Positions 1 to 64,000 of a stretch of 64,000 bases of DNA are shown here, piece by piece. The position numbers and the translations under genes were made by a program. Each line of letters starts with the position of its first letter. The first letter of the stretch is position 1. The notes under the pieces were generated by a model. The model had not been told where the DNA came from. It made no database searches and saw only the letters and a list, made by a program, of their open reading frames with translations. This stretch comes from Viridothelium virens (Eukaryota; Ascomycota; Dothideomycetes; Trypetheliales; Trypetheliaceae). Location: positions 366,758 through 430,757 of the forward strand of contig ML991787.1 of NCBI GenBank assembly GCA_010094025.1. The letters are read 5' to 3'.

Positions 1-153
1 ACCATTGCTGATCTGAATGAAGACGCGGAAGACCGAGCCGACGAGATCCTAGATTTGAAGTTTGGAGTCAGGGAGCTTGAATACAACGCGAAGAAGCTCA
101 ATATCGGGACCGTTGTAGCCCTGCTCCCTCAATCTATCTGCAGGGTCAGATAG
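1..153 (+). CDS. C-terminal end of an unidentified ORF, cut by the window edge
   Basis: Frame 1 is open from the first base to a TAG at 151-153, giving about 50 residues. The segment is acidic in its first half (LNEDAEDRADEILDLKFG) and amphipathic, as in the last turn of a helical protein. No start, domain or family motif is visible and the upstream part lies outside the window. It could also be a chance open frame. I do not recognise it. Confidence 0.3.
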   Translation, partial: TIADLNEDAEDRADEILDLKFGVRELEYNAKKLNIGTVVALLPQSICRVR

Positions 154-1117
154 ATCCCGGCCCAGCATTCGATCATTTCTCCGTTCATCATCCATCCCCA
201 ACTCTCGATTATAATGTTCACCACCTACATGGCCTCAATTTTAGCATCGTGATAATCGTGGTGTTCTTCATCCAGCCTGCCGAAGCAACGCGAAATTGTA
301 TATAAGCATGCAGCACTATAAACATGCTCATCGACTCTATCTATGTCAAGAAAGCAGTAGCGAAAGATATCATCACTTGGATGAGAAGAACTAATATGGG
401 ACCGTAGTAACACAATGCATGGCATACGTGCTGAGGGACGACTATCTGGTCATAACATCATGGGGTTTTCCCTGATACAATAACAGCATTTTAGGAGTTG
501 TTGATTTCCAGAACAGAGCTCGTAGATATTGAATTATTCATAGACTCTTGTAAGATCTTGTTTCTATGATCTCTCGGTTGGGGGGCTCCCTGACTTGAAA
601 ACAGCAGGTTCAAGGTACGGGGAGCATTTCCATTTTATGTTTCCTAGATTCATGCAATTTCTGAAAGCGATCGGTCTCTCCAGGGGATTTTTTTGGTTGG
701 GGGTCTCCCCGACTTGGAGAGGCACTTTTTATGGAACAGAGTACTCAGAGGAGGATTCTCGCGAATATGATTTCTTCACTTTACCTATCCCTTGGATGCT
801 GGTCATACCCACCTCTTTCAGCATGAAACGCTCTAAATCAGCAGGGCACCCCCCAATAAAATCCAGATCTCACGTTAGCCGATTTTGTCATTTTGGCACT
901 TTAGTTTTTGTAAAAATTTGAATTTTTATTTACAGAAAACAAACCCCAACGCCGAACGCCTCCTTGTATCGGGGTTGCCCCCACGAGTCTACCATCCCTT
1001 TAAAAAAAAAGAAAAAGAAAAAAAAATTGGAAAGCAACAAATTTCTCCTCCTCCCTTTCCCTCCTCCCCCCTTCCCCACAACCCCACGACGCCCCCATCC
1101 CCCCACTCACCCACCCC
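154..1117. other. Intergenic, no gene seen
   Basis: No ORF here has coding character. The stretch holds the imperfect repeat pair described at 574-716, a related inverted copy near 968-988, and an A-rich low-complexity run near 1002-1026. The last part lies downstream of the minus-strand gene that ends at 1118 and probably contains its 3' UTR. Confidence 0.5.
574..716. repeat. Imperfect direct repeat, about 24 bp, two copies
   Basis: Copy one is at about 574-598 and copy two at about 692-716. Both read GGTTGGGGG, then a short C-rich core, then GACTTG. A third, shorter relative lies in inverted orientation near 968-988 (GGGG core followed by CCCC). The arrangement resembles degraded ends of a small transposable element, but no target duplication or complete terminal repeat could be defined. 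Confidence 0.35.
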
Positions 1118-2025
1118 CTATATCCACGTATCCTCCCACCCCTCCTCCACCCACTCCTCCGCACTCGACGCCATCCCCTCCACCGTCTCCCTCACCCTCG
1201 CCGCCGCCCTCCCCGCCGCCACAGCCGCCACCTCCGCCCTCCTCGCCTCCGCCACCGCCTGCCTCGCCGCCCTCTCCGCCCTCCGCACCGCCTCCAGCCC
1301 CGTCGCCAACCCGTCCGCGACCCGGTGCAGCACCGCGACGCGCGCCGGGTCCGGCTCGTGGCGCTCGTGGTGCGCCACCCGCGCCACGGTGCGCGCCACG
1401 CGGTCGAGGCCGGGGTCGGTGGGGAAGGAGGGGGGAGGAGGGAGAGGGATTGTGGGGGGGGAGGTGGGGGGAGGACCCCAGTTAGAGGAGGAGGGGGAGG
1501 TGGGAGAGGTGGGGGAGGTGTGGACGGGAGGGGGGAAGGTGGGCAGGGAGACCCCCAGCGGCGCGGGAGAGATCTCGTCGCTGGGGGAGGAGGGTTGGTG
1601 GTGCTGCTGGGAGAGGTGGGGTTGGGGGAGGTGAGGATGGGGATGGGGTTGGGGGGCCCCTGGGTGGAGGGGAGTGAGTTCCTGCTTTGGAGTTAGATGC
1701 AGGTCATTATTTAGGGGTGGTGCTAGGGACTTACCACATCCCCACCCGGAGGGTTGCCACCAGATTTGTTGGCCCTACGGCGGCCAAAGCCGATGGCTTT
1801 GGCGGCCCTTTTGAGCCACTCGCGGAGGTTGGGCTTCGAGGCTTGAGCGTCAGTCTTTGTAGAGGTCAAGAAGGTTGGCACGCTGTGTTCGACAGTGATA
1901 TTGTGGTGAATATTCCGGATGGCGACAGAGCCGCGGTTCAATTGGCGTATGAAGGCGGCACTGAAACGATTCCGTTGCGAAGAGTCGCTGCTGTCACTTG
2001 AGAAGGCCGAAGGTGGAGGTACCAT
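1118..2025 (-). CDS. Unknown protein, two exons, Pro-rich then coiled-coil-like
   Basis: Model: complement(join(1118..1681,1735..2025)), 284 residues. Exon 1 starts MVPPPSAFSSDSSDSS and holds a basic segment (REWLKRAAKAIGFGRRR). The donor GTAAGT at 1734 and acceptor GCAG ending at 1682 bound a 53-nt intron with a CTAAC branch at 1692-1696; splicing is phase 0 and removes the TAG that ends the unspliced frame. Exon 2 begins His/Pro/Thr/Ser-rich and ends with about 90 residues rich in Ala, Arg, Glu and Val with heptad-like spacing, suggesting a coiled coil. The coding strand is C-rich in the first half of exon 2 and G-rich in the second. An upstream in-frame Met at 2220 exists, but 2025 gives a more typical N-terminus. 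I do not recognise the family; the splice signals and clean frame make a real gene likely. Confidence 0.6.
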
Positions 2026-3133
2026 TTTGATCAGAAATGTCTTCGGAAAATGATTTGGCGGAGGTGGAGGAAAGAGTTGTTCGATTGTAAGGTTGAAGGA
2101 GGGAGGAAAAAAAGTGCAGGGAGGCCCCCAAGTGAATTTTTTTATGTACGCGATGGACGTCTTCGTGCTCACTCCAGTGTAGCATGATGTCCAAACACAC
2201 ATCTTGTTTAGCGTCCACATTCACCATATGTAAGGACATGGCTGCCTGGCCATTTGCCAGCCTATGGCATGGTATTGTCCCTTTGACTGGCGCTATTGAT
2301 TGTTGCACACTGGCCTAGTATCTTCTCTTTCAGGAAAGTGAGTGAGACTTATGCTATGGGGAATGCCACAGAAGACTATCAGCCCCCGGGACAACCTAAT
2401 ATTATCCAAGCAAATCAAGGCATAAAAGAGAAGTCTTGGGTCATCGTAGTACTGCTCCAGTAACTTCGAACCTCAATGAAGCTTAGTACACTTTGAATAA
2501 AAGAAAAATAAAGTTGACGAAATGAACCACTTGATATTGCCAAAAACTCTCAAGTATCATTTTCTTATTGGGATACGATACTGGTAAGAAGAATGGTCAC
2601 ACTACAAGAATTCGGTGCTTTGACACTGATGAAACAACGACGGGACTAGTAAATACGAATATGCTTCCCCTACAGCCTTCGAAAGCAATGATTTACTCCA
2701 AGCATCGACAAGGATGGACTACACGTCAATCATCGTGAGTTAAAGCTTTTTCAAGCCCATATCAATCCTATCTCCCATCTCACACTACGATATCCATTCA
2801 CTTGTTGCGATCAAGGGTTGAACCGGCATTAACGATCGTATGTCGAGTAATCGCGCAAATAAGGAGATAAAGAGTGTCTCAAAAATTACACAGCTAACGG
2901 ATTGCTGGATATCTGTCCATGAACTCGTTATGCGGACGAGGACTGAAGTCGATGAGGGTATCCGCTCCTTTTCCACTTTCAGGATAGCGGCAACCACCAC
3001 AGTCAACTGCAGGCACCCAGGAACATTTCGCACCCGCGTCCGCGCGATCAATTGGTCTCCCTGATCGCTCGCGTCGTTCGTTTGCTATGATTGCTTAGCT
3101 TCTGCACAACTGTTCTGGTCCGAGTCTTCGAAG
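2026..3133. other. Intergenic between divergent genes, no gene seen
   Basis: About 1.1 kb between the start of the minus-strand unknown gene and GWT1, so it should contain both promoters. Short ORFs exist on both strands but overlap each other and show no family motifs. I see no tRNA, repeat or clear element. Confidence 0.5.
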
Positions 3134-4683
3134 ATGGCGCAAGAATATAAGGCATTGAAAGAAGCTTTCGTCTCCAATCTGACAGGCTCGTCTGTCTGGG
3201 AAGTATACGAAATTGGTTTCGTTCCACCTGTATGTACTTCACCAGTCTTTCTCCGAACATCGTGATTGACAAACCTGTTTAGGCCGCAGTCTTGCTTTGG
3301 TCAGTCCTCCAATCGCGCCATGCCTTCTTCAAGCCTTATACGCCAAGTTCTTATCTGGTCGACTTCCTCCTCAATTGCCTGGCTATCCTCTTCGCTACAA
3401 CGATCTACTCCTCCGCTCCTATTCTGCTCAGTGCACTTCTCGTAGCTCCCGCAATAACCTCATATGCTATCGGTCCAACTCAACGACAATCTCCAGGCGG
3501 GTCCAGAGCTGTAAAGCCAGCTTCTGAACCAAGTGACTTGGCGAAGAATGATCTTCGGAAAGACTCGCTCCCTATCAAGCCCTTTGTCACGAGCTGGCGA
3601 GGTGCTATGATTGTTGTGACCTGTGCAGCAATCCTTGCTGTAGATTTTCGGATATTTCCTCGCCGTTTCGCCAAAGTGGAAAATTGGGGCACTTCATTGA
3701 TGGATATGGGTGTAGGCTCCTTTGTATTCACGGCTGGCGTTGTTGGAGCGCGTCCCATTCTGAAGCAGCGAATATCCCCAAAGCCGCAGTCTATCGTTTC
3801 GCAATTTATTGCCTCCCTCCGTCATGCCCTACCTCTTTGGGTCTTAGGGTTCGTACGCCTCTACAGCGTCAAAAAGGTCAATTATGCTGAACATGTAACT
3901 GAATATGGCGTGCATTGGAACTTCTTCTTCACCCTTGCCCTCCTTCCTCCATTTGTTGCCTTATTCCAGGCAATCTTCTCCTCTGAAGTATCCTTCACTC
4001 TCATATCACTTCTTTTGGCTACGGCATATGAGATCGCTCTCGATTTTACGGAGCTGAAAAAGTATATTCTAACTGCCCCAAGGGTGGATTTACTCTCCCA
4101 GAATCGAGAAGGGGTTTTTAGTTTCTTTGGATACCTGGCTATATTTTTGGCTGGCCAGGCCACAGGCATATGTGTACTGCCTCGGGAGACCTCACAGCCA
4201 TCTGGTAGAAGCATCTTCGATCGACTCAGAGGTAGTCTGATCCTTACGAAATTGGTGCAACGATCCGCTATCTGGACGCTCATGTTCGTGCTCACTACCA
4301 GCTATTACGCTTTTAGTCTCGACGTCTCAAGACGGCTGGTAAATTTGCCATATGTGCTGTGGGTCATTTCATTTAATACATTGCAGCTCACGCTATTTTG
4401 TGCGGTCGAGATTGCCCTGTTTCCAGGCGTATACAAGAGAGGGGATCAAGTCAGCGAGACAAGAGACTGTAAGGAAGCCACAAGTGGGGTCTTGCAATCA
4501 TTCAATCGTAATGGTCTCGCACTGTTTCTACTTGCCAATCTGCTGACCGGATTGGTCAATCTCACGATACCCACAATACATGTGCCACATGGACAGGCTA
4601 TGGGTATCCTTGTAATTTATATGGCTGTTTTGTGCGCGGCAGCCTTGGGGCTGGATCATTGGAATATTTCTCTGAAGCTATGA
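3134..4683 (+). CDS. GWT1: GPI-anchored wall transfer protein 1 (inositol acyltransferase)
   Basis: Model: join(3134..3229,3283..4683), 498 residues, the usual length for fungal Gwt1. The enzyme acylates the inositol of GlcN-phosphatidylinositol in the ER membrane, an early step of GPI-anchor synthesis. Exon 1 encodes MAQEYKALKEAFVSNLTGSS, matching the conserved N-terminus (E-x-F-V-x-x-L-x-G-x-S). Donor GTATGT at 3230 and acceptor TTTAG at 3282 remove a 53-nt intron in phase 0 and lead into the first membrane segment. Many hydrophobic helices follow, including FLLNCLAILFATTIYSSAP, a family block, and a late segment around GLALFLLANLLTGLVNLTI. The basic, Ser-rich loop after the first helices is lineage-variable. 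The ATG at 3134 is chosen because it gives the family N-terminus. Confidence 0.93.
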
Positions 4684-4802
4684 CTTAAGAGGAATTTCAT
4701 TTAGGAGTAACACCTAAAGAAATATTCATGTTCAGTCTGATCGCCGGTCTCATCGTTGAATTCTGCCTGGGTGCTCCTAATTATTGTGCTCACCTGCGCT
4801 GC

Positions 4803-4871
4803 CACGTGCCTGGATATCGGACCCTTAGACGTCATCGGTGTCTTGGCGCGCCTTCCACTTTAAAAACGCGT
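4803..4871. promoter_or_regulatory. Cell-cycle-type promoter elements upstream of the Sfr1 homologue
   Basis: Within 165 bp of the ATG at 4965 are CACGTG (4803-4808), GACGTCA (4829-4835), the E2F-like TTGGCGCGCC (4843-4852) and ACGCGT (4866-4871), which is the MluI cell-cycle box. MCB and E2F-like sites drive G1/S transcription of replication and repair genes in fungi. Function here is inferred only from sequence. Confidence 0.4.
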
Positions 4872-4964
4872 CTTAACTGCACAAGCGGGACGAATTGAAG
4901 ACCTCCCCTCCTACGCCATCATTCATTTCCTCACGTCTAGTCTTGTCCTGCCTTACTAGACAAG

Positions 4965-5929
4965 ATGCCGCTCCCTCCAGCCAAGAAACGACGTATCGAA
5001 GCCGCAAAGAGCGCGCTCAACAAACCCTTCCGATCCCCACTGAAGACGCCCCTCCAATCCAAGTCCAATCCACCAGCCACCTCTAACCTCAGTCCCACCG
5101 CCGCTCAAGACGAAACCACCTCCCCCACAAAGAATCCCACTCTCGAGACCTCCGCTACCACTAACACCTCCACCAACGCCCGCCCTAAACCCTCCCGGGC
5201 CGCATCGTCCAAAGCCTTCGCCCCTCAACGCCGCTACCCAGCACCCACGCGCAACCCTCCCACCACGAACCCCACCCTCCTCGCCGCCCGACGCCGCCTC
5301 GCCACTCTCGAAGCGCAGCACCGCGCCATCACGGCCGACACTGCCCTCATCCAACAGGCAGGCTCGATCCTCGCGCGGGACTCGGTGCCAGAGCTTGCGG
5401 CTCTGCGCGAGAAATGGAAGGGTGTTGCGAGGCAGGCGGCTGAGGAGGTGTTTGTCGGGGTGAAGGAGTGGGTTGAGCACATGGGTGGGGTGCGGGTTTG
5501 GAGGGAGGAAGAGAGGAGGAGGAGGAGGGAGAGGGAGAGGTATGCGTGGGGGGGTGAGGAGCTGGGTGGTGGGAGGGGGGGAGGAGATGGAGGCGGTGGA
5601 GATGAGGAGGGGGAGGGGGAAGATGGTGAGGAGTTGGGGCGGAGGGCGGAGAGGGGGGCGAGGAGGGAGGAGTTGGAAGGGGCGAGAGGTGTCGATGAGG
5701 TTGACGAGGTGGAGAATGGGGTGGAGGGAGAGGTGGATGATCCTGTGATGGATCAGGAAGGGGATGATGATGTAAGTGCTGCTTTCCTATCTGCTTGCTA
5801 GATGTGGAATCGGATTATCGTGCTGACCGACGCGTGCAGACGTTTACGATGGATATAATGCTACGCTCTTTGCATATCGATCTGGCCCTCATAGGATACG
5901 ACCGGGAACAGCAAAGATGGATCGATTAA
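4965..5929 (+). CDS. sfr1: Swi5-dependent recombination mediator, Sfr1/Mei5 family
   Basis: Model: join(4965..5771,5840..5929), 298 residues; S. pombe Sfr1 has 299. Sfr1 pairs with Swi5 to load and stabilise Rad51/Dmc1 filaments in homologous recombination. The N-terminus is basic (PPAKKRRIEAAK) followed by KPFRSPLKTP, the K-P-F-[RK]-S-P motif typical of the family, then a Pro/Thr/Ser-rich linker. A helix-rich region begins near residue 103 (LLAARRRLATLEAQHRAI), followed by a Gly/Glu/Arg-rich stretch. Donor GTAAGT at 5772 and acceptor TGCAG at 5839 (68-nt intron, phase 0) add the conserved C-terminus (TFTMDIMLRSLHIDLALIGY, then a short tail ending WID). Without splicing the protein would end in a short unrelated tail. 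The G-rich second half is unusual in base use and could make gene callers fail. Confidence 0.8.
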
Positions 5930-6339
5930 TACTATGCTGATTATCTCATGGTATCGGTGGCTGAGATAGCTGGCTTGCACGCAACGTTTCTCAACCGAGC
6001 AGAGGGCGGTCCTTGGAACCTACTATGCTCGAACAATGACCACATGCTGGGGGAGGTGATCTCATGATATCCTTGCTTATCAATGTCGAAATGAGAAAAT
6101 CAACGAGCAAATAGAGCTAGAGACGTTTGTGCCTGGCTTTCAAACGTATTCAAGTGAAACAAAAAGAAAGATCGACCTCCCAGTAAGTTTCCAGCAATCC
6201 ACCTATCCCAGGTACAGAGTAGGAACATACCAGGTCTCTGGATGTTCCGCTAGAAGCTTCTCCTGACTGTAGAACCCAGAAATAAGCCACGACGATAGCA
6301 CGTTCTCATGCGTGCCAGAGACACCTAATTTGGCTTAAA
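5930..6339. other. Intergenic, convergent 3' ends
   Basis: About 410 bp between the stop codons of the Sfr1 homologue (+) and the SRA-YDG gene (-). It presumably holds both 3' UTRs. No ORF, repeat or RNA gene is recognised. Confidence 0.5.
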
Positions 6340-7772
6340 TTAGTTTTCGGACGAGCTCTTCGTCCGCTTGTCGTTTTCGTATTCTCGTTTTTCCTGATCT
6401 GTTGGTCTAGCTTCCGGACCCTTGAACCTGATTGGCATCTGCCTAGGACGTCGACGCAGATGGAATCGATGAATCGCCCGCTCCACATCCAGAATCTCAT
6501 AGCTGACCACTGTGTACAGACCGTCGTATCGGAACCCACATTGCGGGCGAAACTGCGAATTCGCTGGCATATTGTGGGAACGGAGAACGCGAACTGCTAC
6601 TCCAGTCTTTACACTGGTTATCATAGCTTCGGTGTTCGCCGTTGCTTCAGCACCGCGGCCGTCAGGGGCTCCCTTATCAATGTTGGTCCCGCAGTACCAT
6701 ACATCATGGCCTTCGTCGACGTCATCCTTGTATCCGTGGCTCATTACAATAGAGTATGCGCCTTTCTTACGGGAGCCATAGATCCCTAACGAGTTTCAGC
6801 TCAGTGAACGCTAGTGTCTAAAAAGATCATTCCGGTTGACTCACCTCCCTGCGGAACCCCGTGCGCGCCATCTCGAACCGTGGTTAGTTGAGTAGGCCAC
6901 CATTGCCCGTTCACGAGGTCATTGTCGCCGAAGATGTCCGCTCCTTTTTTGGAGTAGTCTTCTTTGAATGAATCCGCCCCATGATTGCCTTTTTGACGAC
7001 GCCCAAACTCAATGCCTCGGAAAAGATTAACATCAAAATCCCGTTTGCACCATTTGATGTACAGTTCTTCGGCATCGGCCTTTACGTCGAATGGGAAGAA
7101 GTCGACATCAAAAACCTGCGGCAAACCTGACTCGTTGTCCAGCATTTTAGCGTCTTTCAGGATACCCTCATCGATCCCATATTCAAAGGCCATATCGTGA
7201 AGATATTCGCGCATCCTATTGAAGGCTTCTGGTGACTTTTCGCGACATTTTGCTATTAGTGGGCGAATTTGCTTCAAACGCTCCAACAACTCCCGTCTTC
7301 CAGGTTGTGCCCTTGCCTGGCCAGACTTGGTTTTCGTCCCAACGTACCAGTCGGGCGGCTCTCGAGATGAGCTTGATCTGGACGTGCTTGAAGCGTTGGG
7401 AGTATTCGCTCCTTCACTGAAGCTTCTCTTAGATGGAATTGAGGCAGGCGCGGCTGTAGCTCGCTCCGGTATTTTGAAATCAGTTCGACTTCGAAGAGGT
7501 GGCTCTGGGGCAGCAGAACTCAAAGAAGGTATCTTTGGATCTTGAGCCGACCCTTGAGGAGGTCTACCTGAAGATTCCGGGGTTGAACTGACTTGCCGCT
7601 GTTTGCGATCAGTCGAATGCTCTTTAATTCTAATGGGTTCACCCACGGATTGCTTGCTTATTGTACTTTGCCTTTTCCGCTCTTTCTCCTCTCGGACGAG
7701 GCGCATCATCTTGTTTCTCTCATCTTGATAAGCTGTTTGATATGCGGCGTCTAAGCTCTCCTTTGTAGCCAT
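6340..7772 (-). CDS. SRA-YDG (SAD/SRA) domain protein
   Basis: Model: complement(join(6340..6785,6845..7772)), 457 residues. SRA domains bind DNA, usually recognising hemimethylated or methylated cytosine by base flipping. The N-terminal third is charged and disordered. A conserved helical block follows (roughly 160-250). The SRA domain runs from about 270 to 440: DGAHGVPQGGIYG spans the splice, then GAYSIVMSHGYKDDVDEG and, after the core, AVRVLRS and FRYDGLYTVV, which contains the diagnostic YDG. Donor GTGAGT at 6844 and acceptor GTTAG at 6786 give a 59-nt phase-1 intron; without it the frame dies after QGGE. There is no RING or PHD domain, unlike UHRF1, and no SET domain, unlike plant SUVH proteins. 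It may be a stand-alone methyl-cytosine reader. Confidence 0.85.
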
Positions 7773-9113
7773 GTGGAGAAAATGGCTTAGACGACGATCG
7801 TGGGTTTCGTGATGAGAAGAGGAGATTTACTGCGTGATGTAGTGTCTGATAAATCAAGATGATTAGCTCACTTCTAAGCCTCATTAGTCACTCCTTCAGC
7901 TCAACCTGGCTTTAGCATAGGAATCAAACTGCCTCTGAAAAGTAGCCAAGTGCCTTGACAAATCAAAGGAGTATCACTTGAGTTCTTCAGTGTCAGAAAA
8001 TTGTAGGGAACGTGATGTAATAGATGGTGAACCGAAGAACAAGAAGTTTTGTAGCTTAAAGTGAATGTGAAAATGTGACTCAATGGGGATCCTAAAATCT
8101 GTTTAGGACCGTCTATGAACGATTAACATACCTACAGGGGGAATGCGAATATTTCTGCTGAAGAAGCGCTCTCGAATGTTATCGTCAAAAGATCCAGCAG
8201 GAAAAAGGCTCTGTTTGAAATTGGCGGAAACAGAAAATTGTAGTTTAACCAGCGAAGTTAAACGTAGATGCTGGTCTCGATGATCGATGTAGAGGTAGGT
8301 GTAGTGAGGTAAAGTGGCGAAATGCTGTGAACTGAAGTGCAATTCTTGTTTGGATGCACGTATCAGTGGCGAATCATATATAACTTGGTATTTAAAGGGC
8401 TGCCAAGTTTTTCAGCAGAAAAATCAAGCTTGAGTGAGGGACAAGAAGGCAAGCGTGTGGTCTACACTGGTTAAGAAGTGAGAAGATTGTTGTCTTCCTC
8501 GGCCCTGCAAATGGAGCCGGTGAATGGAGTAACACCAGTAGACTCTCGATAATGTGCATAGTCTTGGTGGCAGCGGGACGCTCTACGGTCTTATATACCT
8601 TGTATCTTGTGAGAAGATGGGTCTCTTTAGGAGGCCTCCCGTCAGGACCTTCACTTTACATCTTCAAGCTAAGCAAATATCCACTCACCCATCGGCAAAG
8701 TCTAGACTGACTTTGAAGCTTCTCATCAAGAGATAAGCCGAAGAGTTCTACACGAAATGGACTGCTGGATTTTGCATTATCGATAACGATACTTTCGGTG
8801 AGATGTGCGGAGTACGGATTACGGCGTGGCTGGCTTCACCAAAACTATCGTCTATCGAGTACGTACGCTAAGCTATTTATGTGTCGAATGAGAGTATGAA
8901 CTCAATTACCTCACATCGAGCGGATCCGGTCACCTCTCTGACAAGCACATTTAGTGTTTCCAAAATTTCTCGATTTCGAATTTGACGACTGGTTTGCATT
9001 TGTCGGTTGGGATTTCGCGTTTTGGAACCTGCTTTCCAGATGATCAAAGAGTCAGTCAAAAAGTCAAGGAAAACTTTGCCGAACTTCCTCCATTCAACTT
9101 GCTACACTAAGCC
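7773..9113. other. Intergenic, about 1.3 kb, no gene seen
   Basis: Lies upstream of the SRA-YDG gene and downstream of HIS4 (both minus). Only short overlapping ORFs are present, none with recognisable motifs. It should contain the SRA-YDG promoter and 5' UTR and the HIS4 3' UTR. No repeat or RNA gene is seen. Confidence 0.5.
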
Positions 9114-11797
9114 CTACGCTCCAACATTCTCGAGATACTTCAAGCGTACACTGACAGCTCGCTCGTGAGCGTTCAATCCTTCCACCCTCGCCATTTCCTC
9201 CACTGTTCCACCTAAATTTCGCAAGCCGTCTTCCGTCAACTTGGAGCTCGTGATATGCTTGAAATATGAACCCAAATTCACACCTGAGTATTGTTTCGCG
9301 TATCCATACGTTGGCAATGCATGGTTGACGCCAGCCGAGTAATCGCCAACAGATTCCGGAGTCCATGAACCAATGAACACACTGCCAGCATTCTGGACCA
9401 TATTCACAACATCAATTGCATTCTCAACCTGAAGGATAAGGTGTTCGGGTGCGTATGTATTGCTCAACTTCATCGCTTCGTCAATGGTCTTAACAACGAG
9501 TGTGACTGAATGCTCAATCGCCCCTCTCACGATATCTTTCCGTGGTAAAGCATTCGCTTGTTTGTCCAACTCATCTTCGATAGCAACTAGCTGCTGTTCA
9601 CTCAAGTCCACCGCGATGCAAACCACTTGGCTGTCCGGACCGTGCTCTGCTTGAGACAACAGGTCGGCTGCGACAAAAGCCGGGTTAGCAGACTTATCAG
9701 CCACGACCAAGACCTCACTCGGCCCCGCCGGCATGTCAATAGCCACGCCTGCACTTGTATCATTCGCGACCAACATTTTTGCTGCCGTTACGAATTGGTT
9801 ACCAGGACCTAGAATCTTGTCGACCTTGCTCACAGACGGAGTACCATATGCCATAGCTGCAATCGCTTGAGCACCTCCAGCAAGGACGATGCTTTCCGCG
9901 CCAACTTTTTGCGCAACGTAGACTATCTCAGGCGATATAGAGCCGTCTTCTCGAGGCGGCGAAGCAATGACGATCTTCTCGCAGCCTGCCACTTTCGCGG
10001 GGACACCGAGCATCAATGCTGTTGAAGGTAGCACGGCTGTGCCACCGGGGACGTAGAGACCGACGCGGGCAATGGGGCGTGAGAAACGAGAGCAGGTAAC
10101 GCCTGGCATCGTCTCTACGATGAGAGGCTTTGACTCTTTCTGCGCAGCGTGGAAGCGCCAGATGTTGTCAAATGATATATCGATTGCTTGACGCACCTCT
10201 GGTGGCATCTGCATAAGACGTTCAGAAAAGGGAGCGGTAATTACGGGGGATGTGAGAGAGGTAGCCTTCTCAAATCGGTGAGTATATCTCAGAACGGCTG
10301 CATCACCTTCGTTCTGTACCTCTTGAATGATCGGCTTGCAGATGTTCATGATCTTCTCGGTGGATTTTTGAGATGGTCTCCGGAGAGCTTCTTCGATAGT
10401 CTCGGCAGAAACCTCGGAGGTTACGTAGCGGGTCATTGCTATTCGCCCATCACGCAGTCCAGCTGGGTCTTGGGGCTCTTTGGGAATAGCTGCAGCTTCT
10501 TTGACCATCTCTGTATTCTCATCCTGTTTGGTGGTGCCATTTGAGAGACCGACCTGTTTCGCGTATGCAGGCTTCGCGTCGCCCCGTCGCCGCTTGACTT
10601 TGACACTCTTCGCGTCAAGATTGTGTTCAACATCTTCCAGACTTACTCCTGCCGCTATACATTTTGTGAGAGCGAAATATAACAAATCTGCAGCCTCGAA
10701 CGCGACATTCTCTTTTGTATCGGCGTCGCATAGCTCATTTGCTTCTTCCAATATTTTAGCTTTCAGTAGTGTGGGATCATCAAAAAGACGCTTGGTGTAT
10801 GATCCTTCAGGTGCGGATTCTTTTCGCGATCGTAGCGTCCTCTGAAGTTTTGCCAATCCTCTATAGTTTCCGAAACATGATGATGTTGCGAGGTGACAGA
10901 ACCCTGTAACACTCAGCGTGGAAGTATCCTGCGGTTCGCAAGAACAACAATACCTCTGCCTTTTTGTCTCACGATGAACTGCAGACAATCTTGATCGCAG
11001 TCCAATGATATTCGCACCAGCTCTTGAGTATCCCCACTTGTAGCACCCTTGTACCAGAGACCTCTTTTCCGGCTTTGATACACACCATCGCCAGTTCTGA
11101 GGCTCTCAGAAACACTCTCCTGGCTCGAATATACCAATCCTAATGCTATGCCCCTCTCATCTGTGACCAAGGTTGTGATCAGTCCGTCCGGGCGATCGCT
11201 TTCAGCACTGGCTAGGAACAGGCACGCTGCAGGAATGAGGCTCGGTTCTGACTTTGGGTCGACTGTTAGGAATGTCGCAGGAATAATTGGAATCGCCCCG
11301 GCGTTCGCGACTTCTTGAGCAGATGGTTCGGTGGGATTGGCAAGACCGACATATATAACTGGATCACCCTTTGACTTTTCTAGTAGTAGAGACAGTGAGC
11401 TGAAATCCTGCACCTTGGGGAAGTATGCACTTCCAGTAGCTGCAGTGCTCGCTTCTGACGCGCTTGGGACATCAACAACAGTTACAATCCTGTTCTGATC
11501 GAGATTGTTGATTGTATTCAATTGCTCTAATTGATTGGGTGTGACAAAGATTCTGGTTGCACCCGAGTCGAGTAGCGATACAGCATCATCAATAGATTCC
11601 AGGTCTGTGACATCAAAGTAAGATTCAAATAAGCCAAATGTTTGCTGAAGATAGAGGAATGCGTCTTCATCCTTTACTGCTTGTTGGGAGAGCTTGATAA
11701 ATACGTGGCCGATGTAGGAAAGGGCTTTTGCATCAAGGCCTTGCTGCTGAGATGTATACGTCCCGACGTCGATCTGAGCAAGAAAAGGGACGCCCAT
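9114..11797 (-). CDS. HIS4: Trifunctional histidine biosynthesis protein
   Basis: Model: complement(join(9114..10903,10954..11797)), 877 residues, close to Neurospora his-3 (about 870). It carries phosphoribosyl-AMP cyclohydrolase, phosphoribosyl-ATP pyrophosphohydrolase and histidinol dehydrogenase, i.e. steps 2, 3 and the last two oxidations of histidine synthesis. The fungal N-terminal extension is followed by the cyclohydrolase block (VYQSRKRGLWYKGATSG, then GFCHLATSSCFG across the splice near residue 282). The pyrophosphohydrolase helices follow (KILEEANELCDA, AADLLYFALTKC). The dehydrogenase occupies the C-terminal half, with YVPGGTAVLPSTALMLGVPA, GPGNQFVTAAK, DMPAGPSEVLVVAD, QAEHGPDSQ and YAPEHL. 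The 50-nt intron has a weak donor (GTATTG at 10953) and acceptor TTACAG at 10904, phase 1. About 200 bp separate its start from the divergent hydrolase gene, so a shared promoter is likely. Confidence 0.96.
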
Positions 11798-12004
11798 TGT
11801 GAGAAGCGCTCAATTTGGAGCCAGGCGCCGTTGGCCAGAATTGCAGAATTGGCGACGAAAAATATTTCTCACGATGGCGGGGCAGAGCCAGTCTGGCAGG
11901 TTACCTGAACAAAGCGTCATCCGCAGCCAAAGATCGCCAGCCTCGTCTAGACTGCATCGCGACCACATTGAAGGCTGCTTCTAATTACTTCCCTTCAAAG
12001 GTTC

Positions 12005-13266
12005 ATGCCACGATGGATGATCACCGCGTCGAGGAAAGCGCGGATGGCAGTGACGCCTACTGGGCTGGCTGGATCTCGGTCGCACCCTACCAAAGTGACA
12101 GTCTCAAATGTGGCTGATCTCCTTAATCGTCGCCATGGCGCGTACTATCATGCTCATTCCAGAGCCTCCGTAATTAGAATCAATCCTCTCAGAAGAGGGA
12201 GACGCGACTTCTCCATCAGTAGTCTCCCTACCGCTCTCGTTGTCCCGACAGTTTTTTTTGGTCTCCTTGTAACTCTTTGGACTTATAAATGCTTCATGAT
12301 GGTTCTGTTTCAGAACAAGATCATTTATATGCCTTCGATCCCTCCATTCTCCCGGTCGGAGAAGATAGCCGACTATGCTCATAGCTGTTCACCAGTCGTA
12401 TGGGAAGAAAGGAGAATAAAATCTCCAGATGGCACCTTGATTGCGCTCTGTGTAGGCACCGTTCCAATTCAGAGACGCAGACCCCCTCCAAGAAACGTCA
12501 CAATTTTGTATTTTCAGGGGTCAGTCTAACCCGTCGCTAAAATACGGTATTGCAGGTTACTAAATTGAATAGCAATGGCTCCTCATTACCTCCACGATTG
12601 CCAGGATTATCACAGGTGCTTCGAAATGTAAGTGGGAGAGGCCCAGACGATGAATCAAGTACCTCATACACGCTTGTTGGGCTTTCATACCGCGGCTACT
12701 GGACATCCAGAGGCAGACCAAGCCAGAGGGGCATAGAATTGGACGCCCAAGCAGCCCTATCGTGGACTTTAAGCGAGTTTCGTCGACCTGGGTCAGAGGA
12801 TTCTATCATCCTATGGGGTCAAAGTATCGGGGCAGGCGTAGCCACAACAGCCGCTGCAGCTCATTTTTTGATTGATGCCGACAAAGACACAGACAAGTCT
12901 AAAAGCGTCATTTCTGGCATCATTCTGGAAACTCCATTTATGAGCATCCGCAGTATGCTCACGACACTGTATCCACAGCGTTGGCTTCCCTATCGATATC
13001 TTTGGCCTTTCTTGTGGAATTCGTGGGATTCGGAAGCAGCGTTGCAAGCGATTGCCAAAGCAAAAGCGTGGCCGAAACTACTCATTGTACAAGCCGAGAA
13101 AGATGAAGTTGTTCCCAAGGAACAGACGGATCGACTTGCAGGGATTTGCCGTGAAGTAGGATTCAGCTTTTCGCGAGAGATTGTTCGTGGTGCACTCCAT
13201 ACTGAAGTACTCGCAAAAGGGCGAGGGAGGACTATAATTCAGACCTTCCTTAGAGATGCCCATTGA
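12005..13266 (+). CDS. Membrane-anchored alpha/beta hydrolase (Bem46/ABHD13-like)
   Basis: Model: join(12005..12519,12573..13266), 402 residues. A basic N-terminus precedes one membrane segment (ALVVPTVFFGLLVTLWTY, about 78-95), then the hydrolase fold. Splicing GTCAGT (12520) to AATAG (12572), a 53-nt phase-2 intron, restores the oxyanion block YFQGNGSSLPPRLPGL, the fungal form of Bem46 proteins. The nucleophile elbow is WGQSIGAGV (G-x-S-x-G), the acid lies in EKDEVVP and the His in ALHTEV, so the triad is complete. Substrate is unknown; Bem46 in Neurospora is ER-associated and affects ascospore germination. An alternative acceptor at 12555 leads out of frame. A MITE begins only 10 bp after the stop codon. 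Confidence 0.85.
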
Positions 13267-13276
13267 TAGCTCAACC

Positions 13277-13465
13277 TACCTTACGGCGGCTGGGGGGTTT
13301 CCTCAACTGGTAATTAATACGACGTTACCTCAGTTTAACTGTTATGACCATGTTGGCCCATGTTAAGGCGGTGTTAACATGGACCAACAAGATCATAACA
13401 GTAAAGTCGAAATAACATTGTATTAATTACCGGTTGAGGAACCCCCTAGCCGCCGCCGTAAGGTA
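13277..13465. mobile_element. Foldback MITE with TA target-site duplication
   Basis: The whole element is one inverted repeat: TACCTTACGGCGGC at the left matches the reverse complement of the right end, and pairing continues with few breaks for about 90 bp per arm through CTCAACYGGTAATTAATAC and ACTGTTATGA, leaving almost no loop. A TA dinucleotide flanks each end (13277-13278 and 13464-13465), as for Tc1/mariner-type insertion. There is no coding capacity, so it is non-autonomous. Differences between the arms are mostly C/T or G/A. It sits between the hydrolase stop and the BTB gene start and may supply 3' UTR sequence to one and leader sequence to the other. Confidence 0.85.
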
Positions 13466-13634
13466 TTCTCATTCATCGGATTCGAAAGTGAGCTCGGCTG
13501 CATTCACCAAAGCGGGCTCGGAAGCAATCACCCCGGGAGTCTTTTCTGATCAAACAACCATCTATCCCCACGGACCCCTCAAACAAGATCATACCCAGTC
13601 TCTTGCAGATCTTCACCAACGCGAGAGTGCCGCA

Positions 13635-14748
13635 ATGCGCTTGGAAATGGCAAAACAGCCCGAAAACCGAGTGCAAATGCCGATCAGGGAAATGGACGAA
13701 CACAACGCCAAGGTGAAAGAGCGATCGGTGGCTATACCCGTGGCTGTTGATGACGAGGGTGACCTCATTCTTTGGACAAAGACCAAAGGAGTCCGAGTTA
13801 GCTCAAAGGTGCTCTCCGTAGCCAGCCCAGTGTTTAAAGCCATGTTCAACTACTACCGAATCGCACCCGAGGGATCTTCGAACGAGCCATACAGCATGTC
13901 TGTCGATGCCGACGGCAATGCCCTGGAAGAGCTTTGCCAAGTTCTGCACCACAAACCTCCTGCCGTCTCCACCGATATCGAAAAGCTCGTCCAGTTTGCT
14001 AAGGTGTGCCAAAAATACCAATGCATCATGGCCGGAAAACCACGTACGGAACTCTGTCTGCCAAATTTCTCCTCATTACGGCGGCTCGGCTCCGAGGACT
14101 GCGTAAAGGTTCTATACATAATCTCTGAGTTTGGAATGGAGGGTCAATTTGCAACGACAGTAAGCAGGGTTGCCTCTCTCACTGCGCCAGGAGCAGCTAC
14201 AGTGCCATCAATGCCCGAAGGGATGAAGACAAGTACGTGTTCAAGCATCTTCGTGAAGCACTTATCTAACCACTTCTATCATCGCAGAGCAAATTGTCGC
14301 ACACAGCCAAGCCATGATCCAGACCATGTCAGACAATCTGAGTTCTACTTTGAATGCACTTCGATACAACTTTCAACGTTTCCCTATGAGAAGTCAATAT
14401 TGTGACGTCTGTCTCAAGGATAAGCCCCTGGAGGCACAGCGATGCAGACCATGTAAAAACAACGGAGTCGTAACCTCCTTCATTTGCGACCGTTCTCGCA
14501 GGATCGGAGACTTCCTAGTGATGCTTCAAGATCACCGTCTCTCTCAATTCAATACTGGAGAACCTCCTCTTCATTTCGCCGATCGTGCCGACATTGCCAA
14601 ACTCATCAACCCGGATTATCATGATTGCGACGGGGGCTCAGAATGTCCGATGTGGGTGGCGTTCGTAAAGTTCAGGGATGATATCAGGACTACTGTCGCA
14701 AGGCCTGCACCTCTTACACTGAAGCAGTTCAGAACACTGGGAGGGTGA
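13635..14748 (+). CDS. BTB/POZ domain protein with a CxxC pair
   Basis: Model: join(13635..14232,14288..14748), 352 residues. The frame is open upstream into the MITE but has no ATG before 13635, so that Met is chosen. The BTB core begins near residue 43 (DLILWTKTKGVRVSSKVLSV then SPVFKAMF) and continues through a helical region. Donor GTACGT at 14233 and acceptor CGCAG at 14287 (55 nt, phase 1) join MKTKQIVAHSQAMIQ. The C-terminal part has C238-x2-C241 and C252-x2-C255, which could bind zinc, and a conserved-looking end with CDGGSECPMWVAF. Many fungal BTB proteins of this layout exist with unknown function; adaptor roles for Cul3 ligases are known for other BTB proteins, but no BACK or Kelch domain is seen here. 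Confidence 0.75.
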
Positions 14749-15574
14749 GGAAAGGGTTTCACGGGCTTCAAGTTACCGAGAAATGAAAGCTGAGATATTA
14801 GCTTGGTCGTGCCTGCCTCTGAAGGTACAAAGACTAGATACAGTGATTCCTTTGCTCTCTACGCAACAATACATAAAACCTCCATTTGCCCACGCCTTGA
14901 TCCATCGCTCCTACAGGTGATCGCATCACTTCCAGCTTCATTCTTTTCAGTGTCGACTGTTGACCACGGCTTTGGTCCAAACTCAGTGGAAATGATTCGT
15001 TCGAAGCCGTAGTCAGGCATCTTCCACAGATATACTGGTAATGTTTTTCAAAGATCTTTCGAAAACCTATTCACTATCCTGTTTGCCTACTTCATCCTGG
15101 GGATACTGTCCTACCATTTCGTCTCATGCTCTCATGTCTCCAGCAGATCTCGAAAAATGCCTATTTACATCATGCTGTCTTCTACTTCTCATCTCGTGAC
15201 GTACCCTGACTTCCGTCACAGCTCTGTTCCCGCTCTATTCAAGATCGTCTCCCCCACCTCTCCTCTTCTTCCTTCCGAGAACCCCCACTTCGAAGCCCAC
15301 AAAAGGATAATCGGGATCTTTTGCCGTGAAAAGGTAAACGCCAGGGCGTCATGCTCGCTGAAGCAACAGACAGGATGATGATGATTGTAGTTGATGTGGT
15401 GATGAAGATTCTGACGCGGCTCGTTTGTGGTGACGTACCAAATGAAAAACATGAAGTCGGGATTTTTCCTGTGTGAACACTCCAGTCTACGTGTAGAGGG
15501 AAAGCCATATGAAAGAGAGGCGTGATCAAATAGCGCAAGGGTGAAAATCATGTCGATGTTGGGGTATCTATCTA
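14749..15574. other. Intergenic, convergent 3' ends
   Basis: About 0.8 kb between the BTB gene and the importin gene, which end toward each other. It holds their 3' UTRs. Short ORFs on both strands overlap each other and look non-coding. No RNA gene or repeat was recognised. Confidence 0.5.
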
Positions 15575-18500
15575 TTACTGTTGTCCATTTGTCTGATGCG
15601 GTTGCGGTTGTTGCTGGCCTTCGGCCGCGAGTTTAGCCTGTTGCTGGGCGATGGCATCGGCTTGGTGAATCGCTGCCTGTAGCACTTGTTGCTCCTCTGG
15701 ATTCAAGGGCTTTGTGAGAGTCTCATAGAGTTGCGGTTGTTCCTGTTGGAGACCTAGTAGTTCAGGCTGTTAGCACGGCTGCTGAAGTGACATGGAATGG
15801 ATAAAGGTCACGTACGGAAGAAGTTATGTTTGAACATTTGGTAAGGCTCAACTTTGTCCAAAGGCGTTTCGAGCAAGCTCTCCTCTTCTAGCTCTTCATC
15901 GGCTTCGAGGCTACTGCTCCCGAGCGAGTACTTCTGGGCCTGGATCTAGGTAAGTTTAGGCAAGCAACTTATTCCACGCATGCTATTTGCTCACCTCTCT
16001 ATTCAAGAAATCGATGTAGGCAGCGCCCTCATCCTTTACATCGCCCTCTTCTTCGACCTCTTCAGTAGACCAGTCAACCTCGCCTTCCAAATCATCGTCA
16101 TCTTCATCCTCCTCATTGTCGACTTGGAACTCATCGGCTTTGGTCAATTCTTCCCGGTCTAGAAAATAGTCAGCAAAATGAGAGAAATACGAGGATGGAG
16201 TTGATCCTACTTTTGATAGCGGCAGGCAGAGTCTGGAATAGTCTCACGATCCCTTGCAGCAACCTTGGCCATCCCTGCTGCACACTTGTAGGCACGTCCT
16301 CCGCGCGCAGTGTAATTAGTTCACTAATAGCCGCAATATTCAACTTCTTGTCGTGGACCCGCGTGAAACTGTCGATATTCATGAACCACATGCTGAAGAA
16401 CTTGTTCGTATATCCGTTGGTTTCAAGGACGTGCATGGCAAGCAGCGGGTTGTAGTACATGGCATTGATGATGATCTCCATGAGGTGCACCTTATAGCTC
16501 TTAACTAGCACCTTTTGTTTTTGATCCGTCAATGTCTCCATGGCAAGCTGGATGAATTCCGGGATGTACCGGTCCACATGGCCGCGCAAGCTAAGCATAA
16601 TGACTTCGGCGAGCTTGCACCCGCAAATCCGATCGACACCGCCGACTTTCTGGTCGTGGAAGATAACTCGCACCATGTCGACAATGGCATCTAGATAGGC
16701 CTGGTTCTGCACCAACGCTTCGGAGCCGTAGGTAACGAAGTTTTCGAGAGCCGGCAGCATATCTTCAAGGTAGAGCTCCGCGCCGGCTTTGAATGTCCGA
16801 TGGATTAATTCAAAGGCTTGCCACATGGTCGGAGAAATTGCCTTGGCTGCAAAGGTGCAGCTATCGATGATTTCGAACACTTCGTTAAAGAGGTCATAGA
16901 GTTTGTTTTCAAGTGTGATGGAAATGACGGGCATGAGGATCGTTTCAAGACGATGGAGAACGTCAGGCGTGCTTTCGAGAGTCAAAATGAGCGTGCCGAT
17001 GGTTTGTAAAACACCGAGCGCAGTGATAGACTTGTCGTCAAGGAATTCGCCATAATCGTCTTCGTCTTCTTTGAGGTTGTTTCGTTCGATCAGCTCCCGT
17101 ACAAGCTTCAAATAAGTTTCGCGCAATTGTTCGCTGAGTGCAACAGCAAATGGAGTTAGTTCTTGTGCAAAGACCTCGACAAATTCCTCCATCACATTTG
17201 CCAAAGCATCAACATCGACTTCGTTGGTCAATTTGAGCAACTGCTGCATAATCTGGGGAATATTTTGCTGCATCAGACGTCGAATGACCTCGTGTTTGAT
17301 CAGAGGCTGAAGAGCTAAGGCAGCCTCGACACGAACTGGAAGCTCCGGGTCGGCCATCGATTCCAGAATGTTGCGGTAGATGGTCATAAGGTTTTCGTTG
17401 TCCTTGAATTTCATTGCCTCGAACTGTTCAAGTGTATCGCAAGCACGTGCTCGGAGGAAGCCATGACGACTGCGGAACTCTGGGAAGACATGTCGGACAA
17501 AAAAGTACTCGACCTGCTCTGCGACGGGACTCCCCTTCCCGAGGATAACACTCGACAATGTTCCAATCATCCTTAGGGCGCCCTCCTTCTCCCGGGCATT
17601 CTTTTCATGGTCCGGCGCAGCCTCATATCTGTTTACAACTTGATTGACAAAATTCAGTATCGTAAAAGTCTCTTTCCGTCGAGATTTAGTGAGCGAAACG
17701 AGAAAATTAGTTGCCGCAACGTCGGGCGCAGAGACTTCTTCGTAGAAGTTGAGCTTGCGATGTAGATACTCTTGCGGGTCCGTCTCGAAAAGCTCGATAT
17801 CCTCATCCGACTGGCACAGAACAGGAAATACGAGGTGCGTGACGAGTGTCTCGAGATGGGGCTTCAGATGATTCCAGGTCGTCATTGGCTTGACACACTC
17901 GTCTAGGAATGATAGAGTACCAGAAAGGCAGGGTTTGCTTAGCCATGTCGTCTTCCCAACCCATTTTTCCACTTGTTGGAGATAAGTCTGAAGTATTTGA
18001 GGAGCAAAGTTGTTAATGAATGACTCGGCAAACGTGCGATGTTCGGAATTGTCTTTTTGCAAGGCCTGTGGATTACCATAGCTAGGCACGTGTTAGCACA
18101 TCTTCATAGAAGCGATCGTGGGTTGGAAAAGCTACCGGACGAAGGTCCTGTTCAAGTTCATATAAGACCACTTCTTACACTTCCACCAATAATTCTGCTC
18201 TCGTTCGTCAAGGTCCTCCGTTAAAGAGTTTTCAGGTGGATCCTTAGAGACCACTGTCAGGAATAGTGTGCACCATCCTACCATTGCTTCATGGCTGCGG
18301 AAGTATGGTGGTAACTCAAACTACGGTCTATCGTCAGCAGCAGCAGCAGCAGCTATATGGGGCATTGGTGAATCTCACATAGACAGCATGCTTATACGCT
18401 TTTAAACCGGCCCTAAGCATTCCCGCAGCTTCCAGGCTCGTCTCTCCTGCCAAGCGCTGATTGATTTGGAGAAGCTGGGGAAACGTCATGCCCACGATGT

Positions 18501-19121
18501 TATCAAAATCCCCTCTATTGTCCCCAGACTTGTAACGGTAGACTTTGCAGATAGCGAGGAGGCATTGTAGGCCGGTGAAGACGGAATTTGCGTCGTTGCT
18601 GCTAAGCAATTGTAGCGTGATGTTGAGGAAATCCGGCCATTTGCTGGGAAAGTCATAGTGGAGGATCTTCTGAAGGGTGGGGATCAACTGAGCCTGCACA
18701 GCGCTTTGAGATGAGGCCAGGACTGGCACGAGCCGTTGTCGAAACGAGTCGCGCTCATTTTCTGGTATTGGCTTTGCGTTTGGGGCCTCTTCTGCAGGTG
18801 CCCAGCCCTTCTCGACGCGTCTCTTTAGGTAGATGGCAGCTAAACACGATTAGCAACGCGATCGGAAAGCGGTACTTGGTTCAGACGTACTCGAAAGCCT
18901 TACTCCCTGGTCCTGCTCCGTTTCGAGGATGTTGAGGAGGCAGTCGGGAAAACCAGGTTGGTCCTCGGCCTGCAAACGCGTCAGTTACACCAAATCAAAG
19001 CAGCACCAGTCTCGGACCGCAGAACACGCACATGTCTTAGTTCGAGCTCTGCTTGCTTTCTGGTGTTGGCGTTTGCATCAAGGGTGGCCTTTATCCGGTC
19101 CCTCAGAGCAGAAGCATCCAT
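15575..19121 (-). CDS. NMD5: Importin-beta family nuclear transport receptor (importin-7/8 type)
   Basis: Model: complement(join(15575..15753,15816..15945,15995..16158,16211..18081,18136..18320,18379..18839,18891..18969,19032..19121)), 1052 residues; yeast Nmd5 has 1048. It carries cargo through nuclear pores under RanGTP control. Exons 1-3 encode the importin-beta N-terminal Ran-binding region (starting MDASALRDRIKATLDANANT, later TAIYLKRRVEKGW). The motif NYWWKCKKWSYMNLNRTFVR, followed by YGNP, spans two exons and is diagnostic for the importin-7/8 group. HEAT-repeat helices follow. The acidic loop EFQVDNEEDEDDDLEGEVDW and the tail EPYQMFKHNFF lead to a Gln-rich end. All seven introns are GT-AG, 49-62 nt, and keep frame. 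SXM1 is a close paralogue in yeast; one filamentous-fungal gene usually represents both. Intron 3 contains a CAG/CTG repeat. Confidence 0.92.
18335..18352. repeat. (CAG)6 microsatellite inside an importin intron
   Basis: Six perfect CAG units on the plus strand, read as CTG in the transcript, fill nearly a third of the 58-nt third intron (18321-18378) of the importin gene, between the donor GTGAGA and the acceptor GTAG. Confidence 0.9.
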
Positions 19122-20430
19122 AGCGAGATGGACCAGAGTGGGGCGCTACATACAAGCGCACGCGTAGTTGCGAAGATGAGGGGCAGAGCTTCAAGACTGG
19201 GATGACCAAGAGCAAGGTGGAGGTGGCGCGGATTGGTGGTAAAGGTACAGGTAGGTAAACAACCACCTAAAACTCTCACACCGACAAGAAGGTGTGTATG
19301 TAAGTATGTCTGTATGCAGGGCCACCACGAGGGCGCACGGACTTTCTGTGGGTGGGCTTTTTCGGATCCGCACAACCGCAAGATCCCACCCCACCATCAA
19401 CAACAACAGGTACTGTACATCAATAATTCTCGGCATAAGCTGCACAGTCCTTATCAGGAACAGCTAAGCATTACTTAGTACTCAGCCTTACCATCCTCCG
19501 CGCTACTTGTATCATGCGCTTCTCCCACGGGTGGGTCATACATTGGGCACTTGATCTGGATGCATCAATGAGATTGGCGCCTTCTACGCTTTATCGTCCT
19601 ACGGCTCAAGCTGGTTATCAAATATGTCCAAGTAAACGTACATGTACAGAGTACAGCAGAGTTACCAGAGAATTCAACGTCTAGGTGGCATATGCCCATC
19701 TTGAGGATCAAGACCACCTATTGGCGTCTATTCTTTGAACCCCTCCAGCATAAGCACCCTTGCTTTCTTTCCTTCGCGGCTCGGTCCGAAGATCTTCCCT
19801 CGTTTTCTACTGTACCTGAGTGATTGCCCATCCTTTCTAGCTTTCATCACCGGTATTAGTCCGGGCCCGAGATGCGAAAGGCTGCAAATCCTGTAGGACT
19901 CCGATCTGTAGCGAAATCTACTTTTGGCCACCCCCTTGCTTTGACCACATAAGAAAATGGCTTGAAGCTACGGGGCATTATTTTTGAGGGAACACGGTGC
20001 ACCATTCAGATCCCTTCTGAAGCAGACTAACGTGATGTACTCTCTCCCGGATGGTTGGCTGGCTGCCCCTTTGCAACAAGGTAACGGCAAAACTTCCCCC
20101 AAAGCATGGACTTATCCAGAGATGAGACACGCACATTGCCCGACGAAAGCCACCAAACTGTACAGTACGAACACCATTCCTACACAATAGCCCGTTCTTG
20201 AACCCCGTCCAAGGATGTCACCATCTTGATACCGGCATCTACAGCTCTTCACCCTAATCACTCTTTCAATGGAGTTGAGGGATGGTGAATATGTGAACAA
20301 ACAAAAAAAAAGTTAGGGACGAGAAATGAGAAGCAAGAAGAGTCATTCAACCCCCTCGAGAGGTTTGTCCCAGGATTAGGGTAGTAACCATGCGATGGTC
20401 TCCTTTTTTGAGAATATCAATCCTTCGGAG
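19122..20430. other. Intergenic, about 1.3 kb, no gene seen
   Basis: Lies upstream of the importin gene and downstream of the secreted-protein gene. Overlapping short ORFs near 19.1-19.5 kb and 19.7-20.2 kb lack motifs. A short A-run (near 20303) is the only simple sequence. The importin promoter should lie in the left part. Confidence 0.5.
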
Positions 20431-21474
20431 CTAATTCTCAGGAAGGATAAAACGTCGAGTCTCGATGAGTGTATCCTCCACCCACAATCTCCATTCTCTT
20501 AGGCAGATATCGGGAAGGACTCGGGTGCCATCGGTACAGATAACGTTTGTTCCGTTCATGTCGACTTCTACAATAGCACGTGCGCCCACGCCACGCCATG
20601 GTGTTCGGCTAGTGACTTTGCGGTTATCCAGAGTAACCTCTGATCGATTACGTCTGGTGTATCCTACAATCCTAGGCATGCCACTGGGAAAATGCGACCA
20701 TAACCAATCCGAAAGTCTAATGATTGATCCCTGATATCGAAGAATTGTGTGCATGCCGTGCATTCTTTCTTCATCACTGGTGTAAGGTGTAACAAGAAAG
20801 ACCTCGGGATTATACTGTTGGCTGAGGATCTCATAGGGTCTTTTGAGGACATCAAACCCGGCTGAATCTTCGTCACTTCCTCGGAGGAATTCGGAGATCC
20901 GGGAAAGGAACGAATCAGGAGTTTGGTCGACCCCTCGTGCATCCACAAAGTCAGGCACTTCCCAGATATGCGAGAGAACGACACCCCTCGAGGATACGAT
21001 CATAACAGCTGTGCATCCAAACAGATTCCCGACTCCGAAGGCATCGTCTCCAGAGCTGGGGAATCTAAACGCCTTCTTAAACGGCGCATCCCTCCTCAGG
21101 AGTCGATTGACTCGATGAGGACTAGGAACCCAGCTAGCCTTTCGCGAAATATAACGAGATAAATTCCGGATGTATTCGTGTGTATCAGCTATTCGGGAAA
21201 TAGGCTCGAGAGTCCGCTTTCGTAGACCGTGCACATGCCGTTGCAGACCATCCGTAAGGTTCGTTCCTGTAGTCGTGTAAAAGTCAAGTGGGATTTTTGA
21301 ATTTCCAGAAGCCTCAGAGAGTTGACCGGAAGTATAGTTACACCCATCGCCGCATGTCTCGGGTGTGCATAGTGTTTGATTACGCGTGAAAGGGCTCGGG
21401 TCATGTATTGAGCTGTTAGGCAAGAGCGCGACTGCCCCACTGGTGAGAATACTAAGGAAGAAAACAATTCTCAT
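20431..21474 (-). CDS. Secreted protein of unknown function
   Basis: Single exon, 347 residues from the Met at 21474; an upstream in-frame Met at 21540 would bury the signal peptide. MRIVFFLSILTSGAVALLPN is a clear signal peptide. Several Asn-x-Ser/Thr sites follow (NSS, NQT, NYT, NLT, NLS, NRS, NGT). Dibasic sites (RKR, RRD) could be processed. The middle contains GVGNLFGCTAVMIVSSRGVV followed by LSHIWEVPDF, a pattern I associate with a large, uncharacterised family of secreted or hypothetical proteins in ascomycetes. The last part has a WRGVGARAIVEVDMNGTNVI block. No catalytic motif is recognised. An extracellular or cell-wall role is plausible; nothing more can be said. Confidence 0.7.
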   Translation of the reverse strand: MRIVFFLSILTSGAVALLPNSSIHDPSPFTRNQTLCTPETCGDGCNYTSGQLSEASGNSKIPLDFYTTTGTNLTDGLQRHVHGLRKRTLEPISRIADTHEYIRNLSRYISRKASWVPSPHRVNRLLRRDAPFKKAFRFPSSGDDAFGVGNLFGCTAVMIVSSRGVVLSHIWEVPDFVDARGVDQTPDSFLSRISEFLRGSDEDSAGFDVLKRPYEILSQQYNPEVFLVTPYTSDEERMHGMHTILRYQGSIIRLSDWLWSHFPSGMPRIVGYTRRNRSEVTLDNRKVTSRTPWRGVGARAIVEVDMNGTNVICTDGTRVLPDICLREWRLWVEDTLIETRRFILPEN

Positions 21475-24322
21475 TATTTCCTTTTGATGGAATGCACTAA
21501 CAGTAATGTGAAAAAACAGAACTCGAAGGGGGTTAAACAACGGTACTGGGATTGTGAGGAATCAGCATAATATACAGCAGCGGCAAGCTTTATCGGAATG
21601 GTCTGACAGAGAACGGCTAGATAATTGTGCAATTGGCGCTCTTTGAGAACAGCTCAGCAGAACTTGGAATGGACCAGGTGTTGCCATCAAATACAGTACC
21701 TACATCGGCGAGCTCCGTGACCGAACAGGGAGTCCACTCTGCTTCTGATTACATTATGTTGCCGAATCTCAAAATATATTAGTCTCAACGTTTCGGATAA
21801 TGCCCTTCAATCGATTTCAATGCCATTCAATATGATCCCAGAACTGTGAGCAAGAGCGTAGTGAGATAGGTTATAAGAAGGAATGGAAGAACTTTCGGAT
21901 AGTCTTGTTTCTGTTTCAGTTTCGCGTCATTCAAGAAGTCCTCGACAAAATCGCAAGCTCCAAGCAGTCATTCTTTATCTCACTATCTTTTGGCACGTAG
22001 GTAAGATGTTCAGACCGAATAGTTTTGGGAATTTTCGCTTGTCTCAATAGCTCGTTTTGCCAGGCCTAGCAGAGTAATGTGCGCGCGTCAAGTATGCATG
22101 TTTGCCGACGGGGCGGGGCAAAATTGGACAAGAGACAGCCAAATATCGTAATCCGAGAACTTGCCTTTGCTTCAAAGTCCCTTACTGAGAGAGTCTTGGA
22201 CTAATTAAAGTGCAAAGCTCCGTGGCTGCTGGACCGCAGCCACAAGTCGAGAAAAGGACTTGAAGGAATTGAGAGTTCCAGATGTTTCCTGTTCAGGGTC
22301 GGCTCTACAAAGTCTACCTATCTTGGTAGTGGTATACCTTCTACTGCGCTGCCGATTGAGCCGTGGCAGCAACACTGCGACGGATGGCGATGCGGTCCAA
22401 ATAGCCCATATTGACTCGAGACATCATAGTCACGGAAGTCTAGATAGGCCATGACGGTCAGCACAAGTAAGCTTTGGTCTTGCTGATTGAAGTAGAAATC
22501 GAGATTGCGGCGAGTATTGTGCCGCGCATCTTGGGCATCCATTACATCATGCCCAACGTCCTCAGCAAAGTATTGTATACTGGGTACTAAGTGGATCGAG
22601 ACCGAAATTGAGAATGAAGGGATTGGATCGCGCGTGGGTACCTTTGGGTGGAGCCGTCCACGTATGACAAGGTTTACAGTCTGCGAAGCAGATTATTCTT
22701 TTGAGTTTCGCCTTGACTGTTACCGCCTTTGCAATCCAAGTGTCGATGGGGTCAGATCTGAAGCCCGATACGGCATACTATGGGCTCGGGGTACTATCGC
22801 TAAAGGGCAACGTACAGTATAGGATTCGTCGGAGAACCCGTCCTTTGGCCTAGATGAATACGTCTCTTCTGCTATGTTCTGAGCATGCATGTATAGTCTA
22901 GAAGCTTATTAGCGATTGTGGAATCATGTTCACCTGGAGAAGACCAGCTTTACTCTATACTGCTTCCTACTGTGGAGGTTCTGACGCTGTGATCGATGCA
23001 GGGGCGATAATGGTTGATGGAGAGAAAGACTGAATTGGACGAGAGGAGCTTGCACTTGCCTGTTTAAGTAGAGTGCAGGCAGGGGGCACTTCTGGACGAA
23101 GCCGCGGCTTCACGAAGCTCGCCACTCTCGCTTAGAGCACCGCTTCTCTCACCTCTCCCTACTCTATCCCTACTCTATCCTAGTTGCGCCGGATGCAGCT
23201 CTTTTGGGCTTTCTCCCTGCTTGCAACATGTCGCCTGTGCTCGACTTCGCTTTCGCATCCACGACTCTTCCCTGGATCACAATAATGTTTGACGGAACAA
23301 GTGATTTTGTCGTCTCTAGTCTTCCCGGGAGATCTACAAAGCAGAGCGCGATCGCAAGCGACTGACCCTCAAATTGATAACTTCCGTGTCTTCCAAGCTG
23401 GCATTTTTGAAGAGCTCCGATGTGGCTTGAGCTCTAGCGGCAGCTCATATGTGGCCACCAAGCAGAGTTTGCAGCGTCTGTAGGACTCTGCTCAACTGTT
23501 ACCCCGACAAGCACCTTTTTCTAGAGATCTATATCAAGCTACCGAGATACTACCTCATCAAGTTTGACGGTATATGCATTGAGGAGCCTATTGGCTAGCT
23601 GCTCGTAATGTCTGTCTCTAGACATGTTATAAAAAGCGCATCAACAAAGTGCTAGGGGTGGCATGCAGGTCGCCGTCATCAGGAGTGACCCGCAGGGATA
23701 TACATCACTAACCATGTTGATCACTGCCGAGTAGGAAGTCCGAAGCCTGGTAGTTCAGTCCTTGATTATCGTCGCGAGAAGAGTCCCTGTACCTTTGTCC
23801 CTTTGTTATGTTGGGCACGGCCGATGTTACGTGAACCATATAACTTCAATTCGTCCCAGTAATCTGGACGAACAATACGAGACAGCAGTGCGCCATACCT
23901 TTTCCTCCAGACTGGATGATCGATGCGGGGAGCGACTCCGAAGCAGCCTTACCTGCGATAATTCTATCGCTGAATGAAGGCTGTGCGGCATCGCTTTACT
24001 GCGAAGGATCCTAATGCGGGTTTTACTCATTACGGCCATAAGCTACGATCACAACTACACGGCTATGATGGAGCTTCAATGAGTGGATCTTCGTCGATCT
24101 CTTCCTTCGTGGGACAGGAGGATATCAGGCATTCTTGAAGTGGAAGTTTTCGGGTTTTCAGGGTTAGATTCAGCGAGCTACATCTCTGAAAAAAAGCAAT
24201 GAGCAATGGATATAAAGAGCTCTGAAAGATCAGGCTTTTCCATACATCACTACTTCAACCAACGAAACCAGCATTTCTGTTGTCAAAGGCAATTTCAAGC
24301 TTCAATCCGAGAGTAACGCACA
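21475..24322. other. Gene-poor stretch of 2.8 kb
   Basis: Between the divergently arranged secreted-protein gene and the GH5 gene. Short ORFs occur on both strands (for example 22505-22822 on plus and 22318-22542 on minus), but they overlap, lack splice support and match nothing I know. A short direct duplication of CTACTCTATCC is at about 23160-23183. The right end is the GH5 promoter. Gene relics cannot be excluded. Confidence 0.45.
24211..24217 (+). promoter_or_regulatory. TATA-like element of the GH5 gene
   Basis: TATAAAG lies 106 bp before the ATG at 24323, at a spacing plausible for a fungal TATA box with a leader of about 70 nt. An A-run lies just upstream. Confidence 0.4.
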
Positions 24323-25648
24323 ATGAAATTTACACTTGTTTCTCTTTTGGCTCTTGGCTCTGCTCCTGTCATCCGTGGGCTCACACTTCAGAAGAGAGCC
24401 TCCAATTCATGGGGTGGCGGCAATCTCTACTTCCTACATGGGTTGTCGGACTCAGATCAAGAATACTACATCAACACCCTTGCGTCAGACAAGGCTAAGG
24501 CTGTACGTCTTTGGGGTATGTCTTTCGTAATGCCCTCTCCTGATCATGCACTCCATGGCACGAGAACGACAGGTTCTCGATGCTTCATCAATGCTAATCT
24601 GCAGTCCAGTCACTGAGCTAAATGCGGGATGCCAAAAGGGAAGCAAGGTTGTTTCATCGATCCCGGATCTTGAGCCTGACTCAATTGGCACTTACAACGA
24701 TACTGTACTCGATGCCCTGGATGGGGTACTGGCAAAACTCGTTACAAAGGGCATAAAGGCGATTATATCACCTCATGACGGAAACGCCTTTGGGTTGAAC
24801 TCTTGCGATGTCTACGGAAAGGCCTACGGTTGCAGCAAAAGCGATTCCGCTGGTGACAGCTTTTACTCTAGCACGACTGCAAAATCTCAGTCTGACTCAC
24901 TTCTCCGGTTCATCCCAGTGTCTCTGCTGACTTGTTTCTAGATATGATGCTCGTATGGCTCATGTGCTGAACTACAAATCGCGGAGCAGCGGAAAGGCTT
25001 GGAGCCAATGGGGTGAGGCTATCCTAGCTTTCGATATCCAAAATGAGCCGTTTCAGCAAGCCGAAGATCAGGCCTCGAATAACGACCCAAATGACTGGCT
25101 CTGTGGTCGAGCTGGAAATATGAATGCCCTCATTAATAATTCTGGTGTTAAATTGGCGACGGGCGGGGTTGGTGGGGACCAAAGCCACGGAAACAATCTC
25201 ATGCCCAAAGCTATCGAATGCTCTGCAATCGACCTGATCAGCATTCATGGGTGAGCTACGAAGCTTCCCTGTTCTTTGCATTTATTTTAGTCTAATTCAG
25301 TTCAGCTACGTTGGAACGGCAAATTTCTGGTCCAGTAATTTGCCAAGCATGGAGAGCACGGCCGCGTCAAACAACAAGCTACTCTATGTTGAGGAGTGGG
25401 GCGTAACAACCAGCGACACGGACAACTTCGATTCTCAAGCGTCGGCTATCAATGGGGCTGGGATCCCATTCGTCTACTGGGAGTTCACCCCTGGTCCTGA
25501 CGGAACGCAGAATTGCTGGACAGGATGCTGCACCGGCTATGATGGCTACGAAGTTGGACTAAACAGCACCAAGGGCAACGTACAGCAGGCGCTTCAGAGC
25601 GCTGCTTCTCGCTCTGCCGCGCAAGATTGGTCTGGCCTGATAGATTAG
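24323..25648 (+). CDS. Secreted glycoside hydrolase family 5 enzyme
   Basis: Model: join(24323..24515,24610..24889,24942..25250,25306..25648), 374 residues. The N-terminus MKFTLVSLLALGSAPVIRG is a signal peptide followed by a Lys-Arg site. The acid/base Glu is E193 in AFDIQNEPF and the nucleophile is E291 in LYVEEWGVT, the usual GH5 pair. An Asn-Glu-Pro strand and a final Trp in PFVYWEFTPG fit the barrel. Exon joining was set by motif continuity: VRLWVTELNAGC, AKSQYDARMAHVLNYKS and ISIHGYVGTANFWS. Intron 2 uses a weak donor, GTCTGA at 24890. Fungal relatives are usually annotated as endo-beta-mannanase or 'cellulase family'; beta-glucan or mannan is the likely substrate class but cannot be fixed from sequence. 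No carbohydrate-binding module or GPI signal is visible. Confidence 0.85.
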
Positions 25649-26452
25649 AGATGTGGTGGTGCAATTTTTCGAACAGAGGGACCGTGAGGGTGCGATAACA
25701 GATGGAAGCCTCAAGGTCAAGGCGACTGTCTTGTGGCTGAAGAGCTTTTTCCAGTTTCCCGAGTCCTATGAAGTAGACTCCGGCGCTCTGGATTAATCTC
25801 TCGCTTGTACTTGTTCGGGTTTCTGTCAGTCTCTTATCCGCTGTCCCTGAATGCTTATTGCCAAATGTTTCCTACAAAATCTGGATGTCGAAATGTTGGT
25901 GTCTTCTATTGGCATCCAGATTTCTTATCCCTTCTTTGGCAAGCTCTTCTTCGTAATAAGTTTATCTTTTTTTTTTTCTCACTCTGTGTAGACTGAAGTG
26001 TCTAACTTGTCTTGCCTTCTTTATCCTAAAGATGTTCTAGTCTAGACGCTTTTTTGTGTATGCATGCTCGAACTTCCAGAATGCTGATGTTTTTAAGCGA
26101 AGAGAATACTATTTGTTATCGTTTGTGATACGAGCGTCATTGAAAGGGACTTACGAGCAGGGACATGTAGGAATACTTCATCATGGAACTCTGCAGAGGA
26201 CATTAGAACTACGTCGCAGAGGCATCGACCTTCGCAGGCTGAGAAACCATGTCAATGATCCAGAGTTGAGGATGCCCTGCAAAGCGTGTTGGATGGGGTG
26301 TATGGCCGTCGCCTTGCTCGTAAAGAGAAAGCTCCAATGTCTACCTCTCGTTGAGCTATTCGCTGTACAGAACTCGAAGCTTGAATTGCTTGAGAAAGTC
26401 GTGGTATCTAAACGCCCGCCGATGCAAGACTGTATCGTATAGACAGTGGCCC
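25649..26452. other. Intergenic, convergent 3' ends
   Basis: About 0.8 kb between the stop codons of the GH5 gene and the Aquarius homologue. T-rich tracts near 25970 fit 3' UTR or terminator sequence. No coding ORF, repeat or RNA gene is recognised. Confidence 0.5.
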
Positions 26453-29400
26453 TCATTCTACCTGTACAGGATCATCAAGATCTTCTTCTAACTCCTCGTC
26501 TATCACGCCGGCTCCATCATCCTCGTCGTCATCTCCAACAACGACTTTCTCCTCCGGGGGCAATAGCCCCTCTCCCTTCTTGATCGCTTCTACCTTCGCC
26601 TGCGTCATTTCAAACACGTACTGCCCGAGATGCTCCACGCCAGTCATTTCAACTCCCTCTCCGACATCGTCATTGAGCACCCGCGCAGTAGGCTGCAATT
26701 CCCCAGTTACAAGCCTCAGCGTATCCGGACGTTGAAACAGGAGCTCAAACGCAGCATGCAGTTCCGGAACGACTTCAAAAACGGCGCGGCGTCCGAGAAT
26801 GTACAAACCCAGACGAGCACGAGAAAGCGCAACAGTGAGACGGCGCAAGGAACGTAGGTATCCGGGTCGGGTGGTGCGGGTGAGCGAGAGGATGATATCT
26901 GATCGAAAGTTAGTACCGAGAATTCCTTGACACCCTTGGAAAATTGTTGGAAAGACATACAATCATTCTGCTCCCCCTGATACCGATCCACCGTACTCAC
27001 CGTCCTCGGCATGCCAAACAACCGGTTATCCCGACACCGATGCGCCAACACATCCCGGATCAGCGCCCTCTGTCCCGCATACGTAGCCAGTATACTGATT
27101 CTGCTCGCTGGATACCCAAGCAATCGCATGTACATGAACAGCGCGACCGCATATTCCGCCTCACCCAGATTCTGCACAAAGTGCGGCGACGGCGTGCTTT
27201 CTCCTTTGCCCTTATAGTCCGGCACGTCGACGAATTGGTAGTCGTACCGGAAGCCCGCGTTCGCGGTCTGGAACTCCGGATCCGTGAGCACGTTGGGTAG
27301 GTTCTGCAACGCGGGATACCGCCACTTGTACAGTTCTGCAAGGCTGGGTCGCGCTCGGCCCTGCGCGTCGAGCATGATGGTCGGCACGCCCAGACGCACG
27401 AACCGGAGAAAGAGAGATTGTTCGAGGTTGGCATACTGGCTAAATGCCTGGTTCTGGATAATGGGGCTGTTTTGGAAATGGTCGCCGATGAGGACGACGC
27501 GTTGGAGAGGCATGTCCTTTCCTGAATGCTCGTTCTTTAGTTCTTGGGGGTTTTGAAGCGCAAGCGGGATGAAGTTCTCGATCTCCGTGATTTGGGCGGC
27601 TTCTTCCATGATGACATTGTCGTAGTGGAAACCAAGATTTGCGATTTCTTGGCGGCGCATGGCGGCGTGCGTGCTGGTCATGGCGATGATTCGAGCTTCT
27701 TTGACGAGAAGATAGTTTGCCTTGTCGCGCGAATTGCGCAGGATCTCAAAAGGGCGGATATCTTCAAGTTCAGAGAAGATCTTTTCGATGTGCCGATAGC
27801 AACCTGAAATGATGTCCACTACTTCTCTCCTCGATGCATTTTCGGAAAACAGGGGACTTGGTAGATTTGAAAAGTAGTCATGGAAAGGGAACGCTGTAAT
27901 GATGTCCTGCGCATCTTGTGTCCCTGTGGCAACAACATCCCAATATTGCTTCCAGCGGGGTTTGATGTAGACAAGGTTAAAGTAGTCAGCTGTTTCGCAA
28001 GAATTACCATGAGCGCCAGGGGCGCCGATGCTTTTCGCTAGCCGATCGACTTCACCAAGATATCGAGCGCCATTCTCAAGAAAGGACTCGACACGACCAT
28101 GCTTGCTGTAGCTTGCTTCGGTCTCAAGTTCTTCCTCACCGTGTCCAAGCCGAAGAAGATGTCTTTCATCAATGTCAAGAGCCACAATTTTTCTGAAAAG
28201 GTTGTTGAGAGCCTGATTGCTATGCGCGATTAGAAGGGTTCGTTGCGAGGGGAAGTTATGATAGATGTTGTTAATGATTTGAGTGGCAACGTCAGTCTTG
28301 CCAGTGCCTGGAGGGCCAACGATAATTGAGAGGCCAGGCTGCGTGCCCGAAGAGATAGCTTCTATCTGCGCAGGTGTGAAGCGAACAGAATTCAGTCTTG
28401 GAGCATCTGTAGGATACGGTCCAGTATTTGGTGGTTTGTAGGTCGAGACCAGGACTTTTTTTGTTCTTGCCGACGTCGGCACATCTTCTTGGTCGCGTCG
28501 TCTCTTCTTCGATGGCCGAGGTGCTTCCTCGTGGCCCTCTTCGGTCATCGTCTCGAGGATGTATGGCGGCCCGAAGCTGGACTGGGCTTCCTCACTTGGC
28601 TCGATTGTTCTGCCAGGAAAGCTTTCGATAAGGTGCGCCCAGTCCAAGAACGTATCTCGAAAGTCAATAGACTTGAGTCGATTAGATAGCCGCTGATAGG
28701 TAGCACTAGCAGGATCGCCGTATCCTAGAAAGACCTCCTGAAGCCAGGAGGGAACGGGAATGTCCGACAACGTTAAGCGTCGAATTGACTCGAGGACGGA
28801 CTTGAAATTATTCTCTCTTGCTCTCCGACGTACGATGAGATTAATCGATTCATAGACTTCTGTGGCGGCCGATGCTGCCCCTTTGATGTCTGCCGAGTAT
28901 GCCACAGTATCGACTTTCAGAATAATTCTCCTTTGGCGAACTCTACGCTCGTAGCCGTCCTCTGGTCGAGTCTGCTGCTCACGTAACGGTCGTCCCTTTT
29001 CGTCTTGCACCTGAAGAACCTCGGCGCATCGGATATATTTTATTCCATGCTTTCGAGAAGCGTCTCCATAGGTATAACCATTTCCATTTGCAAGAGAATC
29101 GTCTTGAGCATGAACCCCGACGAGAAAGACGACATCGTCTGGCCGTAGAGTCTCCCACTCTCTTCTTACTCCAGAGTTGAGACGCTGAACATCTAATATC
29201 ACCTCGCTCCGAACGATGGCCGGCTTGCTTTCCCCAACCTTTGGGGGGGCGACGTCTAGTATAGCAGGTTTCGCAATTGGTAGTGCTAGTCGGGAGAACC
29301 CTTCAAATCGAGTGCTTGTGCCTACCAACCGAGGCTGCATTCGCTTGACGGTGTCCTCGATATGATTTCGAATTTCGTAAAAGGATTCGGAACGATGAAG

Positions 29401-30972
29401 AATGAATGACCGCCAAAGAAAGTCGCCCATGGAAAGATATTGTAGATTGAGCTTAGGAACAGCAAGAGGCCTTGACCCGTTGTATTCTGCATTACGCATC
29501 AAGGAAGCCTCGTACAAAATGGAATCAGTCGGAAGGATCGGCATTCCTCCGATCGATTCTTGAAAAGTGTGATGACGTTCAAGAGAGGCGAGTAGAATGT
29601 TCAGGATTAATTCTCGATCTTGAATAAGTGACGAGGACGGATACGTTATTCGCAATCCAAATTGAGAGCAGAGCTGCCTCAAGTCGTCGTCAGAAAGAGA
29701 CTCGAATTCAGCACGAGTCTCCTCATTATTGTTTACTGAACCAAGGTTAGAGAGCGCGAGAACTTTTAGCTTTGACTGATAGCCTTTTATGATTATACGC
29801 TGAAGGTTTGATAATTTGGCATCGTGCTTTTGATGATACTCAACGGTCGAAAATTGCTGCCCAGACTGATCATCAATCGGGAAGTAGGTATAGTGTTGTA
29901 AGAGGGTTGCAAGATCTCTAAATAGACCACTCCCTTCTTTTTCACAGAGAGGCGATAGTTTGATGATAATCAGCAAATTGAGATTTTGGATGAGTGAGTT
30001 CACATGTCGTCTAGTCGGTAATTGGCTTTGCAAATCCGTCAGAAACTCGAGGAGCCTTTCGCAATAGTGCAGGTTGTCCTGAGAAGCTACTTGTTTGTCA
30101 TCGGAGATCTTGTCAATGAAGTCTAGCATCAAAGTAAACAGCCAGGTTCTCTCAAACCGTAGCTTGGATTTTGTGGGCTCGTCCGCTGCATCGTAGCGCT
30201 TAGCTGCTGCGCGCCAGGCCTTCTTAAGAGTTGGATTCTGGTCAAGCCTTCGTTCGCGTGAGGCATCACTGTGGAGATTGTGCCAAATTGCAATGGAAAC
30301 CAAAGGCGCGCACTCCTTGCGTACTATTCCATTGTCCAGAGATTGAAATGCTCCAATCATAAAAGTGATGAGTTGCGTTCGAACCAGCAGGGAAAGGGAC
30401 GTGTCAACAGTCATTGACAAGATTCGGCGGAAGAGTGTTGAGAATTCTGCTGACTTGTTCACAAGGAGATCTGCTACTGTGTTAGCTTGCTCATTAACTT
30501 GAGACTCCACTGGGTACGAACCCCACGATGGCAGATTCTCCCTTCTCTTGACGTTTAGGATGAGTATGATGAGGAGGATATGATAATTCGATGAATCCTC
30601 GGAAAAACCAGGCCAAAGATATCCCTCCAGCACCTGTAATTGCTCCAGCAAAAGTAACTGGCCGAATGCGAAGCCATCTTGCTCCAAATGATCCCAAAGC
30701 TCTTCCTTGACTATTTTCTGCTGAACCTTGGGAGATTTCTTCTTGTCTAACCATGTTTTCCGAGCCGTATGCGCGTAGTGGTTATCGCCTTGAAGGTCTG
30801 CAAGTGTGGGGCGTCCGAGAAGCGCGTTTTCGGCGTCTGCGTTCAAGGACGCGTTTGTGGGTGCCATGGTGGACGGCGCATTGGCGGCGGCAGCAGCAGC
30901 AGAAGGTTCACTCTCGTGCGCACGACCGAGAAAAGGAGAGCGAGAGCTGGGACGGAAGGCGAGAGAAGCCAC
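26453..30972 (-). CDS. cwf11: Spliceosomal RNA helicase Aquarius / Cwf11 (intron-binding protein)
   Basis: Model: complement(join(26453..26898,26961..30972)), 1485 residues, normal for the family. Aquarius is an SF1 (Upf1-like) helicase of the spliceosomal intron-binding complex and contacts intron RNA upstream of the branch site. After an Ala-rich N-terminus, the family region begins near HTARKTWLDKKKSPKVQQ and runs as a long helical armadillo-like domain. The helicase core has the Walker A IIVGPPGTGKTD near residue 865, the Walker B-like VIMEEAAQITEIENF, GDHFQNSPIIQNQ, TVDRYQGEQNDY and LTVALSRARLGLYI. The 62-nt intron (donor GTATGT at 26960, acceptor ATCAG at 26899, phase 1) splits the EQND-YIILSL motif. 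The C-terminus is acidic (DDDEDDG). Met36 at 30867 is an alternative start. It shares a 193-bp divergent promoter with the complex I subunit. Confidence 0.94.
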
Positions 30973-31165
30973 CGTGAGCCCCGTTGGTCAGAATCGAAGG
31001 GACGTTGAACTGGGTAATGCTTGCATGCGACGAGACTGCGTGAACTTTTCTGAGGCCGAAGCTTCATATCGCTTGGGCCACATCCAGAAATCCAGTATCC
31101 ACACTCCTCCTTCTCGACTTCGATCCCTCCGCCGAAGCCCTCCATTGATCATCTTCGAGCTCAAA

Positions 31166-32087
31166 ATGTCGCATCCAAGTCCCTCAGGTGGCCTCGGAAT
31201 AGCCCCTGTGCAAGAAGAGAGATCGAGTCCGTATGTTCCAGCAAAGCAACTAGACTCAAAGTATCCTGTATGTTCCTCAATTGATCATTCCCGATCACTA
31301 GCTAATCTGCCTCAAGCTTATTGATAATGATCCGTACGTTCTTCCCTAGGGTTACTTTTCGAGTGCCTAGTCGCGGCAATCAATGTCATTCTACATTTTA
31401 TAACCTTTCTCGACTGACTGAGCGACATGGACAGCCACTTCACGCGTGTCCTTCGCTATGCTCGTCCCTCCGACTACGGTTGGGGTGCCGCTTTAACTGC
31501 TGCGGGTCCGGCTGTCATGCTGTTCTGGGAACGAATGTCACCATCTTACGTCGGAAAAGGAGGGTTTGCGTCTATAATGAGATTGACAGGTGCCATTGCT
31601 GTTGGGGGTGGATTCTTATTCTACTACCAACGTAGCATCCGTATGTTATAGCCCACTAAATCATGGTTGATCAATTTGATATGGCGGCATTTACTGATGG
31701 TCAAAATACAGAACGGTTCTATGGCCTTACAGAAAATCGCCGCGAAATTGACCTGGACATGCGGGAGATGGTGGACAAAGTCAAAAAGGGCGAGCCGCTT
31801 TACGGCCACAGTAGCCTTAGCGAGCACATGCAAGGTGTAGCTGCTCGGAATTCACGATATTCGGGACTCTTTCTATACGCAATCCCGTGGTTCAATTTCG
31901 TGAACCACCCATTTGTTCGTCAACCTCTCTAATATACTCCCTAATGGACCCGAGAACTCGAGTGAAAGTAGTTTTGACACTAACATTTGTTCTGTAGCAT
32001 GGTGTTGATACATCGAAATATTATCGACAAGCTGAACGCGAGTTGGCTGCGGAAGAGTCTGGACGGGAAGGACCAACTCCAGCATAG
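31166..32087 (+). CDS. Fungal complex I accessory subunit, NADH-ubiquinone oxidoreductase 21-kDa type
   Basis: Model: join(31166..31267,31317..31333,31435..31640,31712..31914,31998..32087), 205 residues. It is an accessory membrane-arm subunit of mitochondrial complex I. The join reads SPYVPAKQLDSKYPLIDNDP then HFTRVLRYARPSDYGWGA, the conserved N-terminal domain of this fungal family; a helix AGPAVMLFWERM and a second hydrophobic segment AIAVGGGFLFYYQRSI follow. The C-terminal domain contains RFYGLTENRREIDLDMREMV, GEPLYG and AARNSRYSGLF, ending HGVDTSKYYRQAEREL. Exon 2 is only 17 nt (LIDND plus two bases). The last intron has a weak donor, GTTCGT at 31915. All phases are consistent. An unspliced reading would stop at once after each exon. 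Confidence 0.88.
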
Positions 32088-32386
32088 CAGACTGTACTAT
32101 AGTCACAAGGCACCACTACTTACCTCTAGGGGTAGATGTTGAATCACTTAGGCACGCGGCGCACCAGGAGCTATCTAGTCGCTGGACTCCGCGGACTGTT
32201 GAAGTTCCGAAAATGGGAATGTGCACGCGAATCAAGGCTGGAAAAAGGGATATCTCAGATGGAGTTCAATGAAATACAGCTATCGTAGCTTGCAAAGCGC
32301 AAATACATTAGCAATTAGCCACTAATCCTGTTCTCCCTCCAATAGCGCAGTCGTCTTTTAAGGTCGCGAGCTACACCTCCTTGTAG

Positions 32387-35136
32387 CTAGATATTCAGTT
32401 TCTCAAGAGAGCCATGGGAATCGACCATTGAGACCTCAGGCATCTCCCGGCTCACCTCTGGGACTTTCGTGAATAACCAGGTCGAGGCGTACATGTTAAC
32501 CCTACAGTATCAATCCAGTAAGCAGAGATAAGACTGAAAATCTACTAAAAGACATACCGGTCAATGCAGCTCCCAGGAAACCTTGCCGCAACCCGCTTTG
32601 CTACGAATCCGCCCTCCTCGAATTTCTTCACATACCAAGGACTCAAACCTGAGCTCCGTATCAAAACCCGTCCACCTACTTTGAGTGCTCTATGCAGTTT
32701 CTGAATCTGCTCTTCCGCTGCTGAGCTCTTTGGATCCATCCAATCCATACTGTCCATAAGCACAGCAATAGTGAGAGTTGATGGCGTCATCCGCGCAATC
32801 ACTTCATTCATCTCATCTGTGTGGATGCGCAGGCCATCGAAAGCGTTGGGACGCGAGAGTTTGGTGTGGGCTTTCGGAGTAAGGTAGTCCGGATGACATC
32901 GGCGAGAGTAGCAGCCTTGCAGGCAAAGGAGATAGTAATGGTTATCATCGCTAACCAGAGTAGTATTCACAAGGGGATCGAGGGTATTGACCATGTACTC
33001 CCAAATTGCTCGTCCCCAACGGATGCCACGTTGGGCAGTGGGTAAAATCTCACTTTCACTGTTCTCCGAAATGCCACTTTGGCGAAGATAGTCATGTTCA
33101 ATCATCTCGCGCTGAGCTGGTGGTACGCCAAGTGCCTTCCACAGCCATCGCTCGTTACCGACGATCGTCCAGCTCAAAATCCGGCTGAGCAAGACTCGAC
33201 GGATGCTTTTTTGCCAGATTTCGCGCTGTTCATTAAGTGTTCTTGCAGCGCATAGACGCTCTACTTCTTGAGTGAGCCCAAGTAAGCGGAACAACCATTT
33301 AACAAGATTCAGAGCATGGCGAGATCCACCTGTGTAGTAAAGGCCGCGCCTAACAAACGTACGCTCCCCGTTATGAAGCCAGAATTGAAAGGCCAGACTA
33401 GACATATGTGGACTCAGCTTTTCGACGAGTAAGCTTCGGAACTGCTCATGTTTGCCCTCGCCAAACAGCTTCCAAATATCAGAATAGCCGAGAGCTGTAA
33501 AAGCAGCTATCTTAAGCTCAAGCAAGTGATTTTGAGCAGGGCTGAGAAGGTGAATCAGTAGGGTAGTCGGCTATCTATTCTGTTTTTTATACTTACTTTA
33601 AGTCGACGGCATGAATCCGCTTCGGTTGTTGTAGAGCATATGACAGCGCATTGTCACCTGCACTTGTAACTGCAAGGATAACGTCGTCTTCTTGAATCTT
33701 GAGTATCCGCGCATCCGCTCTCGCGTCCTCCCACGTAAATGCATAAATGTATTCACTATTGAATTGCTTGTGTTTGGGCAATGAATTATCGTAGTAGATT
33801 CGCCAATGGTGGCTTTGGTACCAGCTTGCTGGGAGCGGAAGGCTTGCCGCTAGATTAACGATTGCCGACTCGTATGCCTTTGAGTGGATATCCACTGAAG
33901 TCGACTTACGAGCCTCTTCTAACGATTTCCTCTGCAGATCCAAAGCTGAGAGGTACGGGGATTCTGTTGCAGCCGCGTCCAGCTCGGCCAATTTTGTTCC
34001 CGAAGATCCTGTCTCTTTCGGACATCCGATCCAAATATAGTAGGGAATCCTCACTCCGCAGAAATGGTTGCGTGCATTGACACTGATGATTGTCCCAAAT
34101 TTATATTCCAAGTAGTCCTACGAAGACCATTAGTTGATGTAGCGTTCTAAAATGCGACTGGGAACGTACCCTTCTGGCGGCCTCTAGGCTGACCCTATCA
34201 ATGTCGAACCATCCTCTCCAGAACACTCTCGAGCCCCAGTTACAATGCCTATCGATATCTCCACCAGTATAATTTCGGCTCTGGTAGTCGGCCCTGCTTT
34301 GAACGTAAAAATCCGCAACACCAATGATACCAGTAGGAGCAAGAAAAGACGGGATTGAATCGATCACGGGATAGAATTCTGGAATCATACTGAGTGAGTA
34401 GGACATGGTTATGATATCCGCTCCGCTCGAGCTCGAACTTTCCTGCAGGCCATATTTGGTTTGCGTGATCGATGTAGGAGAATTCCTGCCGCTGCCTAAC
34501 TCTTCATGATCCTCCAGCCGGAAAGAGCGAGCGTCTTGGCAGAGCACCTTGACATTTTTCCAGCCAAGTCGCTCAAATCTATCGATTGCCACTTTGCATA
34601 AGGAGGGAGAGAAATCAACCACGTATACAGACTTGAAAAAGGTTGGAACGTCGAGGAATTGCGACATGGCTTCGACGTTGTAACCAGTGCCTCCGCCGAT
34701 CTCAATAGTGGTCAGCCTCGTCTGTATTATGGTTGATAAAGTTCTCTGGTCTTACATCAACCCACACAGGCTTGCGGACGAGAGCCCCAGTTTCCCTGCG
34801 ATACTTCAATTGGGCGGCCACCAAACCCAACATATCCTCGCGACCATGGAGCAAGCGCTGGCGTGTGGCATCGTAGATGGACGCCTGGGCTTTGTAGAAA
34901 CTCTCCAAGGCATCCTGCTGATTTCCACTGGCGTCGCCGGTGTGTGGTTTCAGGAAGCAGCCATAGATGAAGCGACTATAGCTGTGAATTGTCTCGCCAA
35001 AACTCAAAGAAAACTTCAAGTTGCCAAAGGAAGCCACAAAGACAACTATCAGAAGGATTAGGACAGCAACACTGGCTAACCCAATTTGATTGAGCGGATC
35101 ATTGAGCAGCTTCAGTGCTGATTCGAAAGCAGCCAT
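32387..35136 (-). CDS. BTA1: Betaine lipid synthase (DGTS synthesis)
   Basis: Model: complement(join(32387..32501,32558..33541,33597..34117,34170..34700,34756..35136)), 843 residues. The bifunctional enzyme makes diacylglyceryl-N,N,N-trimethylhomoserine: 3-amino-3-carboxypropyl transfer from SAM to diacylglycerol, then N-methylation. A membrane segment (LASVAVLILLIVVFVASFG) starts near residue 20. The methyltransferase domain has motif I as PVWVDIGGGTGYNVEAM across intron 1 and ADIITMSYSLSMIPEFYPV further on. The C-terminal BtaA-like domain includes AVTSAGDNALSYAL, AVDLNPAQNHLLELK across intron 3, FLLNG-like FWLHNGERTF and VLMDSMDWM. The final short exon was chosen because splicing GTATGT (32557) to TGTAG (32502) restores CIDRVNMYASTWLFTKV; the unspliced frame would end in YVF. 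The enzyme replaces phosphatidylcholine when phosphate is scarce. Confidence 0.93.
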
Positions 35137-36183
35137 GATAATTGAGGAAGAGAGAGATCCACCTACCAAGGCCGCTGTAATGCAGCTATGGGGTAGACGT
35201 GATGAGCGAGCAACATAATGAGAAAGCACAGCGTGGAGGCGTTGGGGTATATCAGTCGCCGAGACTGGAATGCGTGTAACCAGCAGGCACTCCCCACCAC
35301 AAACAACCCCACCATTGCCCCTCCACGTGGGTAAAAGGGCAAAGCAGTCTATTGAAAGATGCTCTTGGGCTAGAACACGACATGACGTTTGCCAGCCTAT
35401 CACTTGTACCACATGGTGGGCAGAATAAGTTCAGAGACGGACAGGGCCCTTCTCAACACCAGCCCAAGCACCCCAAGCACCAGTGGCTGGTTAATTTTCA
35501 GATGCAAAATTCGGACGGGTGACGACTGAGACCAGACGAGCTATGCAGGGACACGTACAGATTTGGAGCATGACGCTGCGGCAATTGCCCTGTAAAAGTG
35601 GGCTAAGGGAGCACATGCTGGTGTGAAGTTGAAGCCGTTCGTTTCTGCGCCGGGTGGCCGATTGACGGCTGCTATATCAACCAATCATAGCCTCGGCATC
35701 CCCACGCCCATGGAGTTCTCTGGCTTTCAAACAAAGGCATCAATCCCACAAAATGGATAGTACGCATAAATCACTGATCGCTACTTGATCTAGCCTGTTT
35801 GCCCCAGATCTATCAGGGCGAAGTGATTGGTCAATGGCATTCTTTGCGTCACAACATGGTTACGACAGTTGCCGATCTCGGAAAAATTTTGCGGACTACT
35901 CCAAGAGAAATGATACGCTAGCTTGATATCTTGGGGAATCAACAACCATCTTCTGGTTGCGCAATGTCGCTCAAAGGTTGTGATAGGTATGGTGGGCATT
36001 CATGTTCGGTCTAGAATTGCGTAAGGATCTAATCAAGATGCCGTTCGAGGATGAACTATAGAAAGAAGTCGAAAGTCGTATATCTATTCGCTATGGGCCT
36101 GAAGCATGACGCGCACAGAAACGTATTTCGTCCGATTAGTAGTGTATAGGAGGTAATAGTACATGAGAATGGAAGGCGATTGT
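35137..36183. other. Upstream region of BTA1, about 1 kb
   Basis: Between the BTA1 start (minus) and the RER1 stop (minus). It contains the BTA1 promoter with the CACGTGGG site and the 3' UTR of RER1. Short ORFs are present but look non-coding. No repeat or RNA gene is seen. Confidence 0.5.
35324..35331. promoter_or_regulatory. Pho4/NUC-1-type E-box in the BTA1 promoter
   Basis: CACGTGGG lies 188 bp upstream of the BTA1 start codon. CACGTG followed by GG is the high-affinity form bound by Pho4 in yeast and NUC-1 in Neurospora, the phosphate-starvation activators. Fungal BTA1 genes are known to be induced under low phosphate. Only the sequence match is observed here. Confidence 0.5.
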
Positions 36184-36917
36184 TCAGCTCTTCGAATACC
36201 TCTGTTTGCCAACGGTGAAGGGCACATAACGATACTTTATCATGTGTTGAATCTGTCGTCGCACTATTCAGTCAAAGGTTAGCATACAGTCAACAAGACA
36301 CAGCTTTCGATGAATAGAGCCTACTTGTCAAAGCGACGAGAATTAGCCAATATACCACCAACACCGGCCAAAAGACGGGCAAATCAAACACTGCGAACCA
36401 GCTACAGAGAAACGCAATTGCGATTGCCCTGGTCGCTGCGTACCAGAATTTAAACTCTGGTAGCCGCCTGACAAAAGGTCGAAATTCTTGATCCTGCTTT
36501 GTTGGCAAGCTACTTGCGCCCTCTTCCATGCCCTCATCTTGCTCAAGTGATGGATCGAATTTCGGCGATATGAAGGCGAGGAAGAGGTTCAGAAGGTAGA
36601 TCCCGAGACTGTACACCACTGGGAATCCATCAGCTCCGAGATAAAAGACGGGATCTTCAGAGTCCACAAACCAATGTACCAGCCCTGTGCTAGGAAGATT
36701 CGTAAAGCGAAGAAGCAGAAAAGGGTAGCCGTGCCTGCCCATCGGTAGCCAATAAAAGGTGTCGATTTATCGAGATAGGATTGGAATATCTATCAAGAGC
36801 ATCATGAGCCTCAGATAGACCTTGATACTCAGCAAGTACGTAGGAACTCACTCTTCCATATTTGGTTGTTTGCGCGCTGACAGCAGCGAAAGGGGTTTCT
36901 GGCTCTGGCTCATCCAT
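36184..36917 (-). CDS. RER1: Rer1, Golgi-to-ER retrieval receptor
   Basis: Model: complement(join(36184..36263,36325..36618,36672..36789,36852..36917)), 185 residues. Rer1 is a four-helix protein of the early Golgi that returns ER membrane proteins through COPI. Exons join as MDEPEPETPFAAVSAQTTKY, then GRIFQSYLDKSTPFIGYRW, an Ala/Leu-rich first helix pair, GWYIVVYSLGIYLLNLFLAF and SPKFDPSLEQDEGMEEG. RPFVRRLPEFKFWYAATRAI and VFWPVLVVYWLILVALTMR follow, ending RRQIQHMIKYRYVPFTVGK. These are near-invariant Rer1 blocks. All three introns are GT-AG and 53-62 nt. A 328-bp divergent promoter separates it from the enoyl-CoA hydratase. Confidence 0.95.
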
Positions 36918-37245
36918 CGTGAAAGCCAAGAGATGATAACGGTTAGTAACGGCAATGAAGCTCAAGAGTACGGTATGAACGCAAATCTCTCTATCCCATC
37001 AGGAGGGGTTGTTATAGATACAAGATTTGGGAGCGTCGTTTGCTGAAACCCTTCAGCCTCCTCCGTGGCTCAAAAATTCCATCCAAAGCACGGACCAATT
37101 TTGAGCCTCCGTAAGGTAACCTCCGCCTCCGCTCACCGGAGTAACCAATTTTCTGAATCTGCGGAGAGCTCAAAGCTCCTCCGACCTTGCTCATTGGACC
37201 CAAATCCAAGCCCGGCAATCTAACTTTTCTTTTTCTGTAACCCAA
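36918..37245. other. Divergent promoter with an inverted repeat
   Basis: Between the RER1 and enoyl-CoA hydratase start codons. GGCTCAAAAATT at 37067-37078 faces AATTTTGAGCC at 37097-37107, a hairpin-capable pair, embedded in a stretch with many CTCCG repeats (about 37055-37190). No gene is present. Confidence 0.5.
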
Positions 37246-38237
37246 ATGAAGTCCATCAGGGCGGTGAGAGTGATACCTTCAAAGTTCACTTCATACAATC
37301 TGCCTCGGTTATGGAGATCGTATTCCACAGCAATCGAGTCTCCATATGAACATATCAAAGTCTCAACCCCCAAACCTGGTGTAGGTCTTAGTATGTGGAC
37401 TCATATGTTATTGAGGCATCATGGTAGATTCAAGATAGACGTTGACTTTATATCACAGTAACACTAAACCGCCCCAAAGCTCTCAATGCACTCTTCACTC
37501 CCCTCTTCATTGAACTAAATGACTGCCTCCGTAAATTTGACGCCGACGATTCAATCGGTGCGACAGTTTTGACAGGCTCCCAGAAAGCTTTCGCAGCTGG
37601 TGCCGATATCAAGGAAATGAAGGACAAGAGCTTCGCCGACGCTTATGGCCATGACTTTATCGAACTGTGGTCCTCTACAATTACATCCTTAAAAAAGCCG
37701 TTGATCTCTGCTGTAAACGGATATGCTTTGGGTGGCGGCTGTGAGCTGGCTCTCATGACCGACATAATCTACACCAGCACAAATGCGACTTTTGGTCAGC
37801 CCGAAATCAAGCTCGGAGTAATACCCGGTGCGGGCGGGTCACAACGATTGACTCGAGCTATTGGAAAGAGCAGGGCTATGGATTTGATATTGACAGGAGA
37901 GAATTTCTCGGGTAAGCAGGCATATGAATGGGGTGTGGCAGCTAAATGTTTTGAAACTCCCGAAGAGTGCGTTGAGGGAGCTCTGGCGACAGCAGAAAAG
38001 ATTGTAGGGATGGGCAGACTCGCGGTGAAAGCTGCGAAGGAGGTCGTGAACAAGAGCCAGGATCTTGGAATAAGGGATGGTGTTGAATATGAGAGGAGAA
38101 TATTCCATGGTCTATTTGGGTCAAGGGATCAGAAGATTGGTAAGTAGAGACAGATACAGATGTTGTCGCAGCTGACTTGGGTTGTAGGCATGACCGCTTT
38201 TGCAGAAAAGAAGAAAGCAGAATGGTCAAACGAATAG
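37246..38237 (+). CDS. echA: Mitochondrial enoyl-CoA hydratase
   Basis: Model: join(37246..37390,37459..38139,38188..38237), 291 residues. It hydrates 2-trans-enoyl-CoA in beta-oxidation and branched-chain amino acid breakdown. The first 25-30 residues are basic and Ser/Thr-rich without acids (MKSIRAVRVIPSKFTSYNLP), a mitochondrial presequence. The crotonase core follows: GVGLITLNRPKALNALF across intron 1, AFAAGADIKEM (oxyanion), NGYALGGGCELALMTD with the first catalytic Glu region, and FGQPEIKLGVIPGAGGSQRL with the second. Donor GTATGT at 37391 was preferred over an earlier GT because it gives the conserved GLITLNRP. The last 50-nt exon encodes the usual end MTAFAEKKKAEWSNE. There is no peroxisomal SKL. 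Confidence 0.94.
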
Positions 38238-39047
38238 AATGAGGATAGAGATGAGTACGATTTGATTGTATACGGAGTCACCTGAGTGGCTCTATTAAAA
38301 CCTAAGCATTGTCGATAATGTAGAATACTACACCTTAGTTGGGCGCGTAACGGTGTTTTCTGGTTACCGTTGCATTCTTCGTACAATCCAGAAATTTCGA
38401 GAACGGTAACCCAAACCATGAATAATATATTCGTATTCTAGTAGCAGAAGATTCGAGCATAATGGAGGCACAAGTTTTGAGTGTGTTAAGTCATGAGCAA
38501 GGGTAAGAAAATTCAAGGAATGACGTCACGTATATTCATCAGTCCGTATTTACCTTAAGGAGGTACTTTAGTTAGTTTCTACCTTCTTGATTACAACTGA
38601 TGAACGCTCTTGCACTGCTGAGAGGTCCCGAGTGGCTTCATTGCTGTCTATTGCGTGCGTTTCAGGATGCTCACCCACATAGACTTGGCCGGAATATCTT
38701 GTGCTGCGATACATCCAGATTGAGGTTTCGGCCAGCACTGAGCCATTCCTCGAAACCCCACAGATACAGTCTCTAGCAAACGCGACCATACTGGTATCCC
38801 TCAAATTTCGTTCACGGGACTCACAGATAGAGTCTTCAATCTGTACCTCCCTCAGTCCAACAAAGTGTAGTTACTTGCACGTCATTTCCAGCAATCACGC
38901 CACTCTCACCGATCAGTTTCGCACATTTCCTCCTCTACCTTCCTTCTGTATTGTTTCACTGAGACTCGACAACTTAAGTGCAGGGTTCTGTTTCTTTCAC
39001 GCGTACATACTAGTGTCTGACAAAATCCCACCTTGAGTATCTAAACA
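38238..39047. other. Intergenic, no gene seen
   Basis: About 0.8 kb upstream of AAR2. An inverted pair AACGGT/ACCGTT is at about 38349-38370. Short ORFs on both strands overlap and lack motifs. Confidence 0.5.
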
Positions 39048-40391
39048 ATGGAGCTTCTTGATCAACCTTGCATACTATTACTAAATCTACCTCCATCTGC
39101 TATGGGTGGTATCGATCTCCTTTCCTTCACAACTACACCTCGGTTCCAAGGGATTAAAGGCATACCACCTGGGTTTCACTTCATATTCACTAGTCCAACT
39201 ACAGCCCTCTCTGTTCGTCATGGTGCGTGGTTCCATGTTGGTGAGCCCTCTTCCCCATCATCGAATTTCTGGATTAAGAAGTGGGACTCGTCGAGAGAGG
39301 AACTAGTATCCGAGGATGACCAGGCCAGTATTCTGAGATGGCGTGCAAATATTGGCTCGATCTGGAAAGGGCTTACACCGTATCGCCAGAGCGCCAGTGG
39401 ACCATCAAATGAACCTCAAGAGGGGATAGAGATCTCCAAAGCTTGGACAGATTTGACTTCGTATATAACACCCTCTTTGCTTGCCCGCATTACCGGAGGC
39501 CCACAGGATCATTGGAATTTGACGTCGGTTAGCTCCGCTTCGGTGGATGTTGATCATATTCCTGGCCTAACCGCCCTTGAAAGCATTATCCAAACTGAGA
39601 GGGAACTTAATTTCGTACCAATCAATCTGAAGCAAACTTGGAGGGAAGGAGCTACAGGTCGAGAAAGAACTAATGGAGCGAGAGACCGCTCTTGGGCCTT
39701 GGATGATTTGATTACCCGGTATTGCGCTGATCAAAGCGAGCTAGAAATCCTTGGAGAACTGCAATTTTGTTTCTTAATGGTACTAACCCTGAACAATAAT
39801 TCTTGCCTCGAACAATGGAAACGAATATTGAGCTTGCTTTGCACTTGTCGAGGAGCAGTGCTCCAGCGTCCTCAACTCTTCGTCAATCTCATGACAACTA
39901 TCAGCTTGCAATTGAAACATGCCCAAGAGGCCGAGGGAGGACTTTTTAACCTGCACGAAGACGACGGCGAACTTATCCGAAACTTACTCCGAGATTTCAA
40001 GCGAGGGCTAGAGCAAGAAGACGGGTCGGCCAAAGAAAAAATTGTCGGGGCGTTTGGCGAGTTAGAAGAATTCATCAGAACCGAGTTCGGATGGGAACTG
40101 CAGCATGATTTCGTAAGAAATGGTATTCTGGAACTCGAAGATGGAGAAAGAGTGGAGATGGATATTGGAGGAGACGAGGAAGCTGATGAACTCGGAGAAT
40201 ACGCTCCGATGGTGGTGGAACTGACACCGGAGCAAGTCAAGAATTTGGACAGTGACCTATCTGCAAAGCCAAGTGTGCCATTACACCTTCGCACTGGCTA
40301 CGCAACACACCCCAATGAAGATGAAGAAGATCAAAGCTACGATTACGATATCGAGGAGAGTGATTTGGAAAATATGGACAGCCGATATTGA
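39048..40391 (+). CDS. AAR2: U5 snRNP assembly factor AAR2
   Basis: Single exon, 447 residues. Aar2 binds the Prp8 RNase H and Jab1/MPN region in immature U5 snRNP, blocking premature Brr2 binding. The N-terminal half has the family pattern: LLNLPPSAMGGIDLLSFTTT, FQGIKGIPPGFHFIF, and HGAWFHV, followed by FWIKKWD. The C-terminal helical half holds LGELQFCFLMVLTLNNNSCL and QWKRIL. The tail is acidic (DEEADELGEY, later HPNEDEEDQSYDYDIEES), as in other filamentous fungi. Yeast Aar2 is shorter (355 residues); the difference is in linkers and the acidic end. Confidence 0.88.
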   Translation: MELLDQPCILLLNLPPSAMGGIDLLSFTTTPRFQGIKGIPPGFHFIFTSPTTALSVRHGAWFHVGEPSSPSSNFWIKKWDSSREELVSEDDQASILRWRANIGSIWKGLTPYRQSASGPSNEPQEGIEISKAWTDLTSYITPSLLARITGGPQDHWNLTSVSSASVDVDHIPGLTALESIIQTERELNFVPINLKQTWREGATGRERTNGARDRSWALDDLITRYCADQSELEILGELQFCFLMVLTLNNNSCLEQWKRILSLLCTCRGAVLQRPQLFVNLMTTISLQLKHAQEAEGGLFNLHEDDGELIRNLLRDFKRGLEQEDGSAKEKIVGAFGELEEFIRTEFGWELQHDFVRNGILELEDGERVEMDIGGDEEADELGEYAPMVVELTPEQVKNLDSDLSAKPSVPLHLRTGYATHPNEDEEDQSYDYDIEESDLENMDSRY

Positions 40392-42381
40392 TTATGGAAT
40401 GTGCACTCTGGAAACTTTACAGCGGAAAGGAGTGGAGAACAACTGGATGATCTCATATAAGCGATTATCAGATGAACAAAGTGGGAGATGAGGAACCCTT
40501 TCTGTAACAACGCACGGATGTACCGTCCTGGTAACAGCCTAGAGGTAATCCACTGCCCTGCAGTGAGAGATGCTACTCCAGCCCTGGCAACGCAATTTAT
40601 GACTGGCCTGCAGGGTGTCGGTGTGATCAACAAGGCTGAGGCTGGTCCCTTGCATGATTTGCAGGGCTGCCATGTGCTGCGCTGTGACCGTGTCAGCTTG
40701 GGAGGATAGCAATGTTTGGAATAGGCAACGCCGGTGAGCAAGTCAGCCACGAATGTGGAAGCATGTTTCCTGAAGCAGGGGATACGGGACGAGCTGAGGA
40801 AAGTTACAAGGCAACCCACGTTCACGAGGCTGAGTACTAGCTCCAAACAGACTTCTCACAGCCCCCACAACTCACGGAAATTTTGAAAATATCGACATCT
40901 TATTCAGAAACGATGACTGTTCAGAAGAAAGTTTTCTGCTACTTGGCGAGCGACATGGGTTGCAAAACACAACACGAGACAAAGTCGTTATTCCAATAAC
41001 AGCGCGAGGAGTCACCGAGTGGTTACCTCCGTACAATCAGTGGAGAAAAGAGATGTTACGGCCGTTCCGTTATCGCCGCCGCGCGGGGAGAGGAAACCAG
41101 CAAGCTGGGTCAACGCACGCGACACCCCTGCAACTCATCAGGCCGACTTTGTCAGCACTCTGATAATTTGTCGAGTTGTCGTCCAATCAGAACAGCTTCC
41201 ATGGCCAATTTTTGGGGCCTTGGAAGATCATTCCAAAAATCAATTTGAAATATAGTCGAACGGAAATCGAACCACTGCGCATGACTCTACAATGATTGCC
41301 GGGGCGGCTTCTCTACCGTGCGTGGACAAAAGTATCGGTAACCTCCAAAATTCTCGAGATGGGATGGAAAAGTGAAAATGCCATTCGGTCTTAAGCAAGT
41401 CCAGCAGCACAACGTGGCACATGGTTGCGATCTGCGACGGGCTGTGGTTGGCCCACGGTCCAATATTCAGTCGAGGCGGCCTGATTGCTTTGCCGTTCCC
41501 GCTGCTCGGGTCCGGCTCGGCAGAACTAGGCTCACCTGCGAGAAGGTGACGTGCACTTCGGGTCCGATGGAGATTGTGCATTCTACGTATCCTGAGCGGA
41601 ACGATCTTCGCGCCGAGTTGGGCGAAGACGCGATTGGATGAAGACGCGAGGATGTGAGCGCAAACGCCGCGTCCAAAACCATATTCTTAAGTCCATTACG
41701 AATCATAGGACGCATTCGGACACATCGCATATTATTACGCTTTTGATTTAGTCTTTTAATGAAGGAGAGAAAGGACCCGAACCCCAGCCTTTGTGTCGTT
41801 ACGTGGCGCCGCGTTTTTTTCGTCGCAAGCTGTCTCTGTAGGCCAGGCAACAAGTAGGCATGCACTGCGAGGCTGCTTTCACCGTCTGCCTATCGTAACA
41901 TTAGCAAGGGCAAGCACGATTAGATGCAATAGGAAATCACGACGAAGCGTCGCATAGAGAAAATGTGCGGTGAGTAATCACCCAGGCTGAGTCACCATCA
42001 CCATGCAGTGCAGCAGTGCATCTGGCGGAGAGATTTCAAAGCCGCAATCCACGCGCGGTAACATTGGGCCACGAAATTAAAAGGGCGGAGAGATGAGTGC
42101 TGTGTAATCAGAGTCATGGTTTGGTACACCACTGCATGGAAGCTTCGGCGCCGCTTTAAGTCCTAGCCGGAGCGTGCAGCCTTTGTCTCGAGGCAACGAG
42201 GGGTCGGACTTGCTCACAAATCCGATGGGTGAGCAGGGATCAGCAGGGATGGGCAGGAGATGATGACTTGGGCTTGCAGGACTCTTGGGGTGCTTGGCGT
42301 GCGCCGCGGGGATGACTCTGCCATAACGGCCGAGAAGCGGTCTTAGGAGAGAATCCCCGTTCACCGACCCCGATTTACCCT
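40392..42381. other. Intergenic, about 2 kb, no gene seen
   Basis: Between AAR2 and the spliced upstream ORF. It contains several CCAATCA-type motifs near 41180 and C/G-rich tracts near 42120-42330. Overlapping short ORFs (for example around 41.4-41.9 kb and 42.1-42.4 kb) have no motifs. It probably serves as the promoter of the acidic-protein gene. Confidence 0.45.
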
Positions 42382-42713
42382 ATGTTGGTCAGCTCCAGCA
42401 GCTCAAAGATTAAAGAAGCTGACTGTCCCCAGGTTTCAGAACTCCATCAACCTCTCAAACAACATCAAGAACTACGAGATCAAGAGAGAATCATCACAGC
42501 TTCGAATTGGAAACAGTTTCGAAAGCAATCCAAGAACAATTCATCAGGCTTCCGATCTCTGGTGCAGCATTGTCACCGCCTAGTCTCCGATTGGTCCACG
42601 CACAACGGCTTCTTCCTTAGCAAATACGTGAGTCCTCACAGGCAGTCACAAAAACTTTACTACGACTAATACTGACTCATTTTTTGCAGCCTTGGGATAT
42701 TCTCGCTGCCTAA
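42382..42713 (+). CDS. Spliced upstream ORF (89 residues) in the leader of the acidic-protein gene
   Basis: Model: join(42382..42627,42690..42713). An ATG at 42382 opens a frame that crosses a well-formed 62-nt intron (donor GTGAGT at 42628, branch-like CTGAC, acceptor TTTTTGCAG ending at 42689) in phase 0. It ends with TAA at 42711-42713, one base before the ATG of the next ORF at 42715. The peptide is polar, Gln/Ser/Lys-rich, ending SKYPWDILAA. The intron is well supported as a 5' UTR intron of the downstream gene. Whether the peptide is made, or only acts as a uORF controlling translation, cannot be told. No family is recognised. Confidence 0.4.
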
Positions 42714-42714
42714 G

Positions 42715-43509
42715 ATGCCTTCCCATCTCAGATACCAATCTTCTCTTGAAGAACCTATTGTCGCCATCTCCTCTCAATCCATCTCATCGCCAGCTTCACC
42801 ACCATTGAAGAAGCAAAAGATGAGCCTCACCCAAACCTACTTCGTTGCCTCTCAGGCAAGGACGAAACTTGGTCGTGAGGCCGCTCGCCCCGACCACAAC
42901 CTCCGTCTTCTTGTTGGTCACGCAAATCTTCTCGACTCCTTGATGCTCGAGCTTGCCGATGCTGAGCAAGAGCAAGAGGCATGGTTCAATGAGACCGTTC
43001 GCAAGGCCGACAAGGAAATTTCCAAGCGATCTCACATCCAATGGGTTGACACTATCAGCGAAGACGAAGATGAGGAGCAAGATGATGACGCTTCCGAGAC
43101 TTCAGATAGCGACTCTGAGAACGATGTCTTCGATGAGGATGTTGAGATGGCTGTTCCTCTTCGACGGATACGATCACCACCGGCAGAATATGTCACTGCT
43201 ATGGAGATCGATGATGAGGACTACGAGGATTTTGAATACGACGAAGAACACGCGCTCACACGAACATCCTCTCACCCTCCTGATCTTGTCGACGATTCTG
43301 ACTCTGAGGACGAATCTCAACCACTATCACCACCTCAACCATCCTTCGAATTATCAGAGAAGCAGCGACAAGCCATCACAACGACCGCTCTCTTCAGCGA
43401 AGAGGAAGCACCAGCTACATCGCTCCCATCTGATAGCCACGACTCCTTCATAGAAGATGGATACTTCATTCCGCAGAGGAACGCCCCGATGATTGAAGTT
43501 GCTGCATGA
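42715..43509 (+). CDS. Conserved fungal acidic protein, unknown function
   Basis: Single coding exon, 264 residues. A Ser/Pro-rich start is followed by MSLTQTYFVASQARTKLGRE and LRLLVGHANLLDSLMLELAD, a block I associate with uncharacterised conserved ascomycete proteins; Met36 at 42820 is the start used by shorter relatives. The middle is strongly acidic (SEDEDEEQDDDASETSDSDS and later DDSDSEDES) and predicted disordered. The C-terminus ends DSFIEDGYFIPQRNAPMIEV. The frame has no Met between the in-frame stop upstream and 42715. The 62-nt intron upstream lies in the 5' UTR. No enzymatic motif is present; a nuclear or regulatory role is only a guess from composition. Confidence 0.75.
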   Translation: MPSHLRYQSSLEEPIVAISSQSISSPASPPLKKQKMSLTQTYFVASQARTKLGREAARPDHNLRLLVGHANLLDSLMLELADAEQEQEAWFNETVRKADKEISKRSHIQWVDTISEDEDEEQDDDASETSDSDSENDVFDEDVEMAVPLRRIRSPPAEYVTAMEIDDEDYEDFEYDEEHALTRTSSHPPDLVDDSDSEDESQPLSPPQPSFELSEKQRQAITTTALFSEEEAPATSLPSDSHDSFIEDGYFIPQRNAPMIEVAA

Positions 43510-44728
43510 TCGGCAATCTGTTCATCTTGTGCTACTTCTTTATCGAGCGTCTCTAGCGAGTAAGCGATCATGGGGATGGTCTTCTGTTTCAAAAGCATTT
43601 ACACGATATCCATTTTCTGTATCGGGACTAGATCAAGATGATCTTTGGTTGGACATTTCCACTCACATTGAATTGGCAAGGCGCACTAGTGGTGCCGTCG
43701 AAGGAACGAACGGGGCTTTTTTTATCATCATTGTATCTAGGGTCTCCCTCGCTCAGTGATAGAGTTAGAGGTAGAGGCGAATCGAATAATCAAACCAGTT
43801 GAATGATGTTTCAATCCCAAACTTGTTCCTTCCTTCCAACAGCTTGGTTGCATACAAATCGAGCATCCACCCAACCGTCACCGGTGATTTTCTCAGCCTC
43901 ATACTAATCGGTACGTAGCTGAGCCAAGCCCATGGGACGGGTCTAGAGCGTCCAAAAGCCACTCATCAAACACTCCCAGAGCCAACGGTTGTGGTAATTT
44001 GGCCATGAAAGAAGATGCTCGGGCGAGACTCCGCCCGTTTACTCTGGCAACTAAGCACCTAAGGCTGACACGATACGTACCTCAGTTGCTTGTCGCGTCG
44101 CTGCCTTTCGGTGCTTTGTTACTCGCTGGCTCGCTCGTTTTCCCTCGCCGACTGGTAGGCACAACTCGGCGGGCCGCACTGAGCGAGCTGCCGCGATCCG
44201 GCACGCCCTCCCATCCGCATCCGGTTTCCTCATGACAATCTCGTCAGGCATCCACATGATAGATCATTATTAACGTTCCGCGGAAGTTCCGTTCCGCACT
44301 CTCTCCTCACAACTGGAAGTCTTCGGTGCTTCGTTCAACGGAACCACGGGAACAACCTCATCATCATGAGCGGAGTTGACACCATCGCCTGCATGACTGG
44401 GCCCTCGTGTAAGTTTTCTGGCTAGTCGGTGTCTTAGTCGCATCGCATCCATAATCCATTGATTACTCGGTGATTGCGCGACACCGCTGCTTTCTAATGC
44501 ACACAGCCATGTCGCACGCATGTGCTACATGGCACGCATGGTTACGTGGTGTTGCGTTCGAGGGGTGCCCCGGCCGGAAACGACCGCAACTTTTTAGGTT
44601 TGCTCGATGAGCCTTCGCTTAAAATTGATGCCCTGGGGATAGTCGCCCTTTTGTCTGCAATGGACTTGCTGTTCTTGGCAATTTCCCTTTTCAGTCCTAA
44701 AGCGAATTTCTTTCATACGCTTCGATTG

Positions 44729-45178
44729 CTATATTATTATCTTTGACGAAAAGGCTAAGAAATGCGCTTCATACATCGAATTTGCAATAGTTGCAAAGGT
44801 GGAAGCCCTTTGCTTGGCCAAGTTGGACACCCGCGGAGAAATTTCAAAAAACGACTTGACCGTCGCCGCATCAAGAGTGTTGTCAGATCCGAATGCTGCT
44901 TGCAGGATTGACTCAACGGCATGATACCAAGGTCTCCCTACCACATTTGCTCCACTTAACTGTTCGATATTAGTGAGCGAGGTTGTGGTCATTTTAATTA
45001 GTTCATGCTCAATAAGCACCGCTGGCGATTCTTCTAGGAGTTCCTCGCAAGGTATGGCTTCTGCGGTCAGAGGTTTCACCGCACTTCTATGTTGTATTGT
45101 GACGCATAATTCTACGTGGATACAACTTTTGGCCGCAGGTGCATCCCGAACCCGAAATCTACCGAAACCTTGTCTCAT
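44729..45178 (-). CDS. Doubtful ORF, 149 residues
   Basis: An uninterrupted minus-strand frame starting MRQGFGRFRVRDAPAAKSCI, with a more protein-like second half (an internal Met leads MTTTSLTNIEQLSGANVV, then GRPWYHAVESILQAAFG). Composition is balanced and the second half could be helical. No family, signal peptide or splice support is seen. It may be a small gene, a relic or chance. Confidence 0.25.
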   Translation of the reverse strand: MRQGFGRFRVRDAPAAKSCIHVELCVTIQHRSAVKPLTAEAIPCEELLEESPAVLIEHELIKMTTTSLTNIEQLSGANVVGRPWYHAVESILQAAFGSDNTLDAATVKSFFEISPRVSNLAKQRASTFATIANSMYEAHFLAFSSKIII

Positions 45179-45545
45179 CTGTAACTTGTTTCGTAAGAAC
45201 TCAAGACTTCACTGTCGAGAATAAGCGGAAATCACAGGTACGTTGTATACTTGTAGACTTGCGTGAGTAACGCTTCATCATATCGACCTATGGTCCGTTA
45301 GGCATTATCCCTCTATACAATAAAATTGTGTGCGGTTGGTTCCGTCCCTCAATGGTGTACTAACTGATCGATCTGGCCATACTGGTTCATTCGCATCAAA
45401 ATGAAGTGAGATGTGTTCAATGAAGGGGCTGGTGTGGTATTGTGCGCACATGTGGATTATAATACCTACAAATGGTACCCAACCCCAACCTAATTGCCAC
45501 CAGCCGACCTTTGTAAAACTGTAAGCAAACGGAGTTGAGAAAGGC

Positions 45546-45552
45546 AAAAAAA
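45546..45552 (-). terminator. RNA polymerase III oligo-T terminator
   Basis: Seven T residues on the minus strand begin six bases after the discriminator base of the tRNA-like gene, the normal place and form for Pol III termination. Confidence 0.75.
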
Positions 45553-45557
45553 GGAAC

Positions 45558-45696
45558 TGGACTGAGGGGGATTTGAACCCCCGGCCTTTCACAGAACACA
45601 TTGTCGGACAATGCGAAGCGAAAATCATACCCCTTATTCACTTAGCCAACAGCTTGGAAGTAAGATGTAGAAACTAATTACCTAGACCATCAGCCC
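45558..45696 (-). tRNA. tRNA-Ala(CGC)-like gene with D-loop and anticodon-loop insertions
   Basis: Acceptor stem: GGGCTGA (45690-45696) pairs fully with TCAGTCC (45559-45565), including G3:U70, the alanine identity pair, and A73 at 45558. T-arm: GGGGG TTCAAAT CCCCC at 45566-45582, directly adjacent. Variable loop AGGCC. Anticodon stem TTCGC/GTGAA encloses 25 nt; removing 18 nt after position 37 leaves a 7-nt loop with anticodon CGC. The D-arm reads TGGTCTAG, then a 49-nt insertion (45633-45681), then GGGTATGATT; without the insertion it has the normal length. The insertion begins GTAATT, has GGCTAAGT near its end and finishes AATAAG. It also includes TGGCTAAGTG, which matches a box A. It may be a working gene with two introns or a disrupted pseudogene. 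Confidence 0.7.
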
Positions 45697-48629
45697 AAAA
45701 GGCAAACTGGAATTCACCCCCCATCGATGATAAACCGGCTGAAAATGAGCTTTCAGGACTTGGTGACTTGCGTAAGGGGTGCTGTGATACTGGGGATTCC
45801 TCCTAAACCGTTAGCTAAATGACTTCTTCATTCAGACACCACGTTCTTTCGAAGTAGGACCCTTTTAGAGACAATACGTCTGAGTGATGTCCCTTTCTAT
45901 TCAGAGCCGGAAGACATACTGCTACAGTGCCCTGCACTATGTGTACTGATGGCACTTGCTTATCGTAAACCGAGAATTATGTGTGCTCAGGACGACTTGG
46001 TAGAAAATCCATGGTGGTGAAGCTCAGCTCTCATTGTACTCATACACCAGGTCAATTTTCTACAAAACTAAGCAAAAACCTATCAACGATAGCCCGGACA
46101 CTTCATGCCTTTCCTCGGGTTGCTCCAGTGGGCAAGAATCGAGTCGAAAAGGATTGGCGGCAGCAGAACAAACTCACAAAATCCCTAAACACAAAGAACA
46201 TCATTATATACAGAGAGCAACGCCTTTAGCAGCGGCTGGCTCCTGACAAGGGGTTGTGATATTGTCTTTCACCGTCTGCCAAACGCATCCTCTCGAGTAA
46301 GTTGGAGACCCCGGTCCCCGTTGGTGTATTATCCTCCATGAACACAGAGTCGTTATTTATTGCATATGGCAAGAGCTGATCCACTACTTTCGCTGTCATT
46401 ATCGAGCAGATAAGCTCATCGTATTCAGCTCTGCCTTTCCAGTCGGAACAGCCTCCGGAAGAGGCGGAGGTATTTTGCCTGGTACTCTAGCGAGGATTTA
46501 CCCCACAGCGTTGGCGTTCTCGTCATCTTCATCGCTAATTCTAATGCCAATCACGTCGCCTCTCACGGCTCGACTTCACCTAGAATTGTCTAGAGTATAC
46601 TCAGAGTGGATATAGAGCCTTTCTCTGTCAGCAAAAAGCTCTCAAGCAAAGCTTACCACGCAATTCTCATTTGCATGAGAATCAGTAGCATCAGACCATA
46701 GCCCATTGAGGTACTTCTGAACCTTTGTCAAAATAAGACACGTTTACGAAGACCGATTTTGTCTAACGCAAGGATGCTGGACCCGATTAGCTCCAGCCTC
46801 TCACCCTTGGTGGGTTGAGTCGCTACCTACGAGCCAGAATGTCAACGACGTGTCGTACGGGTTGCTTTCCTCTACCGGTCTTTTCTCAATTTGATCGCCT
46901 GTTGCACAAATGGTAGTGTGATGCTCATGAATGCAACGTACACAGACGAAGAATAGGGCGGATGAGAGACAGGATGGCTTACCCATGAGATTAACCTTGG
47001 TGTACCGCAATGCAGATATCCTCAACCTGTCATCGACCTCCCGAACTGCGTTAGTATGGTGCAGAAACCAAAGCTCAGTGTCGCTCTCTTCACAAACGCA
47101 CCTGACTCTATCCGCTGGCCTCAGTGGGATGGGTAGCGACGATGCGCATTGCCGGTTCCAGTCTATCGGATCTCGCTCAAAATTGTAACGTTTAGAATCT
47201 TCCAATCGTCATTGAGGGTTTCTAAGCATCGTGATTCTTCAATAAAGAGATATTAATGCAAAACTTAGACTTCCTACCGGTTTGGACTCTAAGAGACTGC
47301 TTGATCCCTGACAGTGAAGCCGTGAAGACGATGAGGTAGCTATCAGAACCACAGGCTAGTACGAAAGCTATCCTTTAGGATGTGGGTATCTTGCACTAGG
47401 GATGTTAGCTATGGTGCAATTCCACTTGCATGAAGATGAGCTTCAACGGTGGTCGTCCAACTTCGATTTGTGGATGGAAAGACTGGGATGGGACCGTGCA
47501 ACTCACCAATCTATCAAAAGTTGGCTAGCGCTATAGGGTACCTTGGTCTCATCACTCGCTTGCTTCTCATGACAGGAGGACTAAATCGGGCACAGGTGAC
47601 AAACGTTTAAGAAGATGTCTCAAGAGCGCGTGAAAAGAAATATCGCGGAAGCATACGTGCCTTAAGATCCCACTGGGGCTTTGCTAGGTTGTGTGGAGAT
47701 GCAAACGAACACGTGAGGCATTCTAGCTGTTCCTGCTCGATTCCCTCCATCCTTTTCAAGATACAGATGAAATATGCTGAGGGGTCCTGATAAGAATGGA
47801 CGTGAAAATATCACACATCTTGAATTGCACCAATATGCCTCATGCCACACCCTGATGAGATCTCCAAAAACTTCCGTAACGCACGCTCCGACCGATTTGC
47901 CACTTACTGATAGATTCCTTGGTCTTGTTTCAAAAGGAGTGGAAGTCCCACGATCGCCATCTGCTCTCGATGATATGAGGCCACATCAATGTAGGGAAGG
48001 AGTACCTCGCGGTCCCTCATTTCGTTGGAATTTATTGTCGCAATCATGGGAATCCCAAGCCATACGGATCAACCCCATCTTGTGGTTCGCATTCAGTAGC
48101 TAATCCGAAGCTTAATACTCCATACCAAAATTTAGAAAACTCCCGGTGACTCCGTTCTCCCCAGAGTCGGCGCCGTTGTCCCGCCCCCGCAAACGCCAAC
48201 GCCATGGTTTTCAGTGACGCATGCGGCTGGATTTCCCTGTGCCGCTTCACAATTGGCGGGTGGAGCCGTCAGCATCATCATGCGACCGCGCTGCGGCTCG
48301 TTTGTATTTCCCTGAATCGTCTAACCAGTAGAATTGCCATCGACATCATGCCTTACGGTGACACTCAGATAGGTCAGGTCAGGTAGGCCGCTCGGGCCTT
48401 TTTTTACATAAAAACATAATGATGCCGCCTCTGAGAATTGAAACCGATTGGGTTGCTTTGCACATCTGTTCCATGCTCTCAAGCCTGCCTGACGCGTTTC
48501 CTAGGAACATGGAGCATCATTGATCAGCTGCCTGCAATATCTTCACTCTAGAGGCTCAAGACATTGGTAATGTGGAGTCAATTCGCCATAAGCATTGTGC
48601 AGAGTTATTGATCTTCTCTTTCAATCAAG
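45697..48629. other. Gene-poor stretch of 2.9 kb
   Basis: Between the tRNA-like gene and acid trehalase. ORFs at 46801-47205 (minus) and 47774-48103 (plus) lack motifs and splice structure. A T-run at about 48399-48405 is the only simple sequence. The right end holds the acid trehalase promoter. Confidence 0.45.
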
Positions 48630-51600
48630 ATGTACTCTCTCCTGCTCTTTCACCTTCTCGTAATATCCTTCAGTGTGTTTGAAGTTCACGCGACACAACG
48701 GCCATCAGCCTCATCGGCATCAACACCACAGCACCATTACAAAACACGATTTCCCGGAGCTAGCTGGGACGACAACGAATGGAGCATCACGACGACTACT
48801 CTAGAACAGGGTCACTACCAATCCCGGATCTCACTGGCGAATGGCTACCTAGGCATCAATGTGGCAGCCGTCGGCCCTCTTTTTGAGAGAGACACTCCGG
48901 TCGATGGAGACGACATCGAGGGCTGGCCGTTGTTCAATAGTCGCCAGAGCTTCGCCACGGTCGCTGGGTTCTATGACTTTCAGCCGACAACAAATGGGTC
49001 TAACTTCCCATGGCTGAATCAATACGGCGGGGAGAGCGTAGTCAGTGGCATCGTGCATTTCGGCGGCCTAGCTGTCATAGCCAATGGAAATGTTCTCAAT
49101 GCCTCCGTCAAGCCAGAACAGATCTCTAACTTCTCTTCGACAATGAATTTCCGAACTGGGACGAAGACATGGGATTATGTTTGGACTCCGCCGGGCGGAC
49201 CTGGCATACACGTGGAATTCAGCATATTTGTACACAAGCTCTTTGTTAACCAAGCAGTTGTCCAATTGCGCTTGACAGCCGAGCAGAATGTGAACGTGAC
49301 GATCGTGGATATCTTGAACGGAGATTCTGCCGTGCGGACAGATTTTGTAGACAAAGCGGCTGAGGAGGATACGCAGACGATCTGGAGTGCTGTGAGGCCG
49401 AATGGGATCAGCAATGTTACCGCATATGTCTATTCGACACTCAAAGGAGATGGATGCTTAGACAGATTGACCTGGAGCCAAGTAGAAGATGGCAATATCA
49501 TTGGCCACAACCAGTCGTCCATTGGTCAGTCCATCACAGTTGCACTCTCATCTAGACATACCAGCACGATTGAGAAATACGTTGGTGCTGCATCCAATGA
49601 CGCATACGAGGATCCCCAAGCAGTCGCTTGTAATGCCTCTACATCCGGGGCCCTGGTCGGATACCAAGCCTTACACGACTCTCATAATCAAGAGTGGGCT
49701 ACTATCATCAATGAAGATTCCACGGATAGCTTCCGATACCCTGGCAATGGATCTCTTCTCGACAATCAAGATCTTGTTGACGAACAAATCCAGGCAATAA
49801 CCAGTTCCTATTATCTTCTCGAGAACACAGTCGGTCCTAATGCTGTCGCTGCAGCTGGAAACAACCAAAAACTTACTATAAATAGTATTCCGGTCTGCGG
49901 CTTAGGTTCCGATTGCTATGGGGGTTTGATTTTCTGGGATGCCGAAGTTTGGATGTCTCCCGGTCTCGTTCTTGCTCACCCGGAAGCCTCCAAGCAGATC
50001 CCTCAGTACAGGGTAGCCAAATTTTCGCAAGCGCAAGAGAACATCGATACTATCTTCACCTCGTCGCAGAAGGATAAATCTGGCGAATTCGTGGAAGCGG
50101 CAATTTATCCCTGGACAAGTGGAAGATTCGGAAACTGCACCGGGACCGGCCCCTGTTTTGACTACGAGTACCACATCAACGGCGACATAGGTCTATCATT
50201 TAGAAATTACTGGTTAGCATCAGGTGATACGTCATACTTCCGAAATGAACTGTTTCCTGTTTATGATGGAATAGCCGCATTTTACTCAACGCTTCTTTCC
50301 TACAATGGAACATCTGGGATGTACGAATTGTATAATGCTACTGATCCTGTAAGTATTTTCTTCTGTCATCATCTTTCCAAAGCTTATAGGGACAAAGGAT
50401 GAATATGCAAATAATGTAGACAATCCCGGATATACGATGGTGCTCATCAAGGATCATTTGACCATGGCAATTGCGTTCCGCGAACGTTTCGGACTTCCAG
50501 TCAACGAGACCTGGAGAGACCAAATCGGTAAGATCTTTGTGCCCATCGACAACCAGGCTAGCCTCATCCTGGAATATACTGGTATGAATGGTACGATCTC
50601 CGTGAAGCAAGCGGACGTCGTTCTCATCGACGATCTGCTTGATTACCCGAATCAGTATTCGTTGGCAGACCTTGACTATTACGCTGGCAAACAATCCACA
50701 GACGGTCCAGGGATGACGTATAGTGTCTTTTCCATTGTAGCGAACCTCTTCTCTATTTCCGGATGCTCTACTTATACCTACTGGTTGTATGGATCGTTAC
50801 CCTATGCCCGCGGTCCTTGGTACCAGTATTCAGAACAGCTAGTGGACGATTACGATGCAAATGGCGGAACACATCCTGCCTTTCCCTTCCTTACAGGCAT
50901 GGGCGGCGCGCTGCGAGTCGCGCCGTACGGCTATTTGGGACTCGAGCTCGTGGATACATCGTTCAGCATCAATCCCAATCTTCCACCGCAGATTCCGTAT
51001 CTCAAGTACCGAACAATATACTGGAGCGGGTGGCCCATCCAGGCAACGTCGAATCAGTCACACACGACACTGGAGCGCCTGACAGGAGGCCTGTCGACTG
51101 CAAATGCAAGTTTCGCGGAGAACCCCATCCCCGTCACCGTGACCGGCCGAACACAAAACTATTCCCTCCACTGGAATGAAACCGTCGTCGTCCCGAACCG
51201 CGAATACAGCCAGCAGAAGACAGTGCCCGGCAACATCGCGCAGTGTCAGCCCGTCAGCAGCACGTCTCAGTACCAGCCAGGCCAATCTCCACTCGCCGCC
51301 GTCGACGGAGCCATCAGTACGCATTGGGCGCCCGCCTACGCGAACATCACGTCCTCGATCACCGTTCAGATCCTGCAGGATAAGGCTTACTTGATCACGG
51401 GCTTCAGCATTGACTGGGCGCAGGCGGTGGCGCGGCAATTCACCATCTCGACGAGCAACCTGTCGAACCCGTCGGCGGGGGAGTCGGTGGTGGTGACGTC
51501 GTCGGATCGGGTGGCTATAAGCATTCCGTATGGGTCGGTGGATCAGAATGCCGTCGTGCCGTATATGAGCAATAGCACGAATGTGACGCTCGCAGAGCCA

Positions 51601-51738
51601 GTGTGGAGTGGACGGTTCGTGACGTTGTCGGTCAAGGGCAACCAGGCGACGCCGTTTGATAACGGGACGGGACCGACGGTGGCGGAATTTGCTATCATTG
51701 CTGGCGGAACGAAGGTGCCTTTAAGGTACCATGCATGA
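48630..51738 (+). CDS. ATH1: Acid trehalase, glycoside hydrolase family 65
   Basis: Model: join(48630..50348,50398..51738), 1019 residues, usual for fungal acid trehalases. It splits extracellular or vacuolar trehalose into two glucose molecules. A signal peptide (MYSLLLFHLLVISFSVFEVH) opens the protein; many N-glycosylation sites follow. The GH65 N-terminal domain has LANGYLGINVAAVGP and GWPLFNSRQSFATVAGFYD. The barrel holds FWDAEVWMSPGLVLAHPEAS and YPWTSGRFGNCTGTGPCFDY, then EYHINGDI. The catalytic acid is Glu575 in NATDPDEYANNVDN, encoded by the second codon of exon 2. The 49-nt intron has donor GTAAGT at 50349 and an AAG acceptor ending at 50397; the more usual TATAG acceptor upstream would break the frame. 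A C-terminal discoidin-like region (SPLAAVDGAISTHWAPAY) is seen. Confidence 0.94.
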
Positions 51739-52502
51739 TGGTGCGGTCTCGGTTTCTACAAGAAGGAAGAGAGGAAAGTCTGGGTAGATACGAGGTGGAT
51801 TGGAAGTTTGATGATCTATCGATGCCTTGGGATAAGACAGGGGTTGGATAAGATACTTTGCGTAGATAGAGGTGCCACCACGTATATAGGCACGAGTTCG
51901 ACGAGGTGAATGAGTAATGTGATATGGATGAGAAGGTAGTCGTAACAAGGAGGAATTGATGGGAAGAGTACTCCGTAACATTGACCTTGATCTACATGTA
52001 AGATTTCGAGCTCTCATAAGATTTGAGTCTAGTAAATACGAGCAGTCTTCAATGCCGCTCGCCTGCGGATCTCGGGAGATCTCCCAGGAGGTGCAGGGGC
52101 AAACCCAAGCCGGGAAGCAAAGATGGACAAAGAAGCCCAAGACGTTTTCGCATTGGCTGCTGTAGCCTCATGAGTGGCTGACAAAATCTCGGCCGCCATC
52201 CTGGGGATCCCGGCGCGATTTCATGCCGTCTTGTCTTGGGAATCGACATGTCCGTCTCCTGCTCGCCTTTTCCCTGCTTGCTTGCCACATCCTACGTCCC
52301 AATCTGAAGTCTAGTCGTCGCGTTTCCAGCGCTGTCTCCTCCATCTCCCTAGTTGTTCGGTACTACTTCCCAACTCCTTCGCATCGCGCGTCCCGGTCCG
52401 TTCTTTTTCTATTATACGCACTAGCTAGTCTGCAGGCACACTACACATTCTTGTGGGCGTGAGACGGGTTACCGCCAGCTGGTGTCAGGAAGAGGCGCTG
52501 CA
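51739..52502. other. Intergenic, no gene seen
   Basis: About 0.76 kb between acid trehalase and ARL1 on the same strand. It holds the trehalase 3' UTR and the ARL1 promoter. Short minus-strand ORFs here overlap and lack motifs. Confidence 0.5.
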
Positions 52503-53429
52503 ATGGGTGGCTATCTGTCCAGGCTATCGGCACTAATCTGGTCAAAGAAAGAGATTCGGATTTTGATATTAGGTCTTGTACGATGCCTACCAGTTCCAGG
52601 CGACCAACATTACGACGGAGACTGATGGCTTGCTTTGGAATAGGATAATGCGGGAAAGACGACGTTATTGTACAGGCTTAAGGTACGGTCACGCACTAGG
52701 GCTACTTTTCTGTAGCTCCATCAGTCTGCAATTCCTCCTGCCAGAAGCCAGATCGCTGACAGGTCCTCAAATGCAGATAGGAGAAGTCGTGACCACAATA
52801 CCCACTATAGGTTTCAACGTCGAATCCGTCACCTATAAAAACCTCAACTTCAATGTCTGGGTATGAACTACCCTCCTTCCTCCTCCCTACCCCCATCTTC
52901 TCCTCCGTCGATATATACCCGTACTCATAAACGCCTCGTGGACAGGACCTTGGTGGTCAAACCTCCATACGTCCCTACTGGCGCTGCTACTATGCCAACA
53001 CCGCCGCCGTCATCTTCGTCGTCGACTCCACTGATCTTGACCGCCTCTCCACTGCATCTGACGAGCTGGCAGCGATGCTCAGTGAGGAAGAGTTACGGGA
53101 TGCGGCGCTGCTGGTATTCGCGAATAAGCAGGATCAGCCAGGCGCAAAAGGAGCCGGTGAAATCAGCGAGGCACTGAGTTTGGGGGAGCTGAGGGATCGA
53201 AATTGGAGTATTGTGGCGTGCAGCGCTGTAGACGGGAGAGGGGTTGGGGAGGGTATGGATTGGTTGGTGGTGAGTCACTTTCCCATTTGACGTGGAGGGT
53301 TGTGTGCTATGCTGTTCTCTTGAGAGGACACTCTGGCTGAGGCCTCTGCTATCGTGGGGAGCTTCGAGATTGTAGGGAAAGGCTGACCCCGCGTGCTTTT
53401 TACAGCAAACCGTCCAATCGGAAGAATGA
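52503..53429 (+). CDS. ARL1: ARF-like small GTPase Arl1
   Basis: Model: join(52503..52577,52644..52682,52777..52860,52946..53269,53406..53429), 181 residues. Arl1 recruits GRIP-domain golgins to the trans-Golgi. The start [20 protein letters not shown] has the N-myristoylation Gly2. Exon 2 is only 39 nt and encodes [13 protein letters not shown], the P-loop. Exon 3 carries switch I ([16 protein letters not shown]), exon 4 begins with switch II ([16 protein letters not shown]) and contains the NKQD at 126-129 and the SAVDGRG block. The last exon encodes [27 protein letters not shown] and RCYYANT distinguish Arl1 from Arf1. All junctions are phase 0 with GT-AG ends. Exon 4 changes from C-ending to G-ending codons along its length. 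Confidence 0.95.
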
Positions 53430-53974
53430 ACGAGAAGGATAGGAGAACTTGTCGAGAAGGCGTTCAAAATGGTAGCATCAAGACAGCGTGCTGGCATTAA
53501 AGCATTTGGTCGGCGTCTAGGGCATAGGGGGCTTGCTCTCATTGAGCACTTGTTTAAGCTTTGGTACTTATCTCAAGCCAATGTAGAAATCGGCGGCACT
53601 TCACTGGCCCACGGTCACCGGAATCCTTGTATCTCATGGCGATCGAACTAACAAAGTCCAACGTATCAGATTCATTGCCGGTACGGTAGCCAATATATTG
53701 ATCCACGCTGGTGATTCGGGGCATTATGCAATGCCTAGCGTAGCGTGGGAAAAACGTGCTCAATCGTTCGACTGGCGCAACGACTACTCAGTGGTCACAA
53801 GAAGTGATCCAACGGTAGCGTAGACACAGTGTCGCGTGTGTTCACTCATTTCCTTACGCCAAACACAATGGGCCCTTCATTTGGAAGAAATGCACGAATA
53901 CAGTTGTGCATGGGAATCAAAGCGTAGCTAGTGAATTTGGTCGCATATAAACTGCAATATAATCATCAAACCTC
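53430..53974. other. Intergenic, no gene seen
   Basis: About 0.5 kb between ARL1 and the 5S rRNA gene. A TATA-like TATAAA at 53946-53951 lies 29 bp before the 5S start, where fungal 5S genes often have a TATA box. No ORF is supported. Confidence 0.5.
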
Positions 53975-54093
53975 ACTTGCGATCATAGGAACGTGAAAGC
54001 ACTCGATCCCGTCCGCTCTCGATACGTTAAGCACGTTGCCGCCTCGTCAGTAGTTGCGTGGGTGACCAGCAGCGGATACGGGGTATTGCAAGT
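53975..54093 (+). rRNA. 5S ribosomal RNA gene (dispersed)
   Basis: 119 nt. The ends pair over nine positions (ACTTGCGAT with ATTGCAAGT, one G:U) as helix I. Helix II pairs GGAACGTG with CACGTT-G-CC. Conserved blocks include GATCCCGTCCGCTC (loop C), GTTAAGCACG (box A region), AGTAGTTG and GTGGGTGACCA (box C). Helix IV shows a compensating G-to-C pair relative to common fungal 5S forms, which argues for a working gene. A T-run at 54093-54097 begins at the last base and serves as terminator. Single dispersed 5S genes, not in the rDNA repeat, are normal in filamentous ascomycetes. Confidence 0.9.
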
Positions 54094-54489
54094 TTTTATT
54101 GTTGTCTTTTTTTTGCTTCTTCTAGTTTGTATTATACGTTGGTTCTTACGTCAAAGGCTTGAGGACGCTGGAGGTCGCTAAGATTTGGACTGGTGTCCTC
54201 TTAAGCTCCACAGGGCAAGAATATTAGACCTCTAGAGTTAGCTCTGCCTTGGATTTTTTATTTTCTTGTCTCTTCCCCCTTCCCATTTTTGTTCTTCTTT
54301 TGAGATTTATGTAAAGCGCAAATTACTAGCCTTGTAGCTGGGAATTGCCCGCTCCTGTGACAGAAAAGCGTTGTAGTGAGACGTGCAAATTCACTGAATG
54401 TGCTTTGTAGAATGTAGTAGCTGCATAGTTGAACGTGTTGTATGTACAGCAAAAATACACAAGTACAAGTTTAAGGGTATCTATAATGA
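54094..54489. other. Short intergenic stretch
   Basis: About 0.4 kb between the 5S gene and the NTE1 stop codon. T-rich tracts at 54094-54115 (5S terminator region) and 54255-54302. No gene is seen. Confidence 0.5.
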
Positions 54490-57400
54490 TCAAATGCTCG
54501 CTCGTCGCGGAGCCATGGTCCTTCTCAGATTCTTCTTCTCTTCTGTCTCCTCCATCACGGGCAATACCCCATCTGCTTTCAGCTGCGCCAGATATTGCCT
54601 CCCATACTGATATCCTACCTGATCGATCTCCTCGAACTTGTCAAAAGCCAATGTTCCATATGGATCGATCGGTGGACGCATGAATCGACAGCCTGGCGTT
54701 GTCTTTGCCCTCTCGAGCGCGTCTACACTCGAGACATACGCGAGCCTAGCCTGAATTTCCTGGAGGGTTGGGGGGTTCGGATGAGAGGAGAAGGGGTTCC
54801 ATCGGTTGAATGAAGCCCAGAACCCCGACAGTGAATCTCCATAGGTTTGGGGAGTATTATCGTCGAGTGCACCCACGTCGACAGCAAAGATGACATCTGC
54901 GCCAAGCGATTTCATATGTTGCACGGTAAGATTGTCGACGTAGCCACCATCGAGTAGCATGTCTCCTTCGTCACAAAGCGGAGGTAATAAGCCGGCAAGG
55001 GTCATCGAGGCACGTACATAACGCCAAACATAGCCGCTGGTATGAATTTCGCATCGGCTTCTGCTTATGTTCGTTGTGTTGCAGTAAAATTCGAGCCAGA
55101 AGTCTTCGATTTGGGCGTTGCCCAACGTCTTGAAAAGGCCTCGATTGAATTCATGGCCCGTGGTGTAAGAGACGCTGTCCAGCGATTAGTACTAGAGCCC
55201 TTTCGAAGGAGGATTTGACTTGCGATGGGTACGTAACATCCAGAACCAGCCTCCAAAAGCTACCCATCCGACCACAAAATTTCTTCGCTCGTCCGTACAT
55301 GGGCACTACGTCAGCATCCCAAGCGTAAAGCGCTCCAATGAAAGCGCCAATAGAAGTTCCTCCAACTATATCAATGGGTATGCCTGCCTCTTCGAGAGCT
55401 CTCAAAATCCCTACATGGGCAATGCCTCTCGCGCCTCCGCCACCCAGGACCAGACCGACAGATTTGCCGCATAAACGGCGAGCTAGCCTGTAAAAGTCGC
55501 CTTTGAATGGCGATTCAGCCGAATACAGTGGCGTTTGGCGCACTTTGCGCGAAGTATATTTCTGAATCTCCGCCTGGATCGTCTGAACTCGCTTCTTAAG
55601 AGCGGAACCAAACTGGTTTTCTGGTGGATGGACGGGCTCTGGTGCGCTACGATACGGCATCTGTATGTGGTGATGGCTTCCATTGATCCAGACACGATTT
55701 CGCAGCCATCGCCTGGTCAAGCCGGGTGGACAATATCTCTCAGCATGAAGTAGAACTAATTCCTTACGCGCTGTTGTCTTGGTCGTCAAGAGAAACCTCT
55801 CGTATTCACCGATGGCAGGCGATCCTTCTGCAAGTCCAACAAGGAGGATGCAGTCCGCTTGGCTGATGCATGTCTGAGTCCAAGGTGACTTGACAGGAGT
55901 GTCAGCAATATAGAGCACAAGTCCATATTTATCTTCAAGATCTGCAAGATACTGCGATAACTTCAATTTTCCCATCCTACTAAAGGCATGTCGCCCTAGA
56001 TGGTTGAGGATCGCTGATTGATTAAGGGAAGTAATTCCATTTGAAATGCCGATTTGTGTCAGTGCGTTCAAAAGACGATTTCCGAATTCAACCACAGGTA
56101 CGCCTGCAGTAACTGGAATGATTGCTACTGTTCGGAGATTCACAGTCGACGACGCCTTGCTTGTCTGTACAGCAGAAGTCCGCTCGCGTCCAACGTCTCG
56201 TAACGGGTCCTCGATAAGCTGTCGCATCCTAGACGCAATAATCCTGGAAATTTTCATGGTAATTCCGGGATGTTCTGATGCCAGACTGTTGAAGAGTGTT
56301 CGTGGAAGCTTAGCCATTTCTGTGTCGCGAATAGCATGCAAAGTACTTGATCGTGCTGTTTCCGTTAGGACTTCAAGCTCTCCAACACTGTCACCTTGAC
56401 CGTATTCGCCTGTGACCTTGATCGACTCGTTCTGCGATTCTTGGATAGCCCTAAGTCGCCCATTCAGAACAATGTAAATGGCATCACTTTCATCATTCTG
56501 ATGGTAAATAGCCTGACCGGCGTTGACTTGGACCCACTCCAGCGCGAAGTCGATGTGAAGGATGATACGAGGCAGTAAAGTAGTCAGTCTCTTGGCCATT
56601 GTTAGAAGAACAATTGGGTGACGTTCAACGATCCTTTCAATCACGGCACGTGGCAGAAATCCAACATATACGTCTGTCTTTGCCGTGACGTCAATGAAGG
56701 ATCTATGCGAAGATACGGTCCCAAGGTATCCAGCTAAGCCTCCTGGCTTGGTGGTGAATAGACTCCTCCTTCTCGGTGTCTTCCTTTTCTTCGAATCATT
56801 CGCACCAGCACTCGAGCGACTGGACGAAGGTGTGTTAGGCTTGTAAGCTGCTTCGCCAAACAATTCCGAAGCCATCAGATCTGGCGACTGAGGAGACGTC
56901 CCGAGCACGTTGGTCTCCGTGTCGTACTCGTCAATGGGTACGCCCACGTCCAAGAAGCCATCAATCACGTAATAGAGCCCTGGATTTCGCTCACCTTGTT
57001 CGACAAGAACAGCGTCTTTGGGAAAGTAGACGATTTCAATCTCATTCCTCAACTCTTCTAAAATGTTCAAAGGCGCAGTTGTGCTGGTAGTGGCAATGGA
57101 TGTGGAGGTAATAGAATCGGTGTCACCGTCTGCAGAAACGTCATATGGTTCCATCAGGCCGAAAGCATTGTTGAAAACTGCCTTTTGACGCCTTGAATCA
57201 TAAGATACGAGTCGTGGAGACTGCTCGACAGAAACGGGCTTCCGTATACTGATCTTGCTCGGGGACAATCCAATGGCTTTAAACATGCAATCCAAGATAG
57301 ATTCGCGGAATTGCATGTCCTCATCCATTGAGTCTTGTCGGTGCATGTGTATAGATGGACGGACCGGACTTGCAAAAGGAGTTACAATCTCCCGCTCCAA

Positions 57401-59159
57401 TGGGTTGAAGACGTCGCGTCGCGATGAAGGCAGGTTCTCCGCGGGCTGCGAAAAGCTAACCCTAGTTTGTCGACCCCCAGGTCTCGCTGGATACGAGTTG
57501 GTTAGCAGGTCGCCCGCACTGATCCCATTCCGTTCAGCAATGGGTGTTGTGACGCGCGGAACGGAGTCAGTACTGGGTGCTGCACGTCTCATCATTGCTA
57601 GCTGCGCCTGTGTAGCTGCTTCACGGCGAAGCCCACTACTCCATCGTCTTGGTTGACCTGATGAGGTATTGTGCAAAGCAATGCCCTTCATTCCTTCCTC
57701 GCGTCCAATGCGTTCCTTTTCTGTTTGGAACTTGCCCTTCAACCGCTCAAGCGCAGAACCGCGAAGAAAACCTGGAAGTTCGTGGGTGGTATACCTGTTC
57801 ATTAGCTTCTCAGTCTGCAAAACTTCACTTGTCAGCCCAAGGTAGGCATGGCCAGTTGCAAGCGTGACACGTTGAAGCCTTGTTAGAATAACTTGAATGA
57901 TATGGGCAGTGGCCTTAGGGTACACCCTGGTTAGGCGATGGAATGCTGTCGCAGGGATGATTGCTATGGTCGTGTCTGTAGTAGCTCTTGCTACTATATC
58001 TGGATGCGCAGACTTTCGGCGCTTAGGCTTTGAAAATTGGTAATGCTTTTCGTGCTGAAGATGCTCCTCGGGTTCTACGTCCAAATCTAGAGGTGGTATG
58101 TTTGAGAGTCTGCCTACAGATTGAGGTCGCGAAACATTTGATGGACGACGCTGGTGGTTTCCTGGTTTGATGTTGGGACTCAAGGGGGTAATTATAGGAC
58201 TTGTCCCTGCTGTATCGGGCGTGGCTGGCCTGCCTCCAGTCATAGAAGTCTGAGCCCCAAGCTTGAGATGATGCAACCCGGCGGTATTTGGCACAGATTC
58301 CAGGCCAGAGGCTTCATGTTGATCGTGTCGCAATTTCACATCTTCTGTGAACAGTGAGAGTATTGAGAAGAGGGATGACATTGGGGCTCCGTTCTTGACT
58401 TCGGTCAACAACTGATAGCCTTGGTTGCCTTCCCGTTGACCAGAGTGCTCGTCCTGTGAATCATCTCCTAGGAGATTAAATTCTCTACTTTCATCCTCCC
58501 CTTGCCGATTTGACTTGACAAATATCTGGACGAGTCCATCAACGACGAGACAGAAGCCTTTTTCTTCCTCGAGCAACAGCGTTTCTCCAGCGATTAGTTT
58601 CCTCGTTTGCATGGTTCGTGTCAACTCGTGGAAGACGTGCCTTTCCAAATAACCAAAAACCTTGATGGCACTCAAGAACTCGTCAAGATAATTGGAAAGG
58701 CCTGGCTTTGAGTCACCTTCCTGGGATTCTGGAAAAACATCGATTTGCGGATCCTTCCGTTGAGGCTCTGCGGGCAAATGGCTGTACATGCCAAGAAAAC
58801 GGTAACGTACGATCCAACTCACGGTAGATGCAAAGGCAACAATAATGAGTAACCTTACTACCTGTTAGTCTTTTCTCTTCTTTCCAGTAGGTTTCTGCTT
58901 ACAGAGTAGTCATATTCATTGTGAAAGTCAGACTCATGGACAGGACGGTGAAAACCCATGTCGGAAGAGTGATAGTAGCAAATGAAATAAGCCAAAAAAG
59001 GGCAATGGGAACATATCGCACTATTGCCAATATAGCACGTCCTATGGGACCGAAGGATGCGGCACTATCAGTGATCTTTTGGACTGCGGCGCTCGCGCTG
59101 GCGCTGGCGCTGGTTGTAGCGAGGCCGGTAAGCGTATCATGAGAACTAGATGAATCCAT
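54490..59159 (-). CDS. NTE1: Lysophospholipase NTE1 (neuropathy target esterase homologue)
   Basis: Model: complement(join(54490..55174,55224..58853,58903..59159)), 1523 residues. NTE1 is an ER-membrane phospholipase B that deacylates phosphatidylcholine. Exon 1 encodes a membrane-rich start ([18 protein letters not shown] across intron 1). The cyclic-nucleotide-binding-like modules follow: [20 protein letters not shown] then [20 protein letters not shown]; later [20 protein letters not shown] and [20 protein letters not shown]. The patatin domain has [18 protein letters not shown], the nucleophile Ser near 1253 in [10 protein letters not shown] and the Asp near 1371 in LDGGYVDNL. Intron 2 (55175-55223) begins GCAAGT and ends ACAG, a GC-AG intron with a TACTAAT branch; only this gives [17 protein letters not shown]. 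Intron 1 uses an AAG acceptor. An upstream in-frame Met could lengthen the N-terminus. Confidence 0.94.
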
Positions 59160-59718
59160 TGTAGCATCTGTTTCTAAGGAAAGGGCGCGACAGGAAATCG
59201 CTGCCAGGACCAGTATCAGAAACCGCATCCTGACGTGAACAGGCAAAGAAAGATCTGGGTTCCAAGCCGCGGGTCCAAGCTGGTGAAGCAACACAGCAAG
59301 GATCCGCAGAATGATTATCCAGCGAACAAGTCTACGGATGTCCGAAGCAGGTATCTGGTCATGAGGACAGCCGACAACATCGCGCACTGATCTCGCCCGA
59401 GTTTTTTTTATGGCCGAGATATAGTTTTGAAGAAAAGTCTCGCAGGCAAAGCCTGATTCGAAAGAGGACTAAGAGTACTAAGAGTACTAAGAGTCTTTGG
59501 CTTTCACCACTTGAAACCTACTAACATCGAAAACCGGTTGGAGGAGGTGGAAAGTGGCGTGATTACATAATCGACCCTGAAGTAAGGCTGGGCGCGTCGC
59601 GTTCTCGGCCCGCATCTCTTGCGGTGTTGCGCGCGGTTATTCAAAATAATTTCTCAAGCTCTCGCTGCGAGCTATATTTCTGAGATAGCTTGAGTGCGAT
59701 TACGATTCTTCAGGCATC
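59160..59718. other. Divergent promoter region of NTE1 and ARP9
   Basis: About 0.56 kb. It contains ACTAAGAGT in three perfect tandem copies at 59468-59494. No gene is supported; the open frame continuous with NTE1 exon 1 up to 59387 could extend that protein if an upstream start is used. Confidence 0.5.
59468..59494. repeat. 9-bp tandem repeat, three copies
   Basis: ACTAAGAGT repeated three times without mismatch in the NTE1/ARP9 intergenic region, about 225 bp from the ARP9 start. Confidence 0.8.
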
Positions 59719-61757
59719 ATGCCGGCTTTCAAAGATGACCAGATCATCGTGCGCAAACCCCCACATGTTTCAAGTTGCAGAGATTCCTAACATGACCACA
59801 GGTGATTGCTCCAGGATCGTTGACTACTCTCGCGCAGCTTGGCTTGCCTGAATCTTTCACTCCAGCCAAAGTTCGAGTCCGCTCGTGCATGTTTCCAGCC
59901 CAGAAGACGGGTCAATATGAGCCATACAAAATTCGTGTGAAGGAACGGCGACCTGCTAGTGGTCCAGAGAACGGAACATCTGCAGATGGGGAGACCGTAG
60001 GCAATAACGAAGAGAGCCTGGTCTTGGAAGAAGACTTTGTCTCAGAGGATGGAGCGGCGTGGCCTATGACTGGAGGCAGGATTACTGATTGGCCCTGTTT
60101 CTACGCTCTGATGAACCACGTTTACAATACCTTGAATCCGCCATTCCACACACCCATTATTCTCATTTCGCAGCCAGCATGGACTCCTCGAGATCACGAG
60201 AAGCTTGCTCAGTTCTTCTTCGAAAAGTTCAAGATACCGGCATTCGCTCTGATGGACTCGGCCATGGCGTCATGTTACGCTTTTGGATGCCACACAGGTA
60301 CGGTTGTGGACGTCGGACTCGACAAGGCAGACATCACCGCAGTCAGTGATTTCTGCGTACACGACAGAGGCCGAGGAATCGCTATACCGAATATTGGAGG
60401 TGAAGCAATGACCCAGCGACTTCTCCAGCTACTTGGGCCCCGCGGTTTCAAGCGCGAAATGTGCGAGCAATTAAAGCGCAGTCAAATCTGCGAGATCCTC
60501 CCACCCGATACTCCTCTCCCAGGATCAGCTGATGGCAAAGAAGACGGAGTCACTAATCCCGCAGCTGCAGCTTCTACTGGAGCTGCCGGTTCAGGTCCTG
60601 GTCAGCGAAATACCGCTGGAGCCATGGGTAATGCTCCCATTGGTCCCGGTCCCGATACTCAGGTTGGAGAAGAGTTGAAAGATGAAGAAGAGAGTGAGGG
60701 CGTTCTAGATGTTGCAAGCATTGTCACAGGCGGAAAGATGAATGAATATCTAGCTCGCAAGGAAAGGGAAAAGGCCGATAAAGCTGACAAGGTTGCAGCG
60801 AGGAAGAAGGGCTCAGATGCAACGGCCCAACAAGCAAAACCAGTACGGTTGCCCAACTCAAAACGCGAACGTAGCACCTTTCTCTATGACGACCATGCTC
60901 TTCTGGACGCACTCAAGGAAAAGAACCTCAGTGGGGATGAGATGGCCGAGGCACAAGCTAGACTCGACGAGGGTTCGCATAAAGATGCCCCGATGTCTGC
61001 CACTGATGGCGTTAACGGTGTCGAGGCCGAAGGCCATACCAGAGCACCTCCAAGAGGTGCCATCCGACGTGAAATCGAAGTTGGCCTCGAACGGTTCCAG
61101 GTTGCCTCGGATGGCATAATTGAGAGAATAGCAGATGCTATTCATCGAACCATAATGTCTGTTGAAGAGGTAAACAAGCGATCCGAACTCTGGGACTCTC
61201 TCGTCATCTGTGGGAATGGCTCTAGAGTCAGAGGTAGGTTGGTATTATAATCACTCTTGAGCTAGCTAATCAAGGGTTCAGGTTTCAAAGAGGCATTATT
61301 GGCAACTCTATCGAGCAAGTACTTGATCTCACCATCCTCTGCCACAATCTTTACATCGGAAATTCCTTCCAACATCTCCACTCCTACCGGGACCGGAGCA
61401 AACACTCCACAGCCTCAAATGCATCCACCACATGGTAGCCATGTCAATCCATTGCTCCTTGCCGCAACGACTGCTCAAGTCCCACATTTGAACCCATCTT
61501 CTTCTTCACTTACTCCCCACCATTCCCATAATACCCATTCGTCTCATGGGCAGACACCTACAAGTATCAAGACGGTCAAAATCCCAGAATACTTCCCTGA
61601 ATGGAAGGAAGCCGGGTATGAGGAAGCTGCGTTCCTTGGTGCACAAGTTGCGGCGAAAGTCCTCTTCGTTGTTGACCAAGGCGCGAATAAGGGCTATATG
61701 AACAGAACAGATTACAATGATAATGGACCGACTGGCATCCACGATTACACTCTTTAG
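59719..61757 (+). CDS. ARP9: Actin-related protein 9, chromatin remodelling subunit
   Basis: Model: join(59719..59748,59802..61233,61282..61757), 645 residues. Arp9 forms a dimer with Arp7 in SWI/SNF and RSC complexes. The first exon is only 30 nt (MPAFKDDQII), joined to VIAPGSLTTLAQLGLPESFT by a 53-nt intron (GTGCGC to CACAG). The actin fold is recognised by ILISQPAWTPRDHEKLAQFF, GTVVDVGLDKADITAVSDF and IPNIGGEAMTQRLLQLLG. A long charged insertion (about 240-400) with NEYLARKEREKADKADK is typical for fungal Arp9. Near the end, WDSLVICGNGSRVRGFKEAL spans intron 2, and EYFPEWKEAGYEEAAFLGAQ then AAKVLFV closes the fold. The last part includes a Ser/His-rich loop. ATP-binding residues are diverged, as expected. 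Confidence 0.9.
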
Positions 61758-62055
61758 GCTTCGAGAGTGTACATGAGCAGAAAAACACCATCGATATCAA
61801 AGCTAATAGCACACGGAAGACGCCGATCGCCGTCGCGTACAACTTCCATTAGTGGCAAGAAGCTCTACCAGCCAATCACGTTCAAGATCTCGAATGCGCC
61901 AATCTTCAAACAAATTTGCGTCTTGCGTGCAACACTATCCTTGCTCGCATCACTTAACAGCTCAATCGCAGACGAATTGATTTGACTTACGGTGTTACAA
62001 TCCTGTACGGCTCCTGCATTAGCATACCTTCCGATCTCGAAAATCCTTGTCTTTC

Positions 62056-63530
62056 ATGGGATCTCCACGGCGCGTTTACGTTGGCGCTTTTGCGCACTGC
62101 AAATCACTCGAAGAATTGGATATCTGCGATGCAGGCGCAATAGGTGTTGGCGAATCTGGAAGAATAGAATTCATCGAAAGAGATGTAGACGATATATCCT
62201 CGGTACTAGAGAAGCAGGGCTGGAAAGGCGTAAAGGTTGTTAAGATAAAAGACCATGGCTTCTTCTTTCCTGGTTTTATAGGTAAGCAGATAGATCGATA
62301 TTTCAAAAATGATTGCACACGTCGAATAACCACTCGCTAAATGCATATGCTGATCATTCTTTAGATACTCATATCCACGCCCCCCAGTATCCCAATGCTG
62401 GCATCTTTGGAAAAACCACCCTCATTGACTGGTTGGACAAGTATACCTTCCCTATGGAAGCCTCTTTCTCGTCTCTCGCTCGAGCCCGTCAAGTTTACAA
62501 TCGCATCGTCAACCGCACACTGTCCCACGGCACGACGACCGCCGCCTACTATGCCACTGTCCACGTCCCCGCCACGAACCTCCTCGCCGACATCTGCCAC
62601 GCCAAACACCAGCGCGCCTTCATCGGCCGCGTCTGCATGGACACGATGAGCCCTCCCAACTACCGCGACACCAGCCCCGAAGACGCCGTCGCTGCCACCC
62701 GCGCCACAATCCAGCACATCACCTCGCTCGACCCCTCGCACTCGCTCCTCATCCCAATCATCACCCCACGCTTCGCCCCATCCTGCACGCCCGCCTGCCT
62801 CTCCGCGCTCGGCCGCCTCCACAAGGAAACCAACCTCCCCATCCAAACGCACATCGCCGAGAACCACGCCGAGCTCGACCTCGTCCGCCGCACCTTCCCG
62901 TCCCACCCCTCCTACACCGCCGTCTACGACGACCACGGCCTGCTGGGCCCTCGCACCGTCCTCGCGCACGCGGTCCACCTCTCGCCCGCCGAGGTCGCGC
63001 TGATACGCGCGCGGGGGGCGAAGGTGTCGCACTGTCCTGCCAGCAACACGGCGCTGACGTCTGGGGCGGCGAAGGTGCGGGAGTTGCTTCTTGAGGACAT
63101 CACGATTGGCTTGGGGACGGACGTCAGTGGTGGGTACAGTCCGAGTGTGTTGGTCGCGGCGAGACATGCGGTGATGGTGAGTCGGCATGTGGCGATGGGG
63201 AGTGGAGAGGGGGAGGGGGATGCGGCGAAGTTGACGGAGGCGGAGGTGTTGTGGTTGGCGACGAGGGGGGGGGCGAGGGCATTGGGGCTGGAGGAGAGGG
63301 TTGGTGGGTTTGAGGTGGGGATGGAGTGGGATGCGCAGATGGTGGTGCTTGGGGAGGGGGTTGGCGTGGATGGGGAGGGAGGCGAGGCAGAGGGGCCGGT
63401 GGATGTGTTTGGGTGGGAGAGTTGGGAGGAACGGATCGCGAAATGGTTGTATAATGGGGATGATAGAAATACGGCGGCGGTGTGGGTGAAGGGGGAATTG
63501 GTGCATAAGACGCAGGCATTTTCTGGATGA
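62056..63530 (+). CDS. GUD1: Guanine deaminase
   Basis: Model: join(62056..62281,62365..63530), 463 residues. It converts guanine to xanthine in purine salvage. The N-terminal composite domain (RRVYVGAFAHCKSLEELDIC) precedes FFFPGFIDTHIHAPQYPNAG, which spans the 83-nt intron (GTAAGC to TTTAG, phase 1) and supplies the HxH metal ligands. Further metal and catalytic blocks are THIAENHAELDL, VLAHAVHLSPAEV, HCPASNTALTSGA and GLGTDVSGGYSPSVL. YTFPMEASFSSL is the usual substrate-side motif. Codons end mostly in C up to about 62990 and mostly in G afterwards; the C-terminal part is Gly/Glu/Val-rich and diverged. ATG 62056 is the first in frame. It lies 298 bp after ARP9 on the same strand. Confidence 0.93.
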
Positions 63531-63740
63531 ATAGCGGAGATAGAGATTCAAAACCATGACTCCAATTCCCTAGCTTCCAGAACATCTAGAATACACGGTA
63601 TCTCGAAAGACCCAGGGAGCCACCTCGCCCAAAAAGCCTTAAGCCTGAACACTAATTGCCGCTGTAAATATCGCACGGACTACTCTCTCCATCCATAACC
63701 AGCTTTAAAGTGACCGCCTTGCTACACTCATCATCGTCCT
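63531..63740. other. Intergenic, convergent 3' ends
   Basis: Between the guanine deaminase stop and the minisatellite. No ORF or RNA gene is seen; it should hold 3' UTR sequence from both sides. Confidence 0.5.
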
Positions 63741-63863
63741 CATCATCTCCATCTCATCATCTCCATCTTATCATCTCCATCTCATCATCTCCATCTCATC
63801 ATCTCCATCTCATCATCTCCATCTCATCATCTCCATCTCATCATCTCCATCTCATCATCTCCT
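63741..63863. repeat. 14-bp minisatellite, eight full copies and a partial one
   Basis: The unit TCATCATCTCCATC is repeated in tandem from 63741, with one C-to-T change in copy three, ending in a partial copy at about 63863. The stop codon of the minus-strand RS-domain gene (63855-63857) lies inside the last, partial copy. Confidence 0.9.
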
Positions 63864-64000
63864 CCGCCGTGGACTCCTGCTCCTATCACTATAGCTACTA
63901 TAACTACTATAGCTCGGACTCCTCCTTCTCCTCCTCCCCCCACCCCTGCCCCCTCTCGGTGGACTATATGCCCTCCCCCGTCTCGGCGGCGACCGACTAC
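63855..64000 (-). CDS. C-terminus of an RS-domain (SR-type) protein, cut by the window edge
   Basis: The minus strand is open from the window edge to TGA at 63855-63857 and encodes about 47 residues, including SRSPPRRGRAYSPPRGGRGG and YSSYSDRSRSPRRRR. Arg-Ser and Ser-Pro repeats with Arg-Gly-Gly are typical of splicing-related RNA-binding proteins, often with an RRM upstream (RNPS1, SR proteins, U1-70K type). The upstream part is missing so the family cannot be fixed. The stop is created within a tandem repeat copy, so repeat changes could alter the end of the protein. Confidence 0.6.
   Translation of the reverse strand, partial: SRSPPRRGRAYSPPRGGRGGGRRRRRSPSYSSYSSYSDRSRSPRRRR

What the first reader, a model, noticed from the sequence alone, without database searches (positions are those of the whole stretch)
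45558..45696. tRNA-Ala(CGC) gene split by a 49-nt GT...AG-like insertion in the D-loop plus an 18-nt anticodon-loop insertion
Seen: seven acceptor pairs including G3:U70, A73, a perfect T-arm, a 5-nt variable loop and a T7 terminator. These are intact although the ends lie 125 nt apart. Removing 45633-45681 and 18 nt after position 37 gives a normal-length cloverleaf. Known: eukaryotic nuclear tRNA introns normally sit only at 37/38; D-loop introns are reported from archaea and some algae. Inference: the D-loop insertion starts GTAATT, has GGCTAAGT, and ends AAG like the spliceosomal introns in this window, and it brings a second box A-like TGGCTAAGTG. It could be a spliceosomal intron caught in a tRNA gene, an endonuclease-spliced intron, or a disruption with a replacement promoter.
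Basis: partly seen in the sequence, partly recalled or inferred. Interest (0 to 1): 0.88.

Follow-up and report, generated by a model that had tools for sequence, protein, structure and literature searches.

The report
Fungal tRNA gene with mRNA-like intron
A fungal alanine tRNA gene, otherwise intact in the features checked, is interrupted by a normal small tRNA intron and by a second 49-base insertion that looks like a messenger-RNA intron, so either two different splicing machines are needed to make this tRNA or this copy of the gene has recently been broken.

Summary
On the minus strand, 45696 to 45558, lies a tRNA-Ala(CGC) gene with intact acceptor, anticodon and T stems, G3:U70, A73 and a seven-T terminator. 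It carries an 18-nt insertion at 37/38 (ordinary) and a 49-nt insertion in the D-loop (not ordinary). With both segments removed at each of 127577 positions, ARAGORN finds tRNAs only at this locus. Of the deletions tried, only 49-nt ones restore the D-arm TGGTCTAGnGGTATGATT, and one of the four equivalent registers is GT...AG. Its splice-signal score (12.93) lies above 5 and below 10 of 15 mRNA introns taken from this window. Random inserts reach it in 0.06% (strict) to 0.2-0.4% (liberal). The signals are weak, however: no G5, CTAAG branch, AAG end. Bulge-helix-bulge (BHB) and tandem-duplication origins are not supported, and the replacement box A only weakly. Spliceosomal removal is my leading reading (0.45), closely followed by a recently broken gene copy (0.40). 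No eukaryotic genome or RNA data were available, so copy number, sister species and function are untested. Spliceosomal introns in U6 and lichen rDNA are precedents; the papers my searches listed showed none in a tRNA gene.

The parts
45682..45696 (-). tRNA exon 1: 5' acceptor strand and first part of the D-arm (positions 1-15), ending AG before the insertion
45633..45681 (-). 49-nt D-loop insertion, GTAATT...GGCTAAG...AATAAG; candidate spliceosomal intron (possible branch A at 45642)
45639..45648 (-). box A-like TGGCTAAGTG inside the insertion, overlapping the branch-like motif; not clearly beyond chance
45612..45632 (-). tRNA exon 2: rest of the D-arm, 5' anticodon strand, anticodon CGC and A37
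45594..45611 (-). 18-nt insertion at 37/38, position of the ordinary eukaryotic tRNA intron
45558..45593 (-). tRNA exon 3: 3' anticodon strand, 5-nt variable loop, T-arm, 3' acceptor strand, A73
45569..45579 (-). box B GGTTCAAATCC, the only match to GGTTCRANNCC in the window (1.04 expected)
45546..45552 (-). run of seven T, likely Pol III terminator

Best explanation
A nuclear tRNA-Ala(CGC) gene of a filamentous ascomycete (taxon inferred) with two introns of different kinds. The 18-nt intron at 37/38 would be cut by the ordinary tRNA splicing endonuclease. The 49-nt D-loop insertion is an mRNA-type (spliceosomal) intron at an AG|G site and would be removed from the precursor by the spliceosome. 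Shown: the anatomy; that among the deletions tried only 49-nt ones restore the usual D-arm; and that this segment has GT-AG ends and branch-like signals beyond chance. Inferred: transcription, splicing, the order of steps, and that the product is used.
For: Intact stems and conserved bases, G3:U70 and terminator. tRNA hits only at this locus among 127577 positions. One of four equivalent 49-nt registers is GT...AG at AG|G. Length within the 48-83 nt of 15 window introns; score above 5 and below 10 of them; reached by 2.6% of 11815 GT-AG pairs of 45-70 nt, 3.9% of 514 pairs of 49 nt, 0.06% of 20000 random inserts with strict registers, and 0.40% (15-intron model) or 0.23% (10-intron model) of 40000 with liberal registers. 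The HIS4 intron of this window also has an unusual donor and a CTGAG branch, and the ATH1 intron ends AAAG. Precedents: mRNA-type intron in fission yeast U6 (PMC10484740, passages); spliceosomal introns in lichen rDNA, removed by yeast from Pol I transcripts (PMC8527467, passages).
Against: Donor GTAATT lacks G5, branch CTAAG lacks the final pyrimidine, 3' end is AAG. No RNA evidence. Copy number and sister species untested (no genome held). A review says D- and T-arm insertions in eukaryotic tRNA genes are mostly in one of many synonymous genes and supposed to be pseudogenes (PMC4090602, passages). The joined tRNA's predicted minimum-energy fold is not the cloverleaf (-27.6 against -23.9 kcal/mol).
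Confidence: 0.45

Rival explanations
1. A recently disrupted, non-functional copy: one of several Ala(CGC) genes received a 49-nt insertion by an unrelated route, and the GT-AG look is coincidence.
For: The usual explanation of D- and T-arm insertions in eukaryotic tRNA genes according to a review (PMC4090602, passages). The splice signals are weak. A recent insertion would leave the exons intact.
Against: No exon damage seen. Random inserts match the splice score in only 0.06-0.40%.
Confidence: 0.4
2. A tRNA-endonuclease (BHB-type) intron in the D-loop, as in Cyanidioschyzon merolae or nucleomorphs.
For: D-arm introns accompanied by a 37/38 intron exist in C. merolae (PMC9602550, passages) and non-canonical introns in nucleomorphs, many without a defined BHB (PMC3978253, passages).
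Against: Best D-loop BHB score matched by 30 of 100 random windows, and from registers that do not restore the D-arm; local fold weaker than shuffles on average (z +1.18).
Confidence: 0.06
3. Tandem duplication of the gene's 5' end, so that the insertion holds a decayed second 5' half.
For: GCTG-TGG-CTA recurs in the insertion; with the 18-nt segment removed ARAGORN accepts an internal start.
Against: 763 of 5000 random 49-mers match as well. The insertion's last 16 nt are matched by 2945 of 20000 controls ending AG and 755 of 20000 free 16-mers; flank-plus-5'-end alignments by 495 to 1201 of 3000. The internal start has mismatches in the acceptor.
Confidence: 0.03
4. A different tRNA with a single intron: tRNA-Val(TAC) with a 56-nt intron.
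For: ARAGORN's own call on the unspliced sequence when introns are allowed.
Against: 85-nt product, intron at 39/40, poor D-stem and a 14-nt variable loop; it discards the D/anticodon arm that matches tRNA-Pro of L034.
Confidence: 0.02

Closest known systems
mRNA-type intron in the U6 snRNA gene of fission yeast (PMC10484740, passages)
   Same: An mRNA-type intron inside a small Pol III-made RNA, thought to arise by reverse splicing
   Different: U6 is a spliceosome component, so reverse splicing has an obvious route; a tRNA is not. Here splicing is not shown
Ectopic spliceosomal introns in lichen rDNA (PMC8527467, passages)
   Same: Short (57 bp in the example used) spliceosomal intron in a non-coding structural RNA of an ascomycete
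   Different: Pol I rRNA rather than a tRNA; there removal is shown
Non-canonical tRNA introns of Cyanidioschyzon merolae and nucleomorphs (PMC9602550, PMC3978253, PMC4090602; passages)
   Same: D-arm insertion together with a 37/38 intron in one tRNA gene
   Different: Reported as BHB-type or undefined; no BHB beyond chance here, GT-AG ends instead, and a fungal host (inferred)
Eukaryotic tRNA pseudogenes with D- or T-arm insertions (PMC4090602, passages)
   Same: Insertion in the D-arm of a tRNA gene
   Different: No other damage seen here, and splice-like ends

Membership tests
Eukaryotic nuclear tRNA-Ala(CGC) gene | Acceptor, anticodon and T stems, conserved bases, Ala identity G3:U70 | tested here: met
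   identity rule recalled
Eukaryotic nuclear tRNA-Ala(CGC) gene | Box B and Pol III terminator | tested here: met
Eukaryotic nuclear tRNA-Ala(CGC) gene | Recognised by tRNA models without editing | tested here: not met
   ARAGORN default 0; Rfam 18.2 bits, cut-off 29
Eukaryotic nuclear tRNA-Ala(CGC) gene | Makes a mature, charged tRNA | not testable with these tools
   no RNA data
Spliceosomal (U2-type) intron | GT...AG ends at the boundaries set by the tRNA | tested here: met
   0.95% of random inserts in strict registers, 16-17% in liberal ones
Spliceosomal (U2-type) intron | Donor, branch and acceptor like those of the host | tested here: inconclusive
   score above 5 and below 10 of 15 introns; no G5, CTAAG, AAG
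Spliceosomal (U2-type) intron | Length typical of the host | tested here: met
   49 nt; 15 introns 48-83, median 53
Spliceosomal (U2-type) intron | Removed by the spliceosome | not testable with these tools
   no RNA data
BHB-type non-canonical tRNA intron (49 nt) | Bulge-helix-bulge at the splice sites | tested here: not met
   30 of 100 random windows as good
Canonical eukaryotic tRNA intron (18 nt) | Position 37/38 | tested here: met
Canonical eukaryotic tRNA intron (18 nt) | Anticodon-intron pairing with accessible cut sites | tested here: inconclusive
   anticodon pairs with the intron in the predicted fold, but the 5' site is in a helix and the strict BHB score is matched by 172 of 300
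tRNA pseudogene | Exon damage beyond the insertion | tested here: not met
   none seen; a recent pseudogene would look the same
tRNA pseudogene | Intact redundant copies elsewhere; decay in sister species | not testable with these tools
   no genome held

The most novel reading that the evidence does not exclude
A working tRNA gene whose maturation needs two splicing machines: the spliceosome for an mRNA-type intron in the D-loop and the tRNA endonuclease for the anticodon-loop intron. Gene finders that look for eukaryotic tRNA introns only at 37/38 would overlook such genes.
Probability: 0.35. Interest if true: 0.88.

Novelty: new variant of a known kind. Interest (0 to 1): 0.52.

Why it matters
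If spliced, it would show the spliceosome acting on a pre-tRNA, extend ectopic spliceosomal introns from U6 and rRNA to tRNA, and give a natural test of how introns enter non-coding genes. It also points to a blind spot: the passages I saw of the tRNAscan-SE 2.0 paper describe its non-canonical intron search for archaeal candidates (PMC8450103), and here neither ARAGORN defaults nor the Rfam cut-off reports the gene. Fungal genomes could be rescanned for tRNAs split by GT-AG segments.

Tried and rejected
Pattern searches for relatives of the D/anticodon arm: 0 matches in viral contigs twice and 0 in genome contigs. A loosened pattern gave 93 stretches in genome contigs, 80 of them listed, about what chance predicts (about 120, my own estimate). 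A motif test on the 93 flagged 1: L034, a tRNA-Pro(TGG) beside ORFs that look to me like yeast UFD1, CWC23 and ADE12 (recalled), on a contig titled Haloplasmataceae MAG. It served as comparator.

Not supported: tandem duplication of the 5' end; BHB in the D-loop; replacement box A (a looser box A pattern gave 107 matches against 80.9 expected); Val(TAC) and internal-start readings; the insertion as a repeat of another window sequence (best other match 12 nt). A protein-coding host gene: no ORF of 200 aa or more overlaps the locus. Two minus-strand stop-to-stop ORFs of 110 and 74 aa overlap its 3' part; I did not search them for homologues.

The first automated intron scan gave 1 candidate. The second was crude: its codon score had a negative mean on the coding stretch used as a check, probably read out of frame; of 85 candidates those above a score were printed and I kept few. 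Of the 15 introns in the model, 10 were joined by eye by reading frame (and, for ATH1, the ORF pair); ATH1 and NTE1 also fall at breaks in Pfam matches. Five, in an importin-like gene (weak Pfam match), rest on the scan alone. The 10-intron model gave a similar result.

Full report
What is there. The minus strand from 45696 to 45558 reads as a tRNA gene once two segments are left out. ARAGORN then reports tRNA-Ala(CGC) with a seven-pair acceptor, a five-pair T-stem, a five-pair anticodon stem and a D-stem that it draws with two standard pairs, one G:U and one weak position. U8, A14, G15, U33, A37, C48, TTCAAAT and A73 are in place. G3:U70 and the CGC anticodon agree on alanine (identity rule recalled). 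Seven T lie at 45552-45546, five bases after A73.

Is it chance? The 49+18 double deletion at 127577 positions of both strands gave 14 tRNA hits, all at this locus with the template shifted by a few bases. No deletion gave 0 and the 49-nt deletion alone 0. The 18-nt deletion alone gave 20, of which the 10 printed are at this locus. Five other length pairs gave 10, 4, 3, 0 and 0 hits, those printed again at this locus. The joined form aligns without gaps, up to the 3' acceptor strand, with a tRNA-Pro(TGG) on a yeast-like contig, L034. L034 was found with an 18-letter pattern from this D/anticodon arm, so that stretch is circular, but the identical ATGGTCTAG and AGGCC lie outside the pattern. 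Box B matches once in the window, here, but one match is expected by chance.

Why gene finders miss it. Default ARAGORN finds nothing. With an intron allowed it gives a Val(TAC) with a 56-nt intron at 39/40 and an 85-nt product. Rfam reports no tRNA at its cut-off and 18.2 bits against 29 in a permissive search, starting inside the insertion.

The 18-nt insertion sits at 37/38. In the predicted precursor fold the anticodon pairs with it, but the 5' cut site is inside a helix, and a strict BHB score was matched by 172 of 300 random windows. I treat it as an ordinary tRNA intron by position.

The 49-nt insertion. Of 912 single deletions tried, 357 leave some ARAGORN tRNA starting at G1 (or the base before it). 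Four of these give TGGTCTAGnGGTATGATT, all 49 nt long and all the same product; one is GT...AG, at AG|G. Three other GT...AG deletions (47, 55 and 34 nt) also leave a formal tRNA, but without that D-arm. I built a splice model from 15 introns of protein-coding genes of this window, 48-83 nt, median 53. The insertion scores 12.93. Leave-one-out scores of the 15 run from 4.9 to 22.6, 5 below the insertion and 10 above. Among 11815 GT-AG pairs of 45-70 nt in the window 2.6% score as high, and 3.9% of 514 pairs of 49 nt. Of 20000 random 49-nt inserts, 0.95% show GT-AG in an equivalent register and 0.06% also reach the score. With liberal registers and lengths, 17% (15-intron model) or 16% (10-intron model) of 40000 show GT-AG, and 0.40% or 0.23% reach the score. 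The weak features are a donor without G5, the CTAAG branch and the AAG end. In this window the HIS4 intron has GTATTG and CGCTGAG, and the ATH1 intron ends AAAG. In budding yeast several protointrons lacking G5 were validated as spliced (PMC6726248, passages).

Other sources of the insertion. Similarity to the gene's own 5' end is reached by 763 of 5000 random segments; for the insertion's last 16 nt by 2945 of 20000 with AG fixed and 755 of 20000 without. There is no other copy in the window (best 12 nt). D-loop BHB scores are matched by 30 of 100 random windows. The internal TGGCTAAGTG is one of three such matches in the window against 1.84 expected.

Folding. The full precursor folds better than shuffles (z -2.60), the D region alone does not (z +1.18). 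The joined tRNA's predicted minimum-energy fold lacks the D-arm (-27.6 kcal/mol against -23.9 for the cloverleaf), a point against over-reading such predictions rather than against the tRNA.

Host. Aquarius, AAR2, GWT1, histidinol dehydrogenase, NTE-type patatin, GH65 and DUF3419 proteins and a 5S rRNA gene fit a filamentous ascomycete. The best Aquarius chain, 9l5r_Y, is from Chaetomium as I recall; the call shows no organism. No genome is held for this window, so copy number and sister species are untested.

Mechanism. I consider it most likely (0.45) that the insert is an mRNA-type intron. [quoted passage not shown] yeast removed a transplanted 57-bp example from a Pol I transcript (PMC8527467, passages). 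A recently broken gene copy is nearly as likely (0.40): a review states that D- and T-arm insertions in eukaryotic tRNA genes are mostly found in one of many synonymous genes and supposed to be pseudogenes (PMC4090602, passages). Against simple decay stands the lack of visible exon damage, but a recent insertion would look the same. Removal by the tRNA endonuclease, as for D-arm introns of C. merolae (PMC9602550, PMC3978253; passages), lacks structural support here.

Literature. Ten full-text searches of open-licence papers: by title and abstract start, the papers listed showed no report of a spliceosomal intron in a tRNA gene or of a D-loop tRNA intron in fungi. Two lists were capped (15 of 58, 10 of 44). 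I read passages of eight papers and none whole; most subscription papers are not in the library.

Verdict. It is a rare and clearly testable architecture; its function is open.

Noticed in passing
53975-54094 (+): A single 5S rRNA gene (Rfam 87.4 bits, full length) among protein genes, as in fungi with dispersed 5S genes (the latter recalled).
   Followed up: no
55175-55223 (-): A 49-nt GC-AG intron (GCAAGT...CTAAT...CAG) in an NTE-type phospholipase gene, placed by reading frame.
   Followed up: partly
10904-10953 (-): HIS4-type gene intron with unusual donor GTATTG and branch CTGAG, the lowest-scoring of the 15 introns.
   Followed up: partly
34701-34755 (-): An intron next to a DUF3419-containing gene region that seems to end in GAG rather than the usual pyrimidine-AG.
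   Followed up: no
26899-30987 (-) and 39045-40391 (+): Two splicing-factor genes, Aquarius and AAR2, lie in the same window.
   Followed up: no
L034 1-8000: A contig titled Haloplasmataceae MAG carries a eukaryotic-type tRNA-Pro(TGG) and yeast-like ORFs: likely a misbinned yeast contig (ORF names recalled).
   Followed up: partly
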